Shown here: in pieces, positions 1 to 64,000 of the stretch
How positions within the stretch are numbered: the first letter of the stretch is position 1
Layout: each line of letters begins with the position of its first letter
Assembly (NCBI GenBank): GCA_938031175.1
Contig: CALHGZ010000002.1
Location: 203,242-267,241, forward strand
Direction of reading: 5' to 3'
Length of the DNA stretch: 64,000 nucleotides
Origin: Candidatus Kapaibacterium sp.
GTDB taxonomy: Bacteria > Bacteroidota > Ignavibacteria > Kapaibacteriales > UBA2268
The notes under the pieces: generated by a model
The model's database searches: none
The model's input: only the letters and a program-made list of their open reading frames with translations
What the model was told of the DNA's origin: nothing
Position numbers and translations under genes: made by a program

Positions 1-1
1 A

Positions 2-643
2 AATGCATTCAGAGGTGCCGTTCTTGCTGATATTACAGATGATAAATTATTGGATGTAATTTTCGGTACGAGTAAAGGTAATCTGATTGGATTGAATGGT
101 AAAAATGGAACAGAAATTTTTAATTTAAATTTAGCAGAGCATATAGGTAAAGAATTTGATTCAAAACACTCACCGATAGTAACTGATTTCGATAAAGATG
201 GAATTTTGGATATATTCATTATCGGGGGCTATACAAAGTATCCGGAATTTCAAAATAATTATGGTAGGGCTTATTGTATTTCTCTTTTTAAAGGATATGG
301 ACCAGATTGGCTTATGTTTCAGAGGAATTTTCATAGGAATTCGAGTATTTGCAGTGATTTTTCAAGTATATTTCACAACTATACCATTAATTCGAGTAAT
401 TATGAAATATATCCCAATCCTTTTAGCAGAAGTTTTAAAATTAAATCCAATGAACGTATTAATGAGGATATAGTAATAAGATTAATTGATATTTATGGCA
501 GAACTATTGAACTACTCAATAGTTCAGTCAATTTAAATAATTCAGAAATTGAAATAACTGCCGATAGAATTTCATCAGGTTTGTATTATGTTCAAATTAT
601 AAACGGGAAGGAATTTGTATTGAAACATCTTATAAAACTGTAG
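2..643 (+). CDS. C-terminal part of secreted FG-GAP/VCBS-type protein with T9SS sorting domain (5' truncated by window edge)
   Basis: The reading frame is open from base 2, so the TTG at 50 is only an internal codon and the true start lies outside the window. Residues early in the fragment (ADITDDKLLDVIFGTSKG, then VTDFDKDGILDIFIIGG) are Asp-rich, calcium-binding-like loops typical of FG-GAP/VCBS beta-propeller repeats. The last ~75 residues begin with the YPNPF motif and run through a beta-sandwich with IYGR and SSGLYYV, which is the type A sorting domain that directs proteins to the type IX secretion system. The product is therefore expected to be exported and attached to, or released from, the cell surface. 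Its molecular role is unknown. It converges on and overlaps the next gene by 14 bases. Confidence 0.85.
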   Translation, partial: NAFRGAVLADITDDKLLDVIFGTSKGNLIGLNGKNGTEIFNLNLAEHIGKEFDSKHSPIVTDFDKDGILDIFIIGGYTKYPEFQNNYGRAYCISLFKGYGPDWLMFQRNFHRNSSICSDFSSIFHNYTINSSNYEIYPNPFSRSFKIKSNERINEDIVIRLIDIYGRTIELLNSSVNLNNSEIEITADRISSGLYYVQIINGKEFVLKHLIKL

Positions 644-2312
644 AAGGGATATTTTCCCTTTCATCAATTTTACTTTTGAATTGATTAGTTTTACTGATAG
701 CCATCATTTTTTTTAGGGATTCATAAACTATCATTAGCCCAAGAATAAGTAAAATTCCAGCGAGAATTAATAGAAACCAATTACCATTAGGGGCAAATTC
801 CCAAAAGATTTGGTAAAATAGGGCTATTTCTGTAACAAAAAGCATGAATATAGCTGGAATTAATGTATATATCTTTGGTGATTTAATACCAAATAGATAT
901 GTTGATATAACAAAAAGAGCTAATGTGGCAATTAACTGATTTGAAGCTCCAAAAAGAGGCCAGAGTATTTTATAACCACCAAAAGCAATTAGTAAATATG
1001 CTGCGATTAAGCTTACAAGTGTTGCAACATATCTGTTTTTAAAAATACCACCCCTTTTTCCGATGCTTGTTTCTTGCAAAATATATCTATTTAATCGAGC
1101 AGTAGTATCGAGTGTAGTTAAAATGAACGCATTAAGCATTAATATACCGAATTGAATTCCAAGCGACAATGGTATTCCAATACTTTGCACTGATAAACCA
1201 AGGGCTGTACCAAAAACAATATTTGCACTTTTTTGAAGTAAGTTTTGAAAATTAAACTCGCCATTAGCTGTATCAGGATTCCAAATAAGTACACTCGAAA
1301 CCATAGCAATTACAAGCATAGCCAAGGCAGCTTCTGTAAGCATACCACCGTAAGCAACTTTTTTCCCGTCGCTTTCTTTTCTGAGCTGTTTTGCAGATGT
1401 TCCGCTCGAAACAAGTGAATGAAAACCTGATATTGCTCCACATGCAACTGTTATAAATAAAATTGGGAAAAGTGGTCCTTTATTACTGGAAAAGCCCAAA
1501 TAAGCAGGTGCATTTATTTCGGGCTGAAGAACAAGTACACCGATAATTCCGATGAACATTCCGATTAAAAGAATATAAACAGAGATATAATCACGTGGTT
1601 GTAATAATACCCATACAGGTAATACTGCTGCTATCAAAGCATAGGCAAAAGTTATTATCAACCAGATATCATAGCTTGCTATAATTGGAAATCTATTGCC
1701 TAATAGAATTGAGAAAAAAAGTAAAATCAAAGCAGAAATTGTTGCAATAAATAAATTAAGACCTTTTCTATATACAGCCCAACCAAATATAATTGCGATA
1801 ATTATAACTGATATAGTCGGTAGAGCAATTTCAGGTTTTTCGGTAAGTGTGCGTGCAGTTAAATCTGCAAATATAGCTTGAACTAGAACTAATGTAAGCC
1901 AAACAAAGATGGCAAAAATTGTTCTCGCTCTTTTGGAAATTGCATTTTCAGTGATTTCAACAATGGATATGCCACGGTTACGAACGGAGATTAATAGTGA
2001 GGTATAATCGTGTACCGCCCCCATAAATACAGAGCCAACTAAGATCCAGATCAATGCTGGTAACCACCCAAACCAAGCAAAGGCAAGTATTGGTCCAACA
2101 ATTGGGCCAGCTCCTGCAATAGAGGAAAAGTGGTGACCGAATAGTATGATCGGTTTGGTTGGAACATAATCTTTATTGTCATTATATTTTACAGATGGAA
2201 CTTCATTTTTATCATTTGATTGCAGAACCTTGTTTTTAATGATATTGCCCCACCAAAAGTATGCAAAAATGAACCAAATTATTCCAAAAATGATAATTAC
2301 TGCTGCATTCAT
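630..2312 (-). CDS. cstA: CstA-family carbon starvation protein (peptide/pyruvate transporter)
   Basis: A 560-residue polytopic inner-membrane protein with well over a dozen hydrophobic segments. The family signature GHHFSSIAGAGPIVGP sits at residues 59-74 and is followed by a conserved GSVFMGAVHDYTSL segment. CstA proteins take up peptides or pyruvate, usually on carbon limitation; the substrate cannot be told from sequence. This protein is shorter than E. coli CstA (about 700 residues) and matches the shorter form common in anaerobes and FCB bacteria. It stands alone, convergent with the T9SS protein on its left; its stop codon lies inside the end of that gene. Confidence in the family is high, in the substrate low. 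Confidence 0.9.
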   Translation of the reverse strand: MNAAVIIIFGIIWFIFAYFWWGNIIKNKVLQSNDKNEVPSVKYNDNKDYVPTKPIILFGHHFSSIAGAGPIVGPILAFAWFGWLPALIWILVGSVFMGAVHDYTSLLISVRNRGISIVEITENAISKRARTIFAIFVWLTLVLVQAIFADLTARTLTEKPEIALPTISVIIIAIIFGWAVYRKGLNLFIATISALILLFFSILLGNRFPIIASYDIWLIITFAYALIAAVLPVWVLLQPRDYISVYILLIGMFIGIIGVLVLQPEINAPAYLGFSSNKGPLFPILFITVACGAISGFHSLVSSGTSAKQLRKESDGKKVAYGGMLTEAALAMLVIAMVSSVLIWNPDTANGEFNFQNLLQKSANIVFGTALGLSVQSIGIPLSLGIQFGILMLNAFILTTLDTTARLNRYILQETSIGKRGGIFKNRYVATLVSLIAAYLLIAFGGYKILWPLFGASNQLIATLALFVISTYLFGIKSPKIYTLIPAIFMLFVTEIALFYQIFWEFAPNGNWFLLILAGILLILGLMIVYESLKKMMAISKTNQFKSKIDERENIPSTVL

Positions 2313-2396
2313 TGGTATATTTATCAGCTGTTAATGAGTTTCTTATTAAATTATATAAAATCAGAATAAAAAAGAAATTAAAATTTTAAAATTCAT

Positions 2397-4601
2397 CTAT
2401 TTAATAACTGCAAATCTGGTTGTTTTGTTTTCAGTACCGATATTAATGCTGAATAAATAAATACCAGTATTTAGATTATATGTAGGGATATTAATATCAT
2501 ATATACCATTTGTCAAATAGCCATGATAAATTGTCTTTATTTTTCGTCCATTAATATCGAATATTTCAGCAGTAACATTAGCTGGGAAATCAAGTGCAAA
2601 TGAGTATTTGCCGATATTCCCGGAAACAATTGGATTCGGGATTACATAATTTTCGATGTTATTATTATGTGTTTTGTTCTCGGAAACTGAAACAAAATGT
2701 GAGTTAAGAATAGCGAGTAATTTATTTGTATTAATTTTTATTGAATCTGGAATAAGTTCGAATTCGAATTCAAATTTTTCAGTTTTATTCCATGTTACAA
2801 CTGTTTCTGTATGAATTCTATCTCCGAAGTAAAAATTAAGTTCTACCGGACAAACAAAAGCATCTGGTAACTTAGTGCCGTTTTGTATTTGAGAAAGATA
2901 TAATTCTATATAAAATCCGTTATTTCTACTATGGGCAAAGGTTTCCAATTCAAATATTGGATGCCCGGCTTTAAATAACCATTGTTCGAAGAAAGTATCA
3001 AGCGGAATTGGAGAATTTTTGGCATTTTTTATAAAATAATCAGCAAAATCTTTTGTTTCGATTGATGAATATTGATAATCTTTGAATAATCCTCTTAAAA
3101 TTCTAAAAAATTCACCATCGCCAAGAGTTTCTCTGAGCATATGGTAAACCCATCCTGATTTTTGATATACTAATGGTACGTGTGTCCAAAATATATACTG
3201 TGTTGGGATATCATAAATAGGTGTATCGAACAGATCAGCACGAGCTAAATACCGATTTTTATGTTGATTCATATAATAATAATAAGCTCCCTTGTCAAAT
3301 AGATGTTCAATCCATAATGCTTCACCAAAAGTAGCGCCACCTTCGTTAATCCATATATCTTTCCAGGTTGCACAGGTGATTAGATTACCAATCCATTGAT
3401 GAACAAGTTCGTGAGCTATACCGGTTTCGTGGAAACCTCTGAGCCATAGACGATTGACAGTTGTCATTGTCTGGTGTTCCATACCACCAAAATTGAATGG
3501 CTGAATCACAGCCATCCCATACCTTTCGAATGGATAATCACCGAAGAATTTAATGTATGTGTTCATCATTTCGGGTACATTTCTGAAGGCGTTTAAAACA
3601 TTATATTTACTTCCATCTGTTTCGGGATTATTGTAATCAGCTTCCCAGGCAAGGTAAATTAGTTCTAATTTTTGCTTTTCACCTTCGTACCATTCGCTGT
3701 GCTCTTTTAATTTAGAGGCGACAGCTAACATTAAATATGTTGCAATGGGATATTGATGTTTCCAATAATAAATTGTAGCATCATGCGAATGAAATACTCT
3801 ATCAATCAATCCATTTGATGCTGTGTTAAATCCCTTTGGTACCCTTATTGCTATGGAGGATAATGCTTTATCGTATGGAGCATCATTGCATGGCATCCAA
3901 CGTCTTGCATAATCGGGTTCGCTCATTGTATAAGCAAGTCTCTCTTCAACAATAACTGAATCACCGCGTTGACCAAAACCTACAAAAAAGCCTTCGGGAT
4001 AAAGCCAGAATCCGCCACGCCCGTTACCATTGTAAGTATAATATATTGTTAATAATATCGTGTCGCCTTCATTTGAATTGTTTAATGGAATTGCTAAAAT
4101 GTTGGAAATTACTTTTGGTTCCCATTGAATCTTGTTAGAATTTATAAATATCGAATCGATCTTTAGCTCTTTAGCATCAAGTTCTATCGTATTGACATGA
4201 TTTGAATCTATTCTTAATGTGATATTATTAACACCGTGCCATTCTGTATTAGTAAAATAAATTTTATTTGTTGCTTTGATTGTGTCAATGCGGATAATTT
4301 TACCGGAGTCGTCATATATTGTATCAATCTTCTTAATGACGGTATCCAGATAAAACTGACGTTCAGATGACAGTGGTTTATACCAGTCAAGAAATAAATC
4401 GTATTTCAATACATCATAAGGACGCCTAATAATTGCACTTTCTTTATTTTGTGTGAAATTTTGTACCTTATGATGGAGATGATAGCAATAATTTCCTTCA
4501 GGTGATTCTTCATCTGCTGAGAGATAAAAAGGCAGTGAGTGGCTATAAGTAGTAAAAAATAAAGATAAATAAGCGAACAAAACTGATACAATTAATTTCA
4601 T
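2397..4601 (-). CDS. Secreted M1-family zinc aminopeptidase with T9SS C-terminal domain
   Basis: The zinc site is complete: HELVHQW followed 18 residues later by the third ligand in WINEGGATF, i.e. HExxH-x18-E at about residues 397-420 from this start. The exopeptidase motif appears as GGMEHQT where GxMEN is usual, so the last residue is His rather than Asn. The C-terminus (IPNPIVSG, FDINGRKIKTI, LNTGIYLFSINI) is a T9SS sorting domain, so the enzyme is exported to the surface to digest peptides. The frame is open to 4640, but the Met at 4601 (MKLIVSVLFAYL) gives a normal signal peptide; 4613 is also possible. It is divergent from the aldo/keto reductase at 4688. Confidence 0.9.
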   Translation of the reverse strand: MKLIVSVLFAYLSLFFTTYSHSLPFYLSADEESPEGNYCYHLHHKVQNFTQNKESAIIRRPYDVLKYDLFLDWYKPLSSERQFYLDTVIKKIDTIYDDSGKIIRIDTIKATNKIYFTNTEWHGVNNITLRIDSNHVNTIELDAKELKIDSIFINSNKIQWEPKVISNILAIPLNNSNEGDTILLTIYYTYNGNGRGGFWLYPEGFFVGFGQRGDSVIVEERLAYTMSEPDYARRWMPCNDAPYDKALSSIAIRVPKGFNTASNGLIDRVFHSHDATIYYWKHQYPIATYLMLAVASKLKEHSEWYEGEKQKLELIYLAWEADYNNPETDGSKYNVLNAFRNVPEMMNTYIKFFGDYPFERYGMAVIQPFNFGGMEHQTMTTVNRLWLRGFHETGIAHELVHQWIGNLITCATWKDIWINEGGATFGEALWIEHLFDKGAYYYYMNQHKNRYLARADLFDTPIYDIPTQYIFWTHVPLVYQKSGWVYHMLRETLGDGEFFRILRGLFKDYQYSSIETKDFADYFIKNAKNSPIPLDTFFEQWLFKAGHPIFELETFAHSRNNGFYIELYLSQIQNGTKLPDAFVCPVELNFYFGDRIHTETVVTWNKTEKFEFEFELIPDSIKINTNKLLAILNSHFVSVSENKTHNNNIENYVIPNPIVSGNIGKYSFALDFPANVTAEIFDINGRKIKTIYHGYLTNGIYDINIPTYNLNTGIYLFSINIGTENKTTRFAVIK

Positions 4602-4675
4602 ATCGTATTTCATACATTGATAATAATTAATAAGTTTCAAACGTTATTAAATAAACTTTATTTGTAAAATGTTAC

Positions 4676-4682
4676 AAAGGAG
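4676..4682 (+). promoter_or_regulatory. Strong ribosome binding site for the aldo/keto reductase
   Basis: AAAGGAG lies five bases before the ATG at 4688. It is a near-perfect Shine-Dalgarno sequence and fixes the start. Confidence 0.7.
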
Positions 4683-4687
4683 CTATT

Positions 4688-5509
4688 ATGAATATCGGCA
4701 GTAAAATGAAATTAAATAATGGAGTTGAAATTCCTTACCTTGGTTTGGGAACTTGGCAAACCAAAGCAGGAAAAGAAACTTATGAAAGTGTACAATATGC
4801 TCTTGAAATTGGCTACAGACACATTGACACCGCTGCAATTTATATGAATGAACAAGATGTTGGCAGAGCTGTTAATGAATCCGGAATACCACGAGAAGAG
4901 GTTTTTGTTACAACAAAACTTTGGAATGATGATCAAGGTTATGATAAGACCTTAAAAGCTTTTGATAAGAGTATGAAAAAATTGAATTTTGATTATATAG
5001 ATTTATACCTTGTACATTGGCCTGTGGAAGGTAAGCGAATCGAATCTTACAAAGCTCTCGAAAAACTCTATTCTGATGGTTTATGCAAAAGTATAGGAGT
5101 AAGTAATTTTACTATTAAACATTTAGAAGAGCTAATTTCCGCAGTTGATATAATTCCACAGGTGAATCAAGTTGAGTTTCATCCTTTTTTGTACCAAAAA
5201 GAATTACTTGGTTATTGTAATTCAAAAAATATAGCAATCGAAGCTTACTCACCACTAGTTAGAGGGAAACGTTCGGATCATCCCTTGTTGAAATCAATAG
5301 CTGAAAAGTATGGAAAAACTTGGGCACAAATTTTAATTCGTTGGTCTTTACAGCATAATTTAATTGTTCTACCTAAATCTGCACGATACGAAAGAATCAA
5401 GCAAAATGCTGACGTTTTTGATTTCGAGTTGAGTGCCGAGGATATGGATGCCTTAAATAATATCAATGATACATTAAGAACTTGCTGGGACCCATCACGA
5501 GTAGAATAA
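4688..5509 (+). CDS. Aldo/keto reductase
   Basis: A 273-residue NADPH-dependent carbonyl reductase of the AKR superfamily, (beta/alpha)8 barrel, cytoplasmic. The catalytic tetrad is visible as D47 and Y52 (GYRHIDTAAIYMNE), K77 (VTTKLW) and H110 (LYLVHWP). The phosphate-binding end is present as LPKSARYERIKQN. Length and motifs match the bacterial AKR5 group (2,5-diketo-gluconate reductase-like), but substrates in this family are not predictable from sequence. The gene is monocistronic with a strong Shine-Dalgarno sequence. Confidence 0.93.
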   Translation: MNIGSKMKLNNGVEIPYLGLGTWQTKAGKETYESVQYALEIGYRHIDTAAIYMNEQDVGRAVNESGIPREEVFVTTKLWNDDQGYDKTLKAFDKSMKKLNFDYIDLYLVHWPVEGKRIESYKALEKLYSDGLCKSIGVSNFTIKHLEELISAVDIIPQVNQVEFHPFLYQKELLGYCNSKNIAIEAYSPLVRGKRSDHPLLKSIAEKYGKTWAQILIRWSLQHNLIVLPKSARYERIKQNADVFDFELSAEDMDALNNINDTLRTCWDPSRVE

Positions 5510-5608
5510 TTAGAAATTGGCATAGAGTTTAAGTTTAATCTTTATGCCGATTTATTGAATTTCCCGATAAACTGGGTTTACAATATTAATATAATTCCTG
5601 AAATTGTT

Positions 5609-5645
5609 AAGCAAAATTAAATTGCATTCTCCGTCAATTTTGCTT
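5609..5645. terminator. Candidate bidirectional hairpin between convergent genes
   Basis: AAGCAAAATT (5609-5618) and AATTTTGCTT (5636-5645) are perfect inverted repeats with a 17-base loop. They lie between the ends of the aldo/keto reductase and the minus-strand lipoprotein. The stem is AT-rich and has no clear T run, so termination is only an inference. Confidence 0.4.
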
Positions 5646-5708
5646 ATAAATTCTATATTCTCGAGTAAAAGCAACGCAAGTTAAATTCTGCTCTAAAGAC
5701 AGTTAGGA

Positions 5709-6461
5709 TTATAAAACATTCCACGGCAATATTTTAATGTTAAAAGTTTTTCCGTCTTTCAATTCAAAAATAGCTCCTACAAGTCCATATTTGTGATTAC
5801 CAATATAAGTAATTTTCTTGATAATAGGGTCGTTATTCATTAATTGTTCGACTCTTGTAGTTTTTACGATAATAAATCCGATTTCCCAATCTTCGGTAGT
5901 GTGGGTTTGAATAACAGTTCTGGTAATTTTTTCACCATCGGGTGTAATGAATTCGTACTTGTCCCCTATTTTGGCTGAGTATTTAACCATTGTAAAGGGT
6001 TTGGATAAGTCGCCTTTAGAATATACAAAATCTTGAATACCTTCAGAAGTAATTTTGAATTTGGCTTTGAATTTTAATTTCAAATTATTATGGTCGCTGG
6101 TATCAATAGATAATCCGAATTTGTCTAAATAAGCATCAACGATTTGCCTTTTGTTTTGTTCTGGTAGCTGATGAGTATTGAATATAGTATCAAGCTGGCG
6201 TAGAGTTTCGAGATCAGTTGTGAAGGAGCCTTCAAACGTAACAATTCCATTTTCATTTTTTGTTATTTTGACAGAATCTTTAATGTTATTAAATGCAGGG
6301 ACATATTGGTCTAATACAGAAATATAAATGCCGAATTCATTACCAACTTCAGTAAGTTTGAGATTTGTTTCGCCTTTTAATTCGTTTGGCCCAGTAGTTT
6401 CATCGCATGAGTATATGAGAGATAAGATGAGTAAAAAAAGTAAAATCTTGAAATTCTTCAT
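5709..6461 (-). CDS. Lipoprotein of unknown function
   Basis: A 250-residue protein with a lipoprotein signal: MKNFKILLFLLILSLIYSC, lipobox LIYSC, then acidic and glycine-containing linker residues. The mature part is predicted beta-rich with alternating charged strands and no motif I recognise. It probably sits in the periplasm on an inner- or outer-membrane lipid anchor. The TPR lipoprotein at 6497-7066 is immediately upstream on the same strand (35-base gap), so the two are likely co-transcribed and may act together. No enzymatic residues are evident. Confidence 0.75.
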   Translation of the reverse strand: MKNFKILLFLLILSLIYSCDETTGPNELKGETNLKLTEVGNEFGIYISVLDQYVPAFNNIKDSVKITKNENGIVTFEGSFTTDLETLRQLDTIFNTHQLPEQNKRQIVDAYLDKFGLSIDTSDHNNLKLKFKAKFKITSEGIQDFVYSKGDLSKPFTMVKYSAKIGDKYEFITPDGEKITRTVIQTHTTEDWEIGFIIVKTTRVEQLMNNDPIIKKITYIGNHKYGLVGAIFELKDGKTFNIKILPWNVL

Positions 6462-6496
6462 TGTAATTCACCTAATTTGTAGATAAAATTGTGTAT

Positions 6497-7066
6497 TCAT
6501 TCAATCTCCGGACATTTAGCAAATCGGAGATATAATGATCCAGGATAATTTTCTTTTAATTTTTTGAAATAGAACATGGCTTCATTGGCTTGTTTCCGTA
6601 AACAATTGATTTGTCCTAATCTGATGAAAGAGCGTTCAATTATTGCTTCTGAGTTATCGTTATTATTTATTACTTCCTGAAATTTTTTTGAAGCCTCATC
6701 AATTCTGTTAAGATAAAGTTCGCATTCACCGATATAATAGTTTACAAGGTTATAAAATTCATTATCAGGTTCGATGGATTCATAGATTACTTTGAGCTTT
6801 TTGTAGGCATTTTCATAGTTCTCATTTTCTATGGATTTTAATGCTTCGTTAAATTTCATTTTTAATGTAGGTTTTTGATTCTTATGAAGGTAAATTAGTG
6901 TTGTATCTAGCGTGCGTTTATCATATAAGGATAATTTTGTATTACCTATTTGATGTTGATCCAATATTATTTCGGCATTTTTTTTCATTGATTCTCTAAA
7001 ATATCGCCTATCAACAGAAGTGCAAGCGATCAAGAACAAAAGCAATATGTTAATGATTTTTATCAT
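6497..7066 (-). CDS. Small TPR-repeat lipoprotein
   Basis: The N-terminus MIKIINILLLFLIACTS is a short lipoprotein signal with lipobox LIAC. Residues ~70-185 carry tetratricopeptide-like helices (ALKSIENENYENAYKKL, YYIGECELYLNRIDEASKKF, ERSFIRLGQINCLRKQANEAMFYF), ending with YPGSLYLRFAKC. TPR lipoproteins of this kind scaffold envelope protein complexes; the partner is not known. It is first in a two-gene minus-strand unit with the 5709-6461 lipoprotein and divergent from the giant glycosyltransferase gene, sharing a 107-base upstream region. Confidence 0.75.
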   Translation of the reverse strand: MIKIINILLLFLIACTSVDRRYFRESMKKNAEIILDQHQIGNTKLSLYDKRTLDTTLIYLHKNQKPTLKMKFNEALKSIENENYENAYKKLKVIYESIEPDNEFYNLVNYYIGECELYLNRIDEASKKFQEVINNNDNSEAIIERSFIRLGQINCLRKQANEAMFYFKKLKENYPGSLYLRFAKCPEIE

Positions 7067-7173
7067 TATGAATGCAAAAATAGTAATTATTCAATTGAAA
7101 AATTAAAATTATAAAAAAATTGTTGGTATGAAATTTGAGTTAATTGAATTGAGAAAAATAAATAGGATTAGAT

Positions 7174-10100
7174 ATGAATTTAGATCAAAATTTTTTAAAT
7201 AATGCTTTGAATGATTTAAATGATGTAATAAAAGATGAAAAGCATTGGTCAATAGCTTGGGAAATCGCAAAAAAAGCCAAAGAAAATGGTTATTTAGAGC
7301 TTTGCGATCAAGCTTGCGCTATTGTACTTTCAAAAAATCCAGAATTTTGGTTTGCAAGAGAATTACCGAAACAGGCACGTGGTTATTATGGTCAGAATCT
7401 TCAAGATTTAATCATCGAACAATATTTCAACGAACGTGGTGCAAAATGCAAATTTTTTGTTGAAGTTGGTGCCTTTGATGGAGTTCATTACAGCAATGTA
7501 CGACGCTTGTTCGAAAAATATGGATGGAAAGGTATTTGTATCGAGCCGGTTACAAAAAATTTCCAAAAATTATATGATTCATACAGAAACACTGACATAA
7601 TATGCATTCATTCAGCAGTCTCGAATTTTAATGGGACATTGGAAATGAATGTTTCAACATATCCTCATTTACCAGATTGGGGAAGTGATGTGGCTTCTTT
7701 TAGTCCAACTGAAAAAGAAAAATGGACGCAACGTTATGGGGCTGTCTGGCAAAAAGAGACAGTGAAGGTTCGCACTTTAAATGATATTTTGAGTGAATAT
7801 AAGGTAGATGAATTAGGTTTTCTCTCAATTGACGCTGAAGGCCACGATTTAGAAGTATTAATGGGTATTGATTTAATAAAGTATAAACCAGATTTGATTT
7901 TAATTGAATCGGGCGATAGGAGAAATGAAATCATTGATTATGTAACCCGCTTCAATTACTCATTGATTTTAGATGATACTCAAGACTTGTTTTTTGCTAA
8001 AATTAATACTATTGATGACGAAATTTCAAAAAGTGGTTTTGAGGTTATCAATTATGCTAAAAACAATGGTAAGGAACCTTATGTTGTTATTCAAGAAATT
8101 GTAGAAAACCAGCTTGACTCAATAATCGGTTCGCATAAAGGCGAGATTCGTAATATACTTATTGTCGGCGCCTATTATGGCAGAGAGATAGACAACTTAT
8201 TGAAAAACTATCCAAATGCTGAGATATACGCATTTGAACCAAATCCAAAATATTTTGAGGGATTAGAGCATAAATATTCTCAAAATAGAAAAGTCCATTG
8301 CTATCAATATGCTGTTGCTAAAACTGATGGATGGATGGAATTTTATGAGACAAATCTTGAAGGCAGTGGTTCAATTCTTCCTATAAATGATAAATCTGAT
8401 GTAGTAAATGACTATGGTATAAGGCAGACAGAAAAATTCACAGTTAAAACTATATCACTTGACAATTTCTCCGCTATACAAGGGCAAAAGATTGATTTGA
8501 TCTGGATAGATGTTCAAGGTGCTGAATTAAATGTATTAGAAGGGGCTGGAAATATACTTCAAAATACCAAATGTATTTTTTTAGAGGTTTGGGCTTCAAA
8601 AACTTTGTATAAAGATCAATGTAGATTAATTGATTTAGAAAAATTTTTAATACGCTATGGTTTAATTCTGCATTCCATAGGATTAGGTCATTCAATTGGA
8701 AACGGTAGTGGAAATGCTATTTTTATAAGAAAAGATCTGCTATTTAAAAAAGATGAAAATTCAGCCATTGAGGATTTTTCTCAAATTAAAAATCTTATCA
8801 ATCCTAAGTTATTTGATATTAATTATCTAACTGAAAAAGATTATAAATTTTGTAAAACGAGCCATGCATTAGATCTTTTAGTCCCAGAACGGTTTGATAT
8901 TATAGCAAAATATATCTATGGATATTATATTTTAAGAAACATAGGTTCTGATTTTGCAGAATTGGTTTATAAATCACATCTATACGTCCTAAATCAATTT
9001 GATGAAGATGATTTTAGTTTTAAAAAAGGTTATGAAAGTTTTAGAACCCATTTCAAAAATTTACTAAAATCTGTTCAATCAGTTGGATTTAATGAGAATC
9101 AAACTAGAATTCCAATTGATAAAAATGGTGTTATCATTGATGGAAGTCATAGAGTTGCAACATGCTTGCTTTTGGGTATTGCTGTTCCTGTTGTGGTTTT
9201 TGATAAAAATGCAAATATCTACGATTATAAATATTTTCAGAATAGAAGATTAGAAACTAAATATGCTGATTTTATTGCATATCATTATGCGAAACTTAAA
9301 AAAAATACTTATATAGTTACTTTGTTTCCTTCAGCCATTGGTTATGATGATGAAGTTGAGCAAATTCTCCGAAATTATGCTAAAATTGTTTATCACAAGA
9401 AAATTGAAATAAATACAAAAGGGGCAATAAATTTGATAAAACAAATGTACCGCGATGAGAAATGGCTTGGTAATGAAGAGAATAATTTCGAAGGGGCAAG
9501 ATACAAAGCAGAACAATGTTATCGCCATAATGGCCCAACAAGAGTTTATTTAATCGAAACTAAGGCCCCTGAATTGTTAGTTCAGGCAAAAACGAAAATC
9601 AGAGATATTTATAAAATTGAAAATCATTCAGTTCATATAAATGACAAATATGATGAAACATTAAGATTGGCACAGATTTACTTCAATGACAACAGTATCC
9701 ACTTTTTAAATAATGCATCTATCTTACAACCAGCTAGATTCAGGTATCTTTTCAACGAATATAAAAAATTTTTGGAAATAAATAATGTAGATACAGAATA
9801 TTTTTGTATTGATGGAAGTGCTGTAATGTCTGCATATGGAATTAGGGATTGCAGGGATTTGGATTATTTGCATAAGGGTTATGAAAATATCAATTATAAA
9901 GACATTGAGGTAATTGGAAGCCATAACCACGAAGTAAGTTATCACAGCACTGGAATTGATAATATAATATTTAATCCTGATAATCATTTCTATTTCGATG
10001 GTATTAAATTCTGTTCACTCAAAGAAATCAGAAATATGAAAGAAAAAAGAGGGGAATTAAAAGACAATGAAGATATTTACTTGATAGATTATCATTTAGG

Positions 10101-13100
10101 AAATGCGAAATCTTCAAGTCAATTACAAATCAGCGCAAGCTCTATAAAAAGGAAAAAAATTGTTGGATTAGTTCCGGGTCGAAATGAACAAATTCAAATT
10201 GCTCAATGCTTAAGGTGTTTAGCACAATTCACAGATGCGATAGTATATCTTGATGATTGCTCTGATGATGATACTTTAAAGATAGTTAAATCCCTGCGTG
10301 TAGAATGCAACATTGAAAGAATTATTGAGAAAAAAACCTGGGAAAGGGATGAACCTAAAGATAGAAACGATTTGCTCAATGCCGGCAGAGAAATCGGAGG
10401 TACACATTTTATTGTCCTCGATGCTGATGAGGTATTGACATCTAATCTTTTAGTCAACAATGTTTTGCGAGAGGCAATTTTAAATTTACAAGCAGGTGAT
10501 ATAATTAAATTAAATTGGATTCAGCTTTGGAGATCAACTGAGAAATATCGCTTCGATAAATCTGTTTGGACTTATAATTATAAAGATTTTATTTTCTGTG
10601 ACGACGGTAATTGCTTTTATAGTTCTGATTTTATTCACACTTCGAGATGTCCAGGAAATCTAAAAGGCAAAGTTTATACTCTCGAAGGTTATGACGCTGG
10701 TGTACTACATTTCCAATTTGTTAATTGGAGAAATTTGTTGATTAAACAAGCCTGGTATAGATGTCTTGAAAGAATAAAAAATCCAGATAAAGATATAAAT
10801 GAAATAAACCAGCTTTATGCACCAAGCAAAGATGAACGGGGTATTCACCTCGAGCCTGTAAGACAAGAATGGTTTAGTTATTACAAAAGTTTCGATAAAA
10901 CAATTTATATGCAACCAGAGCATTGGCGCGAAAGACAAATCATAGCTTGGTTCAATCAATATGGTAAAGAGTTTTTCAAGAATTTGGATATTTGGGATAT
11001 TGATTGGAATGAAGATATCTTGACAATTGAAGATAAAAGTAGCCATATTCTAGTTTCTGCTATTGTTTCAGTTTACAGAGCAGAAAAATATATAAAAGAT
11101 TGTCTTGAGGATTTAGTTAATCAAACGCTATTTAAACAGGGGAAATTAGAAATAATCTTAATCGATAGCAATTCACCAGAAGGTGAATATGAAATAATTA
11201 AAGAATATCTCAATAAATATCCTAATATAGTTTATCATCGCACTGATGTCCGTGAAACTGTTTATCAGGCTTGGAACCGAGGTATAAAATTATCACGCGG
11301 CGAATTTATAACAAATGCCAATACTGATGACCGACATAAACCCGATGCCTTAGAGATTATGGCTAAATATCTTCAAGAACATACCGATGTTGGGATAGTT
11401 TATGCTGATTGCTTTGTTACAGATGCTGATAACCCAAAATGGAATAATAATTACTCAAGGGCTTTAAAGTGGCCAGAGTACAATCTCAGACACTTATTCG
11501 ATGTATGTTTTTTAGGTCCGCAACCTATGTGGCGAAAATCATTACACGATAGATATGGATATTTTAATGAAGAATATGAATCTGCTGGCGACTATGAATT
11601 TTGGCTCAGAATTGCTGTGAACGGGGTTAAAATGCTTCATATTGATGCTATTTTAGGTATTTATCAAGAAAATAAAGATAGTATTTCTCTATCAAATTTA
11701 GAACTGAATTGGAATGAATCAGAAAAAGCAAGAAATAAATATTGGCCAAAAGAATGGGGACCTAAACCTCCAACTCAATGGAGGTCTTACGAAGTAAAAC
11801 TCGAACCTAAAAAAAGCAAAAGAATTTTAATAATCTGCGACTATTTTTGGCCTTCTGTTGGCGGAGTTGAATTAGTAGCTGAGGATTTGGCTGTCTCTTT
11901 GATGAATTATGGTCATTATATTGAAATCGCTTGCAGAAAATTAAATAACAGAGAATCATTGTTGTATAAAGGTATAAAAATAAATGAATTCGAAGGAGAT
12001 AATAATGATGATGTTAATAAAAGAAATATTGAAAAGGAAAATTTTATCGAATTATGTAATAAAGAGAATTTTGATGTTGCAATAGCAATTTCTCAACCGG
12101 ATAATTGGGTTGGAGAATATTTAAAAGCTGCGAGAAATAAGCCTTATTTAATTTATATGCCGAGTATAAATTATGATAATTTTTGCAATTATCGAAGGCA
12201 AGCATATTTATTTGAACTATACAATAGAATATCAATAGCCGATAAATTGATAGCAGTTAGTGAAAATGGTTGGGATGCACATTATTTAAGGAAGATGGAT
12301 TTAGAATATTATTTCATTCCACATGGTACACATAAAAATGACAAAAACATTGATTTTCGTTCAGAATTTGGCATTTCGAAAAACAAGCCGATGATACTTA
12401 TAGTTGCTAACTTCTGGCCTGTAAAAAATCATCTAGAATTTTTTAAGTATTTCAAAGATTGTAAGCTTGATTGTGAATTAGTTGTAATTGGTAACAAAAT
12501 CTCCAATTATGATATTTATTTTAATGAATGTTTAAAATTAGCAGAAACTGATCCACGTATTAAAATACTAGGTGGATTAGAGCGACAAATTGCATCCGCA
12601 GCAATCAGAGATGCTGATCTATTGCTTGTGCCTTCTCTCGGTGAGAGTGCAGGTCCCCTTGTTATTTTGCAGGCTATGAGCTATGGTACTCCTTGGCTTG
12701 CAACCAAGCATTGCAATGCAGTCAATGATGAAGCCGGCGGTGTCGTTACAAATTTAGAAAATTTCAACGAGCTGATTGAAGTATTGTTTTCTAAGCCACA
12801 ATTTTTAGTAGAATTGGGAAAATTAGGTAGGGAACATTGGGAACGTTGTTTCCAATGGAATAAAATGATGGATGCTTTTTTGGAAATCATAGACAGTGGA
12901 TATACAGCAAAGGATTTCCATTTTCCAGAGGACATTAAGAAAAAAAATGAAAGTCTAAGAACAGAAATTTTGAGTTACTTAAAGAAAAATGATGAACCAA
13001 AAGCAACACAATTTTCAATCATTATTCCAACATACAATAGAAGCGAAGTATTATTGAAATGTTTGAAATCTCTCGACGAAATGGACTATGATAGCAAAGA

Positions 13101-15354
13101 TTATGAAGTAATTGTTGTTGATGATGGTTCAACTGACAATACTGAAGAGGTTGTAAAATCATTCAGGAGTAGATATACTCTAAAATATTTCAAAAAAGAA
13201 AATGGTGGACCGGGACCAGCAAGAAATTTAGGAATAAAAAATGCTTCTTTTGAGTATCTTTTAATTCTAAATGACGATGCTATTTGCTATCCAGATTTAC
13301 TGAGAGAACACGATAAAGTTCATAAATTATATCCCAATCAAAAAATATCAGTCCTTGGAGCATTCCCATACAAAGAAAAAGCACAGAGAAAAATTTTCGT
13401 TTATTTTCTTGAACGCAGCACTCTTGTATTTGCATACCCAATGATGAAAGCGGGTCAATTATATAATTATCGCTTTTTTTGGACTTGTAATATCAGTATC
13501 CGTAAACAGGCAATAATTGATGCAGGACTTTTCGATGAAGATTTTAGGGAACCTATGACTGAAGATACTGAACTTGGATATCGCTTGCAAAAAATGGGGT
13601 ATTATGTATTGTATCACCCTGATGCTTTTACAATACACGAACATTCAATGGATATTGAAGGTTTTGCAAAAAGACAAAAAATGTGCGGGAGAAATGTAGT
13701 TCTGCTTTTCAACAAACATCCTGAGTTATTACAGATAGAGAAAAAGCTTTTTGGGTTTGATGGATTAGGTCCTCAATATCAAGAATATTTCAAAAATATA
13801 ATAAAACGATATGAGGAAGTTACACCAGTATTTACCAACTTTTTCAAGGAAATTGAAGATGTCAATCCAGATGGAATTAACAGTATTATGATGCCTAATG
13901 GTCGCTTGCTAAATAAAAATGAGATTATTGCATTTTTAGAGTACTTAGCATCAACTATTCATACGTATTGGTTTCATGTTGGAATACTTGAAGGAATAGA
14001 AAAATATGGTATTCCAGAGGATAAAAACAAAGAAAAATCAATCCATTTTAGCTTAAATGTTTATAAAAAACCAAAGATTCTATTTACAATGTACGGATGG
14101 AACGAAACAGGAGGTGGAACCATAATTCCACGTTCGATTGCAATTCGCCTTGCTCGAAAGGGTTATGAGGTTGGAGTATTTTATGCCGGATTGAATCATC
14201 CTATCATTAAAGAATCTTATTACTTCGAAAAAAGCAATGATAGTGGAGTTACTTTGTATGGAGTGTTTAATCGTCCAATTTTATTTACAAACGGTGCTAA
14301 TCCTGAAAATGAAATAAGAGATGAAAAAATTATCGAAATCTATTCAAAGGTTCTTGATGATTTCAAACCAGATATAGTTCATTATCACAATTTTATTGGA
14401 TTATCATTTGCAATAGCTGATGTAACAAAATCAAAAGGTATTCCTTCCGTATACACCCCTCATAATTACCATTTGATGGACCCCAATTTGTATATGATTG
14501 AAAATGATTTAAGGATATGGAAAACTGTATCATTACTCGAAAATTCGAATTTAATTAAACTATATCCGGAAAAACGGGATCTTTATATAGAAAGGATGAT
14601 AGAAGCCCGTAATTTAATTAATAAAAAAATTGACTACACTTTGGCAATTTCAAGACGTGTTAAGGAGCTGTTAATTGATTTTGGAGCTGATGGTTCCCGC
14701 ATTGCTGTTGTAAATCAAATTCCAGAGAGCTGTGAAATGGTTAGTGCTAAAAAATCTACTGATGATATAAGATTACCTTTGCGTGCTGGATTTATTGGAA
14801 CGGTAATACCGCACAAAGGAGTTCATATTATTGCAATAGCAGCCCAAATGATTCCTGAAGATGCGATGCAGTTTTACATATATGGATTTGGTAATCCACG
14901 TTATATCGAATTAATTAAAAATTACGATAAACTCAATCGGCTCAACTGGATGGGTGAATATCGTCCACAGGATTTGCAACAAATTTCACAAAATCTTGAT
15001 CTAGTTATAATTCCAAGTATCTGGGAAGAAGGAGCTGGGATGGTTTTACCAGAATCCTTAGCAATGGGATTACCTGTTGTTGCAGCAAATATCGGTGGTA
15101 TCCCAGATTACGTTAAAAATGAATATAATGGCGTATTATATAAATATGATTCAGCAATTGATTTAGCGCGTATTCTGAATGATATTGCCAAAAATCCCGG
15201 AAAATTAATTTCTTGGAAAAATAACTGTTCTATATCTTATAAATTTGACGAATTTGTGGACTGGATTGCTAATATTTATAGAAAGTTGATTTCAAAGGTG
15301 TCACTTAATTGTGAAGAAATATCCCTTTATTTTGATTCAGTGATAAAAAACTAA
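7174..15354 (+). CDS. Giant multidomain FkbM methyltransferase / glycosyltransferase megaenzyme
   Basis: A single uninterrupted 2726-residue frame with no signal peptide or membrane segment. Domains in order: helical TPR-like start (1-70); FkbM-type SAM methyltransferase 1 (75-270; VEVGAFDG at 96-103, LSIDAEGHD at 217-225); FkbM methyltransferase 2 (315-520; IVGAYYG at 330-336, IDVQGAE at 445-451); ParB/sulfiredoxin-like domain (~550-690; DGSHR at 656-660); unassigned and nucleotidyltransferase-like region (705-985; GSAVMSAYG and DLD at 881-897); GT2 (994-1200; LDADE at 1082); GT2 (1292-1535; NANTDD at 1381); GT4 (1550-1910); GT2 (1946-2200; VVDDGS); GT4 (2300-2715; intact E-x7-E). In the first GT4 the second Glu of that motif is Gln. 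Likely builds and methylates a surface glycan. The start has AGGA seven bases upstream. Confidence 0.9.
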   Translation: MNLDQNFLNNALNDLNDVIKDEKHWSIAWEIAKKAKENGYLELCDQACAIVLSKNPEFWFARELPKQARGYYGQNLQDLIIEQYFNERGAKCKFFVEVGAFDGVHYSNVRRLFEKYGWKGICIEPVTKNFQKLYDSYRNTDIICIHSAVSNFNGTLEMNVSTYPHLPDWGSDVASFSPTEKEKWTQRYGAVWQKETVKVRTLNDILSEYKVDELGFLSIDAEGHDLEVLMGIDLIKYKPDLILIESGDRRNEIIDYVTRFNYSLILDDTQDLFFAKINTIDDEISKSGFEVINYAKNNGKEPYVVIQEIVENQLDSIIGSHKGEIRNILIVGAYYGREIDNLLKNYPNAEIYAFEPNPKYFEGLEHKYSQNRKVHCYQYAVAKTDGWMEFYETNLEGSGSILPINDKSDVVNDYGIRQTEKFTVKTISLDNFSAIQGQKIDLIWIDVQGAELNVLEGAGNILQNTKCIFLEVWASKTLYKDQCRLIDLEKFLIRYGLILHSIGLGHSIGNGSGNAIFIRKDLLFKKDENSAIEDFSQIKNLINPKLFDINYLTEKDYKFCKTSHALDLLVPERFDIIAKYIYGYYILRNIGSDFAELVYKSHLYVLNQFDEDDFSFKKGYESFRTHFKNLLKSVQSVGFNENQTRIPIDKNGVIIDGSHRVATCLLLGIAVPVVVFDKNANIYDYKYFQNRRLETKYADFIAYHYAKLKKNTYIVTLFPSAIGYDDEVEQILRNYAKIVYHKKIEINTKGAINLIKQMYRDEKWLGNEENNFEGARYKAEQCYRHNGPTRVYLIETKAPELLVQAKTKIRDIYKIENHSVHINDKYDETLRLAQIYFNDNSIHFLNNASILQPARFRYLFNEYKKFLEINNVDTEYFCIDGSAVMSAYGIRDCRDLDYLHKGYENINYKDIEVIGSHNHEVSYHSTGIDNIIFNPDNHFYFDGIKFCSLKEIRNMKEKRGELKDNEDIYLIDYHLGNAKSSSQLQISASSIKRKKIVGLVPGRNEQIQIAQCLRCLAQFTDAIVYLDDCSDDDTLKIVKSLRVECNIERIIEKKTWERDEPKDRNDLLNAGREIGGTHFIVLDADEVLTSNLLVNNVLREAILNLQAGDIIKLNWIQLWRSTEKYRFDKSVWTYNYKDFIFCDDGNCFYSSDFIHTSRCPGNLKGKVYTLEGYDAGVLHFQFVNWRNLLIKQAWYRCLERIKNPDKDINEINQLYAPSKDERGIHLEPVRQEWFSYYKSFDKTIYMQPEHWRERQIIAWFNQYGKEFFKNLDIWDIDWNEDILTIEDKSSHILVSAIVSVYRAEKYIKDCLEDLVNQTLFKQGKLEIILIDSNSPEGEYEIIKEYLNKYPNIVYHRTDVRETVYQAWNRGIKLSRGEFITNANTDDRHKPDALEIMAKYLQEHTDVGIVYADCFVTDADNPKWNNNYSRALKWPEYNLRHLFDVCFLGPQPMWRKSLHDRYGYFNEEYESAGDYEFWLRIAVNGVKMLHIDAILGIYQENKDSISLSNLELNWNESEKARNKYWPKEWGPKPPTQWRSYEVKLEPKKSKRILIICDYFWPSVGGVELVAEDLAVSLMNYGHYIEIACRKLNNRESLLYKGIKINEFEGDNNDDVNKRNIEKENFIELCNKENFDVAIAISQPDNWVGEYLKAARNKPYLIYMPSINYDNFCNYRRQAYLFELYNRISIADKLIAVSENGWDAHYLRKMDLEYYFIPHGTHKNDKNIDFRSEFGISKNKPMILIVANFWPVKNHLEFFKYFKDCKLDCELVVIGNKISNYDIYFNECLKLAETDPRIKILGGLERQIASAAIRDADLLLVPSLGESAGPLVILQAMSYGTPWLATKHCNAVNDEAGGVVTNLENFNELIEVLFSKPQFLVELGKLGREHWERCFQWNKMMDAFLEIIDSGYTAKDFHFPEDIKKKNESLRTEILSYLKKNDEPKATQFSIIIPTYNRSEVLLKCLKSLDEMDYDSKDYEVIVVDDGSTDNTEEVVKSFRSRYTLKYFKKENGGPGPARNLGIKNASFEYLLILNDDAICYPDLLREHDKVHKLYPNQKISVLGAFPYKEKAQRKIFVYFLERSTLVFAYPMMKAGQLYNYRFFWTCNISIRKQAIIDAGLFDEDFREPMTEDTELGYRLQKMGYYVLYHPDAFTIHEHSMDIEGFAKRQKMCGRNVVLLFNKHPELLQIEKKLFGFDGLGPQYQEYFKNIIKRYEEVTPVFTNFFKEIEDVNPDGINSIMMPNGRLLNKNEIIAFLEYLASTIHTYWFHVGILEGIEKYGIPEDKNKEKSIHFSLNVYKKPKILFTMYGWNETGGGTIIPRSIAIRLARKGYEVGVFYAGLNHPIIKESYYFEKSNDSGVTLYGVFNRPILFTNGANPENEIRDEKIIEIYSKVLDDFKPDIVHYHNFIGLSFAIADVTKSKGIPSVYTPHNYHLMDPNLYMIENDLRIWKTVSLLENSNLIKLYPEKRDLYIERMIEARNLINKKIDYTLAISRRVKELLIDFGADGSRIAVVNQIPESCEMVSAKKSTDDIRLPLRAGFIGTVIPHKGVHIIAIAAQMIPEDAMQFYIYGFGNPRYIELIKNYDKLNRLNWMGEYRPQDLQQISQNLDLVIIPSIWEEGAGMVLPESLAMGLPVVAANIGGIPDYVKNEYNGVLYKYDSAIDLARILNDIAKNPGKLISWKNNCSISYKFDEFVDWIANIYRKLISKVSLNCEEISLYFDSVIKN

Positions 15355-15564
15355 AGATTTTTGTAAATGTCATTAACTTAGTCCGCTGGTAATAGAATGG
15401 AAAGGTTTTGTTATAAAAAATTTAGGAATATTATTTCTGAAATAATTTAGAAATGGGATAATTTTTTTAACAATTGAATATGAAATAATCAAACAAATGA
15501 AACCTAAGATAAATTTGATAATTTTGAATAGTAAATTTACGTGAATCTTATTTTTAATTTCAGA

Positions 15565-16344
15565 TTAAAAATCCTTATTTACGAAAATTCGTCGCGCTAA
15601 ATAATATGGAATTGCAATCCATAAGAATAGAATACTAGTCGAGATTATAATTCCAATTGTACTACCGAAATATTTTTTGTAAATAGCTCCCGTATAACCC
15701 ATCATTGCAGATAAATCAAGTTTCAATGTGATGATAATACGTGCTAGGTTGATTGGATTTAAGGAATTGAAAACAATTGCTGGAATTTCGAGCGGATAAT
15801 CGCGAAAAGAATAAAGAATTAGCATAAATATACCATCGTAAACAATCAGGAATACAGCCCACAGAATTAATCCAATGCCAAAACCTTTGGCTTTATCGTT
15901 TTGGCTGAAAGCTATAAGATAAGCGAGGGCAAGAAATGAACAGGAGATAAAAACCCCTGTAAAAAGTATTGTCATTGAAATGATTAATTCACCATTGATT
16001 TCACGTAATAGAATAGGTAGCCCACTTCCAAGTATAAATGCTGATGAGAGTACAATTGTTGTAGCTAAATATGAAGCTACAAATATGATTTTTCGTGGGA
16101 TTGGTTGAGAAAGCAAAATTTCGTTGAATTCACTTCTATTATATATATGTTGAATCCCAAATAATAAACTAATAAGTGGTAAAACAATAAGCACTATATT
16201 TGTTAAACTGACTAATACTTTTGATACATCTCCGCTGAACCAGTACAGTGATTCAATCAATATGAAGAATAAAATAGCATAAGCGATAATCCACCTACTT
16301 TTTAGCAGATCGTTTATTTCTTGTATTAATAATATTTTAGTCAT
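15565..16344 (-). CDS. nosY: NosY-type ABC transporter permease
   Basis: A 259-residue ABC-2 type permease with about six hydrophobic segments and a cytoplasmic loop containing NRSEFNEILLSQPIPR, which is usual for NosY. With NosF and NosD it forms the NosDFY complex that supports assembly of the copper site of N2O reductase in the periplasm. It is the last gene of the nos operon; its ATG lies inside the end of nosF (8-base overlap), so the two are translationally coupled. The 210 bases after it hold no gene. Confidence 0.88.
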   Translation of the reverse strand: MTKILLIQEINDLLKSRWIIAYAILFFILIESLYWFSGDVSKVLVSLTNIVLIVLPLISLLFGIQHIYNRSEFNEILLSQPIPRKIIFVASYLATTIVLSSAFILGSGLPILLREINGELIISMTILFTGVFISCSFLALAYLIAFSQNDKAKGFGIGLILWAVFLIVYDGIFMLILYSFRDYPLEIPAIVFNSLNPINLARIIITLKLDLSAMMGYTGAIYKKYFGSTIGIIISTSILFLWIAIPYYLARRIFVNKDF

Positions 16345-17050
16345 TTTGTTTATTTTTAATATTTAAAAATAGCTTAGAGATTGCTTTTTCTAAATTTCCA
16401 TTAGTTATTAATTTTTCTTTAGAACCACTGAAAATAACATTACCATCATTAAGAATATGAATAAAATCTGATAATTGTTCAATATCGGATAATATATGAG
16501 ATGTAAGAATTATGGTTTTACCTTTATTTTTTTCAATCAATAACAATTTTTTTAAAGTTCTACTTGCAACTGGATCTAAACCAGCTGTTGGTTCATCGAG
16601 AATGAGTATTGGTAAATCGAACATTAGAGCCAAAACAGCGTTAACTTTTTGTTTTGTCCCACCAGATAAATTTTTAAGTGGTTTTTCAAGCTCACTACTG
16701 AGATTTAACTGTTTTATTAATTCGTCCCTATTGATAGGTTGGGCATTTCTTAATTTAGTAATTAAATCAAACAATTTAATCGGAGTCAGATTTTCAGGGA
16801 AATTGGCAATTTGAGCCATATAACCGATATCTTTTCTGTATTCCCATTTATTGAGGATGCTTTGGTTATTAATTTGAACATCACCATTTGTAGGTCTTAC
16901 AAGATTTAAAATTATTTTTAAAAGTGTAGTTTTACCTGAGCCATTATGACCTAGTAATGCATTTATTGCACCTTTTTGGAACTCTAAATCTATTTTATTA
17001 AGAACAATTTTTTTGCCGTACTTTTTCGATATTTTTAATACTTTAATCAT
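16337..17050 (-). CDS. nosF: NosF ABC transporter ATPase
   Basis: A 237-residue ABC ATPase. Walker A is GHNGSGKTT (residues 34-42), the signature is LSGGTKQK, Walker B is LPILILDEPTAGLDP and the switch His is in ILTSHIL. It powers NosDFY, which services the copper centre of NosZ. The frame overlaps nosD upstream and nosY downstream by 8 bases each. Length is normal for NosF (often ~300 with a longer C-terminus), slightly short. Confidence 0.93.
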   Translation of the reverse strand: MIKVLKISKKYGKKIVLNKIDLEFQKGAINALLGHNGSGKTTLLKIILNLVRPTNGDVQINNQSILNKWEYRKDIGYMAQIANFPENLTPIKLFDLITKLRNAQPINRDELIKQLNLSSELEKPLKNLSGGTKQKVNAVLALMFDLPILILDEPTAGLDPVASRTLKKLLLIEKNKGKTIILTSHILSDIEQLSDFIHILNDGNVIFSGSKEKLITNGNLEKAISKLFLNIKNKQND

Positions 17051-18287
17051 ATTGTGGTTTTGATATCAAAGGACTATGGTCAGCAATAGAATCTGAAGTT
17101 ACAATTGGAATTAATGATTCGGCTAAATCGAGTAAAGCTACAAAAAAACTATTGAGAAACATTAAAAAAACTGGATTTTTCTCAATTATGACTGTAAAAA
17201 GAGAAATAGGACGATAAGGTGTATCTCCTATGTTATCTTTATCAATATCATAACCAGAGTATTTATCCCAATAGTTTTTTGAAAATTTAGAACTTACTTG
17301 GAAGCTATTTGCTGTTAGATCAAATGTATTCCCAGAAAATATATTAAAAGTAAATAAATTGTTTGTAGAATTAGCCATTAATCTTATAGCCCAGCCGTTT
17401 CTATAAATATAGTTGTTATGAATTTTATTATTTCCACCGCCTTCAACATATATTGCGGTAGTGTTGCGAATGAATTTATTTCCAATGATTTCGCTACTTG
17501 AGATATCTTTCAAGAGCAAACCATAGGCAGAACTGCCCCAATTATTGTTGAAGATATTATTTTGCATCAGTACATTTTTAGTGTACATCACAGCGACTCC
17601 TGTTCCATTTGCATTGAACTCATTTTCCATGTAAATAGCATTGTCCGAAAACATAAAGTGCAAACCATATCTAAGATTTTTTTCTACTTGATTTTTTTGA
17701 ATTGTGGCATTTTGAACGAATTCCAAATAAATTCCATCGCGCATTCCAGAGATGTAATTTCCCTCTATGAACAAATTATTGCAATACCATAGATGTATGC
17801 CATTGCCCGAGGTTGATTCAGTTTTTGAATGTCCAATTATTTTGTTATTTTTTATTTGTATGTCTTTGCTATTTGCAACATATATAGCAAATAAGCAATT
17901 GTTAAGGGTACAGTTTATGATAGTACAATTTTGTGTTGAATTTAGTTTTATTCCAGCTCTATCTTCAATATAGCTCAAGCCGGTATTTTCAATTATTAAA
18001 CCGTCTAATTTAGTATAATCTGAATCTACTATAATAACAAATCCTTCAAAATTACCGGAAATTACAGGTGAGTTAATCCCGATTAAAGTGATAGGTTTAT
18101 TTATGATGATAGTTCCTTCCGTATAATATCCATTATAGATTTTAATAGTATCGAAATCATTAGCCAGTTCAATAGCTTGTTTTATACTATTCAGTTGGGC
18201 ATCTTTTTTGACTTCATAAGTGCGGCAGTAAAGCATATTGTTGTATAATAAGATGCACATAAGTATAAGAAATCTAAAGCACATCAT
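17043..18287 (-). CDS. nosD: NosD periplasmic copper-processing beta-helix protein
   Basis: A right-handed parallel beta-helix built from repeated Asn-rich coils (for example NCTIINCTLNNCLFAIYVANS, truncated here) of the CASH/NosD type, preceded by a signal peptide (MMCFRFLILMCILLYN). The C-terminus (PYRPISLFTVIIEKNP, SFFVALLDLAESLIP) matches the typical NosD tail. NosD accepts copper from NosL and with NosFY delivers it for CuZ assembly. The frame is open to 18314, but that start would lie inside nosL; the ATG at 18287, five bases after the nosL stop, fits the signal peptide and the operon. Confidence 0.92.
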   Translation of the reverse strand: MMCFRFLILMCILLYNNMLYCRTYEVKKDAQLNSIKQAIELANDFDTIKIYNGYYTEGTIIINKPITLIGINSPVISGNFEGFVIIVDSDYTKLDGLIIENTGLSYIEDRAGIKLNSTQNCTIINCTLNNCLFAIYVANSKDIQIKNNKIIGHSKTESTSGNGIHLWYCNNLFIEGNYISGMRDGIYLEFVQNATIQKNQVEKNLRYGLHFMFSDNAIYMENEFNANGTGVAVMYTKNVLMQNNIFNNNWGSSAYGLLLKDISSSEIIGNKFIRNTTAIYVEGGGNNKIHNNYIYRNGWAIRLMANSTNNLFTFNIFSGNTFDLTANSFQVSSKFSKNYWDKYSGYDIDKDNIGDTPYRPISLFTVIIEKNPVFLMFLNSFFVALLDLAESLIPIVTSDSIADHSPLISKPQYD

Positions 18288-18291
18288 TAAT

Positions 18292-18738
18292 TTAGTCACC
18301 CCATTCCTCAGCAATTAATTGCATAACACCTTCCCAATCATACACTTTCCCTTCGTTTTCTTTCATCGTTTCTTTCAATTGGTTTTCATCAGAAAATGCT
18401 GTTAAGAACATTGCCATAGGGCTTGGCAAAGATCGGCTCCTGAGGAAATAGGCCTTTTTGGCGTCAATTAAATGTTTAGGATTGCCATAATCAATTACCC
18501 ACAAAGAATGTATGTCTTCATAATTGATCAATTTATCATAAATGAATTTTGCCATACATTCTGCAGCATCGAATTTGAAGGCTTTGCCTTTGCTTGTAAC
18601 AATTTCTGCACCATATCTATGGTCACTGATTATCATTTTGCAATGATAGCACTCATCAATGCCAAAGTTTATTGGTTCAGGCTCGGGTGAACAAGAGATT
18701 AAGACGATTAATACTAATATAAAATATTTTATTTTCAT
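18292..18738 (-). CDS. nosL: NosL copper-chaperone lipoprotein
   Basis: A 148-residue lipoprotein: signal MKIKYFILVLIVLISC with lipid Cys at 16. The Cu(I)-binding segment is ECYHCKMIISD (C30, C33, M35), the NosL hallmark, followed by AAECMAKF. NosL is an outer-membrane copper chaperone that hands Cu(I) to NosD. Its ATG overlaps the stop of the preceding membrane-protein gene by 4 bases (ATGA), consistent with coupled translation. Confidence 0.93.
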   Translation of the reverse strand: MKIKYFILVLIVLISCSPEPEPINFGIDECYHCKMIISDHRYGAEIVTSKGKAFKFDAAECMAKFIYDKLINYEDIHSLWVIDYGNPKHLIDAKKAYFLRSRSLPSPMAMFLTAFSDENQLKETMKENEGKVYDWEGVMQLIAEEWGD

Positions 18739-19340
18739 TCAATAAGCTCCTGTTTTGAATTAATTTTTGATTCTAAATAAAATAAAATCCAACCAGCTAT
18801 CAAAGAAGAGAAGACTAAAATACCCCCAGAAGCTGGATAGGAAGAAACAGTGAAATTCATAATTTTTTTCGAACCAATAAATGGTGGGTCGTATGACTGA
18901 GTTTCAGTTTTGATAATTGCATTTGGATCGAGGTTATGACCAAATTCCTGTTGCCATAGGTAATAGTCAATTAACCCAACAATTCCTGATAATGAAAATA
19001 TAAGAAGCCAAATAAATACAAAAATTCTTTTTTTTAGGATTAATGATATTAATCCAATAACAATTAATGAAATAGTAACTATTGGTATAATTTTAAATTC
19101 AGGTACTTCCTCGGGTTTAATTTTTTGCATACCAATGTAGTGATTTAGGTTGTTGATAGTTTCGAGTGCATTTTCTCTTGTGCCTTGGATATCGTTAATA
19201 TAAATGTAAAGCCCCAATCCCTCAGGGAATTGGGGCGCATCAAAGTCTATATGCCATAATGGTAATATAAAAAGTGTAGTAGGTATTAATGCAATTATCG
19301 CAAATATTACTCTTATTTTATTGTTCATATCAATCATCAT
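18735..19340 (-). CDS. Conserved-position membrane protein of the nos operon, function unknown
   Basis: A 201-residue protein with about four hydrophobic segments (residues ~10-28, ~85-103, ~108-128 and ~172-190). The two periplasmic-looking loops hold short aromatic and acidic stretches (HIDFDAPQFPEGLGLYIY; YLWQQEFGHNLDPNA). It sits two bases after nosZ and overlaps nosL by four, so it is certainly co-translated with them. A membrane protein in this slot is known from clade II nos clusters of Bacteroidota-like organisms, but its role is not established; maturation of NosZ, copper handling or electron supply are all possible. I see no CxxCH or CxxCK site in it. Confidence 0.85.
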   Translation of the reverse strand: MMIDMNNKIRVIFAIIALIPTTLFILPLWHIDFDAPQFPEGLGLYIYINDIQGTRENALETINNLNHYIGMQKIKPEEVPEFKIIPIVTISLIVIGLISLILKKRIFVFIWLLIFSLSGIVGLIDYYLWQQEFGHNLDPNAIIKTETQSYDPPFIGSKKIMNFTVSSYPASGGILVFSSLIAGWILFYLESKINSKQELIE

Positions 19341-19342
19341 AA

Positions 19343-21295
19343 TTAGTTTGCTTTATTATAGGAAATTACTACATTAGCATTTGCAGGTGAAACTTTGACG
19401 TATCCTTGCATTTCTTGATGAAGGGCTGAGCAGAAATCTGTGCAATAAAATGGGTAAACACCGGGGGATTTCGGTGTCCATTTTAAAGTAGCTGTTTCAC
19501 CAGGCATAATTAATAATTCTGCATTTTCTGCTCCTTTAACTGCGAATCCGTGTGGAATATCCCAATCCTGTTCTAAGTTTGTTACGTGCCAATATACTAT
19601 ATCTCCAACTTTAATCCCTTCAATATTATCGGGCATAAAATGCGAACGGATTGTAGAAATATATATTCTGACAATATTGCCTTCTCGAATAACTCGGGCA
19701 TCTTTTTCAGATTTAATTGCATAAGGATGATTATTTTCTCCTAGTGGATAAATTTTCTTTGCATTTTTCATTACGATTTCTGCTGGGATAGCTTGTGCAT
19801 AATGTGGCTCACCTACAGTAGGAAAATCAAGTAAAAGCTTCATTTTGTCGCCGGAAATGTCATATAATTGAGCTGATTGAGTTAATTCGGGTCCCGTTGG
19901 CAAATATCTGTCTTTTGTAATTTTATTAAGAGCTATAACATATTTACCCCATGGTTTTTTACTGTCACCACCTGGAATCATCAAGTGACCAATTGAATAA
20001 TAAGTCGGAACTCTATCAACAACTTCCCAAGTCCCGATTTTCCATTTTACAATTTCTGATGATAGGAACATAGATGTATACCCATAACCTTTGTCGTCGA
20101 ATTCAGTGTGAAGTGGTCCCAAACCTGGTTCTTTGACTTCTCCTGCTAAAACAGCTTCATAATTGAGTACGGGAATGCCATCAATTTCTTTATCAAATTT
20201 CTTTTCTTCAATTGCTTTAAGCATTTTAGAAAATGAAAAAACTGGTATTAGAGCAGCTAGTTTCCCACCAGCAACGATGTATTCACCCGAAGGGTCAACA
20301 TCGCATCCGTGTGGTGATTTTGGGACCGGAATGTAATAGATCATACCTGGACAATCCTGGGGTAAAAGAACTTTGACTTTATTGATTTCGTTAGAAGTAG
20401 CGGTATGGGTTTTTTCGTCGAAATAATTATGCCTATATCTTGTTGATACTTCTTTAAATTTCCCTTGTTTGATGTATTCCTCTGCGAGTTTCCAATTTAC
20501 AGCAGCTATAAAATCTTTATCATTTTGACTTGCATTGACTTCAAGTAATGTATGTGCTTGCTCTGTATTATAGGATGTAAAAAAGAACCAACCATGCGAA
20601 GCATTTTTCCCTGCACGACTTAAATCGTAATTGAATCCAGGAACAAGAAGTTGAAATGCAAGCTCCATTCGACCGCTTGCTTTATCAATTTTTATGAAAG
20701 AAATAGAGCCTTTGAAATTATCCTTATATGTATCAATTGCTACATCCTGATTTGGAATAGGAACGCTAAAGCGAGTACCTGCAACAACATATTCAGTATT
20801 CTCAGTTAAAAATGGAGAGCTATGATTACCTGCACTAAATGGAATTTCAATAATTTCGACAGTTTTGAATGAGCTTAAATCAATTCTTGCAACTCGGGGT
20901 GTGTTATTGCCATTAATAAATATCCACCGTCCATCTGGAATACCGTCAGTAGTTGATAAAGCTGGATGGTGCGCATCATCCCAAGGAATAAATCCATAAG
21001 AAGTTTCCAGCATTGGCTTGGTTTCTTCAGAATAGCCCCATCCATTTTCGGGATTTTGTGAGAAAACGGGTATAACTTTTAGTAAGCGTCCGCTTGGTAT
21101 TCCGTAAACAGATAATTGACCGCTGAATCCACCAGAGAAAAATCCATAAAATTCATCATATTTGCCGGGTGCGACATAGACTTTGCTCGCTGCATCAACA
21201 TCACCTGCCAAATCTGAACTTGATTTGCAGGATACAAAATATGCAACAATAGCTATTATAGCTACTGCAATTGCTAAATAGTAATTTTTTTTCAT
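19343..21295 (-). CDS. nosZ: Nitrous oxide reductase, clade II (Sec-exported)
   Basis: A 650-residue multicopper enzyme that reduces N2O to N2 in the periplasm. The N-terminal seven-bladed propeller shows the CuZ histidines in DDAHHP, GNHSSPF, SPHGCDVDP, GPLHTEFDD and GEPHYAQA. The cupredoxin CuA domain at the C-terminus has C618-TDF-C622-SAL-H626-QE-M629, plus the upstream His in WDIPHGF. Export is by a Sec-type signal, not Tat, which defines clade II; the signal ends in YFVSC at residue 23, so NosZ may be lipid-anchored. A small cytochrome c gene lies 31 bases upstream and the accessory genes follow. No NosR is present, as usual for clade II. Confidence 0.97.
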   Translation of the reverse strand: MKKNYYLAIAVAIIAIVAYFVSCKSSSDLAGDVDAASKVYVAPGKYDEFYGFFSGGFSGQLSVYGIPSGRLLKVIPVFSQNPENGWGYSEETKPMLETSYGFIPWDDAHHPALSTTDGIPDGRWIFINGNNTPRVARIDLSSFKTVEIIEIPFSAGNHSSPFLTENTEYVVAGTRFSVPIPNQDVAIDTYKDNFKGSISFIKIDKASGRMELAFQLLVPGFNYDLSRAGKNASHGWFFFTSYNTEQAHTLLEVNASQNDKDFIAAVNWKLAEEYIKQGKFKEVSTRYRHNYFDEKTHTATSNEINKVKVLLPQDCPGMIYYIPVPKSPHGCDVDPSGEYIVAGGKLAALIPVFSFSKMLKAIEEKKFDKEIDGIPVLNYEAVLAGEVKEPGLGPLHTEFDDKGYGYTSMFLSSEIVKWKIGTWEVVDRVPTYYSIGHLMIPGGDSKKPWGKYVIALNKITKDRYLPTGPELTQSAQLYDISGDKMKLLLDFPTVGEPHYAQAIPAEIVMKNAKKIYPLGENNHPYAIKSEKDARVIREGNIVRIYISTIRSHFMPDNIEGIKVGDIVYWHVTNLEQDWDIPHGFAVKGAENAELLIMPGETATLKWTPKSPGVYPFYCTDFCSALHQEMQGYVKVSPANANVVISYNKAN

Positions 21296-21326
21296 AGAGA
21301 CTCCATATATTGTTTAAGAAAGTGGG

Positions 21327-21734
21327 TCATTTAGCTCCATCAATATCTCTAAGATGCTCTAATAATGCACGGGCATCTTGTTCATTTATATTTTGATTAG
21401 TCATTTGAGTCATATATTCAGCCAACATAGCTCTAACTGTTGGATTTTTTTTAGCCATCTCTTCAGGATTAATTATCATATTCATTATAAATTCAGGAGA
21501 GCGTCTTTCTGTAACTCCTCTTAAGGGCGGTCCAACGTATCGTTCGTCATATTTATGACAGGCTGTGCATTTCTCACGGAAAATTTCTGCTCCCTTTTCT
21601 GCTAATTGTTTGTCTAATGCTCCTATTTCTACTTTTTTGATTGGCCCTATTCCTCGATCAACATTATCTGACTCACCACAGGCAAATATTATTAGTGATA
21701 ATAAAATTATCGTTAGCATTTTGAAGTTTTTCAT
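21327..21734 (-). CDS. Monohaem cytochrome c lipoprotein, probable NosZ electron donor
   Basis: A 135-residue class I-type cytochrome: lipoprotein signal MKNFKMLTIILLSLIIFAC (lipid Cys 19), haem motif CTACH at residues 56-60 preceded by GAEIFREK, then YVGPPLRGV. Met residues C-terminal to the haem (for example AEYMTQMTN) could provide the sixth ligand. As the first gene of the nos operon it is the likely carrier that feeds electrons to the CuA site of NosZ. The 278 bases upstream contain the operon promoter region, where I could not identify a certain promoter. Confidence 0.93.
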   Translation of the reverse strand: MKNFKMLTIILLSLIIFACGESDNVDRGIGPIKKVEIGALDKQLAEKGAEIFREKCTACHKYDERYVGPPLRGVTERRSPEFIMNMIINPEEMAKKNPTVRAMLAEYMTQMTNQNINEQDARALLEHLRDIDGAK

Positions 21735-21975
21735 AACAATCCTTTTTAATAAGATAAAAAAGTCTGAATAACAATTGCAATTTTAAAAAAAAATTATATG
21801 ATATACAAATTTTTTTTTGGGTTATTTAGCTAATTTAATAAAATATTTTTAAAAATAGTAAATTTTTAATTCAGAATTTAAGGTATGTTTATTAAAAATT
21901 TTTATTTTAAAGAAGCGATAAGAATTTATATAAAAAATTTATTATCTGCTATTTGTTCGATTGAAGAAATATAAT

Positions 21976-22011
21976 GTGATTGTGAGAATTTAAGTGATTG
22001 TAAGGATTGAA
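21976..22011. repeat. Imperfect tandem 18-bp repeat
   Basis: GTGATTGTGAGAATTTAA (21976-21993) is followed directly by GTGATTGTAAGGATTGAA (21994-22011); 15 of 18 bases match. It lies between the end of the DUF2490-like gene and the nos operon, about 240 bases upstream of the first nos gene. It could be a regulator site or chance in AT-rich DNA. Confidence 0.5.
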
Positions 22012-22012
22012 C

Positions 22013-22681
22013 TTATTGAATTAATTTCAATGTTTTAATCTGGTAGCTAATTCCAAATACAAATTTTGATTCTGGTTTTTCAATGTTAAATTCATTTTCA
22101 TGCATAAAATAAAGCTCGATTGATTGTCGCTTCATAGTAGCAATATCGGTTGTGAATATGTATCTTATATTATTAAATCGTTGGATATTAATGTTGTAAA
22201 ACAAATCTGCTTCAATAGAAAAAGAGATTTTTTTTGATAAATTATATGTTATACATAATTTTTGTCTTATTTGTTGATTATCTTTGTCTAAATCGAATCC
22301 TTTGGAATCGTACCTTATTCTATATTTGAAATCAAATCTATTTGATGATTGGGTGAAGTTAGAGGAGAAATATAAACCATTGATATTCGATTTTTCTCTA
22401 ATTTTCCAACGATAGTATGACGAAACGCGCCACCAGGGGAATATCCGATAGGAAATGCCGATATCGTTTATATCAGATTTTATAAGTTTTTCAGATAGGT
22501 TTGAACGTATTTCTTTTGTAGCACGTATGGATACACCATAGACCACTGGGAAGTCTAAGTCGATACCACTCCATAATTCTATAGGTTCGTTTTGCCCCCA
22601 GATATAAATATTATTTTGAAAAAATGATGAAATAATTATGGTAGTGATGAATTTGAAATATTTAAGGATCGGCAATTGCAT
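22013..22681 (-). CDS. DUF2490-like outer-membrane beta-barrel protein
   Basis: A 222-residue protein with an N-terminal hydrophobic signal and alternating amphipathic strands rich in Tyr, Phe and Arg (YRIFPWWRVSSYYRWKIR, FKYRIRYDSKG, IELYFMHENEF), ending in a strand ISYQIKTLKLI. The pattern and length fit the DUF2490 family of small outer-membrane barrels. It is the last of three minus-strand genes after the VTC-domain and DUF4956 genes, a grouping seen in other Bacteroidota, so it probably serves the same unknown envelope pathway. Confidence 0.7.
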   Translation of the reverse strand: MQLPILKYFKFITTIIISSFFQNNIYIWGQNEPIELWSGIDLDFPVVYGVSIRATKEIRSNLSEKLIKSDINDIGISYRIFPWWRVSSYYRWKIREKSNINGLYFSSNFTQSSNRFDFKYRIRYDSKGFDLDKDNQQIRQKLCITYNLSKKISFSIEADLFYNINIQRFNNIRYIFTTDIATMKRQSIELYFMHENEFNIEKPESKFVFGISYQIKTLKLIQ

Positions 22682-22689
22682 TTAATATT

Positions 22690-23298
22690 TTAATTTTCCT
22701 TGTCGTAATATATTCTAATCCGTGCGATATCCCTTAAAAAATCAATATTTCCAATTTCGAATTTTTTAATGTTCAAGCCCGTTCTCTCTCTAAGATCAGC
22801 TAAAAGTTGTTTGTGATTTTCTGGTCTAATTAATTCAATTTTTTCGATGATTATTGTTTTCTGGTGTTCTCTTTTTATAAAGAAGTATTCTAAAAAGACG
22901 CCTGTAGCTATAATTATGATATTGCTGACTAAAATAATGAGAGGATTATAATTTTCAGTTATTATTGAATTGATGAGGGCTATTGTAATTGCTGCGAAAA
23001 TATAAGTCATTTCTTTGATTCTAACGGTTGTTGTCCTGTATCGGAGAATCGAAAATATTGCAAGAATGCCAAAGGCAAACCCAAGGCTTAACTTTGCGTT
23101 TTGTAAGGAAAAACAGACAAGAAAAACAAGTATGTTGAGGAAAACAAGTGTAAAGAAATAATTTTTCTTGTATTGCTGTTTGTAGTAGACAAAATAAGCA
23201 AAGATCAGAATTGAGATAATATTTACAAAAAATCTTACTATAAAGTCAAGTATGTTACCGTTGCTGAAGTGATTAAAATTAAAAAGTGTATTCTCCAT
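22690..23298 (-). CDS. DUF4956-family membrane protein
   Basis: An approximately 202-residue inner-membrane protein with four or five hydrophobic segments in the first 140 residues and a soluble C-terminal ferredoxin-like tail (IEKIELIRPENHKQLLADLRERTGL). The central segment FAFGILAIFSILRYRTTTVRIKEMTY is the family hallmark. DUF4956 proteins are usually encoded beside VTC-domain proteins, as here, but their activity is not known. The frame is open to 23322; I prefer the Met at 23298 (MENTLFNFNHF), which still overlaps the upstream gene by 20 bases, so translation is coupled. Confidence 0.85.
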   Translation of the reverse strand: MENTLFNFNHFSNGNILDFIVRFFVNIISILIFAYFVYYKQQYKKNYFFTLVFLNILVFLVCFSLQNAKLSLGFAFGILAIFSILRYRTTTVRIKEMTYIFAAITIALINSIITENYNPLIILVSNIIIIATGVFLEYFFIKREHQKTIIIEKIELIRPENHKQLLADLRERTGLNIKKFEIGNIDFLRDIARIRIYYDKEN

Positions 23299-24061
23299 CA
23301 AAGCTTCCGCAAATTTTATCAATCAATCTTAGTTTTGGTTTGTATCTATTGTATTTTAACTTATTGTTGGTTAGGATTGTGCCTGTGCAGTATTTGCTAA
23401 TTTTAATTGGATACACCTGTTCTTTTCTTAGTAATTCGAGTACATCAGATCTAAAACCTAAGAAGTTACTTTTTATTTCTCCGATTACTAAACCGTGTAT
23501 TTGTAATTCTGAAATTGTGTTTCTGAAAAAAATATTTGTATCAAATGTAATTTTTTCGCAATTTCTTTTATGAAGGAAAGTTATCCTTTGATAAGAAACG
23601 AATAGTTTAGGTAGAAGTTTTGAATTGTCAATATTTAGATATTTCTTTAAAAATTCATTTTCAGATTGTTCGATAATGAAGCTGAAAATACTTTTTTTCC
23701 GATATTTTTGTGTCAATCTTTTATTATCTCTTTTCTTAATTTCGAAATAACAATCCCCTTTTTCGATATATCTTCTGAATCTGATTTTGAATCTATTTTG
23801 CTTTCCGTTTATGTGGTCATTAAATAAGTCATAAAATAGGGTGTCGAAATAAAGATTTTCATAATGGAATATTCTTTTATTGTTGATTTCAAGAATGTTA
23901 TAATGGTTTAGGAGAGTTTTAATCAATTTAGAGAAAATTTCAATGTTGATAATGAATTTTGTATCGTATCGCCTTAATAAATCCTTTTTTTCGAGTTCAT
24001 CTAATGTTATTGATTGGAACTTTTGTAAATAATTGTTAAATATTTCGAACCCTTTTCCCAA
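23279..24061 (-). CDS. VTC-domain (polyphosphate polymerase-like) protein
   Basis: A 260-residue cytoplasmic protein of the CYTH/triphosphate-tunnel type VTC domain. Visible features are RRYDTKFIIN near the N-terminus, YFDT, the basic strand RFKIRFRRYIEKGDCYFEIKKRD, YQRITFLHKR, and the acidic/basic end LVIGEIKSN. In eukaryotes VTC4 makes polyphosphate; the bacterial DUF4956-linked branch has no firmly established product, and whether this protein polymerises phosphate is inference. It is first in a three-gene set with the DUF4956 and DUF2490-like genes. Confidence 0.85.
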   Translation of the reverse strand: MGKGFEIFNNYLQKFQSITLDELEKKDLLRRYDTKFIINIEIFSKLIKTLLNHYNILEINNKRIFHYENLYFDTLFYDLFNDHINGKQNRFKIRFRRYIEKGDCYFEIKKRDNKRLTQKYRKKSIFSFIIEQSENEFLKKYLNIDNSKLLPKLFVSYQRITFLHKRNCEKITFDTNIFFRNTISELQIHGLVIGEIKSNFLGFRSDVLELLRKEQVYPIKISKYCTGTILTNNKLKYNRYKPKLRLIDKICGSFDGEYTF

Positions 24062-24261
24062 GGCATTTGTTAATATTGTTAATATTTATTTAGAGATATA
24101 ATCAATTTTTGATGTTTTTTTGAGTTTTTGCAAAAATTAATTTTCAATATAATTATTTAACACTTTTTTAACAAAAAGGTCTCATACAGTGATTATACCT
24201 TGAATAAAGTTATAATAGAAATAATTTGAGCTTAAAGTTTAATTCAGGTTTTATTAAGTAA

Positions 24262-25311
24262 CTAAGATTGAGCAGTAGCTTGGTGGATTTTATTTTTTTG
24301 AAGCTGCTCGTAGAGTTCGTTTATATTTTCAATTAAAACCTCGTGCAGATTATCTAATGGGATAACTTTATGATTTATACCAGAGTTTATAATGGTATCG
24401 GGCATAGTAGGTGCAAGTGCGGTTTTGGGATTTTGAACAAGTATTAAACCATTTGCAGATTCAATTGCCGAAGCACCCATTAATCCATCGGAACCTAAAC
24501 CTGTTAAAATTAGACCAATACAGTATTTGCCAAAGGATTCAGCAGCTGATCTAAATAATGGATCTGCTGAAGGCCTGACAAAATTTTCTTTTGGTCCATC
24601 GTCTAAATATATTTTGTAGCTAAGTTTATCAATTACTATATGTCGTTCGCCTGGTGCAATGTATATGTTATCAGTTTCGGAATCTATACCATTTGTAACA
24701 ATCTGAACTTTGAGTTCAGTTTCATTTTGTAATCTTTGAGCAAATGTTTCGATCATCCAACTCGGTCCATGTTGAACAATGTAGAAAGCTGCTTTGTTGG
24801 TTCGAGGCATTTTCTTAAGAATTTTAACAATTGTTGGTGGTCCGCCGGTGCTTGTTGCAATTACGACTCCGATGAAATTAGGGTTTAAATCATTATTGAG
24901 TGTGATTCTATTTGTTTTAGATAATGAAATTTTATGGACTTTTCGGGCTAATGCATCATTTAATCGGGATAATAATTCGTCAATTTCTATTGGTTTTGCA
25001 ATGTAATCATCAGCACCAGATTCGAGGGCATAAGTTCTAGCATTTTCAGATACGAGAGCTGTAATCATTATTATTAAAGGGGGAGGTACAATCTTTTCAC
25101 GAACTCTTCTGATTAGCTCTATTCCATCTATTTGTGGCATCATCCAATCTGTTAAAATAGCTTCGAATTTATCATAATCTAAAATTGATAATGCCTCTTT
25201 ACCATTGTGAGCTATTTCAACGTTGTAACCAGCTTTGGTGAGTATTCTTTTTAATAATATTGCATTTGTTACTTCATCTTCAACTACCAGAATTTTTATA
25301 GGCTGTTCCAT
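24262..25311 (-). CDS. cheB: Response regulator receiver - CheB methylesterase fusion
   Basis: Residues ~6-120 are a receiver domain: acidic pair VVEDE, phospho-Asp in LTDWMMP, Thr in MITA, Lys in AKPIE. After a short linker, residues ~145-340 are a CheB catalytic domain with Ser in IATSTGGPP, His in VQHGPSWM and Asp in LTGLGSDGLMG. It would remove methyl or amide groups from chemoreceptor glutamates when phosphorylated. No receptor, CheR, CheA or CheW is in the window, so its target is unknown. The frame starts at 25326, but MEQPIKILVVEDE at 25311 is the natural start. It follows the M16 gene by 36 bases. Confidence 0.92.
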   Translation of the reverse strand: MEQPIKILVVEDEVTNAILLKRILTKAGYNVEIAHNGKEALSILDYDKFEAILTDWMMPQIDGIELIRRVREKIVPPPLIIMITALVSENARTYALESGADDYIAKPIEIDELLSRLNDALARKVHKISLSKTNRITLNNDLNPNFIGVVIATSTGGPPTIVKILKKMPRTNKAAFYIVQHGPSWMIETFAQRLQNETELKVQIVTNGIDSETDNIYIAPGERHIVIDKLSYKIYLDDGPKENFVRPSADPLFRSAAESFGKYCIGLILTGLGSDGLMGASAIESANGLILVQNPKTALAPTMPDTIINSGINHKVIPLDNLHEVLIENINELYEQLQKNKIHQATAQS

Positions 25312-25347
25312 AAGTTTGAGTAACATTATTTGAACATGTTATAATAC

Positions 25348-27399
25348 CTAATTATCGGTTGATTCTGGTAAAAATGTAGTTTCATTAAATTCTGGGTTAA
25401 TCTTGTAATTGAAATCATACATAATATTGAAATAGGGACTTTTTTCAATTACAGATTTTGGGAATAAGAACCCTTCGAATTCATCATAATTTATAAATTC
25501 AGTTGTAATTAAAAAAGTATTAAGATTATTCTCTACCAAAGTTTCTGCCTTGGTTAGTAGATATGTATCTTTATCGAAGTAATAATATAACTTTCTACTG
25601 AGTGGAGATTCTGCTTTTAAAACTATGTTATTTCCCTGAATACCCAGAACATTGCATTTATAACCTAATTCAATCAAACTTGTTATTGGGAAGATTTTAG
25701 ACATTAAGACTGAACTTTCATTAATGAGATCAGTCTCTTCTTCGATGCTATAACCTAAGTTTGTCCAAGATTTTGAACCATTAACCCATAATTCTTGTGA
25801 AATTTCATTGATTTGAATTTTCTGATACATTTTATCTGGCACTTGATATTTTATAATAATTGAACCTTCTGTGGCTGGATTTTGATAATTATACATTTTA
25901 ATGATACCATTTTTTTCGAGTGTAAATAATTTGGTTAAATCTTTGCTAATTTTTTCTTTATATCTGTTAATGAGTTTTTCAGGAGACATTGCATATTTTT
26001 CAAATTTTCCATAAAATGAGTTCAAAGGATTTAAATTTTCATCGTATATGAATAAATTATGATTACGTTCCAAAATCTTTCCTAATTCATTGTCCCCCAG
26101 AACTATATTCCAATGAATTTCAGTAGCAATGTATTTTTGAAAGACTTTTAAAATTGAAATTGGAGATTCGTTTCTAAGTTTTCGGGGAAGTTGTTTATAA
26201 TAATCAATTGAGTTATTCATCAAAAGTGATGAATAAATGAGTTTAGAAACTATTGACGGATCATCGAATGATAATGTGATTTTCCCTCCTAAATTCTGTT
26301 GTGTTGCATTTAATGTTTCAATATCTGGTATTTTTTTGGAAATAAATTTGATATTATCTTTGATTAATTGTATTGCTTTCTCTGACTCGTCTTTATTGCA
26401 TTCAATACCAATAAGAGCAAAATTTAGAAAAAGGTTATCACTTAAATAGCTTTCAATACCTTTAAATGACTTGATAGATCTACTCAGTTCTTTAGTTAGA
26501 AACCCATTGTCTGAAGATGTTAGCATATTTAATATAATTTTTAGTATTTCGTAGTCAAAATCAGTTTTAGATGGTGCATTGAAAATAAAGTAAATATGTG
26601 TATTATCGGATTTAGCGGGTAGTTGTATTAGATGTATTCCTTTGGGTAATGTTTTTTGATCTGCGATTTGAATATCAATATCAGTGGTTTTTTTCCAATT
26701 GTGATATAAATTCTCTATTTGTTTAATCATATCCTTAGTTTTGAAATCACCTTGAATAATAATTGTAGAATTATTTGGTGAAATATATTTTTCAAGGTAG
26801 TTTTTTATCGAATTTATATTGATATTGCCTGAATCAAAAGCCTTATAGGAGTAATTGTGATTCGTTCCGAATATAATATTGCCTGCTAAATTTATTGCCA
26901 GACTTTTGAAATCGTTACTATTTAATAGTTGTGTTCGGTCTGATAGGACATTTTGTAGCAAATCTTTGTTAATTTCAGTTTTAATTATTATTTCTGCTAT
27001 CAATGGTAAATAATGTTTTAAATTTTTTTTAAGGAATTTAAATTCCAGAACAAAGTAATCTTTTGTTAAATTGTAATTTATTTCAAGAGAATGGTTTTTT
27101 ATAAATTTGTTGAGTTTATCGGAGTTAATTATTGCTGAGGTATAAACGCGCGGTGCAATATTAGCTAGCATAATTTGATTTATATCTTTTGATTGTGCCC
27201 CACGTATGTAAAAATGGATTATTATGAATGGATAATCTTTTCGCTCTAAGAGGTTGATTTTTAGACCATTTTTTAGTGTATGGGTTTTTATCTCAGATAG
27301 AGAAATCTTATAATCTTCAATTGGATTGGGTTTTTCTATGTTTTCTGTTGCTAAAACTAAACTTATATTCAAAAGCATAAATGTTAAGAGCAAAATCAT
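25348..27399 (-). CDS. Zinc-less M16-like protein with C-terminal LolA-like domain
   Basis: A 683-residue exported protein. After the signal peptide (MILLLTFMLLNISLVLA), residues ~35-430 have the M16 (insulinase) fold: TLKNGLKINLLERKDYPF, ISPNNSTIIIQGDFK. The HxxEH site is absent; the equivalent helix reads INQIMLANIAPRVY, as in non-catalytic M16 subunits. Residues ~470-680 look like a LolA/outer-membrane-lipoprotein-sorting fold (YYYFDKDTYLLTKAETLV, DEFEGFLFP). It pairs with the M16-like protein just upstream (20-base gap), and a GGAG sits nine bases before its ATG. Role unknown; a non-proteolytic chaperone or scaffold is plausible. Confidence 0.85.
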   Translation of the reverse strand: MILLLTFMLLNISLVLATENIEKPNPIEDYKISLSEIKTHTLKNGLKINLLERKDYPFIIIHFYIRGAQSKDINQIMLANIAPRVYTSAIINSDKLNKFIKNHSLEINYNLTKDYFVLEFKFLKKNLKHYLPLIAEIIIKTEINKDLLQNVLSDRTQLLNSNDFKSLAINLAGNIIFGTNHNYSYKAFDSGNININSIKNYLEKYISPNNSTIIIQGDFKTKDMIKQIENLYHNWKKTTDIDIQIADQKTLPKGIHLIQLPAKSDNTHIYFIFNAPSKTDFDYEILKIILNMLTSSDNGFLTKELSRSIKSFKGIESYLSDNLFLNFALIGIECNKDESEKAIQLIKDNIKFISKKIPDIETLNATQQNLGGKITLSFDDPSIVSKLIYSSLLMNNSIDYYKQLPRKLRNESPISILKVFQKYIATEIHWNIVLGDNELGKILERNHNLFIYDENLNPLNSFYGKFEKYAMSPEKLINRYKEKISKDLTKLFTLEKNGIIKMYNYQNPATEGSIIIKYQVPDKMYQKIQINEISQELWVNGSKSWTNLGYSIEEETDLINESSVLMSKIFPITSLIELGYKCNVLGIQGNNIVLKAESPLSRKLYYYFDKDTYLLTKAETLVENNLNTFLITTEFINYDEFEGFLFPKSVIEKSPYFNIMYDFNYKINPEFNETTFLPESTDN

Positions 27400-27419
27400 A
27401 ATTATAACTCCTTATTTGA

Positions 27420-28724
27420 TTAATTCTGTGAAGATTGATAGATAAATGTTTTATAATTATTAGTATAGAGATATTTATTGGCTGTAGTGTTTATATTATC
27501 AAGCGTAAGCTTGAGATATTTATCAAGTGTCGAATTAATATGAAATGGATTCTTTTGAAAGTTATTGAACCATGCAAGTTTAAGTGATAGTTTTTTGTTA
27601 ACTGTCAAATCAAGTAAATAATGAAATTCAATGAAATTTTTTGCTTCTTCAAGTTCGGTCTCAGTGATACCGTTGGTTGCTATATTTCTCAATTCTTCGA
27701 TTATTAATTTTTCAGTTTTATTTATATCCTGAAAATTGCCTGAAATTCTGTAAATTATTATGCTTGCATTTCTTGTATTGATCTCAATTGCCTCGCAATC
27801 ATTATTACCAGGTAATAATTTTTTCAGTCTTGCATTAGGTATTTGGGCAATAATAGTGTTCAGCAAATTCATTTGCAGGTAATCAGAATCGTTTGGTTTC
27901 GGCATTTCAAAACACAAATAAATAGATTGAGGTTCGTTTTTCTGGATTTGCCTGATAATTCTATCGTGTTCAAGGTTCAAAGTGAGAGAATCTTTTTGAA
28001 CTGGTATATCGCCCTTGGGGTAATGTGAAAAATAATCACGGATTGTTTGAAGGGTGGAATTTATATCAAATTTACCCGTAATAATTAATGTTGCATTATT
28101 AGGTTGAATGTATTTGTCGTATAAGTCTTTTAATGAATGCAAGCTTATATTATTTTGAGATGGCAATTCATAAGGTTGATGTGAATAAAAAGTATTATCG
28201 AAAATTAAGGACAAAATCTTGCTTATTTGTTCGTTGTCTGCTGATTTGTTTTTTATATGTTTTAATTTGTTGATGGCAATATTTTTATTACTTTCGAAAT
28301 TGTTAGAATTAAATTTAACATTTCTAATTCTTTCGGATTCAATCCATAATGGCAGTTTGTAATCCATTGCTGGTACAATAGAGTTAAAAATGATATAATC
28401 GTAATGTATAATGGTGTTCAATTCACCGCCTGTTTCAGAAATTAATCTTTCAATGTTTGGAATATTTTCTGTTTCAGTATTCATGTAATAGGCTAACAAA
28501 CTAACGAGGCCCTTTTGATCAGTAGATTCGATTTTAGTACCAATGTTATAAATCATAGTAGCAGCGAAGGAATTTTTTGATTCATCGGCAAGATATACTA
28601 TTTTGAGACCATTTGAGAGAGAATCCACACGAATAAGCAATGGTTTCATTGATGCATTTGGGTAAGCAGTTTGGATCAGAAACATATAGCAAAATAATAG
28701 ACTCAAACCTATTTTACGGATCAT
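27420..28724 (-). CDS. M16-like protein with degenerate zinc motif
   Basis: A 434-residue exported protein with M16 features: DSLSNGLKIVYLADES, GGELNTIIHYDYIIFNSIV, IQPNNATLIITGKFD. Where active M16 proteases carry HxxEH, this one reads GLVSLLAYYM, so the two His and the catalytic Glu are Ser, Ala and Tyr; the downstream Glu ligand region (NFESNKNIAINKL) is also not conserved. In normal bacterial pairs this is the catalytic subunit, so here both partners appear inactive. The frame is open to 28742, but GGAGGG at 28728-28733 places the start at 28724. It lies 20 bases after lnt. Confidence 0.88.
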   Translation of the reverse strand: MIRKIGLSLLFCYMFLIQTAYPNASMKPLLIRVDSLSNGLKIVYLADESKNSFAATMIYNIGTKIESTDQKGLVSLLAYYMNTETENIPNIERLISETGGELNTIIHYDYIIFNSIVPAMDYKLPLWIESERIRNVKFNSNNFESNKNIAINKLKHIKNKSADNEQISKILSLIFDNTFYSHQPYELPSQNNISLHSLKDLYDKYIQPNNATLIITGKFDINSTLQTIRDYFSHYPKGDIPVQKDSLTLNLEHDRIIRQIQKNEPQSIYLCFEMPKPNDSDYLQMNLLNTIIAQIPNARLKKLLPGNNDCEAIEINTRNASIIIYRISGNFQDINKTEKLIIEELRNIATNGITETELEEAKNFIEFHYLLDLTVNKKLSLKLAWFNNFQKNPFHINSTLDKYLKLTLDNINTTANKYLYTNNYKTFIYQSSQN

Positions 28725-28727
28725 TTT

Positions 28728-28733
28728 CCCTCC
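28728..28733 (-). promoter_or_regulatory. Ribosome binding site that fixes the M16-like start
   Basis: GGAGGG on the minus strand ends three to four bases before the ATG at 28724. It rules out the upstream ATG at 28742, which has no such site. Confidence 0.6.
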
Positions 28734-28744
28734 GAGGTGCAATA

Positions 28745-30397
28745 TTATTTAAACTTTTTGGAGAATATCAAAAAACTAATATGTATAACGATAAAAGCAA
28801 CACAATAATATGGAAGCCAATCTCCAAATAGAACGTAAAAACTAATATAATCAATTAAAGCAACTTTTTCAGCTGAGGCAAGGCTTTCGTATTGTGGTAA
28901 AACAGAAATACTTATACCTGTTGGACTAATAAAACCACTTTTTCCAGTATTAGCACATCTTAGCAAGTACCTGCGATTCTCTATTGCACGCATTGATGCA
29001 ATAATGTAATGTTGTTCAGGTCCAAAAGTATGGTCATACCATCCATCATTTGTAATAACAGAGAGAATCTCTGCTCCTTTGCGTGTAAATTGGCGGACGA
29101 AATCAGGATAAACTGATTCAATACAAATTACAGTTCCGATTTCAGTATTAACATTTTGATTTTGTATAGTTAAATTGAATATAGAATCACCACGCCTCCA
29201 AGATGAAATTCCAACGTTCCATTCGAGGAATGGACGAAGGAATGAAAGAAATTCGATAAACGGGATTGCCTCGCCGAATGGGGTTAGCTTGATTTTATGA
29301 TAAATCTGGGGGTTCTTTTTATTGTAAGGATGAGGATTCAGGAGTAATACAGAATTAAATGTATCGTATGCTTTTGATGAGTCCCAGTTGAGATATTTTG
29401 CTGTTGGTGTAATTTTTTCATCAGGTTTTAGTATATATAAATCTGCAAAGCCGGTTAGCAAAGATATGCCTGTATTATTGACCCATTCTTCGAAATATCC
29501 AAAATTGTGATTACTATTGAAGTCCAGACTGACGTAATGAACTGCTGTTTCGCTCCAAATTGATAAGTCAATCACTCCAAAACTAGAGATTAATGAATCC
29601 TGTAATCTTTGATGAATTGCTATTTGGTCGAAAACAATTCCGCTCCATTTATCCCAAGGATTGATATTGGCTTGTACCAAGCCTACTGTGATTGTTGGGT
29701 TTGTAGATAACAGTTTTTCGTGGTTGAATTTATTAATCCGTTCAAGGCTATAAACAATCGGGATAGTGATCATAATAAATAAAAATAAGAGTAGAAATCT
29801 TATTTTTTTGTTGCTCATCAGTTGAAAATTTAGCGAATTGATTTTATTTTCATTTGCAATTGTAATTATTCTATAAATTACAACGTTTGCAAGCAAAATA
29901 ACAAAGCTAATTCCCCAAATACCAGCTATATCGGCAAATTGATTCCAGTATATATTGTAAGCTTGTGTATAACCGATTGTTAGCCATGGATAAGCTATGT
30001 CAGTCAAGGTTCTACACCATTCATAAGCAACCCAGATTATGGGAAATAACCATACTGCTTTTTCTTTTCCAATTATTTTTTTGATATAATCATAAATTAA
30101 AAGCGGGATAGTGAAGAATACTGGATGTACCAACCAAACAACAAGACCCGATATAAGTAAATATGTATCTGAATTTGGCTGCCAACTCGATATCCACCAG
30201 TTTGTAATACCATGGTAAATGAAAAAAGTAATGTAATATTGCAGGAATTTTTTTTTGATAATGAAATTATCGTTTGCAAAAAATATTGGTATGAATGCTA
30301 TGAAAGCAAATAAATTAAAAGGGAGTGGGGGAAAGGATAATCCTAAAAGTATACCTGTTGCTATAAAGTAAAATATTGGATTTATTTTCCTTGCCAA
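28745..30397 (-). CDS. lnt: Apolipoprotein N-acyltransferase
   Basis: A 550-residue inner-membrane enzyme that adds the third acyl chain to lipoproteins. About six N-terminal membrane segments (starting FYFIATGILLGLSFPPLPFN, cut here) are followed by a periplasmic nitrilase-type domain and a final membrane segment. The nitrilase Glu is in TPFGEAIPF, and the catalytic Cys is residue 425 in VICIESVYPDF; NDGWYDHTFGPEQH and NTGKSGF are conserved family stretches. The many lipoproteins in the window give it substrates. It heads a minus-strand run with the two M16-like genes and is divergent from glnS. Confidence 0.95.
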   Translation of the reverse strand: MARKINPIFYFIATGILLGLSFPPLPFNLFAFIAFIPIFFANDNFIIKKKFLQYYITFFIYHGITNWWISSWQPNSDTYLLISGLVVWLVHPVFFTIPLLIYDYIKKIIGKEKAVWLFPIIWVAYEWCRTLTDIAYPWLTIGYTQAYNIYWNQFADIAGIWGISFVILLANVVIYRIITIANENKINSLNFQLMSNKKIRFLLLFLFIMITIPIVYSLERINKFNHEKLLSTNPTITVGLVQANINPWDKWSGIVFDQIAIHQRLQDSLISSFGVIDLSIWSETAVHYVSLDFNSNHNFGYFEEWVNNTGISLLTGFADLYILKPDEKITPTAKYLNWDSSKAYDTFNSVLLLNPHPYNKKNPQIYHKIKLTPFGEAIPFIEFLSFLRPFLEWNVGISSWRRGDSIFNLTIQNQNVNTEIGTVICIESVYPDFVRQFTRKGAEILSVITNDGWYDHTFGPEQHYIIASMRAIENRRYLLRCANTGKSGFISPTGISISVLPQYESLASAEKVALIDYISFYVLFGDWLPYYCVAFIVIHISFLIFSKKFK

Positions 30398-30524
30398 TTC
30401 TTTTCTGCAATTATAATTATTGAATTATCAAAAAAATTAAATTTGTATATGGTATGAGTAACAAATTAATAATTAATCACGAAAATCGTCGAAAAGAATT
30501 TATTTTAACTATTCAAAGGAAAAT

Positions 30525-32210
30525 ATGGAATCAGAGAAAATAACAGAATTTAAAACACCACCGAATTTTATTAAGAACATAATTAATGAAGATTTGCGGA
30601 CAAATAAGTATGGTGGACGCGTTCATACAAGATTTCCACCTGAACCTAATGGATATTTACATATTGGTCATGCTAAATCCATTTGTCTTAATTTTGGGAT
30701 AGCACAGGAATACGGCGGTAAGTGTAATCTGAGATTTGATGATTCCAATCCAACAAAGGAAAAAACCGAATATGTTGATTCAATTATTGAAGATGTACGA
30801 TGGCTGGGATTTGATTGGGAGGACCGTTTATATTATGCATCTGATTATTTTGACAAACTTTACGAATTTGCCGTTCAGCTAATAAAAAAAGGTAAAGCAT
30901 ATGTATGTGATTTAAGCCCTGATGAAATTCGCCGATATCGTGGTACTTTAACTGAACCTGGAATTGATAGTCCCTATCGAAACCGTTCCATTGAAGAAAA
31001 TCTCGAACTTTTCGAGCAAATGAAACAAGGTAAATTTCCCGAAGGTAGCAGAACACTCAGAGCTAAAATTGATATGGCTTCTCCAAATCTTAATATGCGA
31101 GATCCAGTGATATACAGAATATTATATGCATATCATCACCGAACAGGAAATAAATGGTGCATATATCCGATGTATGATTTTACTCATTGTATCTCTGATT
31201 CTCTTGAAGGAATTACTCATTCTTTATGTACTTTAGAATTTGAAGACCACCGTCCACTCTATGACTGGTTTCTCATAGAGCTTGGTTTGTATAGACCACA
31301 GCAAATTGAATTTGCCCGTTTAAATCTTAACTATACTGTAATGAGTAAAAGGAAGTTACTCAAATTAGTTGAAGAAAAATTTGTTGATGGTTGGGATGAT
31401 CCAAGAATGCCAACCATTTCCGGGTTGAGAAGAAGAGGTTATACACCCCGATCAATCAGAAATTTTGCTGAACGGATTGGAGTTGCCAAAAGTGATAATG
31501 TAGTTGATATATCTTTACTCGAATATTGCATTAGGGAAGATTTAAATAAAATAGCACATCGTGCTATGGTTGTCCTAAACCCACTTAAAGTTGTAATTGA
31601 AAATTATCCTGAAGGACAAATTGAAGAAATTGATGCTGTCAATAATCCTGAGGATCCATCCTATGGTACCAGAAAAGTTCCTTTTTCCCGTGAAGTATAT
31701 ATTGAAAGGGAAGATTTTATGGAGGACCCGCCAAAGAATTTTTATAGGTTGGCACCCGGTAGAGAAGTTCGATTGCGCTATGCATATTTGATAAAATGCA
31801 AGGAAGTAATTAAAGATGATGATGGAAATATTATTGAATTAAGATGTACTTACGATCCTCTAACTAAAGGAGGCAGTGCGCCGGACGGTAGGAAAGTCAA
31901 AGGGATTATTCATTGGGTATCCGTTAAACATTGTTATGATGCGGAGCTTAGATTATATGACCATCTCTTCAATAAAGAAAATCCAGAGGAAGAACAGGAT
32001 TTTACAATGGCAATAAACCCTAACTCTTTAAAGATTTTAAATGCTAAAATCGAGCCTTTTTTAATTAATGCCAAGCCGGGTGAAAAATTTCAATTTGAAA
32101 GGATTGGCTATTTTTGCGTTGATACCAAATATTCTTCACCGGGCAAACCGATATTCAATAGAACCGTAACATTAAAAGATACATGGGCTAAAATCAAAGA
32201 CAAGCTGTAA
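30525..32210 (+). CDS. glnS: Glutaminyl-tRNA synthetase
   Basis: A 561-residue class I synthetase of the GlnRS type. The HIGH motif is in [17 protein letters not shown] and the KMSKS-type motif reads VMSKRKLL. The anticodon-binding beta-barrels follow ([30 protein letters not shown]). It charges tRNA-Gln directly, so this organism need not rely on the GatCAB route for Gln. AAAGGA lies six bases before the ATG. Its end is three bases from the end of the convergent thiamine pyrophosphokinase gene. Confidence 0.97.
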
Positions 32211-32213
32211 TTA

Positions 32214-32891
32214 TTATGTATCATTATCTATCCATTCGGGACAGTAGGGTATTCTTGCGTCAATAAATAGAAGTAATTCTCCTTCTATAATATTAATCTT
32301 TATTGAGTTCTTAAGAGCAATATTTCTTATTCCTTCCCGTACACCAAGTTCGAGAGTTTCATTAGTTAGTTCCCATTGCAATCCTTCAGTGCTTACAACT
32401 GCTTTTGGCTGTGGCACCAATGATATCGTCTCGTAAATTTTACATTTAAATTCAAAAAATTTATTCACCGGTATTGCATATCTATCGATATCATAGATAC
32501 ACATGTTCAATAAGGGTGAAAATTTTTTGAATACACTCCAATTATTCAATGTGTGTTCAAGCTCGCCACCGTGAAATCCAAGGATCAGGATATCTTTAAA
32601 GCCATAATTTAAAATATAATTTAGAGCTTTTTCGAAATCGTTGGTTTCCTGTTCACTTATTTGAATGATGATAATATCTTCTAATGTTTGATTAATTGGA
32701 TTTTTGTAGAATGTATCTAAATCGCCAATAATAACATTGGGTTTGATATTCATATTAAGTAACTTTAAGCCAGCTCCATCGGCAGCAATGATTTCAATAT
32801 TTTTAAAATTGCTGAAAAAATGTATATCGGGTAGTTCTCCATCAAGACAGAGTATTGTGTCGTAAAATTTGTTCCCAAAATTTAATATCAT
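32214..32891 (-). CDS. Thiamine pyrophosphokinase
   Basis: A 225-residue TPK-family enzyme that converts thiamine plus ATP to thiamine diphosphate. Motifs: IIAADGAGLKLL, VIIGDLDTF (metal/ATP-binding Asp residues), QETNDFEKALNYIL and ILGFHGGELEHTLNN, close to the family GxxGGRxDH region though the usual R-x-D-H is E-L-E-H. The C-terminal thiamine-binding beta-sandwich carries SLVPQPKAVVSTEGLQWEL. It ends a compact five-gene run (dnaX, bcp, tatD-barrel, kinase, TPK). Confidence 0.9.
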   Translation of the reverse strand: MILNFGNKFYDTILCLDGELPDIHFFSNFKNIEIIAADGAGLKLLNMNIKPNVIIGDLDTFYKNPINQTLEDIIIIQISEQETNDFEKALNYILNYGFKDILILGFHGGELEHTLNNWSVFKKFSPLLNMCIYDIDRYAIPVNKFFEFKCKIYETISLVPQPKAVVSTEGLQWELTNETLELGVREGIRNIALKNSIKINIIEGELLLFIDARIPYCPEWIDNDT

Positions 32892-32902
32892 TTGACTTTC
32901 GC

Positions 32903-34717
32903 TTAGAATTCAAGAAAAGCTGGAATTAATATTTTGAAAATAGCACCGCCACTTTCGGCAGAATCAATTTCTATAGTACCACGATGTCTTTCTACAATTC
33001 CCCAACTGACCGCCAATCCCAAACCGCTAGTGCCTTTTGTAGAAAAGAAAGGTTCGAAAATTTTATCCATTAAATTATCAGGGACCCCGGGTCCGGAATC
33101 TTCTACTGAGATTATACAATTTGAGTTCCGTCGATTATAGTCAGTAGTTATGAGTATTTTACCTTTATATTTCATAGCATCGGCTGCGTTAAGTAATAAA
33201 TTCAGTAGTACTTGTTGCATTTGCATAGGGTCTGAATTAATATCGGGTATTTTATCTTTAAGATTTATTTGAATATTTATATCTTTAAATTGGGGTAGCT
33301 TTTTTACTAATGACATTGTATTGTGTACAATAGTGTTTGGATTGATTTTTTGTAACTGAGGCTTATCTTGCTTAGCAAAATCAAGTAAGTTCCGTACAAT
33401 GTCCCTACATCTTAGAGTTTCTCTTATAATTACTTCTGCATCTGCTTTTAGTTGGGGATTATTTTCTAAATCGTATTGCAAACTTTCTGCATATGCTAGA
33501 ATGCCGGACAGTGGGTTATTTATTTCATGTGCTATACCGGCAGCTAATTTCCCTATTGCAGCTAATTTCTCGCTTTGGATAAGTTGTTCCTGAAGTTTAA
33601 ATTCATTTGTTGTATCTCGTGCAATTGTACAAACGCCAATTAATTCACCCTTATAATCAGTCAAAGGGAAACGGACTGTTTTAAAATGATGGTCTATTCC
33701 ATCTATATTAATAATTTCATCGAAATAATGTGCTGTTTTTGTATTTATAACAAGTTTATCGTGATTATTGATTGTTTGTGCTAATTTTTCAGGGAATACT
33801 TCTTCCGGTTTTTTACCAACGAAATGTTCTGCTGGTAAATGGAAGGAATTAGCTATTACGGGATTGACGATTATGTAACGTCCGTCTAAATCTTTGATTG
33901 AAATCCAATCACGAGCTGAATTTATGAAACTTCGGAATTTATATTCTGCTAATTCTTTATCTCTGTATAATCGTACTCTTTCTGTTATTCTTCTCCAGGT
34001 GCATAAAAATGAATTGATATTTCCATTTTTATCAAAGATGGGGGCTCTGGTTATTTCCCAATGATTTTCATCTGATGTTTCGCTGATTTTGATCAATGTT
34101 ATCGGATGCTTATTTTCAAGGATTTTTTTATTTAATTCATAAGAATTCTCTATATTTCCAAGCAATTGATTATTTTCTAATACTTCATAAAAATCTTTGC
34201 CGATAAGTTCTTCAGTATTTCTTTTTAAAAAATCGGCAAATTTTTTATTAACACGAAGAATTTTATGTTCTAAATCTATAACAATTGCTAGATCAGCTAA
34301 ATTATTGAAGATATTTTGAAGGAAATTACTCTCTGCCTCAAGTTTTTTTTCTATGGAGACTGTTTCCTGTAATTGATTTTCCAATCTATTTCTTATATTT
34401 AGTAAGTCCCAGAATATTCTGGCTATTGTGTGGTCTATGATTTTAGTTTGTGGTTTAATTATGGAATATATTTTGGGAATAATTTCCTCATTTCCTGTCA
34501 ATTCAATAATAACTTCAGGCTGGATTTTATTAATAGCTTCATACATATCGTTAAAAGTCTGCAGGCCAATATTTTTTGCATAGATTAATCCAGGTGCTTT
34601 GGGATTAATGTCTACAACTGCTTGAATATCGAGACTGAGTTCTTGTAGGAATTCACTCCTCATCAGGTCGAGAATTGAAAGACATCCTTTTCCACCGCCG
34701 ATTATGAGAGTTTTCAT
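32903..34717 (-). CDS. Rossmann-PAS-PAS sensor histidine kinase
   Basis: A 604-residue soluble kinase with no membrane segment. Residues 1-110 form a Rossmann-like domain starting MKTLIIGGGKGCLSIL, with AVVDINPKAPGLIYA and EVIIELTGNEEI; it resembles dinucleotide-binding domains. PAS 1 spans ~125-250 (DLAIVIDLEHKILRVNKKF) and PAS 2 ~265-375 (DWISIKDLDGRYIIVNP). The H box GIAHEINNPLSG has phospho-His 397; N, G1 and G2 boxes (LLLNAADAMK, DSGPGVP, GTSGLGLAVSWGI) are intact. No response regulator is adjacent. The N-terminal domain suggests sensing of a nucleotide cofactor or redox state, which is inference. It lies six bases after the tatD frame. Confidence 0.92.
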   Translation of the reverse strand: MKTLIIGGGKGCLSILDLMRSEFLQELSLDIQAVVDINPKAPGLIYAKNIGLQTFNDMYEAINKIQPEVIIELTGNEEIIPKIYSIIKPQTKIIDHTIARIFWDLLNIRNRLENQLQETVSIEKKLEAESNFLQNIFNNLADLAIVIDLEHKILRVNKKFADFLKRNTEELIGKDFYEVLENNQLLGNIENSYELNKKILENKHPITLIKISETSDENHWEITRAPIFDKNGNINSFLCTWRRITERVRLYRDKELAEYKFRSFINSARDWISIKDLDGRYIIVNPVIANSFHLPAEHFVGKKPEEVFPEKLAQTINNHDKLVINTKTAHYFDEIINIDGIDHHFKTVRFPLTDYKGELIGVCTIARDTTNEFKLQEQLIQSEKLAAIGKLAAGIAHEINNPLSGILAYAESLQYDLENNPQLKADAEVIIRETLRCRDIVRNLLDFAKQDKPQLQKINPNTIVHNTMSLVKKLPQFKDINIQINLKDKIPDINSDPMQMQQVLLNLLLNAADAMKYKGKILITTDYNRRNSNCIISVEDSGPGVPDNLMDKIFEPFFSTKGTSGLGLAVSWGIVERHRGTIEIDSAESGGAIFKILIPAFLEF

Positions 34718-34723
34718 AGTTTT

Positions 34724-35479
34724 TCACCACGAAATTGGTAAAAACCAAATCAGCTGTGCTCGTGGTATTGAGAAGAAAGTTTTTACGCTTGTTTGTATAA
34801 GTTTCAGCTCTCCTTGATGATTGTATGGATAATTTGTTTCACTTGAACCAAGTTCAAAGTTCAAACGCCAACCAAACGAGGGTACAATTAATCCATATGG
34901 AGTGGGGATATTTATATAAGCTCCTATTCCTACATTTATTCCCGAATTTGTACTTTCTACAAAGCCCGGTGATATTTTTATTTCTCGTCCATATTTGTTG
35001 CTTATAACTGTATAACCAATGGTACCAAATATACTTATCCTACCGGTTGGGTTGGCTATCCAATGTGTACTGATTTCATAAAAGCTATGGTAATTTGGGT
35101 TGATTGTATTGTCCCATTCTCTTGCAAATTTTTCATTTTTGGAGTAAAGATATGTAAATTCTACGACTAAGAAATCAAAGGGTGAGACAGACAGTGAACC
35201 ACCGTAGGCTAAAATTCCTTCCATAGAAACGTCTTTTTCACCGGAAGGTAGATAATCGTTTTGCGATAGTGTATAAGTATATACTATTGTATTAAATCCA
35301 AGTACAAATGATGCACCAAGGTACTTTCTAAAAGGATTATACTCTTCTTCTATCTCATATACTACGGGTTCCATAACTATTTTCGGTGGAGTTTGGGAAT
35401 AGGTTGTGAAATTGAAAATAAAAAATAATGTTATTATGAGTAGTTTAAAAAGTTTTTTGGCATTTTCGGTAGTTTTCAT
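34724..35479 (-). CDS. Outer-membrane beta-barrel protein from a probable in-frame internal start within tatD
   Basis: Met 239 of the tatD frame (ATG at 35479) begins MKTTENAKKLFKLLIITLFF and is preceded by GAAGAGG five bases upstream (35485-35491), a good Shine-Dalgarno sequence. From this start the protein has 251 residues, a signal peptide ending near TYSQ, and a barrel with strands such as LGASFVLGFNTIVYTYTLS, VVEFTYLYSK, RISIFGTIGYTVI and LIVPSFGWRLNFEL. The last ~12 residues of TatD would then double as the n-region of the signal peptide. Function of the barrel is unknown. Whether the cell makes this product, the fusion, or both cannot be read from DNA. Confidence 0.55.
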   Translation of the reverse strand: MKTTENAKKLFKLLIITLFFIFNFTTYSQTPPKIVMEPVVYEIEEEYNPFRKYLGASFVLGFNTIVYTYTLSQNDYLPSGEKDVSMEGILAYGGSLSVSPFDFLVVEFTYLYSKNEKFAREWDNTINPNYHSFYEISTHWIANPTGRISIFGTIGYTVISNKYGREIKISPGFVESTNSGINVGIGAYINIPTPYGLIVPSFGWRLNFELGSSETNYPYNHQGELKLIQTSVKTFFSIPRAQLIWFLPISW

Positions 35480-36193
35480 TTTAACCTCTTCAAGGTCTAT
35501 TGATTTAATTTCTGAAATTTTCTCTGCAATATATTTGACGAATGAAGGTTCGTTTCTTTTGCCACGATGTGGTATAGGAGTCATATATGGTGAATCTGTT
35601 TCGAGCAATATTCGATCTAATGGGGTTTCTTTTATAACCTTGTGTAAATTGTTTTTATTAAATGTGATATTACCAGTGAATGATACGTAGAAGCCTAAAT
35701 CAAGAGTTTTATAGAGCATTTGTTTACTGGATGTAAAGCAATGCAAAACACCAATTAAATCGCCATTTTGTTCAATTTTAAGGTTATTAATTAAATCTTC
35801 ATCAGATTTACGATTGTGTACTATTACAGGTAGTTTTTTTTGTTTGGCCATAATTAATTGTTGTCGAAATGCATCAATCTGTACTCTTTTCGGTGCAAAA
35901 TCATAGTAATAATCCAGTCCAATCTCACCAATAGCAACGACTTTAGCCTCTTTTGAGTAATTTTCGATTTCATTAATGTGCTCTTTGAATTCGAGTGCAT
36001 GATGTGGATGGATACCGATACCACAATATAAAATTTCATTGGAATTAACAATTTCCATGAGGCGGGCATAAGTTTCCGGCTGTATTGCTGGGACAATTAT
36101 TTTTTCTATTCCGGATTCCTTTGCTCTTTTGATTACTTCAAATCTATCTTCATCAAATTGAATTGAATCTATGTGGGCGTGTGTATCAATCAT
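34724..36193 (-). CDS. tatD: TatD-family metal-dependent hydrolase joined in frame to an outer-membrane barrel
   Basis: Residues 1-250 are a complete TatD-type (YcfH-like) hydrolase: metal ligands in DTHAHID, GEIGLDYY, VIVHNRKS, LHCFTS and LLETDSPYMTP. TatD proteins normally end near TTENAKKLF, as here at ~250. Instead of stopping, the frame continues without a break into LLIITLFFIFNFTTYSQ, a signal peptide, and a ~220-residue beta-barrel. A cytoplasmic nuclease joined to an outer-membrane protein makes little sense as one polypeptide; an internal start at 35479 would separate them (see that entry). The start at 36193 is three bases after bcp. Confidence 0.85.
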   Translation of the reverse strand: MIDTHAHIDSIQFDEDRFEVIKRAKESGIEKIIVPAIQPETYARLMEIVNSNEILYCGIGIHPHHALEFKEHINEIENYSKEAKVVAIGEIGLDYYYDFAPKRVQIDAFRQQLIMAKQKKLPVIVHNRKSDEDLINNLKIEQNGDLIGVLHCFTSSKQMLYKTLDLGFYVSFTGNITFNKNNLHKVIKETPLDRILLETDSPYMTPIPHRGKRNEPSFVKYIAEKISEIKSIDLEEVKMKTTENAKKLFKLLIITLFFIFNFTTYSQTPPKIVMEPVVYEIEEEYNPFRKYLGASFVLGFNTIVYTYTLSQNDYLPSGEKDVSMEGILAYGGSLSVSPFDFLVVEFTYLYSKNEKFAREWDNTINPNYHSFYEISTHWIANPTGRISIFGTIGYTVISNKYGREIKISPGFVESTNSGINVGIGAYINIPTPYGLIVPSFGWRLNFELGSSETNYPYNHQGELKLIQTSVKTFFSIPRAQLIWFLPISW

Positions 36194-36196
36194 AAA

Positions 36197-36673
36197 TTAT
36201 GATTTTTGAATTAATTCATTTAATTTTTTTATAACTTCGTCAACATGTCCATTTACTTTTACGTTCCTCCAAATTTCGGCTATTTTTGAATCAGGAGAAA
36301 TTATAAAGGTGCTTCGTATGATACCTTCATAAGTTTTACCGTACATTTTTTTCGTACCGATAGCGCCATATAAATTGCAGATTTTTTTGTCAATATCGCT
36401 TATCAAATCAAAATTTAGATTATATTTTTCTTTAAAATTTTTATGTGACTTGACTGAATCTGGACTAACACCAATTACAATTGCTCCGGTTTGAGTAATT
36501 CTCTCATAATTATCCCTAAAATCGCAAGCTTCTTTTGTGCAACCTGAAGTATTATCCTTTGGATAGAAATACAAAACAAGCCATTTGCCTTTGTAGTCAT
36601 TCAAATTTATTTTCTTGTCGCTGTCTGTTATAGCTTCAAATTGTGGTGCTATGTCTCCAATTTTTAGTTCCAT
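36197..36673 (-). CDS. bcp: Thioredoxin-dependent peroxiredoxin (BCP/PrxQ type)
   Basis: A 158-residue peroxiredoxin. The peroxidatic Cys lies in NTSGCTKEACDF, where the second Cys five residues on is the resolving Cys typical of PrxQ/BCP; VLYFYPKD precedes it. It reduces hydroperoxides using thioredoxin in the cytoplasm. It lies between dnaX (14-base gap) and tatD (three-base gap) in a co-directional run. Confidence 0.95.
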   Translation of the reverse strand: MELKIGDIAPQFEAITDSDKKINLNDYKGKWLVLYFYPKDNTSGCTKEACDFRDNYERITQTGAIVIGVSPDSVKSHKNFKEKYNLNFDLISDIDKKICNLYGAIGTKKMYGKTYEGIIRSTFIISPDSKIAEIWRNVKVNGHVDEVIKKLNELIQKS

Positions 36674-36687
36674 ATATTCTCCACTTG

Positions 36688-38412
36688 TTAATCATTTGAA
36701 ATTAGTTTTTGTGCATTAAATAATTCAATTAATTTAACTTCAGCTGGGTGTAAATTAGAATTTTCTTTGTCAGTTAATGCTTTATGAGACGAATTTTCTG
36801 GTCCTAAGTTGTGATTTTCTTGTTGTATGGTAGTATTTAATTTTGTCTCTTCCTCAATTAGTTGAATTTTAAAATCTATGTTTTGGCCAAAGAAATCAAC
36901 TATATATTGCTTTATTAAATTTTTATTTGTAATTAGGTTTTCAAAAATGAAATTATTATCAGCAATGAGTATAATTGTATTGTCAAAAAAAATTGGTTTA
37001 GCCTGTTTAATAATAGGTACTTTGTATTTGCTATATGCGTATTTTTCGACAAAGCTATCCCAATTGTTTTTTAAAATATCAGCATTAATAATATTGTTTT
37101 TTATTGTGATTTCATTTTCTTTTGATTCTTTTTGACTGATATCAGGAATCTTTTTATCTGCATCCTGAATTTGAGTTGATATATGAGATTTTACTGAAGT
37201 TGGTAAAGTTTTTGTGTCAGAATTATTGTACTTTATTTCTGGTTTGTTTGGAATTTCAGTAATTTTTTTTAATTCTTCAATAAGACTTTGAATTGAAACA
37301 GCATTATCCATCGCAGCAAGTTGTATAAGTGCGATTTCGAATCTTAATCTTGGTTGTGATGCGTAACGAATGGACTGTTCATTTATATTCAGGTGCTGTA
37401 AAATTCTTAATAAGTCTTCTTTTGTAAATTTCTCTGCTTCTGCGATATATTTATTGTGAAAATCCATAGAAGCATCGATCAATGAAGTATTACCAGTAGC
37501 TTTTATAGTAAGAATATTCCTGAAATGTTCAAGTAATCCATTGAGGCAATCGTGTAAATTATATCCTCTTCGATTGACTTCTCTGCTTATTTCAAGCATT
37601 TTTTTAATATTTTTTTCTTTTGTTGCTGAGCTAATAGTAAAATAAAAATCTGGGTCGATTAAATTTAGTGAATCTGACAGGGAAGCATAATTAATTTCGT
37701 TTCCGCAAAATGCTACAACCTGGTCATAAAGACTTTGAGCATCACGCATCGAACCATCGGACTTTTTGGCAATGGTAAATAGTGATTCATCATCAATATT
37801 TATTTTATCATTTTGAGCAATTTTCCTAAGATGGTTAACAATGCTGTTTATATCAATTCTTCTAAAATCGAATCGCTGGCATCTGCTAAGAATTGTAGCA
37901 GGAACTTTATGGATTTCAGTTGTTGCGAATATGAACAGCAGGTGAATTGGAGGCTCCTCCAAAATTTTTAGTAATGCATTAAATGCAGAATTTGAGAGCA
38001 TATGCACTTCGTCAATTATATAAATTTTGTAATTTGCTTGAGATGGCGGATATTTTGCATTTTCTCTGAGTGTTCTGATATCGTCAACACTATTATTGGA
38101 AGCTCCGTCAATTTCAATTACATCTAATGATCGCCCTTCAAGTATGTTTTTGCAGTTTTGACATTCATTGCAAGGTTCAGAATCAATCGGAGATAAGCAG
38201 TTGATTGCTCTTGCTAAAATTCTTGCTGTTGTCGTTTTACCAATACCTCGTGGACCGCTGAATAAATAGGCATGGTGTAAGCGATTGTTTTTAATTGCGT
38301 TTTTTAATGTTATAGAAATATGTTCCTGACATATTATATCTGAAAATTTTTGGGGACGCCATTTCAGTGCTGTTACTATAAATTCTTTTTGAGTATCAAT
38401 ATTTTTGGACAT
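36688..38412 (-). CDS. dnaX: DNA polymerase III subunit gamma/tau
   Basis: A 574-residue clamp-loader ATPase. Walker A is GPRGIGKTTTARIL, the zinc module is C-x8-CNECQNC, Walker B is YIIDEVHML and sensor 1 lies in IFATTEIHKVPATILSRCQRF (cut here). Residues ~370-574 form the low-complexity, charged tau tail. No obvious slippery site was identified, so a separate gamma form is not claimed. It starts the minus-strand run to thiamine pyrophosphokinase and is divergent from the secreted S8 protease. Confidence 0.96.
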   Translation of the reverse strand: MSKNIDTQKEFIVTALKWRPQKFSDIICQEHISITLKNAIKNNRLHHAYLFSGPRGIGKTTTARILARAINCLSPIDSEPCNECQNCKNILEGRSLDVIEIDGASNNSVDDIRTLRENAKYPPSQANYKIYIIDEVHMLSNSAFNALLKILEEPPIHLLFIFATTEIHKVPATILSRCQRFDFRRIDINSIVNHLRKIAQNDKINIDDESLFTIAKKSDGSMRDAQSLYDQVVAFCGNEINYASLSDSLNLIDPDFYFTISSATKEKNIKKMLEISREVNRRGYNLHDCLNGLLEHFRNILTIKATGNTSLIDASMDFHNKYIAEAEKFTKEDLLRILQHLNINEQSIRYASQPRLRFEIALIQLAAMDNAVSIQSLIEELKKITEIPNKPEIKYNNSDTKTLPTSVKSHISTQIQDADKKIPDISQKESKENEITIKNNIINADILKNNWDSFVEKYAYSKYKVPIIKQAKPIFFDNTIILIADNNFIFENLITNKNLIKQYIVDFFGQNIDFKIQLIEEETKLNTTIQQENHNLGPENSSHKALTDKENSNLHPAEVKLIELFNAQKLISND

Positions 38413-38507
38413 TTTGTGTTAATATATTTTGAAACAATTGCTTGTTTTATGTGTCATTTTATTAAATTACGAAAAATTATTAATAACAAGTTAATTAGGA
38501 TGCGATA

Positions 38508-41393
38508 TTGATTATGAAACGATTATCAATTTATATTGTTTTTGCTCTCTTTATCTTCCTTTTTAATCTGCTAATAGCTAAAGAAAAAGAAGATATATTA
38601 CCACCGGATAAAAATTTGGGTCGCCATTCCTATGTACTTGATAAAACTATCTTAGTGCGTTTAAAACCTGGTAAATATGATTTTAATGATATAAAAAAAT
38701 TGATGGGAAATTACAATTTTGAATGTGAAAGGCCACTTCTATGGCCTAAACAAAGTATAACTAATCGTATTGGTGAACCATCCATCTTGAATAAATACGA
38801 TAAAAAAAGATTAGATAAAATTCTTGTATTAGAATCTAAACTATTGCGAACATACAAAATTAATTATACTCAGGATATATCACCAGAAGAGATGTGTCTG
38901 TGGATTACCAAAAATGTACCTATAGTTGAATCAGCAGAACCGTTCTTTGTGGATGAGATTCAATACAAACCTAATGATCCACTTGTTGACGAGCAATCTA
39001 TGTTAAAGAAAATAAAGGCTTTCGATGCTTGGAGTGTTTATGATGGTGATACTTCGGTAGTTATTCTTATTAACGACAATGGATTGTTTCAAAGACACGA
39101 AGATCTGGAAAATTCTATTGCCCCTAATTGGGGAGAAATACCATTTAATGGGATAGATGATGATGGCAATGGATATATTGATGATTTTATTGGTTATAAT
39201 TTGGCTTATATGGATGAAAATGCTGAACCGGGCGATACTTTTAATCCATCGAATGATCATGGTAGTAATTCTGGTGGGATAGCGGGTGCAACATTTAATA
39301 ATGGTTTGGGTATGGCTGGGACTGCCGGAAAATGTCGAATTTTTCCACTAAAGAACACTACCTCCCAAAATTGGCGTTACACCAAATATGGCTACGATGG
39401 AATAATCTATGCTGCCGTGAATGAATTTCCCGTAATGAATTGTAGTTGGGGTAGCGAAAACACATATTCTGATTTTAAACGTACAATTGTAGAATATGCT
39501 ATTGCTCGCGATGTTGCAATTGTTGCTGCAGGAGGGAATAGTAATAACAGTGTCTTACCATATTATCCAGCTGGCTTTTTTGGTGTTTTGGGTGTCGGAG
39601 AGGTAGGTCCAAATGATATGATAACCGGTGTTACTAATCTTGGTGCTCACGTTGATATTATGGCACCCGGTATATTTAATTATCAGACAACCAATTCAAT
39701 AAATGGTTATAGTTTATCACCAGGAGGTACTTCTTCAGCAGCGCCGGTCGTGGCTGGTGTTGTAGCTTTGGTGAGGGCAAAATATCCTTATCTTTATAAT
39801 TTACAGGCTCTTGAACTTGTTCGTCAATCTACAGATGACATTTCTGAAAAAAATTTTGGATGGGAAGATATTGTCCCAGGTAGAATAAATATGCAAAAGG
39901 CATTAACTACACCACCTTTTTCTATACCTGGTATTCGTCCCATTGACTTTCAATTTAAAACAGGCGATGGCTATAGTGTTGACCGATTCACAATTGGGGA
40001 TACTGTTCACCTTAGCATTCATTTACATAATTATCTCGGTTCAGCAAATTCCTTGAGGTTTTTGCTTTCTACTGCAAGAGATGAATACAACAGAATTTCT
40101 GTGATAAGCAATGAAATCAATATTGTCTCCGTTGAGCAAGATAGTCCGTTTGAACTTAATGGTTTTAGTTTTAGAGTCAATGATTTATATGATGAATTGA
40201 TGTTTTTGAGAGTTGATATTTACGGCGACAAAGATTATCACGATTTCTTTTTATTGCCAATAAATACGATTATTGAAGTAACTACATTTGAAAATGAATT
40301 AATTAAATTTTCAGTCGGAGACAGAGGTACATTTGGATTTAGTGTCTCTGAAAGAAAATCACAAGGACACGGTTTTATTTACAAAGGATATGACAATCAA
40401 TTATATCGACGATCAGGGATTATGGCTATGGTTACAGATCCAAGCATGAGAGTTGTTAGCGCCGTCTATGGCAGTGGTCCAAATTCTAATGATTTTAATG
40501 TTGTTAAACCATTTTCTGAACCCTTTAGAACAGTTGGAATAATAAATGACAATTTTGCAATAAAGAGCGAGAGGATCGGCATCGAGATTACACAGGAATA
40601 TTTTTTGCCACCATTGAAAAGTTGGGTCAGAAACATTATTACAGTCAAAAATATAAACAATAATGCCCTCAATAATTTAGCAATCGGTTTTCTAATTGAC
40701 TGGGATTTAAATAACGACGCTGGAAACAACCGTGTTGATTTACTTCCGGAAGCTATACCGGAAGTGAAAAAGGGGCAATCAGCCGCCGCTGAATATGTTT
40801 ACTATTATAAAGATGGATTCCCGGTATTTGGTTCTGCAGTTTATTCGGCTGAAAAATTTGCGATTGCACAAGCAGCAGGATTAACTGCTGACATAACAAC
40901 TAGTTTCTCCAAATCTGATCAAATACGTGCATTAAATAGTGGTACAAGTTGGCAAACAAATAAAATAGATGATGTTAGCTATGTTGTAGGAATGCTTTTT
41001 CTGGGTGTGATTAATAGTAGTGAAATTAAAAAATTAGTTATTTGTACCGGTGTAGGAAATAACAAAGATGAATTAGCTATGAATTTAAGAGAATGCCTTG
41101 ATATCGAATTGAACATTGAAGAAGCTGATTCTGATGAAAAAGAATTTGAAATCTATCCGAATCCAGCAAATTATTTTATCAATCTTTACATCAAGGACAT
41201 TATTGGCGAACATCTTACGCTTAAGATAGTTAACGCATATGGCGAAATCGTCGATCTATATGAATTTAGAATTGATGATATTAAGAAGGGTAATTTTCAA
41301 ATGCCCCTCAATAATTTGAGTTCTGGAATTTACTTCCTCATTCTGGAAAATAATGGCAGATTGTACTATGGTAAGTTTGTAAAAATGCCTTGA
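38508..41393 (+). CDS. Secreted subtilisin-like S8 serine protease with T9SS C-terminal domain
   Basis: A 961-residue exported protease. After a signal peptide (RLSIYIVFALFIFLFNLLIA) and a propeptide-like region, the S8 triad is complete: D190 in ILINDNG, H251 in NDHGSNSGG and S409 in GGTSSAAPVVAG. A Ca-binding-like loop (GIDDDGNGYIDDF) precedes the His. Residues ~480-880 are beta-rich and contain no motif I recognise. The tail (IYPNPANYFIN, IVNAYGEIVDLYEF, LSSGIYFLIL) is a T9SS sorting domain. The likely role is extracellular protein digestion. It converges on the carbonic anhydrase gene with a nine-base gap. Confidence 0.93.
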   Translation: MIMKRLSIYIVFALFIFLFNLLIAKEKEDILPPDKNLGRHSYVLDKTILVRLKPGKYDFNDIKKLMGNYNFECERPLLWPKQSITNRIGEPSILNKYDKKRLDKILVLESKLLRTYKINYTQDISPEEMCLWITKNVPIVESAEPFFVDEIQYKPNDPLVDEQSMLKKIKAFDAWSVYDGDTSVVILINDNGLFQRHEDLENSIAPNWGEIPFNGIDDDGNGYIDDFIGYNLAYMDENAEPGDTFNPSNDHGSNSGGIAGATFNNGLGMAGTAGKCRIFPLKNTTSQNWRYTKYGYDGIIYAAVNEFPVMNCSWGSENTYSDFKRTIVEYAIARDVAIVAAGGNSNNSVLPYYPAGFFGVLGVGEVGPNDMITGVTNLGAHVDIMAPGIFNYQTTNSINGYSLSPGGTSSAAPVVAGVVALVRAKYPYLYNLQALELVRQSTDDISEKNFGWEDIVPGRINMQKALTTPPFSIPGIRPIDFQFKTGDGYSVDRFTIGDTVHLSIHLHNYLGSANSLRFLLSTARDEYNRISVISNEINIVSVEQDSPFELNGFSFRVNDLYDELMFLRVDIYGDKDYHDFFLLPINTIIEVTTFENELIKFSVGDRGTFGFSVSERKSQGHGFIYKGYDNQLYRRSGIMAMVTDPSMRVVSAVYGSGPNSNDFNVVKPFSEPFRTVGIINDNFAIKSERIGIEITQEYFLPPLKSWVRNIITVKNINNNALNNLAIGFLIDWDLNNDAGNNRVDLLPEAIPEVKKGQSAAAEYVYYYKDGFPVFGSAVYSAEKFAIAQAAGLTADITTSFSKSDQIRALNSGTSWQTNKIDDVSYVVGMLFLGVINSSEIKKLVICTGVGNNKDELAMNLRECLDIELNIEEADSDEKEFEIYPNPANYFINLYIKDIIGEHLTLKIVNAYGEIVDLYEFRIDDIKKGNFQMPLNNLSSGIYFLILENNGRLYYGKFVKMP

Positions 41394-41402
41394 TTGAACA
41401 AC

Positions 41403-42029
41403 TTAACGATAGTAAGCTTTGTCAAGAAGTTCAACTTTTCCAGAATCGAGATGATAATAAGCTCCAATAATTGCTAAATCTCCGTTTTCAATTGTACTTT
41501 TAATTACCTTGCTGGATTGAATAGACTTTTTCATTTGCAAAAAAATATTTTCTTTGACAGCATTATTAATTAATTCAGCTTCAGAGATTTGCTGATTTGT
41601 TGTTGAAGTTATAGCTGGTCTGATAAAATCAGCAAGGTAAATAATATTTTCGCTAGGCAAAATATTTTTATATACAGAAATAATAGCTCCACAACTTTGA
41701 TGACCGAGAACTAAGAACAAGGGGCAATTAAAGGATAATAAAGCAAATTCAATGCTTCCAAGTGTAGTTTTGCTTATTATATTTCCTGCACTGCGAATCA
41801 CAAATAAATTTCCAATCTGAGTATCAAATATGTATTCTGGTATAACTCTTGAGTCTGAACATGTTAGAATTATTATTTCCGGATTTTGTAATTTTTCTGT
41901 TTTCGCTCTTTCTTCAATGAAATTATGTATCTTGCATTTGTTATTGACAAATCTGTTGTTACCTTCAATCAAATAAGAAATTAGAGAATTGAATTTTACA
42001 GGTAAATTTTGCAAATTTTTCGAATCCAT
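41403..42029 (-). CDS. Beta-class carbonic anhydrase
   Basis: A 208-residue cytoplasmic enzyme that interconverts CO2 and bicarbonate. Zinc ligands and the catalytic dyad are visible: C-x-D-x-R in LTCSDSRVIPEY and H-x2-C in LGHQSCGAI, with FVIRSAGNI between them. No signal peptide is present. It lies 19 bases after the T9SS plug gene on the same strand. Confidence 0.95.
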   Translation of the reverse strand: MDSKNLQNLPVKFNSLISYLIEGNNRFVNNKCKIHNFIEERAKTEKLQNPEIIILTCSDSRVIPEYIFDTQIGNLFVIRSAGNIISKTTLGSIEFALLSFNCPLFLVLGHQSCGAIISVYKNILPSENIIYLADFIRPAITSTTNQQISEAELINNAVKENIFLQMKKSIQSSKVIKSTIENGDLAIIGAYYHLDSGKVELLDKAYYR

Positions 42030-42048
42030 AGATACTTTTGCAATTTAA

Positions 42049-43392
42049 TCAACGTGTTATCTGTCCATAAATATTACCGGCGCCGATACCAATAATAGCA
42101 TCATAACCGCCAAAGTCAAATTCTTTATAATAAATGAAAGCCAAAAAAGTATGAGCTGTTCCTGAGCTATTGCCTTCGAAATGTTCGTAGGAGATACGTT
42201 CAATTTTTCTTTCATCAATATTATATTTTCCTGTAAGATACATATAATTATGTCTTGCACGCCTGACCATATTTCTAGTGCGGTACATACCGAGTTCTTT
42301 GTCAAAATACATCTGCCAGGTAGGATCTAATTTCCATCCGTTAAATGAGCCGATAACATAAACTTCTTCATCTGTTAACCAACCGTCAGGATCAAGGAGG
42401 AATTCGAGATAAACATATTCATCATAGGAATCTGCTATGAAAGAAGTAATCATAGCACCATCATCATCTCTTTCATAAGAATATCCTGTTCTGCGTAAAT
42501 CAGAAAAAGGTAAGCGAATCAACATATCTGTACTTGGGAATAAAGCTAAATTTGACATATCAAGTACTCTGTAATCATTTTCAGATGGGATTTTCTCGAT
42601 TCGGAAACGTTTTTCAACAGTTGCAAATCCACCAATCATTCTTTTAAATTGATATTTAAATAAATTTTCGTATTTGTTTCCTCTTGCATCATTTGTAATT
42701 ATATAAGGTTCGTACCAGCGGTGGTTTTTGTAAACAACTACTGTGTTTAATCTATTATCAAAAAGAGGTTCATTACTAGATATTGATACTTCGATATTAT
42801 AAGCAGTAGGAGCAACCTTTAAATCAGGAAGATAAAATTCATTATAGATATCTACTCTTGCGCGAGCTTTAGGTTGAACTACAAAGAAACGTGCTTCAGC
42901 TAAAGGTTTATCTTCATAATTATATTCATAAAGCTGAATTTTCCAGTTACCAGAATATTTAAGTTGGATTTGTTGATTTGGGATACTAATTGTACCCCGA
43001 TAACTGTAATACGCAGAAATTCTAGGTGAGGATTTCCAAGTAATTAAACTTGTTCGATTAGATGTGATATCATTAAGAAAAATATTTTCATCTTCAGTCC
43101 AATCATAATTACAATGTACAATTTTGGCATAAAGATTTGGTGGTACATTAGCTTCTAAATCGAATTCGACAGTGAGTGATTTAGATAGTAATGAAGAGGT
43201 ATATTGTGTCCTACCGGTTTCAAGCATTAGGATTGGCGGTTTTGTCTCATTGTCACCATAAATTCTTATGAATCTGAACTGAACAGGTATTTCTTGAGCA
43301 TTTGATATGTATGGATCAATGATTAGAATAAGTGCCAATAATGGAGGAATTAACTGTAAAAATGAGAAATATTTAGTACTTTTTGATATCAT
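42049..43392 (-). CDS. Type IX secretion system plug-domain (DUF5103-like) protein
   Basis: A 447-residue exported protein with signal LIPPLLALILIIDPYISNAQ. The N-terminal beta-sandwich contains RFIRIYGDNETKPPILML and YAKIVHCNYDWTEDEN; the C-terminal part has an early-set (CBM48-like) domain with VIGSFNGWKLDP. The order and motifs match DUF5103, the Plug protein that closes the T9SS translocon in Flavobacterium. This fits the three T9SS-tailed proteins in the window. Its ATG overlaps the end of the upstream barrel gene by four bases. Confidence 0.8.
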   Translation of the reverse strand: MISKSTKYFSFLQLIPPLLALILIIDPYISNAQEIPVQFRFIRIYGDNETKPPILMLETGRTQYTSSLLSKSLTVEFDLEANVPPNLYAKIVHCNYDWTEDENIFLNDITSNRTSLITWKSSPRISAYYSYRGTISIPNQQIQLKYSGNWKIQLYEYNYEDKPLAEARFFVVQPKARARVDIYNEFYLPDLKVAPTAYNIEVSISSNEPLFDNRLNTVVVYKNHRWYEPYIITNDARGNKYENLFKYQFKRMIGGFATVEKRFRIEKIPSENDYRVLDMSNLALFPSTDMLIRLPFSDLRRTGYSYERDDDGAMITSFIADSYDEYVYLEFLLDPDGWLTDEEVYVIGSFNGWKLDPTWQMYFDKELGMYRTRNMVRRARHNYMYLTGKYNIDERKIERISYEHFEGNSSGTAHTFLAFIYYKEFDFGGYDAIIGIGAGNIYGQITR

Positions 43393-44060
43393 TGAAATAT
43401 ATTGTTCATGTTCATTAAAAAAGATAATCCGACCAATAACGAGGCGGCACGTGGGTTGAATTCATTAGTAATTTCTTGTGATTTTTTAGGTGGAATTATA
43501 TCAATTAATGGGTCATCCTTACTATAATCTTTAAATATACCAGTTAACATATATCCTGCTTGGATATTAAGGTTCAATATACCAATATCATCAGAGTATA
43601 GATTAATATTTGCACCAGCATTAACTTCGACTAATGTGCCAATTTTTGATAAATCAATCACAGGACCATAATTAGCTGTAATTGGGAAGCCGAATTTAAT
43701 TCCTAAGTTAATAATATCAAATATTATACCGGGAGTAATTGTCAAATAAGCAAAATGATGCTTAAAAGATTTGATAGGATCGCTTAATTTGCTCTCTTTT
43801 ATAATAAAACTATAGTTTGAATAGCCGAGTTCAGTGTATAAAGATATTGGAGAATTACTATCCAAAGGATAATAAAATTTAATTCCTGCATCTGGTATGC
43901 TGTTAAAAGCAAATCCATTACGTCGTCCATCAGGTGTATTAACAGCGTTTATACCTTCTTTAAATCCTAAGCATACACCAATATAAAAAGGGGCATTTTG
44001 ACAGTGAATTGGTTTATCAAAAGCTATTAATAACAATACTACTATGATAAGTTTTCTCAT
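43389..44060 (-). CDS. Outer-membrane beta-barrel protein (PorT-like size)
   Basis: An approximately 223-residue protein with signal MRKLIIVVLLLIAFDKPIHCQ and a barrel of alternating strands (FYIGVCLGFKEGINAVN, ISLYTELGYSNYSFII, YLTITPGIIFDIINLG, NLNIQAGYMLTGIF). It resembles the small outer-membrane barrels of Bacteroidota (OMP_b-brl type). It sits between a BamD-like gene and the T9SS plug gene and is coupled to the latter, so a link to envelope assembly or T9SS is plausible. The frame is open to 44108, but the Met at 44060 gives the signal peptide and avoids overlap with the upstream gene. Confidence 0.75.
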   Translation of the reverse strand: MRKLIIVVLLLIAFDKPIHCQNAPFYIGVCLGFKEGINAVNTPDGRRNGFAFNSIPDAGIKFYYPLDSNSPISLYTELGYSNYSFIIKESKLSDPIKSFKHHFAYLTITPGIIFDIINLGIKFGFPITANYGPVIDLSKIGTLVEVNAGANINLYSDDIGILNLNIQAGYMLTGIFKDYSKDDPLIDIIPPKKSQEITNEFNPRAASLLVGLSFLMNMNNIFQ

Positions 44061-44085
44061 TCTTAAATAACGGAAATAAATATAA

Positions 44086-44841
44086 TCATTTTGGTATATT
44101 GGTTTCAAGCATAGTTACTTCAGAAGTTAATTTACCATTGGAAAATATTCTTTTGTAAAGTTCAATTAATCCTTTGGCTTCATCAAATCTTTTTAATATA
44201 GTAAGTGCTTCGATTTTTCCAACATAAGCAGATTCAAAAAAATCTGTATCTGGAAAATTATCTATAACTTCCTGAAAATATATCAAAGCTGAGTAGGGTT
44301 CCTTCATTTTCATATATAATTTAGCAGTATAGAATTCTCTGTAAGCCAGTTTATCCCGCAATTCTTTAATATAATTACCTGCATCGGCATATTTATTATC
44401 ATTTGGGTAAAGTCTTTGGAAAAGGTTAAATGCGTCAATAGCTTTTAATGTATATTCTTGGTCTCTATCAAAAGGTGGTGATAATTCATAATATGATAAA
44501 CCTGCTTTGAACAAACTGATTGAAGCATATTCGCTATTGGGGAAATTATTTCTAACTCGGTTGTAATTGTATGCTGCAAGTATGTATTCTTTTCTCTGGA
44601 AATCAATTTCTGCTGTATAGTACTGTGCATCATCAGCATATTGGCTTGATGGATATTGAAGTTTTATAATGTCGAAATATTTACGGGCTTCGAGATATTC
44701 TTTTTCATTAAATAATCGGACTGCTTCTTTGAAAAGCTCCTCGAGATTACCTGTATTGATTTCTTTTGTGCTACTACAAGAAATGAGTAATAATGTAATA
44801 TAAAATAATATTATTTTTGCCTTAATTTGCATATTATTCAA
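44086..44841 (-). CDS. bamD: BamD-like outer-membrane assembly lipoprotein
   Basis: A 251-residue lipoprotein: signal ending LLLISC, then five TPR units (EAVRLFNEKEYLEARKYF, YTAEIDFQRKEYILAAYNY, LYMKMKEPYSALIYFQ and others) with NNFPNSEYA and DNFPDTDFF turns that are typical of BamD. BamD is an essential partner of BamA in inserting beta-barrels. It is first in a minus-strand unit with a barrel protein, the T9SS plug protein and carbonic anhydrase. The 178 bases between it and the exonuclease gene at 45020 are AT-rich and hold the divergent promoters, not identified with certainty. Confidence 0.87.
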   Translation of the reverse strand: MNNMQIKAKIILFYITLLLISCSSTKEINTGNLEELFKEAVRLFNEKEYLEARKYFDIIKLQYPSSQYADDAQYYTAEIDFQRKEYILAAYNYNRVRNNFPNSEYASISLFKAGLSYYELSPPFDRDQEYTLKAIDAFNLFQRLYPNDNKYADAGNYIKELRDKLAYREFYTAKLYMKMKEPYSALIYFQEVIDNFPDTDFFESAYVGKIEALTILKRFDEAKGLIELYKRIFSNGKLTSEVTMLETNIPK

Positions 44842-45019
44842 ATTTCAATTGAATTATAATTTTGTCAAATAATCATAAATGTATAACGATTAAAATGTGA
44901 TTTGAATTAATTTACAAATTATGAAAAAATAAATAAATGGGATTGGATTAATAATAGTTATTAAAATTATTCTAAAAAAAATTGATACTTCATCGTAATA
45001 ATTAAACTATCTATAAAAA

Positions 45020-45757
45020 ATGGAACAAAATTCAAAGTACCTTGTATTCGATATCGAGACGGTACCATTGCCGTTCGAGAATCTTCCCCCATCGCAACAG
45101 GAATATATTTTGCGAGGTGCAATAAGCACAAATGAAAGGGAAAAGAGATTGTCCGAAATGGCACTGATTCCATATACTTCTCAGGTAATTTGTATTGGAA
45201 TACAAATGATGTCATTTGAGCAAGACGAATTTACATTAGAGAAAAGAATTGCCTTAGCCGTAGATAATGATGCTCATGGTGATGAGCTTAAAATCATAAC
45301 TCTTTCAACGGGTGACGAATGTCAAATTGGCAATGAACGGGAAATATTGACCAGATTTTGGAAATCACTTGCAAAATATCAAAATTGTACTTTAATAAGC
45401 TTTAACGGGCGCAATTTCGATGCTCCGTATTTAATGTTGCGTTCTGCAATTTTGAGGATTAAACCTACACGAAATTTAATGGCTGGAACGAAATTTAATT
45501 ATCCAAATCATTACGATTTAATTGATGAATTGACATTTTATATGCAGTCAATGAGTGGTCCGACTAAAAAGTTAAATTTCGATTTTTATGCTAATGGCTT
45601 CGGGATTAAATCTCCTAAATCTGAGGGTATCGATGGATCAAATGTTAAAGATTATTATGCAGAAAAGAAAATTGATAAAATTGCTGAGTATTGCTTGCGT
45701 GATGTTATTGCTACCTGGGAACTATTTTTAATTTGGTTTAATTATATTAAGTTTTGA
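45020..45757 (+). CDS. Predicted 3'-5' exonuclease (PolB-like, DnaQ fold)
   Basis: A 245-residue RNase H-fold exonuclease of the Pol B exonuclease-like group. Exo I is YLVFDIETVPLP, Exo II lies in LISFNGRNFDAPYLMLR and Exo III in CLRDVIATWELFL, so the acidic metal ligands are present. It is probably a free-standing DNA repair or RNA-processing nuclease; the substrate is unknown. It leads a plus-strand run with rodA (seven-base gap) and pdxA. Confidence 0.87.
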   Translation: MEQNSKYLVFDIETVPLPFENLPPSQQEYILRGAISTNEREKRLSEMALIPYTSQVICIGIQMMSFEQDEFTLEKRIALAVDNDAHGDELKIITLSTGDECQIGNEREILTRFWKSLAKYQNCTLISFNGRNFDAPYLMLRSAILRIKPTRNLMAGTKFNYPNHYDLIDELTFYMQSMSGPTKKLNFDFYANGFGIKSPKSEGIDGSNVKDYYAEKKIDKIAEYCLRDVIATWELFLIWFNYIKF

Positions 45758-45764
45758 CATAATT

Positions 45765-47033
45765 ATGGAAAATTTAGAAAAAGTAAGTTTTAAAAAAGCT
45801 GCAGCAGAATTTTTCGATTGGACAACTTTCTTAATTGCTATAATTTTGGTCACAGCTGGGCTAATTTCTGTTTACAGTGCTACATATATGTACAGTGCAA
45901 CTCAATCTACTGAAATTAGTCTTACATTCATTAAGCAAGTCATTTCAGCTGTAATTGGATTATTGCTTTTATTTATCATTATTTTTCTACCCGAAAGATT
46001 TATTCAAACAATATCATATCCTGTTTATGGTCTTTCAATAATATTATTGATTTTAGTTTTGTTGTTTGGTACAGAGTCAGCAGGTACAAAAGGGTGGCTT
46101 AATTTTGGCGGTTTTTCAATTCAACCTTCGGAAATAGCAAAATTATCAACAATTATGGCTATTGCCAGAAGGATCTCGGAAAAAGGGAAAGATATACGCT
46201 CATTAAGAGAATTTGGAATTGCATCAGGCTTTGTACTTTTACCATTAATCCTTGTTTTATTTCAACCCGATGTTGGTTCTTCTTTTGTTTTTATCGCTAT
46301 TTTTTTTGGAATCTTACTTTGGGTAGGATTTGATGCATTTTTATTATATGTTGCTGCCTGTATTGCTTGCATAGTTGTTTTATCTCTAATTGATACAACG
46401 ATTATGATTATTGCAATAGCTGTGTTTTCTCTAATTGCTTTTTTCTTTGGCAAAAAAATTTTATTTCCAATTATAAGTATAGTGATATTTGTATCTGTCA
46501 GCTTTATTGGTCCTAATATTTATGATCATCTACAGCCTCACCAGCAAGCCCGAATACAGTCATTTCTCGATCCAGAGAGTGACCCGCTAAAAAAAGGTTA
46601 TAATGTACGTCAATCAAAATTAGCTATCGGGAGCGGAGGTTTAGTTGGTAAAGGCTTTTTGCAAGGTACTCAAACTCAACTGAGGTATATCCCCAAGCAA
46701 TGGACGGATTTTATTTTCTCTGTTCCCAATGAAGAATTTGGTTTTCTGGGTGGTTTAGTAGTGTTACTTTGTTTATTCAGTTTGATTTGGCGAAGTTTGA
46801 AAATTGCTATGGGAGCCGGTAGTAAATATTATAGTATTTTAGCGATTGGTATAATGTCGCTCTTACTCTACCACACAGTGATAAATGTTGGCATGGCTTT
46901 AGGTTTAGTGCCTGTAATGGGAATACCATTGCCGTTTATGAGTGCCGGCGGTACTTTTATGTTAGTTAATTTTGCTATGGTTGGTCTTCTATTGAATATT
47001 TATAGAACGAAGAAAGTCAAAAGGTATTTATGA
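45765..47033 (+). CDS. rodA: RodA peptidoglycan glycosyltransferase (SEDS family)
   Basis: A 422-residue SEDS protein with about ten membrane segments. Conserved stretches: GTKGWLNFGGFSIQPSEIAKL, LVLFQPDVGSSFVF (containing the catalytic-type Asp), FSVPNEEFGFLGG and GMALGLVPVMGIPLPFMSAGGTFML (cut here). The loops resemble RodA more than FtsW. It polymerises lipid II during elongation of rod-shaped cells with a class B PBP that is not in this window. Its stop overlaps the pdxA start (ATGA). Confidence 0.92.
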   Translation: MENLEKVSFKKAAAEFFDWTTFLIAIILVTAGLISVYSATYMYSATQSTEISLTFIKQVISAVIGLLLLFIIIFLPERFIQTISYPVYGLSIILLILVLLFGTESAGTKGWLNFGGFSIQPSEIAKLSTIMAIARRISEKGKDIRSLREFGIASGFVLLPLILVLFQPDVGSSFVFIAIFFGILLWVGFDAFLLYVAACIACIVVLSLIDTTIMIIAIAVFSLIAFFFGKKILFPIISIVIFVSVSFIGPNIYDHLQPHQQARIQSFLDPESDPLKKGYNVRQSKLAIGSGGLVGKGFLQGTQTQLRYIPKQWTDFIFSVPNEEFGFLGGLVVLLCLFSLIWRSLKIAMGAGSKYYSILAIGIMSLLLYHTVINVGMALGLVPVMGIPLPFMSAGGTFMLVNFAMVGLLLNIYRTKKVKRYL

Positions 47034-48019
47034 GATTGGCAATATCTATTGGGGATTGCAATGGGATCGGTTTGGAAGTCTTGCTGAAAGCGTTAAAAAT
47101 ATTGAAAAATAAACTTAAAAAAAGTCATAAACTATTTATTTCAGGAAATTCAGAAACAATTATTGAATATGCAAAAAAAATTAATTTTGAATTAAAATCC
47201 ACTCGAAAAGGCATTTCTATTGATGATTTTGAAATTGATTTAATTCATTGTTCAAATTATTCACCTGTTGAATTTAGCTCATTAAGTAGACAGGCAGGTG
47301 CACTTGCTAGCGAATCTATAAAAAAAGCGGCGGAATTTGTTTTGAGCGGAAAAGCAGATGCTTTAGTGACAATGCCTATTAATAAAAAAGCTATTTATTT
47401 AGCGGGTTGGGAATTTCCTGGGCATACTGAGTTTTTGGCATATTTATCTCAAAATCCAAATTATTTGATGATTCTGTGTGATAAGAAAATTAAAGTTGCA
47501 CTTGTAACAATTCACCAGCCTTTAAATTCCGTCTCAAAAAATTTAAAAATTGATAAAATCACAGACAAAATAAAAACTTTCGATAGAAGCTTAAAAATTG
47601 ATTTTAATATCAGGGAACCAAAAATAGCTGTATTAGGATTAAATCCGCATGCAGGTGAAGATGGTACTATAGGCAATGAAGAAATCGAGATTATTAAGCC
47701 AGCGATTGAAAAGGCAAGAGTGCAAAATATTAATACTTTCGGACCTTATCCTGCGGATGGATTTTTCGCCCGCCGGCAATGGCTTGAATTTGATGGCGTT
47801 CTGGCAATGTACCACGACCAGGGCTTGATACCTGCAAAAATGATTACAAGGGGCAATGGAGTCAATTTTACAGCCGGTCTGTCATTTGTACGCACATCCG
47901 TTGACCATGGAACTGCATTTGAAATAGCAGGGCAAAATATTGCCAATCCCAAAAGTGCTATTAATGCAATAGAATATTGTCTTAAATTTATTAGAAATAG
48001 AAAAAACAACACCATTTAA
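47030..48019 (+). CDS. pdxA: 4-hydroxythreonine-4-phosphate dehydrogenase
   Basis: A 329-residue enzyme of de novo pyridoxal phosphate synthesis (DXP-dependent route) that oxidises 4-phosphohydroxy-L-threonine with NAD. Metal-binding His residues are in PGHTEFL, LNPHAGEDG and MYHDQGLIP; ISIGDCNGIGLEV is the N-terminal family motif (usually GDPAGIGPE, here with Cys-Asn). It is coupled to rodA by a four-base overlap. Confidence 0.95.
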   Translation: MRLAISIGDCNGIGLEVLLKALKILKNKLKKSHKLFISGNSETIIEYAKKINFELKSTRKGISIDDFEIDLIHCSNYSPVEFSSLSRQAGALASESIKKAAEFVLSGKADALVTMPINKKAIYLAGWEFPGHTEFLAYLSQNPNYLMILCDKKIKVALVTIHQPLNSVSKNLKIDKITDKIKTFDRSLKIDFNIREPKIAVLGLNPHAGEDGTIGNEEIEIIKPAIEKARVQNINTFGPYPADGFFARRQWLEFDGVLAMYHDQGLIPAKMITRGNGVNFTAGLSFVRTSVDHGTAFEIAGQNIANPKSAINAIEYCLKFIRNRKNNTI

Positions 48020-48101
48020 AACACTCGAGATTTTATATTTTAAAGTGCTTATAATTTTAATTATTTTTAAATGAATTTACGGTTAAAAATTTAGGTTAAT
48101 A

Positions 48102-49721
48102 ATGAAAAAAATGGTATTACTAGGAGATGAAGCTATAGCTCAAGGCGCATTAGATGCTGGCATATCTGGAATATATGCTTATCCTGGTACTCCTTCAACA
48201 GAAATTACTGAATACGTTCAATTTTCAAAGCAAGCTCTACAGGATAATGTCAAATTCAGTTGGTGTGCAAACGAGAAAACAGCTGTCGAAACAGCTTTGG
48301 GGATGTCATATGCTGGCTTGAGGTCTATGGCTTGTATGAAGCATGTAGGTTTGAATGTTGCTGCAGACCCATTTATAAATTCGGCGATAACAGGAGCTAT
48401 CGGTGGTTTTATAGTTGTAGCTGCAGATGATCCCTCGATGCATTCATCTCAAAATGAACAGGATTCAAGATTTTATGGAGATTTTGCTTTTGTACCTGTT
48501 TTGGAACCAACTGATCAGCAAGAAGCTTATGATATGGTGCATTATGGATTTGATTTATCGGAAAAATATGAAATACCCGTTTTGCTAAGAATAACAACGA
48601 GATTGGCTCATTCACGCTCAAATGTTATTGTCAGGGAAAAAAGACCTCAAAATAAACCTAAACTTCCAACTGACCCAATTAGATTCGTTTTAATGCCATT
48701 CAATGCTCGGCGAAGATATAAAATACTATTAGATAAACAGCCAGATTTACTAAAGGAATCTGAAAACTCACCATTTAATAGGTATTTTAATGCAGAGGAT
48801 AAATCCCTTGGCATTATAGTTAGTGGCATAGCTTACAATTATCTTGTTGAAAATTTTGAATCACATAAAGTACCATTTCCCGTATTAAAAATTTCACAGT
48901 ATCCTTTACCTAAAGAACAAATTGAGCGTATCTTTGATGAATGTATTGAAATTTTGGTAATTGAAGAGGGATATCCTTTTATTGAAGATAAGTTACGTGG
49001 ATTTCTCGGGCGTGGACTAAAAATAAGAGGACGTAGTGACGGTTCGATACCACGAACGGGTGAACTTAACCCGTCAATTGTTGGTAAAGCACTTGGTATT
49101 GAATATAAAACGGGCATTAAACCACCCGAAATAATAGTTCCGAGGCCACCATCTTTGTGTCAAGGTTGTCCACATTCAGTTACATTTGAGGCATTGAATA
49201 TTGCATTAGATGGCTATTCAACAGGTAGAGTGCTTTCGGATATAGGTTGTTATACTCTGGGGGCTTTGCCGCCATACAATTCGATTAATTCTTGTGTTGA
49301 TATGGGGGCATCAATTACAATGGCAAAGGGTGTTGCAGATGCAGGATTTCATCCGGTAGTTGCTGTAATAGGTGATTCTACATTTAGTCATTCAGGTATA
49401 ACAGGCTTACTGGATGCCGTTAACGATAAATCGCCTATAACGGTTATTATTGCTGATAACTTAACAACTGCAATGACAGGTGGACAATTTTCTCCATCAA
49501 TTGGTAAAATCGAAGATATTTGCCGTGGGCTAGGAGTGGAAGAAGAGCACATTAGGATATTCGAACCTCATCATAGAAAGTTAAATGAAATTGTACAAAT
49601 TTTAAAAGAAGAACTAAATTATAGGGGGGTTTCAGTTATAATTCCAAGAAGAGAATGTTTAGTTACTTTAACAAAAAGAACACGAGAGGAACGGAAAAAA
49701 GCACAAGCTAAAAAAGTATAA
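48102..49721 (+). CDS. iorA: Indolepyruvate ferredoxin oxidoreductase, alpha subunit, without C-terminal ferredoxin domain
   Basis: A 539-residue thiamine-diphosphate 2-oxoacid oxidoreductase. The PP-type domain starts AIAQGALDAGISGIYAYPGTPSTEI (cut here); the TPP/metal site is GDSTFSHSGITGLLDAVND with ADNLTTAMTGGQ. CQGCPHS sits at residues 353-359. Archaeal IorA proteins are ~100 residues longer and end in a two-[4Fe-4S] ferredoxin domain; here the protein stops after IIPRRECLVTL and a basic tail. Electrons must therefore leave by another carrier. With IorB it converts aryl pyruvates to aryl-acetyl-CoA, or the reverse. Confidence 0.92.
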   Translation: MKKMVLLGDEAIAQGALDAGISGIYAYPGTPSTEITEYVQFSKQALQDNVKFSWCANEKTAVETALGMSYAGLRSMACMKHVGLNVAADPFINSAITGAIGGFIVVAADDPSMHSSQNEQDSRFYGDFAFVPVLEPTDQQEAYDMVHYGFDLSEKYEIPVLLRITTRLAHSRSNVIVREKRPQNKPKLPTDPIRFVLMPFNARRRYKILLDKQPDLLKESENSPFNRYFNAEDKSLGIIVSGIAYNYLVENFESHKVPFPVLKISQYPLPKEQIERIFDECIEILVIEEGYPFIEDKLRGFLGRGLKIRGRSDGSIPRTGELNPSIVGKALGIEYKTGIKPPEIIVPRPPSLCQGCPHSVTFEALNIALDGYSTGRVLSDIGCYTLGALPPYNSINSCVDMGASITMAKGVADAGFHPVVAVIGDSTFSHSGITGLLDAVNDKSPITVIIADNLTTAMTGGQFSPSIGKIEDICRGLGVEEEHIRIFEPHHRKLNEIVQILKEELNYRGVSVIIPRRECLVTLTKRTREERKKAQAKKV

Positions 49722-49748
49722 AATTTGTTCAATAAATAAAGATTCTTG

Positions 49749-50327
49749 ATGAAAAAAGATATAATAATTTCAGGTGTAGGTGGACAGGGTATTTTATCAA
49801 TAGCTGCTACAATTGGTTATGCAGCATTAGAAGCGTCACTTTATTTTAAACAATCGGAAGTCCATGGTATGAGTCAAAGAGGAGGTGAGGTTCAGTCTCA
49901 TTTTAGACTGTCAGACAAACCCATCGCTTCTGATTTAATTCCTGAAGGTAAAACCGATATGATAATTTCAGTTGAGCCAATGGAGGGGCTGCGTTATATA
50001 TCGATGCTTGCACCTGATGGATGGCTTATTACAAATACTACTCCCTTTGTTAATATTCCAAATTATCCTGATTTGGACAAAATTTTAGACGAAATAAAAA
50101 AGTTTCCAAATAATATTGCTATTGATGCCGAGAAAATAGCTAAGGAGGTAGGTTCTCCAAAATCTGCAAATATTGTTTTGCTTGGTGCTGCCTCCCGTTT
50201 TTTAGACATTGATTATGAAATATTGAAAAATGCTATTAAAACAGTTTTCTATAAAAAAGGCGAAGAGGTAATTGAAGGTAATTTCAGAGCTTTTGAAGCT
50301 GGTAGAAAAATTGCCTTCAATTTATAA
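49749..50327 (+). CDS. iorB: Indolepyruvate ferredoxin oxidoreductase, beta subunit
   Basis: A 192-residue gamma-type 2-oxoacid oxidoreductase domain: IIISGVGGQGILSIA, SEVHGMSQRGGEVQSHFR and SVEPMEGLRYI are family motifs. It pairs with IorA, encoded 27 bases upstream. The frame could begin with TTG at 49746, but ATG at 49749 is the better start. The 3' end overlaps the convergent yihY gene by 11 bases. Confidence 0.94.
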   Translation: MKKDIIISGVGGQGILSIAATIGYAALEASLYFKQSEVHGMSQRGGEVQSHFRLSDKPIASDLIPEGKTDMIISVEPMEGLRYISMLAPDGWLITNTTPFVNIPNYPDLDKILDEIKKFPNNIAIDAEKIAKEVGSPKSANIVLLGAASRFLDIDYEILKNAIKTVFYKKGEEVIEGNFRAFEAGRKIAFNL

Positions 50328-51189
50328 TTGCTTTTGTTCTTAAATCATATACATATTGACTTAATTCAGCAGCTAGTAATACTATTAGGTTAAAGTAATA
50401 AATCCAAATAGCTAAAGATACTAATACTGCATAAGCCCCATAGAATTTACCATAGCTTGATACAGTACTCAGATACCAAGCAAAAGCCCATCTAGAGAGT
50501 TCTATGACAATAACAGAAATAATTGTTGCAATTAACCTTATTGGGCGAGCTACTTTCTCGTTTGGAACAAATCGAAAAAGAAAAAAGAAAAATAAAAACG
50601 ATGTTAAAAATGAAAGTAGCTTGAACCAAAATTGCAGAATCAATGGACTAATCGTTTTTGGTATTAAATCATTGATAAATGATAATAAAAAGGATGAAAT
50701 TGGAATTATATATGATGAAATAAAAATTAAAATTGCTAAAATTATCGTTATGAAAATATCTTTTATTCTATAAATAATGAATATTTTATTTGATTCGATT
50801 GAAAAAATTAGGTTTAAAGCACTTCTTAGAGCATTTAATAAGGTTGAAGAAATCCAAAGTAATACAATTACACTAATCCATCCTAATAATTTGATGTTAT
50901 TTGCAATAATTTGAATTTCCTCAACAATTGTATGGATGAATTCACCAGCCGATTCAGTAGGGGGTAGCATATTAAATAATAAATCTTCAATTGATTTAGA
51001 TAATTCGCCATAGTCAAAAAATAAGTTAACAATGTAAAGGGCAAAGATAAAAAGTGGTATGCTATAAAGTATCATATTGAATGAAATACCTGCTGCTATT
51101 AAATAGAGATGATGTTTTGATACGCGTGTTAAAAAAATGTCAATGATTTTATAAATATGATATAATTTTGAACTAAAATCTCTGAACAT
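50317..51189 (-). CDS. YihY/BrkB-family inner-membrane protein
   Basis: A 290-residue membrane protein with six hydrophobic segments. Family features: HLYLIAAGISFNMILYSIPLF near the N-terminus (cut here), LLFNMLPPTES, and GKFYGAYAVLVSLAIWIYYFN near the end. The family was once named RNase BN by mistake; its true function is not settled. It is monocistronic, convergent with iorB and divergent from the Ig-like lipoprotein. Confidence 0.88.
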   Translation of the reverse strand: MFRDFSSKLYHIYKIIDIFLTRVSKHHLYLIAAGISFNMILYSIPLFIFALYIVNLFFDYGELSKSIEDLLFNMLPPTESAGEFIHTIVEEIQIIANNIKLLGWISVIVLLWISSTLLNALRSALNLIFSIESNKIFIIYRIKDIFITIILAILIFISSYIIPISSFLLSFINDLIPKTISPLILQFWFKLLSFLTSFLFFFFLFRFVPNEKVARPIRLIATIISVIVIELSRWAFAWYLSTVSSYGKFYGAYAVLVSLAIWIYYFNLIVLLAAELSQYVYDLRTKAIIN

Positions 51190-51282
51190 AATTAAATTAT
51201 AATTTTATTTTCAAATTGAATTTAATTTAACAAAATTAGTAGAACACAAAATCAATTTGCTGGGAAAGTTATAAGGAATATT

Positions 51283-53004
51283 TTGTTTAATTTGTTGAAA
51301 ATATCACCATTCATATTATCTAGAATCATCTTTACTTTATTTTCTATGATATTTATTTTATCCTGCGCAAATCCTCAACCCCCGCCCGGAGGACCACCTG
51401 ATACAAGTCCACCTTTAATAGTTGAGACAGTCCCTGTCAGTGGTTCAACAAATTTTAAAGGGGATGAAGTTGTAATAAAATTCAACAAATATATGAACCG
51501 CCAGAAAGTGTTGGAAAATTTATATTTCTCACCACCAATAAAGAACAGAATTTCTTGGAGCGGGAAAAAAATTTTTATCAAATTTTTAGAACCTCGCACT
51601 AGTGAGTTGACTTATACAATTAACCTTGGAACTGAATATGAAGATTATTTAGGCAATAAACCTGAAAGCGGCTTTTCGCTTATTTTTTCACCCGGTAGCA
51701 AAATAGATAGTGGTACAATAGCTGGATTGCTATTCGGCGAGAAGCGCGAAGGAGCATTTATTTATGCTTACAGAATTGATAATATTAATCCCGATACTTT
51801 GGACATTAGAAAATCAAAGCCGGTTTATAGAATGCAGGTAGGGAAGACAGGTAAATTTGAAATCAAAGCTCTTGCGGAAGGTATATATAGAATTATTGCT
51901 GTTAACGATGTATTTCGAAATGAAATTTATGATGAAGGGATTGATTTTTTTGGTGCTGCTCCTGAAGATGTGTATGTCAACTATGACTCCATTCCGTTGA
52001 TTAACTTGAAATTAGGACCGATAATTGATAAAAATGGTCCATTATTATTTAATGTCGAATCGATTAATAACAGAATCATCACAGCAACATTCAGCGAAGA
52101 TATTGATTCAGCTTATGTTAAACCATTAGCATTTATCTTGACTGATTCGAGTGGATATGATACTGTAAATATTTCATCTGCATATTTTCAGCATAATACA
52201 GCAAAAAAAATTGAACTGATAACTGAACGGAAACTTCAAGGTAATAAAAAATGGCAAATTATCTGTCCGATAAGGGATATTGCAATAAGAGACATTGCTG
52301 GGAATTTAATAGTTGATACTGCAAATAGTAAATTATTTATTTCAAAAGATGTTTATGACACTACTAAGCCAAAAATAATCGGTTTGCCATTTCCAGATAG
52401 CTCATCAAAAATTAAACTAAATGAAGATTTCATTTTTGTATTTAATATCGGAATTGATAAAAGCAAGAGTGAATTGAAGGTAAAGTTTATTGATATTAAA
52501 GATTCATCAGATATTAATCTTAGCTTTGAATATATAATGGATAATATATTAAAAATCAAACCTAATAATCAATTAGAATCGGACAGATGGTATCAATTAT
52601 CATTAGAAATAATTAAATTGGTCTCAAAGAATCAACAATTTCTACTAGACACTACAATTACATTAAATTTTAAAACTGAGGATTTAAGGCAATATGGTTC
52701 TATAAGTGGTAAAATTAAATTTAAAAAAGATTTATATGCCGGTGATTTTTATGTCATTGCTCAAAATATTGACAAAAAAATGCTCTTTACAGTACGAACT
52801 GATAAATCCGGTGCCTGGAAACTTAATAATATACCAGCCGGTAAATATAATTTTGAGGTATTTCACGACGAAAATCTAAATGGCAAATATGATTTTGGAG
52901 ATTCCTTCCCATTTAGACATGCAGAAAAATTTAAAGTCTTTGAGCTTGAAATTAATGTCAAAGCTCGATGGGAAACAGAAAATGTAATTTTAAATTTCGA
53001 TTGA
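51283..53004 (+). CDS. Ig-like (Big_5) domain lipoprotein
   Basis: A 573-residue lipoprotein: signal ends in IFILSC, then the Pro-rich linker ANPQPPPGGPPDTSPP, very typical of Bacteroidota lipoproteins. An SbsA Ig-like domain follows (VPVSGSTNFKGDEVVIKFNKYM), then further beta domains, and near the end a DUF2141/SpaA-like module (KSGAWKLNNIPAGKYNFEVFHDENLNGKYDFG, cut here). It is probably a surface or periplasmic adhesive or structural lipoprotein. The start is TTG: AAGGA sits five bases upstream and no ATG precedes the signal peptide. Confidence 0.85.
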   Translation: MFNLLKISPFILSRIIFTLFSMIFILSCANPQPPPGGPPDTSPPLIVETVPVSGSTNFKGDEVVIKFNKYMNRQKVLENLYFSPPIKNRISWSGKKIFIKFLEPRTSELTYTINLGTEYEDYLGNKPESGFSLIFSPGSKIDSGTIAGLLFGEKREGAFIYAYRIDNINPDTLDIRKSKPVYRMQVGKTGKFEIKALAEGIYRIIAVNDVFRNEIYDEGIDFFGAAPEDVYVNYDSIPLINLKLGPIIDKNGPLLFNVESINNRIITATFSEDIDSAYVKPLAFILTDSSGYDTVNISSAYFQHNTAKKIELITERKLQGNKKWQIICPIRDIAIRDIAGNLIVDTANSKLFISKDVYDTTKPKIIGLPFPDSSSKIKLNEDFIFVFNIGIDKSKSELKVKFIDIKDSSDINLSFEYIMDNILKIKPNNQLESDRWYQLSLEIIKLVSKNQQFLLDTTITLNFKTEDLRQYGSISGKIKFKKDLYAGDFYVIAQNIDKKMLFTVRTDKSGAWKLNNIPAGKYNFEVFHDENLNGKYDFGDSFPFRHAEKFKVFELEINVKARWETENVILNFD

Positions 53005-53514
53005 TCAGTCCAATAATTTTTTGGCTAAGGTTTCAATCTCATTTACTGACATACGGAAAGTAGTCCAATCGGAAAGTGGGAATGCACCAAGCGATTCATA
53101 AAATTCAATAGCCAATACATTCCAATCAAGCACACTCCATTCAAATCTGGCACAATCGTTGTCAAAAGCAATTTTAGCTAAGAGGGAAAGCATTTTTTTC
53201 CCGATTCCACGATTGCGAAATTCAGGCTGAACAAATAGATCTTCTAAATATAATCCTGGTTTTGCTTTAAATGTGGAATAATTGAAATAATATACAGCAA
53301 AAGCAGCTGGAATTTGATTGTAGAAAGCGATTATACATTCAGCATATTTTTTATCTGTGAACATAGTTTTGCGGATTAATTCTGGGGTTGCTGATACTTC
53401 ATCGGATAACTTCTCGTATTCAGCTAAAGATTTTATGAAATCGAGAATAAGTTCTGCATCTTCTTGATTAGCCTGTCGAATAATTAATTCTGAATCTGCG
53501 TAAAGTATTTTCAT
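53005..53514 (-). CDS. GNAT-family N-acetyltransferase (diamine acetyltransferase-like)
   Basis: A 169-residue GNAT enzyme. The acetyl-CoA loop is VQPEFRNRGIGKKMLSLL (R/Q-x-x-G-x-G/A), followed by FEWSVLDWNVLAIEFYESLGA, the motif B sequence typical of SAT1-like polyamine/thialysine acetyltransferases. The substrate is a guess from that resemblance. Its stop codon abuts the stop of the convergent Ig-like lipoprotein; both lie in the palindrome TGATCA. Confidence 0.9.
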   Translation of the reverse strand: MKILYADSELIIRQANQEDAELILDFIKSLAEYEKLSDEVSATPELIRKTMFTDKKYAECIIAFYNQIPAAFAVYYFNYSTFKAKPGLYLEDLFVQPEFRNRGIGKKMLSLLAKIAFDNDCARFEWSVLDWNVLAIEFYESLGAFPLSDWTTFRMSVNEIETLAKKLLD

Positions 53515-53674
53515 ATTTATATTGGCTAAGTTATTTTTTTATTTTAATTGGAATAAGATATAAAGGGCGCATCACATTTTGTCTTTATGCATTAATTTTA
53601 TTTATATATTTTACTTTATTACTAATTTAAATAAATTTGGGAAATAGTAAAATTACATTTAAGTAGGTGAAAAA

Positions 53675-54703
53675 ATGTATCAAAGGCGTGATTTTCTTAG
53701 AGCATTTGCATTAATACCATTAATTTCAACTTCCCCACTCTCATTTAAAAGTGGGAATAAAATACTAGCAAAAGTATTAAAAGCTGGTGATAAAGTGGGT
53801 ATAATTGCTCCAGGTACATCTGTAAGCGACCCCGATGATATTGCTAAGGTTACAGAAATACTCAATGCTCTGGAATTAGACTATATAATTACAGAATCTG
53901 TTTATTCCGGAAAAGGTTATAAAACACGTTCGATTGATGAACGATTAAATGATTTGCACAATATGTTCCTCGATAAGAGTATTTCTGCAGTATTTTCAAT
54001 ACGGGGTGGCTATGGAAGCGGTGAATTGCTCGATAAGATTGATTATGATTTAATACAAAATAATCCAAAGATTTTTGCTGGATTTAGCGATATAACGGCT
54101 TTACATATTGCTATTAATCAGCGCTCTGGATTGATAACGTTTCATAGTCCAGTGATGTTATCCCGATTTAATGATTTTACTTTTAATCATTTAAGACGAA
54201 TACTATTTGACATAAATCCACCAGGGATATTAATTAATCCCGATATTAGATCCGGAGTAAGAAAGGTATTTCCAGTAAGAACAATTGTATCAGGTAAAGC
54301 AGAAGGAATTATTACTGGTGGGAATCTCAGTATAATTTCTTCATTGATGGGAACTCCATTTGAAATTGATACAAAAGATAAAATTCTCTTGCTTGAGGAT
54401 GTTGGAGAGGAGCCTTATAGGATCGACCGAATGCTAAATCAATTGCGTCTTGCTGGTAAATTTGCAAGTTTAAGGGGTATTATTTTCGGTGTTTGTTCAA
54501 ATTGCGATAAAAAATCCGATATTTGGGATTTATCGCTCGGAGAAGTACTCGATAAATACTTTAAACCTCTCAAAATACCCTCATTTTCAGGATTTCTCTT
54601 CGGTCATACCGATTACCAAATGACTATTCCCATTGGGGCAAAGGCTATTATTAATGCTGATGAGGGGAAACTCGAAATAAATGAATCAGTACTTAAAAGT
54701 TAA
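53675..54703 (+). CDS. LD-carboxypeptidase (S66 family) with Tat-like signal
   Basis: A 342-residue enzyme that trims murein tetrapeptides (L,D-carboxypeptidase A type). The Ser-Glu-His triad can be placed: Ser in GFSDITALH, Glu in LEDVGEEPYRIDRML, His in FGHTDYQMTIP. VGIIAPGTSVSDP is the N-terminal family motif. The start MYQRRDFLRAFALIPLIS looks like a Tat signal, suggesting periplasmic action, whereas E. coli LdcA is cytoplasmic. It is monocistronic. Confidence 0.92.
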   Translation: MYQRRDFLRAFALIPLISTSPLSFKSGNKILAKVLKAGDKVGIIAPGTSVSDPDDIAKVTEILNALELDYIITESVYSGKGYKTRSIDERLNDLHNMFLDKSISAVFSIRGGYGSGELLDKIDYDLIQNNPKIFAGFSDITALHIAINQRSGLITFHSPVMLSRFNDFTFNHLRRILFDINPPGILINPDIRSGVRKVFPVRTIVSGKAEGIITGGNLSIISSLMGTPFEIDTKDKILLLEDVGEEPYRIDRMLNQLRLAGKFASLRGIIFGVCSNCDKKSDIWDLSLGEVLDKYFKPLKIPSFSGFLFGHTDYQMTIPIGAKAIINADEGKLEINESVLKS

Positions 54704-55038
54704 ATTTTTCTAAAAATATAAATTAGTAATAATTAAATTTCAAATGTTAATAAATGATATAAAAAGTCAAAATTTATAGTATGAATCTTTTTTAAAACAG
54801 AAATTTAATAGCTTTGATAAATTAAATTTATTAATTTCATAAGGAATTTTTGATATTTAACAGTAATGCAACTGATTTTTTTTTGATAAATTAAAATATT
54901 GCTAAATTTAAATCTTCTTTTAGCTAAACAATAATTTTGGTATAATTTTGGTATAATTAACATTACTGTTTTTCAGATATAAAATTTTTGGAATTTTTGA
55001 TTTCAATTTAGCTAAGGTTTAACAATATCGGGGAAAAA
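54704..55038. promoter_or_regulatory. 335-bp AT-rich gene-free region upstream of the redox cassette
   Basis: No open frame is supported here. An 11-base unit (TAATTTTGGTA) is repeated twice in tandem at 54932-54953 and followed by a third partial copy (TAATT). Each copy matches the Bacteroidota -7 element TAnnTTTG. AACAGTAATG (54859-54868) and CATTACTGTT (54961-54970) are perfect 10-base inverted repeats flanking it. This looks like the promoter/operator of the gene at 55039, by inference. Confidence 0.45.
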
Positions 55039-56214
55039 TTGAAAAAGTATTTATTGTCGATAATAATTGTTTTGAATTTTTTGAATTACTTAGCTAATAC
55101 AAAACCTCAATATTCCAATTATACAGGTAATAAATGCCTTAATTGCCATTTTAACAATTATGGTGGTGGGCAGAGAAATGAATTGGGTTGGTATTCCCGC
55201 AAAGATGTCTCGCTTATCGATTTGAGGGAATTATTTTTTAATGAATCTTACGAATCAATTTCGGAGAGAAATTCAGCATTAGATGGTATGTTTTATTATG
55301 GTGGAAATTATCGACTCCAAACTGCAAAATTAGGTGGTCCGGAAAGTGAAAAACGAAAGATATTTTCTATGCAGTTTTCCCCATATTTAGCAATTAGACC
55401 ACTTGATTTTATGACAATTTATGGACATTATAATTTTGTTAGTGTAACATATCCTGCGCAGCAGAAATGGAGTGCTCAGTTAATTTTACATCCATCTTAC
55501 AGTCTGCCATATTTAAAACTCGGTTATGTCCAACCATCAATAGGAATGAGATATGATGACCATACTGTTTTAGTTAGGCAAGTTTCAGATAAATTTCGCT
55601 CATTACCAATTATACCACCCGATTATGCTGAGTTAGGTTTAGAAATTAATTATGAGAGTTTACGATGGCTTAGTCTTTCGGCTGCTATTTATGATGCAAA
55701 TAACATATCTAAAGTTGTAGTTGAAGACGATAAAGGAAATAGCAATAAGTCTATAGTTGCTGAAAAATTCTCATTTTTGGCACGTGCAGAGCTTTGGTAT
55801 AGATTTTTTGATAATTATATTAACGCAAGTATTGGTACTTCATATTTTATCAATGGCGACTTTTCAATTTTGAATTTATATGCATTAATAGGATTAACTG
55901 ATGAATTATCGCTAATTGCTGAATATGCAAGATCGGATAAAAAAGATTTGCGGAAAACGAATAATTATCTTCTGGAATTAGTTTATCAGTTTCTTGAACC
56001 AATTACAATAAGTGGCAGAATAGAAATGGCTGAAACTGATTTATTTTACGTAGCTAATAATAAAGAAAATTATAGGACTTGGCAATATGTAATTGGTTCG
56101 AATGTTTATCTTTTACCATATATGGAATTGAGACCAGAATATAGGATTTATGATAGAGAACACGTTCCAGGATATTCAGCTCAGTGGACATTGCAATTAC
56201 AAATTTATTACTGA
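55039..56214 (+). CDS. Monohaem cytochrome-outer-membrane barrel protein
   Basis: A 391-residue exported protein. After the signal peptide (ends LANT) a single haem c motif CLNCH is at residues 33-37, followed by GGGQRNELGWYSRKD. The rest is a predicted outer-membrane barrel of amphipathic strands (FMTIYGHYNFVSVTYP, LELVYQFLEPITISGRIEM, YMELRPEYRIYDREH, ending WTLQLQIYY with a terminal aromatic). A haem at the periplasmic mouth of a barrel suggests electron passage at the outer membrane. The start is TTG, the only start that gives a signal peptide, with GGGG five bases upstream. It is first of four closely spaced genes. Confidence 0.8.
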   Translation: MKKYLLSIIIVLNFLNYLANTKPQYSNYTGNKCLNCHFNNYGGGQRNELGWYSRKDVSLIDLRELFFNESYESISERNSALDGMFYYGGNYRLQTAKLGGPESEKRKIFSMQFSPYLAIRPLDFMTIYGHYNFVSVTYPAQQKWSAQLILHPSYSLPYLKLGYVQPSIGMRYDDHTVLVRQVSDKFRSLPIIPPDYAELGLEINYESLRWLSLSAAIYDANNISKVVVEDDKGNSNKSIVAEKFSFLARAELWYRFFDNYINASIGTSYFINGDFSILNLYALIGLTDELSLIAEYARSDKKDLRKTNNYLLELVYQFLEPITISGRIEMAETDLFYVANNKENYRTWQYVIGSNVYLLPYMELRPEYRIYDREHVPGYSAQWTLQLQIYY

Positions 56215-56227
56215 TTTAGGTTTAATT

Positions 56228-56560
56228 ATGAGTGCTAAAATAATAATAATAATACCCTCTGTTTTACTTATGATTATAGTAGGAATATGGATATATGATA
56301 GTTTAAATTATGGGGAATTTTTGGTATTTAGTCGTGAGAAAAAAGCTGTAGTTAAAGAGACAGTAGATGAGTTATTCGGCACAGAAATTAAGATAACCGA
56401 GTGGACCGATGGATTTTGGCTTGGGCTTTTGCCCGGTGAAGATAAATTCAATATTAATATTTTACTTGGCGTTATTCCTTTATCAGCTATTGTAATAATA
56501 GGAAGCTTGATTATATTTTTTTTCCTACGTAAAAAAACAAAAGAAGGAGTATTAAAGTGA
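56228..56560 (+). CDS. Small two-TM membrane protein of the redox cassette
   Basis: A 110-residue protein with an N-terminal membrane segment (IIIIIPSVLLMIIVGIWIY), a ~55-residue extracytoplasmic loop rich in charged residues (FSREKKAVVKETVDELFG, TEWTDGFWLGLLPGED) and a second segment near the C-terminus (LLGVIPLSAIVIIGSLIIFF) with a short basic tail. I do not recognise the family. It starts 13 bases after the haem-barrel gene and overlaps yceI by four bases, so it is part of the same unit. No haem or metal motif is present. Confidence 0.75.
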   Translation: MSAKIIIIIPSVLLMIIVGIWIYDSLNYGEFLVFSREKKAVVKETVDELFGTEIKITEWTDGFWLGLLPGEDKFNINILLGVIPLSAIVIIGSLIIFFFLRKKTKEGVLK

Positions 56561-57222
56561 TTCATAGAATATTTTTTATAATCATATTTGCCACTTTAAA
56601 AGTTTACCAAATAAATGCGACTGACTTAAAACTCGGATTATCAGGTGAAAAAAATTTTGTTCTAAATAGTAATGTCGGCTCAAATGAATTAAAATTTATA
56701 AGTAATGCCCCTCTTGAGGATATCTCTGGAAAAGTGGATCCGAAAACGATTACAAGTTCATTCAAAATGAACCTTTCAAATTTAGAGGAAACTATCGGAG
56801 AGGTTAGATTTAAAGTCGAAGGTATGCAAACTGGAATTAGCCGAAGGGATAAACACTTACAAAGCAGCGATTGGCTCGATGCTAAAAATTACCCTGAAAT
56901 AATTTTCAAGTTGAATAATTTGGAAAAAGTTTCTATTCTCTCCAATGAGTTTTCGCTAGGAAGAACCGTATTGAGTGCAAATGCAAGGGGAGTATTTTCA
57001 ATTCATGGGAAGACGAAAGAATTTACTATACCAATCAAGTTAACATATCTAAAAGAATCTGAAGCAACGCGTAAAAGAGCTTCTGGCGATCTGGTTTTTG
57101 TCGAGGGTAATTTCGAGTTGGCTCTCAAAGATTTTGATGTCAAAGGTGCATCCGGTATAATCGGCAGTAAAGTTGGTGAAGTAATAAAAATAAATTTTCA
57201 ATTGTTTTACAGTAGCAAATAG
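56557..57222 (+). CDS. YceI-family periplasmic protein
   Basis: A 221-residue exported protein with a lipocalin-like YceI fold: MQTGISRRDKHLQSSDWLDA (cut) and YPEIIFKLNNL are the family core, with GVFSIHGKTKEFTIPIKL and VGEVIKINFQLF near the end. YceI proteins bind long isoprenoid lipids such as quinones and often occur beside cytochromes. The start is GTG in the overlap GTGA with the preceding stop. It lies between the two-TM gene and the Rieske gene. Confidence 0.9.
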   Translation: MIHRIFFIIIFATLKVYQINATDLKLGLSGEKNFVLNSNVGSNELKFISNAPLEDISGKVDPKTITSSFKMNLSNLEETIGEVRFKVEGMQTGISRRDKHLQSSDWLDAKNYPEIIFKLNNLEKVSILSNEFSLGRTVLSANARGVFSIHGKTKEFTIPIKLTYLKESEATRKRASGDLVFVEGNFELALKDFDVKGASGIIGSKVGEVIKINFQLFYSSK

Positions 57223-57248
57223 TTTTGTTTAACTAATTTCAAAAGTTG

Positions 57249-57713
57249 ATGGATAGACGTGATTTTTTAAATAAAGGACTGGTTTTTGCCGGTGTAGGTT
57301 TAGCTATTCCAATTCTAAGCTTATTAAGTTCTTGCGAAAGGACCGAGACTATGCCTGTAGGAGATAAATTAATCGAATTAAATCTCAAGGATTTTCCTGA
57401 ATTGTTAAAAGTGGGTGGAGCTTTAAAGAAAAATTTTGATAATTTAAATTCAGGCTACCCGATTATAATCATCAGAAAATCAGAATCAGAATTTCTTGCC
57501 CTTAGTTCCAGATGTACTCATCAAGGATGTATTGTTAATCTACCGGTAAAACCAAATGAAACTCTTGATTGCCCTTGCCACGGTTCGAAATTTTCATCTT
57601 CTGATGGCTCTGTAATTGAAGATCCAACTGATGGAGAGAAAATTCTGCCATTACAAAGGTTTGATACCAACTTTGATAGCAGCAATGGAATTCTAAAGAT
57701 TATGTTAAAGTAA
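57249..57713 (+). CDS. Tat-exported Rieske [2Fe-2S] lipoprotein
   Basis: A 154-residue Rieske protein. The twin-arginine signal MDRRDFLNKGLVFAGVGLAI ends in a lipobox (LLSSC), so the protein is folded before export and probably lipid-anchored. Cluster ligands are C89 and H91 (CTHQGC) and C108 and H111 (CPCHGS); C94 and C110 can form the stabilising disulfide. No cytochrome b gene is adjacent, so it is not part of an obvious bc complex. The frame could start at TTG 57246, but ATG 57249 is natural. It ends the four-gene redox cassette. Confidence 0.93.
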   Translation: MDRRDFLNKGLVFAGVGLAIPILSLLSSCERTETMPVGDKLIELNLKDFPELLKVGGALKKNFDNLNSGYPIIIIRKSESEFLALSSRCTHQGCIVNLPVKPNETLDCPCHGSKFSSSDGSVIEDPTDGEKILPLQRFDTNFDSSNGILKIMLK

Positions 57714-57851
57714 AAACTTGGTTAGTATTAATTTTGTTCTGAGGTATTGGGAAATTATTGTAAAAAGAAAGATTTTGTTATCTAAAGAGAAAGCGAATAT
57801 ATATTAATAACATTTATAACTTTAAAAATCTAATAAATATTACAATTCTTC

Positions 57852-57876
57852 ATCCGATGGCTCATGGCCATCGGAT
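57852..57876. terminator. Bidirectional hairpin between convergent genes
   Basis: ATCCGATGGC (57852-57861) and GCCATCGGAT (57867-57876) form a perfect 10-bp stem with a five-base loop. It lies between the end of the Rieske gene and the end of the minus-strand barrel gene and could stop transcription from both sides, though T runs are weak. Confidence 0.65.
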
Positions 57877-57894
57877 AAGAAAGTGAGAATATTT

Positions 57895-58437
57895 TTATAA
57901 ATAAAACATAATTCCGAAAAATGCTGGACCAACACCAACTCTGAATATAGTTGGGTCAATGTCTAAACTTATTGCTTGCACGCCACCAAACAAGCTTACG
58001 CTTGAAATTGCTTGCCATTCGCCTCCGAGGTAAACTGCAAATCCTGTAGATGTAACTATTCTAGTTCGATCAACTTGAAATTGGTCCTTGTATGTTTCTG
58101 TTCTTGTAGAAACTCGCAATCCACCGAGAGCGAAGGGACGAAGACTTCTCATTGCTTCAGCTATGTAATATTTGATGTGTGGTAGGAATTCCATATAGGT
58201 ATTGGTTTTTAGAACTCCAGATCCGGTTTCTAAATAAAATCCAAAATTTAAACCGAGATGAACATCGGGATTAATTGCATAAATACCAACAACCCCCAAA
58301 TTTCCCATTGAACCGAGTGATGCACCTAAACCGAATACCTCATTTGGATATTTCTCTTTTTGGCTAAAGCCAATATAAGTTATTGAACAAATGACGAGTA
58401 AAAATGCTATTGCTTTAAAAAGTATTGAATTTTTCAT
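57895..58437 (-). CDS. Small outer-membrane beta-barrel protein
   Basis: A 180-residue protein with signal MKNSILFKAIAFLLVICSITYIGFS (cut at FS) and Gly-rich amphipathic strands (VFGLGASLGSMGNLGVVGIY, HLGLNFGFYLETGSG, RPFALGGLRVSTRTE, TGFAVYLGGEWQAI, RVGVGPAFFGIMFYL). The last residues form a terminal strand with aromatic end, as in barrel proteins. Function is unknown. A GGAGG lies four bases before the start. It is divergent from another small barrel gene at 58631. Confidence 0.75.
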   Translation of the reverse strand: MKNSILFKAIAFLLVICSITYIGFSQKEKYPNEVFGLGASLGSMGNLGVVGIYAINPDVHLGLNFGFYLETGSGVLKTNTYMEFLPHIKYYIAEAMRSLRPFALGGLRVSTRTETYKDQFQVDRTRIVTSTGFAVYLGGEWQAISSVSLFGGVQAISLDIDPTIFRVGVGPAFFGIMFYL

Positions 58438-58538
58438 AAAACCTCCATTTTGTAAATTTTAAAAATTTGTTAAAATCAAAACTCAATATATGATATATAA
58501 ACAAATTTTTAAAAATTTAGATTTAGAAAAATTTGAAA

Positions 58539-58568
58539 TTTGAATTTTCAAAATTTTTTTTATATTTG
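58539..58568 (+). promoter_or_regulatory. Bacteroidota-type promoter for the 58631 barrel gene
   Basis: TATATTTG at 58561-58568 matches the -7 consensus TAnnTTTG exactly, and TTTG at 58539-58542, 18 bases upstream, fits the -33 element. It is ~60 bases before the ATG. In AT-rich DNA such matches can be chance. Confidence 0.4.
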
Positions 58569-58630
58569 CACAAGGTTCTCTGTATTATTTTGTAAACAAT
58601 TCCCATCTTTCACTAATTTGAGGAGCATTT

Positions 58631-59146
58631 ATGAAAAAATTTTTCTATGTTATTATGGCTTATATTATCATTTTTAGTTCAACAGAACTATCTGCACAGA
58701 AAAAAGTAACACCAGTGGAAAAATATTCAAATGGCATATCAGCTAATCCAATAGGTCTTGTTTTCGGATTTTTAAATGCTACTTATGAATTTCAAACCGC
58801 ACCGGAGAACTCAATTACTATAAGTGGATATTATTGGAATTTTCTCGGATGGACAGCCTATGGTTTTGGTGGTTCATATCGTTTCTATATTGTAAAAGAA
58901 GAGAAAAAAGCAATAATTGAAGGTTTTAGCTTTGGTCCTGCTGCTAGTATTGGTTTTTGGGGTTATGAATCTTCGCTTTATAGTAATGCCACATCATTTG
59001 CTATTGGTGGCGAAGCAGCATATAAATGGGTTTGGGGCGGTTTTATGTTAGAACCTAATGTCCAATTGATGATAAATGTTCTTAATATTGAAGGGCTTGC
59101 TTATCGTTCTTTCGGTTTAGGCGTAAACATTGGTTATGCTTGGTAA
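58631..59146 (+). CDS. Small outer-membrane beta-barrel protein (DUF3575-like)
   Basis: A 171-residue protein with signal MKKFFYVIMAYIIIFSSTELSAQ (cleavage after SAQ) and a barrel of aromatic/Gly strands: ANPIGLVFGFLNATYEF, SITISGYYWNFLGWTAYGFGG, SFGPAASIGFWGYES, AYKWVWGGFMLEPNVQLMI (cut) and SFGLGVNIGYAW at the C-terminus. The size and early NPIGLVFG motif resemble DUF3575-type barrels. Function unknown. GAGGAG lies five to six bases before the ATG, and a strong terminator follows, so it is expressed alone. Confidence 0.78.
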   Translation: MKKFFYVIMAYIIIFSSTELSAQKKVTPVEKYSNGISANPIGLVFGFLNATYEFQTAPENSITISGYYWNFLGWTAYGFGGSYRFYIVKEEKKAIIEGFSFGPAASIGFWGYESSLYSNATSFAIGGEAAYKWVWGGFMLEPNVQLMINVLNIEGLAYRSFGLGVNIGYAW

Positions 59147-59183
59147 TTAAATAAATTAAATCTATCAATGATTCTAATTTGAG

Positions 59184-59211
59184 GGCTGTTAAAAAAATAA
59201 CAGCCTTTTTT
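59184..59211 (+). terminator. Rho-independent terminator after the 58631 barrel gene
   Basis: GGCTGTTA (59184-59191), a six-A loop and TAACAGCC (59198-59205) form a perfect 8-bp stem followed directly by a T run. This is the clearest intrinsic terminator in the window. Confidence 0.85.
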
Positions 59212-59368
59212 ATAATTTCAATGAAATTGTTTATGGTACAATCTTCGAACTATTACACAAGCACATCATAATACACAATTTTTAATCTCCTTTATACAAA
59301 ATTTTGATAAATAGATTATCATTGTTATTTTAACGAGTCATTTCTTAAACGTTTAATTAGGAGATTAT

Positions 59369-59854
59369 ATGACGGAAGTAACAATCCAAGATTTAATTAA
59401 AACAGCAATCAGAGCAGAAGAGTTAGGCATTAATTTCTACTCCGAGCTTTCGAAAAGATTTTATAAATTCGAAGAATTAAAGCAAACTCTTGAACTATTA
59501 GCTAAGGACGAAGTTGAACATAAGAGACAATTCACTGAATTACTTTCTGATGTTGGAGAAGATAAATACGAGATTTCAGAGGAAGACAGAGATTTTCTTA
59601 AAGGTGTCGATATATCCAAATTTTTTGAAGGGATGGAGACAATTGGAGCAAATGTAAAACCAATTTCGATTTTAACAAAAGCCTATGCTTTTGAAAAAGA
59701 ATCAGTCCTTTATTATATTGGCATTAGAGATGTCGTTGGTAAAAATCCAAAACTTGACCAAATCATTAAAATTGAGAAGTCACACGTAACAAAGTTGATG
59801 AAATACATACTTGATGAATCAAAATTTCGCGGTCTTTCAGATGAATGGATATAA
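59369..59854 (+). CDS. Ferritin-like / rubrerythrin-type diiron protein
   Basis: A 161-residue four-helix protein. Ligand-type residues are in AIRAEELGINFYSEL (helix 1 Glu), AKDEVEHKRQF (ExxH), YAFEKESVLYYIGI (Glu) and IIKIEKSHVTKLMKY (ExxH), which is the erythrin/ferritin diiron pattern. There is no C-terminal rubredoxin domain. Such proteins reduce peroxide or store iron; which applies is unknown. TAGGAG is seven bases before the ATG. The 222 bases upstream hold only the terminator of the previous gene and AT-rich sequence. Confidence 0.85.
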   Translation: MTEVTIQDLIKTAIRAEELGINFYSELSKRFYKFEELKQTLELLAKDEVEHKRQFTELLSDVGEDKYEISEEDRDFLKGVDISKFFEGMETIGANVKPISILTKAYAFEKESVLYYIGIRDVVGKNPKLDQIIKIEKSHVTKLMKYILDESKFRGLSDEWI

Positions 59855-59860
59855 ATTTAA

Positions 59861-59890
59861 GCCACAAGTACGGTGCCTGTAACTTGTGGC
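59861..59890 (+). terminator. Hairpin after the ferritin-like gene
   Basis: GCCACAAGT (59861-59869) and ACTTGTGGC (59882-59890) form a perfect 9-bp stem with a 12-base loop, seven bases after the stop codon. There is no T run, so it may terminate or stabilise the mRNA 3' end. Confidence 0.55.
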
Positions 59891-59971
59891 TGTCTCTATA
59901 GACTATTGAGAAGGAGTACAACTATATATACGCTTTAAAACTTAAAAGGTTGCAAAAAAACATATAAACAA

Positions 59972-60637
59972 ATGAATAGTCTTTGTTATTTACCGATAGT
60001 GCTTGATTTAAGCAAATTTTCAATACTAATTATTGGTGGTGGAAATGTTGCCTATCGAAAAGCGAAAACGATTCTTGAATCTGGCGGAAGATTTAATGCA
60101 TTAGCTATGGAATTTATTCCAGAATATATTGATTTAATGCAAAAAGAAAAAATTGAATATAAAATAAAAAAATTTGAAAAGGGCGATATTTCCAACCATC
60201 AATTGGTTTTTTCTTGTACAAATGATCGAGCAACAAATAAATCTATATATACTGAAGCGTTGAAAAATTCAGCACTGATAAATGTAGTTGATGAACCGGA
60301 ATTATGTACTTTCATTATGCCGGCTATAATACGTAGGGGGCATTTATTAATTTCTGTTTCGACTCAAGGGCAAGCTCCTTTTTTGGCAAAAGAATTAAAA
60401 GATTCATTAGATAATTTCCTTTCACCTATATTAGCTGAGGTAGTACAATTAGCTGAAAATTTTCGCAAAAATGTAATGGGAATAGAAAATTTATCAGAAC
60501 ACAGTAAAAAATTCTTATATAATAAATTTCTTGAGTATAATTGGCAAAAAATCATTTATGAAATGGGCTATGATTATGCTCTTAACATAAGTAATGATTT
60601 AATCAAGAGTAATTTTGATGAAATTAACTCACTTTGA
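59972..60637 (+). CDS. Precorrin-2 dehydrogenase / sirohydrochlorin ferrochelatase-type protein (CysG N-terminal, Met8-like)
   Basis: A 221-residue protein with an NAD-binding fold: YLPIVLDLSKFSILIIGGGNVAYRKA (cut), VFSCTNDRATN, LINVVDEPELCTFIMPA and GHLLISVSTQGQAPFLAKELKD (cut) are the family core, with the catalytic-type Asp in VVDEPE. It oxidises precorrin-2 to sirohydrochlorin on the way to sirohaem (or haem d1/alternative haem). No SUMT or other tetrapyrrole gene is in the window. The 3' end overlaps the convergent kinase gene by 14 bases. Confidence 0.92.
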   Translation: MNSLCYLPIVLDLSKFSILIIGGGNVAYRKAKTILESGGRFNALAMEFIPEYIDLMQKEKIEYKIKKFEKGDISNHQLVFSCTNDRATNKSIYTEALKNSALINVVDEPELCTFIMPAIIRRGHLLISVSTQGQAPFLAKELKDSLDNFLSPILAEVVQLAENFRKNVMGIENLSEHSKKFLYNKFLEYNWQKIIYEMGYDYALNISNDLIKSNFDEINSL

Positions 60638-61778
60638 TAGAAAGAGGAATATTTAGGTAAAATGTGGTACCATCTTGTTCTGAAGTACTGAAATATATTT
60701 TCCCTTTTAAATATTTTGTTGTCAAAAGCTTCATACTGTATGTACCAAGTCCGCGTCCCTCACCTTTTGTGGAAAAGGAGCGTTGAAAGATTTGCATCTG
60801 CACTTCCCGAGGCATATATGTTTCGTTATGCACCTTGAAAATTGCAGTTTCATTGACTTTGTTGCAACTAATTGTAACTTTTTGTCCATCGACAGATGCT
60901 TCGAGTGCATTTTTCAACATATTTCCCAAAACGCGTCGTAATAAAATATAATCACTTTCGATAGTTAAATCTTCAGTATCTTCATTGATATAGATCATTT
61001 TACTATTAGCTACGGGATGATTTGAATATGTTTCAACAATAGAATTGATCAAGTCAATTGATGAGATAATGTTTTCCCTAATTTTTAATTCGTTATTTTC
61101 AGCAGCTATCAGATCTTTTTGTGCTTGAATTTCATCAATTGCAAAATCTAATTGGCGTGATATAATTTGTAATAAATCTTTTGCTTCATCGGGTTGGGCA
61201 TTAATAAATTTAATTAAACCACTAATTCCGCCCACAGTATTTATAATATCGTGGAAAAAAATTCTTTGGAGAGCCATTTTTCTTTTTTCAGCACTAATGT
61301 CTTGCATGGCAAAAAAGACATATAGTTTGTTATTGTAGTAAAAAGGCTTGGTCCATATCTTCAAATTCATACTATTGCCATCTATTGTATTAATATTACA
61401 ATCTTTTATGTCTTCTATATCATTTATGCTTGATAAAATAGCATTAACGGCACCACAGAATTCACATTTTTCATAAGTACCACAACCAGCAGGATTGATT
61501 TTACTGTTTTCGCAATTTAATGCTTCACCAGGACGCTTTCCCAATATTTCTTTAATATCATTAGCTCCAACTTGATTTAGAGCTAAATTATTAGCGAAAA
61601 TAATTTGTCTTTTATCATTCAGGATTAAAAATCCTTCTGCTATTGAATTCATCAATGTATTAAGGAAAGGGATGTTAATAATTTCTTTATATTGCTTTTT
61701 AACATTCTCAATATCATCACGTTCAGCAGGTGCATATTGAGTTAAAAAGTAATCAACATTGTTAATTAACATTGTCAA
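60624..61778 (-). CDS. PAS-domain sensor histidine kinase with Cys cluster
   Basis: A 384-residue soluble kinase. The PAS domain (~38-165; GFLILNDKRQIIFANNLAL) contains an insert with four Cys: C89, C99, C105 and C108 (LNCEN...AGCGTYEKCEFCGAVNAIL), pattern C-x9-C-x5-C-x2-C. The H box reads FFHDIINTVGG with phospho-His 176. The HATPase domain has NMLKNALEAS, and GRGLGTYSMKLL as the G2 box. The same Cys pattern recurs in PAS kinases of anaerobes and could bind a metal or Fe-S cluster or act as a thiol switch; that is inference. No response regulator is adjacent. Confidence 0.9.
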   Translation of the reverse strand: MTMLINNVDYFLTQYAPAERDDIENVKKQYKEIINIPFLNTLMNSIAEGFLILNDKRQIIFANNLALNQVGANDIKEILGKRPGEALNCENSKINPAGCGTYEKCEFCGAVNAILSSINDIEDIKDCNINTIDGNSMNLKIWTKPFYYNNKLYVFFAMQDISAEKRKMALQRIFFHDIINTVGGISGLIKFINAQPDEAKDLLQIISRQLDFAIDEIQAQKDLIAAENNELKIRENIISSIDLINSIVETYSNHPVANSKMIYINEDTEDLTIESDYILLRRVLGNMLKNALEASVDGQKVTISCNKVNETAIFKVHNETYMPREVQMQIFQRSFSTKGEGRGLGTYSMKLLTTKYLKGKIYFSTSEQDGTTFYLNIPLSIKVS

Positions 61779-61852
61779 TTCTCAATCAATTTAACTTAAT
61801 TTAGTATGTTATATCGTCATTTATTTAAAATTGTTTAATTTGGTTTTGAAAA

Positions 61853-62776
61853 GTGATAGTTTACACAGATAATATTGCTTTAGCCCGTAGATACTTTGGT
61901 ATTGATGGCTTTTGGATTAAAAATCATACAGATTTACATTTAGACAAAAAGATATTCGAAAGTTTTTTCCCAAATAGTAATTTATTTTCAACTGAAATTA
62001 GCAACTCTAAGTGGGAATATTTATTTATAGTTGAAAATGCTGAAAAGTCACAATTTGATGTATTTACTGAATTAATTTCAATCGTTGAATTACCAGACCG
62101 CTTTTTGTGTGCAGCTGTTACAGGCAAAAAGTTTCACGGTTTCAGAGGAAGAGAATGGTATAGTTTGCCCGGAAATATTCATCTTTCGGTATATCTGAAG
62201 CCTGAATGTATTGTTACAAATATAACTGCAGGTTTCCTATTGCTTTCTACTGTTTCTGTTTTACAAACAATTGACTCTATAAAATTTCTCAAAAACAGAG
62301 CTAAAGTAAAATGGGTAAATGATATTATAATTGATAATGCTAAAGTTTCTGGAGTTATAACTCATACTCAAGTTCAAGCATCAATTGTTAAAGGGGCTGT
62401 ACTTGGTATCGGTTTAAATGTTGAATCTGCTCCAGAATTAACAGGAGATAATTTTGTAAAAAAAGCGGGTTGCTTAAATGAATTTTTACCGCCTGAGCAA
62501 AGGGTCAATTGCTCCGATATTTTTCACGTTCTAATAGATAAATTGAGTAATAATTATCTGGCTTTAAAAGAAGGCGAGTATTTTCGACTATTAGATATTT
62601 ACAGAAATAAGTCAATCGTTATAAACAAAGAAATATTTGTTTATTCAGACGAGATAGATGGTACAAATGAATTGATTACTTTTGGTAAAGTTATAGGTAT
62701 TTCAGACAATCTAGAGCTAATTTTAGAAAATACTCATAACAGGATAAATAAAGGCAGGATAATCATCAATGGGTAA
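61853..62776 (+). CDS. birA: Biotin-protein ligase, divergent
   Basis: A 307-residue protein with the biotin ligase core: FRGREWYSLPGNIHLSVYL, VKWVNDIIIDNAKVSGVITH (cut) with the catalytic Lys in AKVSGV, and VLGIGLNVES. The C-terminal SH3-like domain follows. There is no HTH repressor domain; the first ~80 residues are unusual. In the biotin-loop, E. coli GRGRRGRKW corresponds to FHGFRGREW, so the two Arg of GRGR are His and Phe. It activates biotin carriers such as AccB. The start is GTG. Confidence 0.82.
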   Translation: MIVYTDNIALARRYFGIDGFWIKNHTDLHLDKKIFESFFPNSNLFSTEISNSKWEYLFIVENAEKSQFDVFTELISIVELPDRFLCAAVTGKKFHGFRGREWYSLPGNIHLSVYLKPECIVTNITAGFLLLSTVSVLQTIDSIKFLKNRAKVKWVNDIIIDNAKVSGVITHTQVQASIVKGAVLGIGLNVESAPELTGDNFVKKAGCLNEFLPPEQRVNCSDIFHVLIDKLSNNYLALKEGEYFRLLDIYRNKSIVINKEIFVYSDEIDGTNELITFGKVIGISDNLELILENTHNRINKGRIIING

Positions 62777-63200
62777 AATTTTTAGCAATTCATCAGTTTT
62801 ATCAATTCTATTAATTTTTATAGGGATTAATTTAACTGATTGCACAACAGTTCCAAGTAACAAAGACCAAATAAGAATCGGAGAATCAAAATATTTCAGT
62901 TATAAATTTATTGAAAATCCAGATATTGTAAATAAAATTGATTTACGGGATTATTTAGATAAGTGCAGCGAATATTTTGCAAATAATAAAGATGCACACC
63001 TGTATTTAACAATGTTTGTGAATAATGTTAAAACTTTTAATCAACGTAATATTGCAGAGAATTTATACAATCAAGTGATATCTTATTTAGTCTTGCGTGG
63101 CTTTCCAAGGGGGCATATTTATGATAGATACGGCGATGCTTCGAATATTGAACCTTATCTGAAGTACGATGAAATTATAATTGAGATAACAATTAGATAA
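62769..63200 (+). CDS. Small envelope protein of unknown function
   Basis: A 143-residue protein that overlaps the end of the biotin ligase gene by eight bases, so the two are coupled. The N-terminus has a hydrophobic segment (SSVLSILLIFIGINLTDC); if this is a lipoprotein signal, the residue before the Cys is Asp, which is unusual. The mature part is mixed alpha/beta (IDLRDYLDKCSEYFANNK, NIAENLYNQVISYLVLRG, HIYDRYGDASNIEPYL), the last part slightly like OmpA-type endings. I do not recognise the family. Confidence 0.65.
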   Translation: MGKIFSNSSVLSILLIFIGINLTDCTTVPSNKDQIRIGESKYFSYKFIENPDIVNKIDLRDYLDKCSEYFANNKDAHLYLTMFVNNVKTFNQRNIAENLYNQVISYLVLRGFPRGHIYDRYGDASNIEPYLKYDEIIIEITIR

Positions 63201-63221
63201 AAAATTTAGTTTTGCCTATTA

Positions 63222-64000
63222 TCATTCAATTATATAAATTCCATTGTACGAAAAGCTCGAAATTAGAATCAATATAGCAATCCATCCCAATTTTTTCCGG
63301 CCGGGGCTTAATTCTTCACTATCATAAATAGGTGGATGATCTAATTTGATAAAGAATTTAGTAATGATAGCCCATATAAGCCATCCTTCCCAACTTGAAT
63401 ATAACCAGGGTAAATTTTCTCTAATAAATTTCAAAGGCGGATAAATTAATAATTTCATTAATTCAAAAGCAGTATTGTTCATATCTTCTCTGAGCAAAGT
63501 TTCGAGCCCACCGAGTAATGAAAATAATCCCATCATAAACATAAGCCACCATGCAGATCGAGCGATTTTTCTGTGCTGATTGCCAAACATTGCATAAGTT
63601 ATATGCCCGCCATCTAATTGCCCTATTGGTATCAAATTAAGAGCTGTAACAAATAATCCAAACCAACCGACACATAAGAAGGGATAATGATATATTTCAT
63701 TCATCGGTGGTAAAAAGCCATTTGGATTAGCAAACAGTTCCGATAAGATGAAATAAAGTAAAGTGTCTCCGAAATGAAGTCCATTGCCAGGTATTGCACC
63801 ATTATATTGGGTTAAATATTCAGGATGAATTGAATAAATATAATCTATTGGTGGAAGATTATATAATCCATAAATTAAAATTCCTAAGCTAACGATGAAT
63901 CCGGCAATAGGACCGGCAACACCAATATCGAAAAGGGCTTTACGATTAGGTATAGGGCTTTGGGTTTTTATCACGGCGCCGAAAGTTCCAAAGTTCACAA
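63222..64000 (-). CDS. Site-2 protease-like M50 metallopeptidase (N-terminus beyond the window)
   Basis: The frame runs off the right edge, so the GTG at 63998 is not necessarily the start. Visible features: FGTFGAVI, an intramembrane segment GVAGPIAGFIVSLGILIYGL (cut), and NLIPIGQLDGGHITYAMFG, the M50 NPxxDG-type motif that contributes the third zinc ligand. The HExxH motif would lie upstream outside the window. About five hydrophobic segments are present. M50 proteases cut within membranes; substrates are unknown. Confidence 0.85.
   Translation of the reverse strand, partial: VNFGTFGAVIKTQSPIPNRKALFDIGVAGPIAGFIVSLGILIYGLYNLPPIDYIYSIHPEYLTQYNGAIPGNGLHFGDTLLYFILSELFANPNGFLPPMNEIYHYPFLCVGWFGLFVTALNLIPIGQLDGGHITYAMFGNQHRKIARSAWWLMFMMGLFSLLGGLETLLREDMNNTAFELMKLLIYPPLKFIRENLPWLYSSWEGWLIWAIITKFFIKLDHPPIYDSEELSPGRKKLGWIAILILISSFSYNGIYIIE

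Follow-up and report, generated by a model that had tools for sequence, protein, structure and literature searches.

The 64,000-nucleotide stretch of Candidatus Kapaibacterium sp. analysed here (the window) contains a giant gene, which runs as a single open frame from an ATG start through 2,726 codons without a stop. Pfam searches of the encoded 2,726-residue protein recover FkbM twice, glycosyltransferase family 2 (GT2) at three places and GT4 at two. Together with a middle region of ParB-like, nucleoside-diphosphate-kinase-like (NDK-like) and nucleotidyltransferase (NTase) character, the module order is FkbM-FkbM-(ParB-like/NDK-like/NTase)-GT2-GT2-GT4-GT2-GT4 (Table 1). Homologues align across the full length of the protein, so chance is no candidate explanation. 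The protein has no strongly hydrophobic stretch, the best 19-residue mean being 1.8. The gene is located on contig C2 away from any flagellar gene, and its neighbours encode CstA, an M1 peptidase, an aldo/keto reductase and lipoprotein-like proteins. No glycan gene was found among the ten nearby genes scanned, and none was recognised among the remaining open reading frames (ORFs) of the window, which were read by eye. The same scan and reading revealed no initiating transferase, flippase or polymerase of a Wzx/Wzy-type locus. Directly downstream, the giant gene is adjoined by a nitrous-oxide reductase cluster encoding NosZ, a NosL-like protein, NosD, an ABC ATPase and permease, and a cytochrome c (15565-21734). 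A previous sequence-only reading of this locus had described one uninterrupted frame, the succession of two FkbM domains and GT2-GT2-GT4-GT2-GT4, and no other glycan gene within reach, and all three descriptions agree with our searches. Its account of the middle region was partly right, since the ParB-like domain (weak PHROG 930 match) and the nucleotidyltransferase (structural model and VIA-align) both gained support, but it had missed the NDK-like domain between them.

Table 1. Features of the giant gene, with positions in the window.
Feature	Positions	Strand	Remarks
Whole gene, 2,726 aa	7174..15354	+	one open frame
N-terminal region, residues 1-66	7174..7371	+	common to flagellin-locus homologues; no Pfam match
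FkbM-type SAM methyltransferase 1, residues 67-290	7372..8043	+	motifs EVGAFDG, SIDAEGHD
FkbM-type SAM methyltransferase 2, residues 320-515	8131..8718	+	WIDVQGAE kept; glycine-rich loop divergent (VGAYYG)
ParB-like domain, residues 560-709	8851..9300	+	PHROG 930 E=6e-4; invariant H659-R660; predicted from model
NDK-like domain, residues 710-842	9301..9699	+	VIA-align Z 12.8; invariant R810, H821, D824
Nucleotidyltransferase-fold domain, residues 843-990	9700..10143	+	S882...D895-x-D897 invariant; predicted from model
GT2a, residues 993-1286	10150..11031	+	LDADE
GT2b, residues 1290-1545	11041..11808	+	NANTDD, GDYEFW
GT4a, residues 1549-1936	11818..12981	+	second Glu of EX7E replaced by Gln, likewise in three relatives
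GT2c, residues 1943-2290	13000..14043	+	LNDDA, TEDTE
GT4b, residues 2299-2720	14068..15333	+	EX7E intact; order-wide marker domain

GT2b and GT2c score 92.7 and 100.2 bits in Pfam, and GT4a and GT4b reach 47.7 and 85.2 bits against a cut-off of 26.4 (PF00534). GT2a is borderline when scored alone (22.1, with the PF00535 cut-off at 23.3), but the whole protein passes PF13704 (30.2 against 27.5). The best match in a PDB sequence search was chondroitin synthase. Direct reading and alignment indicate that catalytic motifs are kept in nearly all modules, including the GT2 metal-binding motifs LDADE, NANTDD and LNDDA with the acidic partners GDYE in GT2b and TEDTE in GT2c. The two FkbM pieces, scored separately, reach 60.1 and 68.3 bits against a cut-off of 22.7 (PF05050/TIGR01444), and both are predicted SAM methyltransferases based on these curated cut-offs and their acidic motifs. 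The sequence-only reading had raised the prospect that most domains lack catalytic residues, which is not the case given the motifs present in the FkbM, GT2 and GT4b domains. A decayed, non-functional fusion was considered as well and rejected, because the motifs are kept and the Gln of GT4a is common to three relatives and hence no private decay. Residues 1-69 have no Pfam match, and no TPR of the flagellin-binding type found in FlmG was identified at the N-terminus.

The middle of the protein (residues ~520-990) has no match in Pfam or NCBIfam. The match of the ParB-like part to PHROG 930 is weak. A structural model built from 38 aligned sequences (pLDDT 88.9) shows three domains. The NDK-like part aligns over 118 residues with an rmsd of 2.7 in VIA-align, and its best Foldseek E-value is 2.2e-3. 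The NTase domain predicted alone (pLDDT 92.7) has TM1012 as its best VIA-align match (Z 9.9), and the other top rows are NTases too. Foldseek returned no match at E <= 0.001 for either part, and the two calls are based on the VIA-align Z together with nearly all top rows coming from the respective family. The models thus predict an NDK fold and a pol-beta-type nucleotidyltransferase fold with S...DxD for the middle domains. Residues invariant in all 38 aligned rows include H659-R660, H821, D824, S882, D895 and D897. H821 is part of an HxND motif, and the sequence search gave no NDK match. A PDB sequence search with the ParB-NDK-NTase part returned nothing real (best E about 0.2-2, equal to chance), and no phage record matched the region. 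The ParB-NDK-NTase family (residues 555-990, window 8836-10143) is encoded on 56 viral contigs (L072-L127). Many of the viral copies are fused to extra N-terminal sequence, which in the two tested matches a GtrB-like glycosyltransferase. Among genomes sampled across the phylum, the part is present in 3 of 296, one of which is G375, described below. ParB-like folds include the free-serine kinases SerK and SbnI, and the tri-domain could hypothetically make a phospho-group donor for this reason.

The nearest colinear homologues are located close to flagellin genes. In a genome of the same phylum but another family (G375), a 1,277-aa ORF is colinear with residues 24-1281 at 39-43% identity. Genes for three flagellins, FliS, FliD and FlaG begin 1.4 kb downstream of it in the same orientation. 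In Geomonas oryzae S43 (L032), a 2,066-aa ORF (7734-13931) shares 44-55% identity with residues 29-277 and 522-1278. The adjacent 2,842-aa ORF (13859-22384) contains parts matching residues 1290-1523, followed by GT4, GT2 and a match to residues 2301-2718 (43%). The Geomonas pair thereby repeats the order of the window protein as N-FkbM-FkbM-ParB-NDK-NTase-GT2 / GT2-GT4-GT2-GT4, and the window protein reads as a fused form of the two adjacent genes. The Geomonas genes however overlap, carry extra C-terminal parts and are part of a flagellar locus, whereas the window protein is one frame outside of any such locus. About 3.6 kb separate the end of the pair from a flagellin gene, and FlgL-, FlgK-, FlgI- and MotA/B-like genes follow, where the flagellin and the FlgL-like gene were named by the Flagellin_N profile and the other flagellar genes by sequence reading. 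Truncated flagellin-like and FlaG-like sequences next to the Geomonas giants had no Pfam match, and the identity of the flagellin was established from the complete genome. The stretch between the MotA/B-like genes and the flagellin (L132, 3320-10620) contains two further large TPR-like ORFs of 985 and 1,448 aa, and a GT41-type TPR protein is encoded on the other side (L032, 22291-24279), hence the Geomonas flagellar locus holds several giant candidates.

A multi-gene version of the same set is found on Ilyobacter polytropus pILYOP01 (L070, 814-835 kb), where FkbM, GT, ParB-NTase, GT, GT2 and GT4 are separate genes of one EPS-type locus that includes a polyprenyl glycosylphosphotransferase. The modules can thus serve other glycans too. 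The window genome itself encodes three flagellins on other contigs (C4 and C5) as well as FlhA, and a fourth Flagellin_N match (C2:94602) may be FlgL. No GT genes were seen beside those of its flagellin genes that were read, and the genome gave no match to MptE/Maf-type proteins. Elsewhere, it encodes ordinary GTs and has three initiating-transferase matches.

One alternative is that an assembly error created the single frame as a chimera by joining two different genes near residue 1280, a concern also expressed in the sequence-only reading. No single protein seen in another genome crosses the junction (1279-1290), and the N-terminal 1,286 residues occur in 1 of 123 genomes of the order Kapaibacteriales, which is the window genome itself. 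Both findings would fit a chimera. Codon usage is however equal on both sides of the junction and correlates with that of the genome at r 0.97-0.98. The GC3 values of the N and C halves (0.229 and 0.233) likewise match that of the genome (about 0.24), and both halves are unlike Geomonas (GC3 0.745) and several relatives. There is hence no obvious sign of misassembly. The contig spans 374 kb, Geomonas has the same order over two adjacent genes, and giant GT ORFs are normal in the order. Taken together, codon usage, GC3 and the relatives lend the chimera no support and make it very improbable. Misassembly fits less well than an ancient lateral acquisition of the N block with subsequent fusion. 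The gene looks like a flagellin-locus block (residues 1-1286), likely acquired laterally, fused to an order-typical giant GT ORF (residues 1287-2726).

Giant GT ORFs are widespread in the order. In relatives, nearly every locus read around matches has an ORF of about 1,000-3,700 aa that encodes GTs. The mix of GT2, GT4 and sometimes FkbM domains differs from one such ORF to the next, and many flagellated relatives carry such a mosaic ORF. The best shared marker is GT4b, for which a profile alignment (A2) was built from 20 copies. Among 103 genomes of the order at least 90% complete, 39 have exactly one marker match each. Flagellin is present in 38 of these 39 genomes compared to 28 of the 64 without marker (Fisher 3.6e-9), and in 23/23 genera with marker compared to 11/20 without (p = 3e-4), where the p-values ignore shared ancestry, which accounts for part of the association. 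Within-genus comparisons are the cleaner evidence. Flagellin, FlhA and the marker are all missing from two genomes (G083 in g17 and G024 in g25) whose congeners possess both flagellin and marker. A third (G039 in g31) has neither flagellin nor giant, and its congener G055 has both, with a 1,993-aa ORF. A partial counter-example is the flagella-less G026 (g3), which keeps a 651-aa ORF with a GT4b domain, and its flagellated congener G002 has only a 665-aa ORF at the GT4b match. In 13 flagellin-negative genomes, no GT2 ORF of at least 1,000 aa was found among the matches listed (down to E = 1.1e-28), and all 13 keep ordinary GT2s. Nearly all relatives searched have the lipid-linked initiating transferase. 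Giants of 1,993-3,745 aa occur in many flagellated genomes that lack the marker, and several flagellated genomes have no giant among the matches listed. Different domain mixtures are seen in the other giant GT ORFs of the marker-negative flagellated G004, G017, G018, G020, G032, G035, G038, G055 and G096. The giant GT family appears to evolve by domain shuffling.

The giant protein is probably a cytoplasmic flagellin O-glycosylation line on one polypeptide, a reading from sequence comparison to which we assign a probability of roughly 0.68. A soluble cytoplasmic enzyme would assemble and decorate flagellin's O-glycan, a task more commonly divided over many separate enzymes. With five GT domains, it may add up to five sugars in succession, either directly to flagellin or to a sugar already there, and the two FkbM domains may transfer methyl groups to this glycan or to one of its substituents. 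The middle module (ParB-like/NDK-like/NTase) might produce or pass on a phosphorylated group in activated form. Separate genes play a comparable part in C. difficile and P. aeruginosa, where flagellin bears phospho-amino-acid glycans. The frame, its domains and motifs, the homologues near flagellin genes and the co-occurrence with flagella are observed, and from these we infer the acceptor, the sugars, the order of steps, the product of the phospho module and the lateral gain. A more far-reaching version probably goes too far and is put forward only tentatively. Here, the polypeptide would be a complete flagellin-glycan pathway, in which a ParB-like kinase, the NDK-like domain and the NTase generate a phospho-substituent on site, activated by a nucleotide, and the chain is extended and modified on flagellin in a processive manner by the GT and methyltransferase domains. 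Domain order would set the glycan, and order-wide shuffling in about one gene per genome would rewrite the flagellar coat.

The sequence-only reading had instead proposed a collapsed repeat-unit assembly line. A glycan assembly line indeed fits the two-gene split in Geomonas, the multi-gene version in Ilyobacter and the kept catalytic motifs. The repeat-unit part, which implies a polysaccharide, fares less well because flagellin loci harbour the closest colinear homologues and the distribution of giant GT ORFs within the order follows that of flagella. In such a scenario, the giant would assemble a lipid-linked unit of O-antigen, capsule or exopolysaccharide, with GTs extending undecaprenyl-PP-sugar and methyltransferases capping it. 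GT2, GT4 and FkbM domains are common in loci of this kind, the Ilyobacter genes share theirs with a polyprenyl glycosylphosphotransferase, and the window genome has its three initiating-transferase matches elsewhere. Yet neither the scanned neighbours nor the window ORFs read by eye supply an initiating transferase, flippase or polymerase, and flagella-less relatives keep their initiating transferases with no giants among the matches listed, which makes a lipid-linked unit unlikely. The giant could also glycosylate another exported protein such as an S-layer protein, pilin or adhesin, with an indirect link to flagella through, for example, a free-living motile lifestyle. In the window genome, the giant gene shows no linkage to flagellar genes, and acceptors cannot be read from sequence. 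Another acceptor is nevertheless quite improbable given homologues adjoining flagellins in two distant lineages and the coinciding losses of giants and flagella within genera.

If the flagellin reading is right, a whole protein-glycosylation pathway would reside on one chain. Sequence would then reveal how enzyme order relates to glycan structure, and this relation could be probed in a laboratory strain by cutting apart or exchanging domains. A checkable glycan would also be predicted for the flagellated members of the order, which has been little cultured. The ParB-NDK-NTase module would represent a new candidate enzyme class for the phospho-decoration of glycans, found both in bacteria and on the 56 viral contigs.

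Multi-domain GTs and flagellin glycosylation islands are already known. In line with the sequence-only reading, which knew of no described protein of this architecture, none was found in the open-licence literature on giant or multi-domain GTs with FkbM, on Geobacter/Ignavibacteria flagellin glycosylation and on fused flagellin GTs. Two aspects not found in that literature are thus new against it, namely a predicted flagellin line that unites seven transferases and a ParB-NDK-NTase tri-domain in a single chain, and the recurrence of giant mosaic GT ORFs among flagellated genomes of the order. Chondroitin synthase K4CP, which polymerises one disaccharide, also has more than one GT domain on one chain but is without a methyltransferase or phospho module. 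For each type of step proposed here there is a direct precedent. Known flagellin glycans bear phosphate and methyl groups from kinase, nucleotidyl-transfer, methyltransferase and GT genes (PMC4441256, PMC11833859, PMC7874193). In C. difficile and P. aeruginosa, the caps are of phospho-methylthreonine type, and genes of the flagellar locus were assigned these four roles (PMC4441256, PMC11833859). The C. difficile Type A and P. aeruginosa b-type clusters (CD0240-CD0244, PA1088-PA1091) hence resemble the window protein in GT, nucleotidyl-transfer, phosphate-handling and methyltransferase roles, but consist of separate flagellin-locus genes and add one sugar, whereas the window protein is one chain. 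By their descriptions, their kinase and NTase are set apart as phosphoserine-phosphatase-like and cytidylyltransferase-like (PMC4441256) rather than ParB/NDK-like. Fusion is not foreign to these clusters, as P. aeruginosa PA1091 already joins a GT and a CD0244 homologue (PMC11833859). The Aeromonas fgi islands decorate polar flagellin with an oligosaccharide that can reach seven units and bears phosphate and methyl groups in varying degree, and Fgi-1 is predicted to be cytoplasmic (PMC7874193). The islands comprise many separate genes, however, and Fgi-1 is a single GT2 enzyme of ~320 aa, unlike the window protein. FlmG of Caulobacter is a modular soluble flagellin O-glycosyltransferase (PMC7591256), as proposed for the window protein. 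With 596 aa, FlmG combines one GT domain with a TPR flagellin-binding N-terminus, whereas the window protein contains five GT domains, and Pfam detects no TPR in it.
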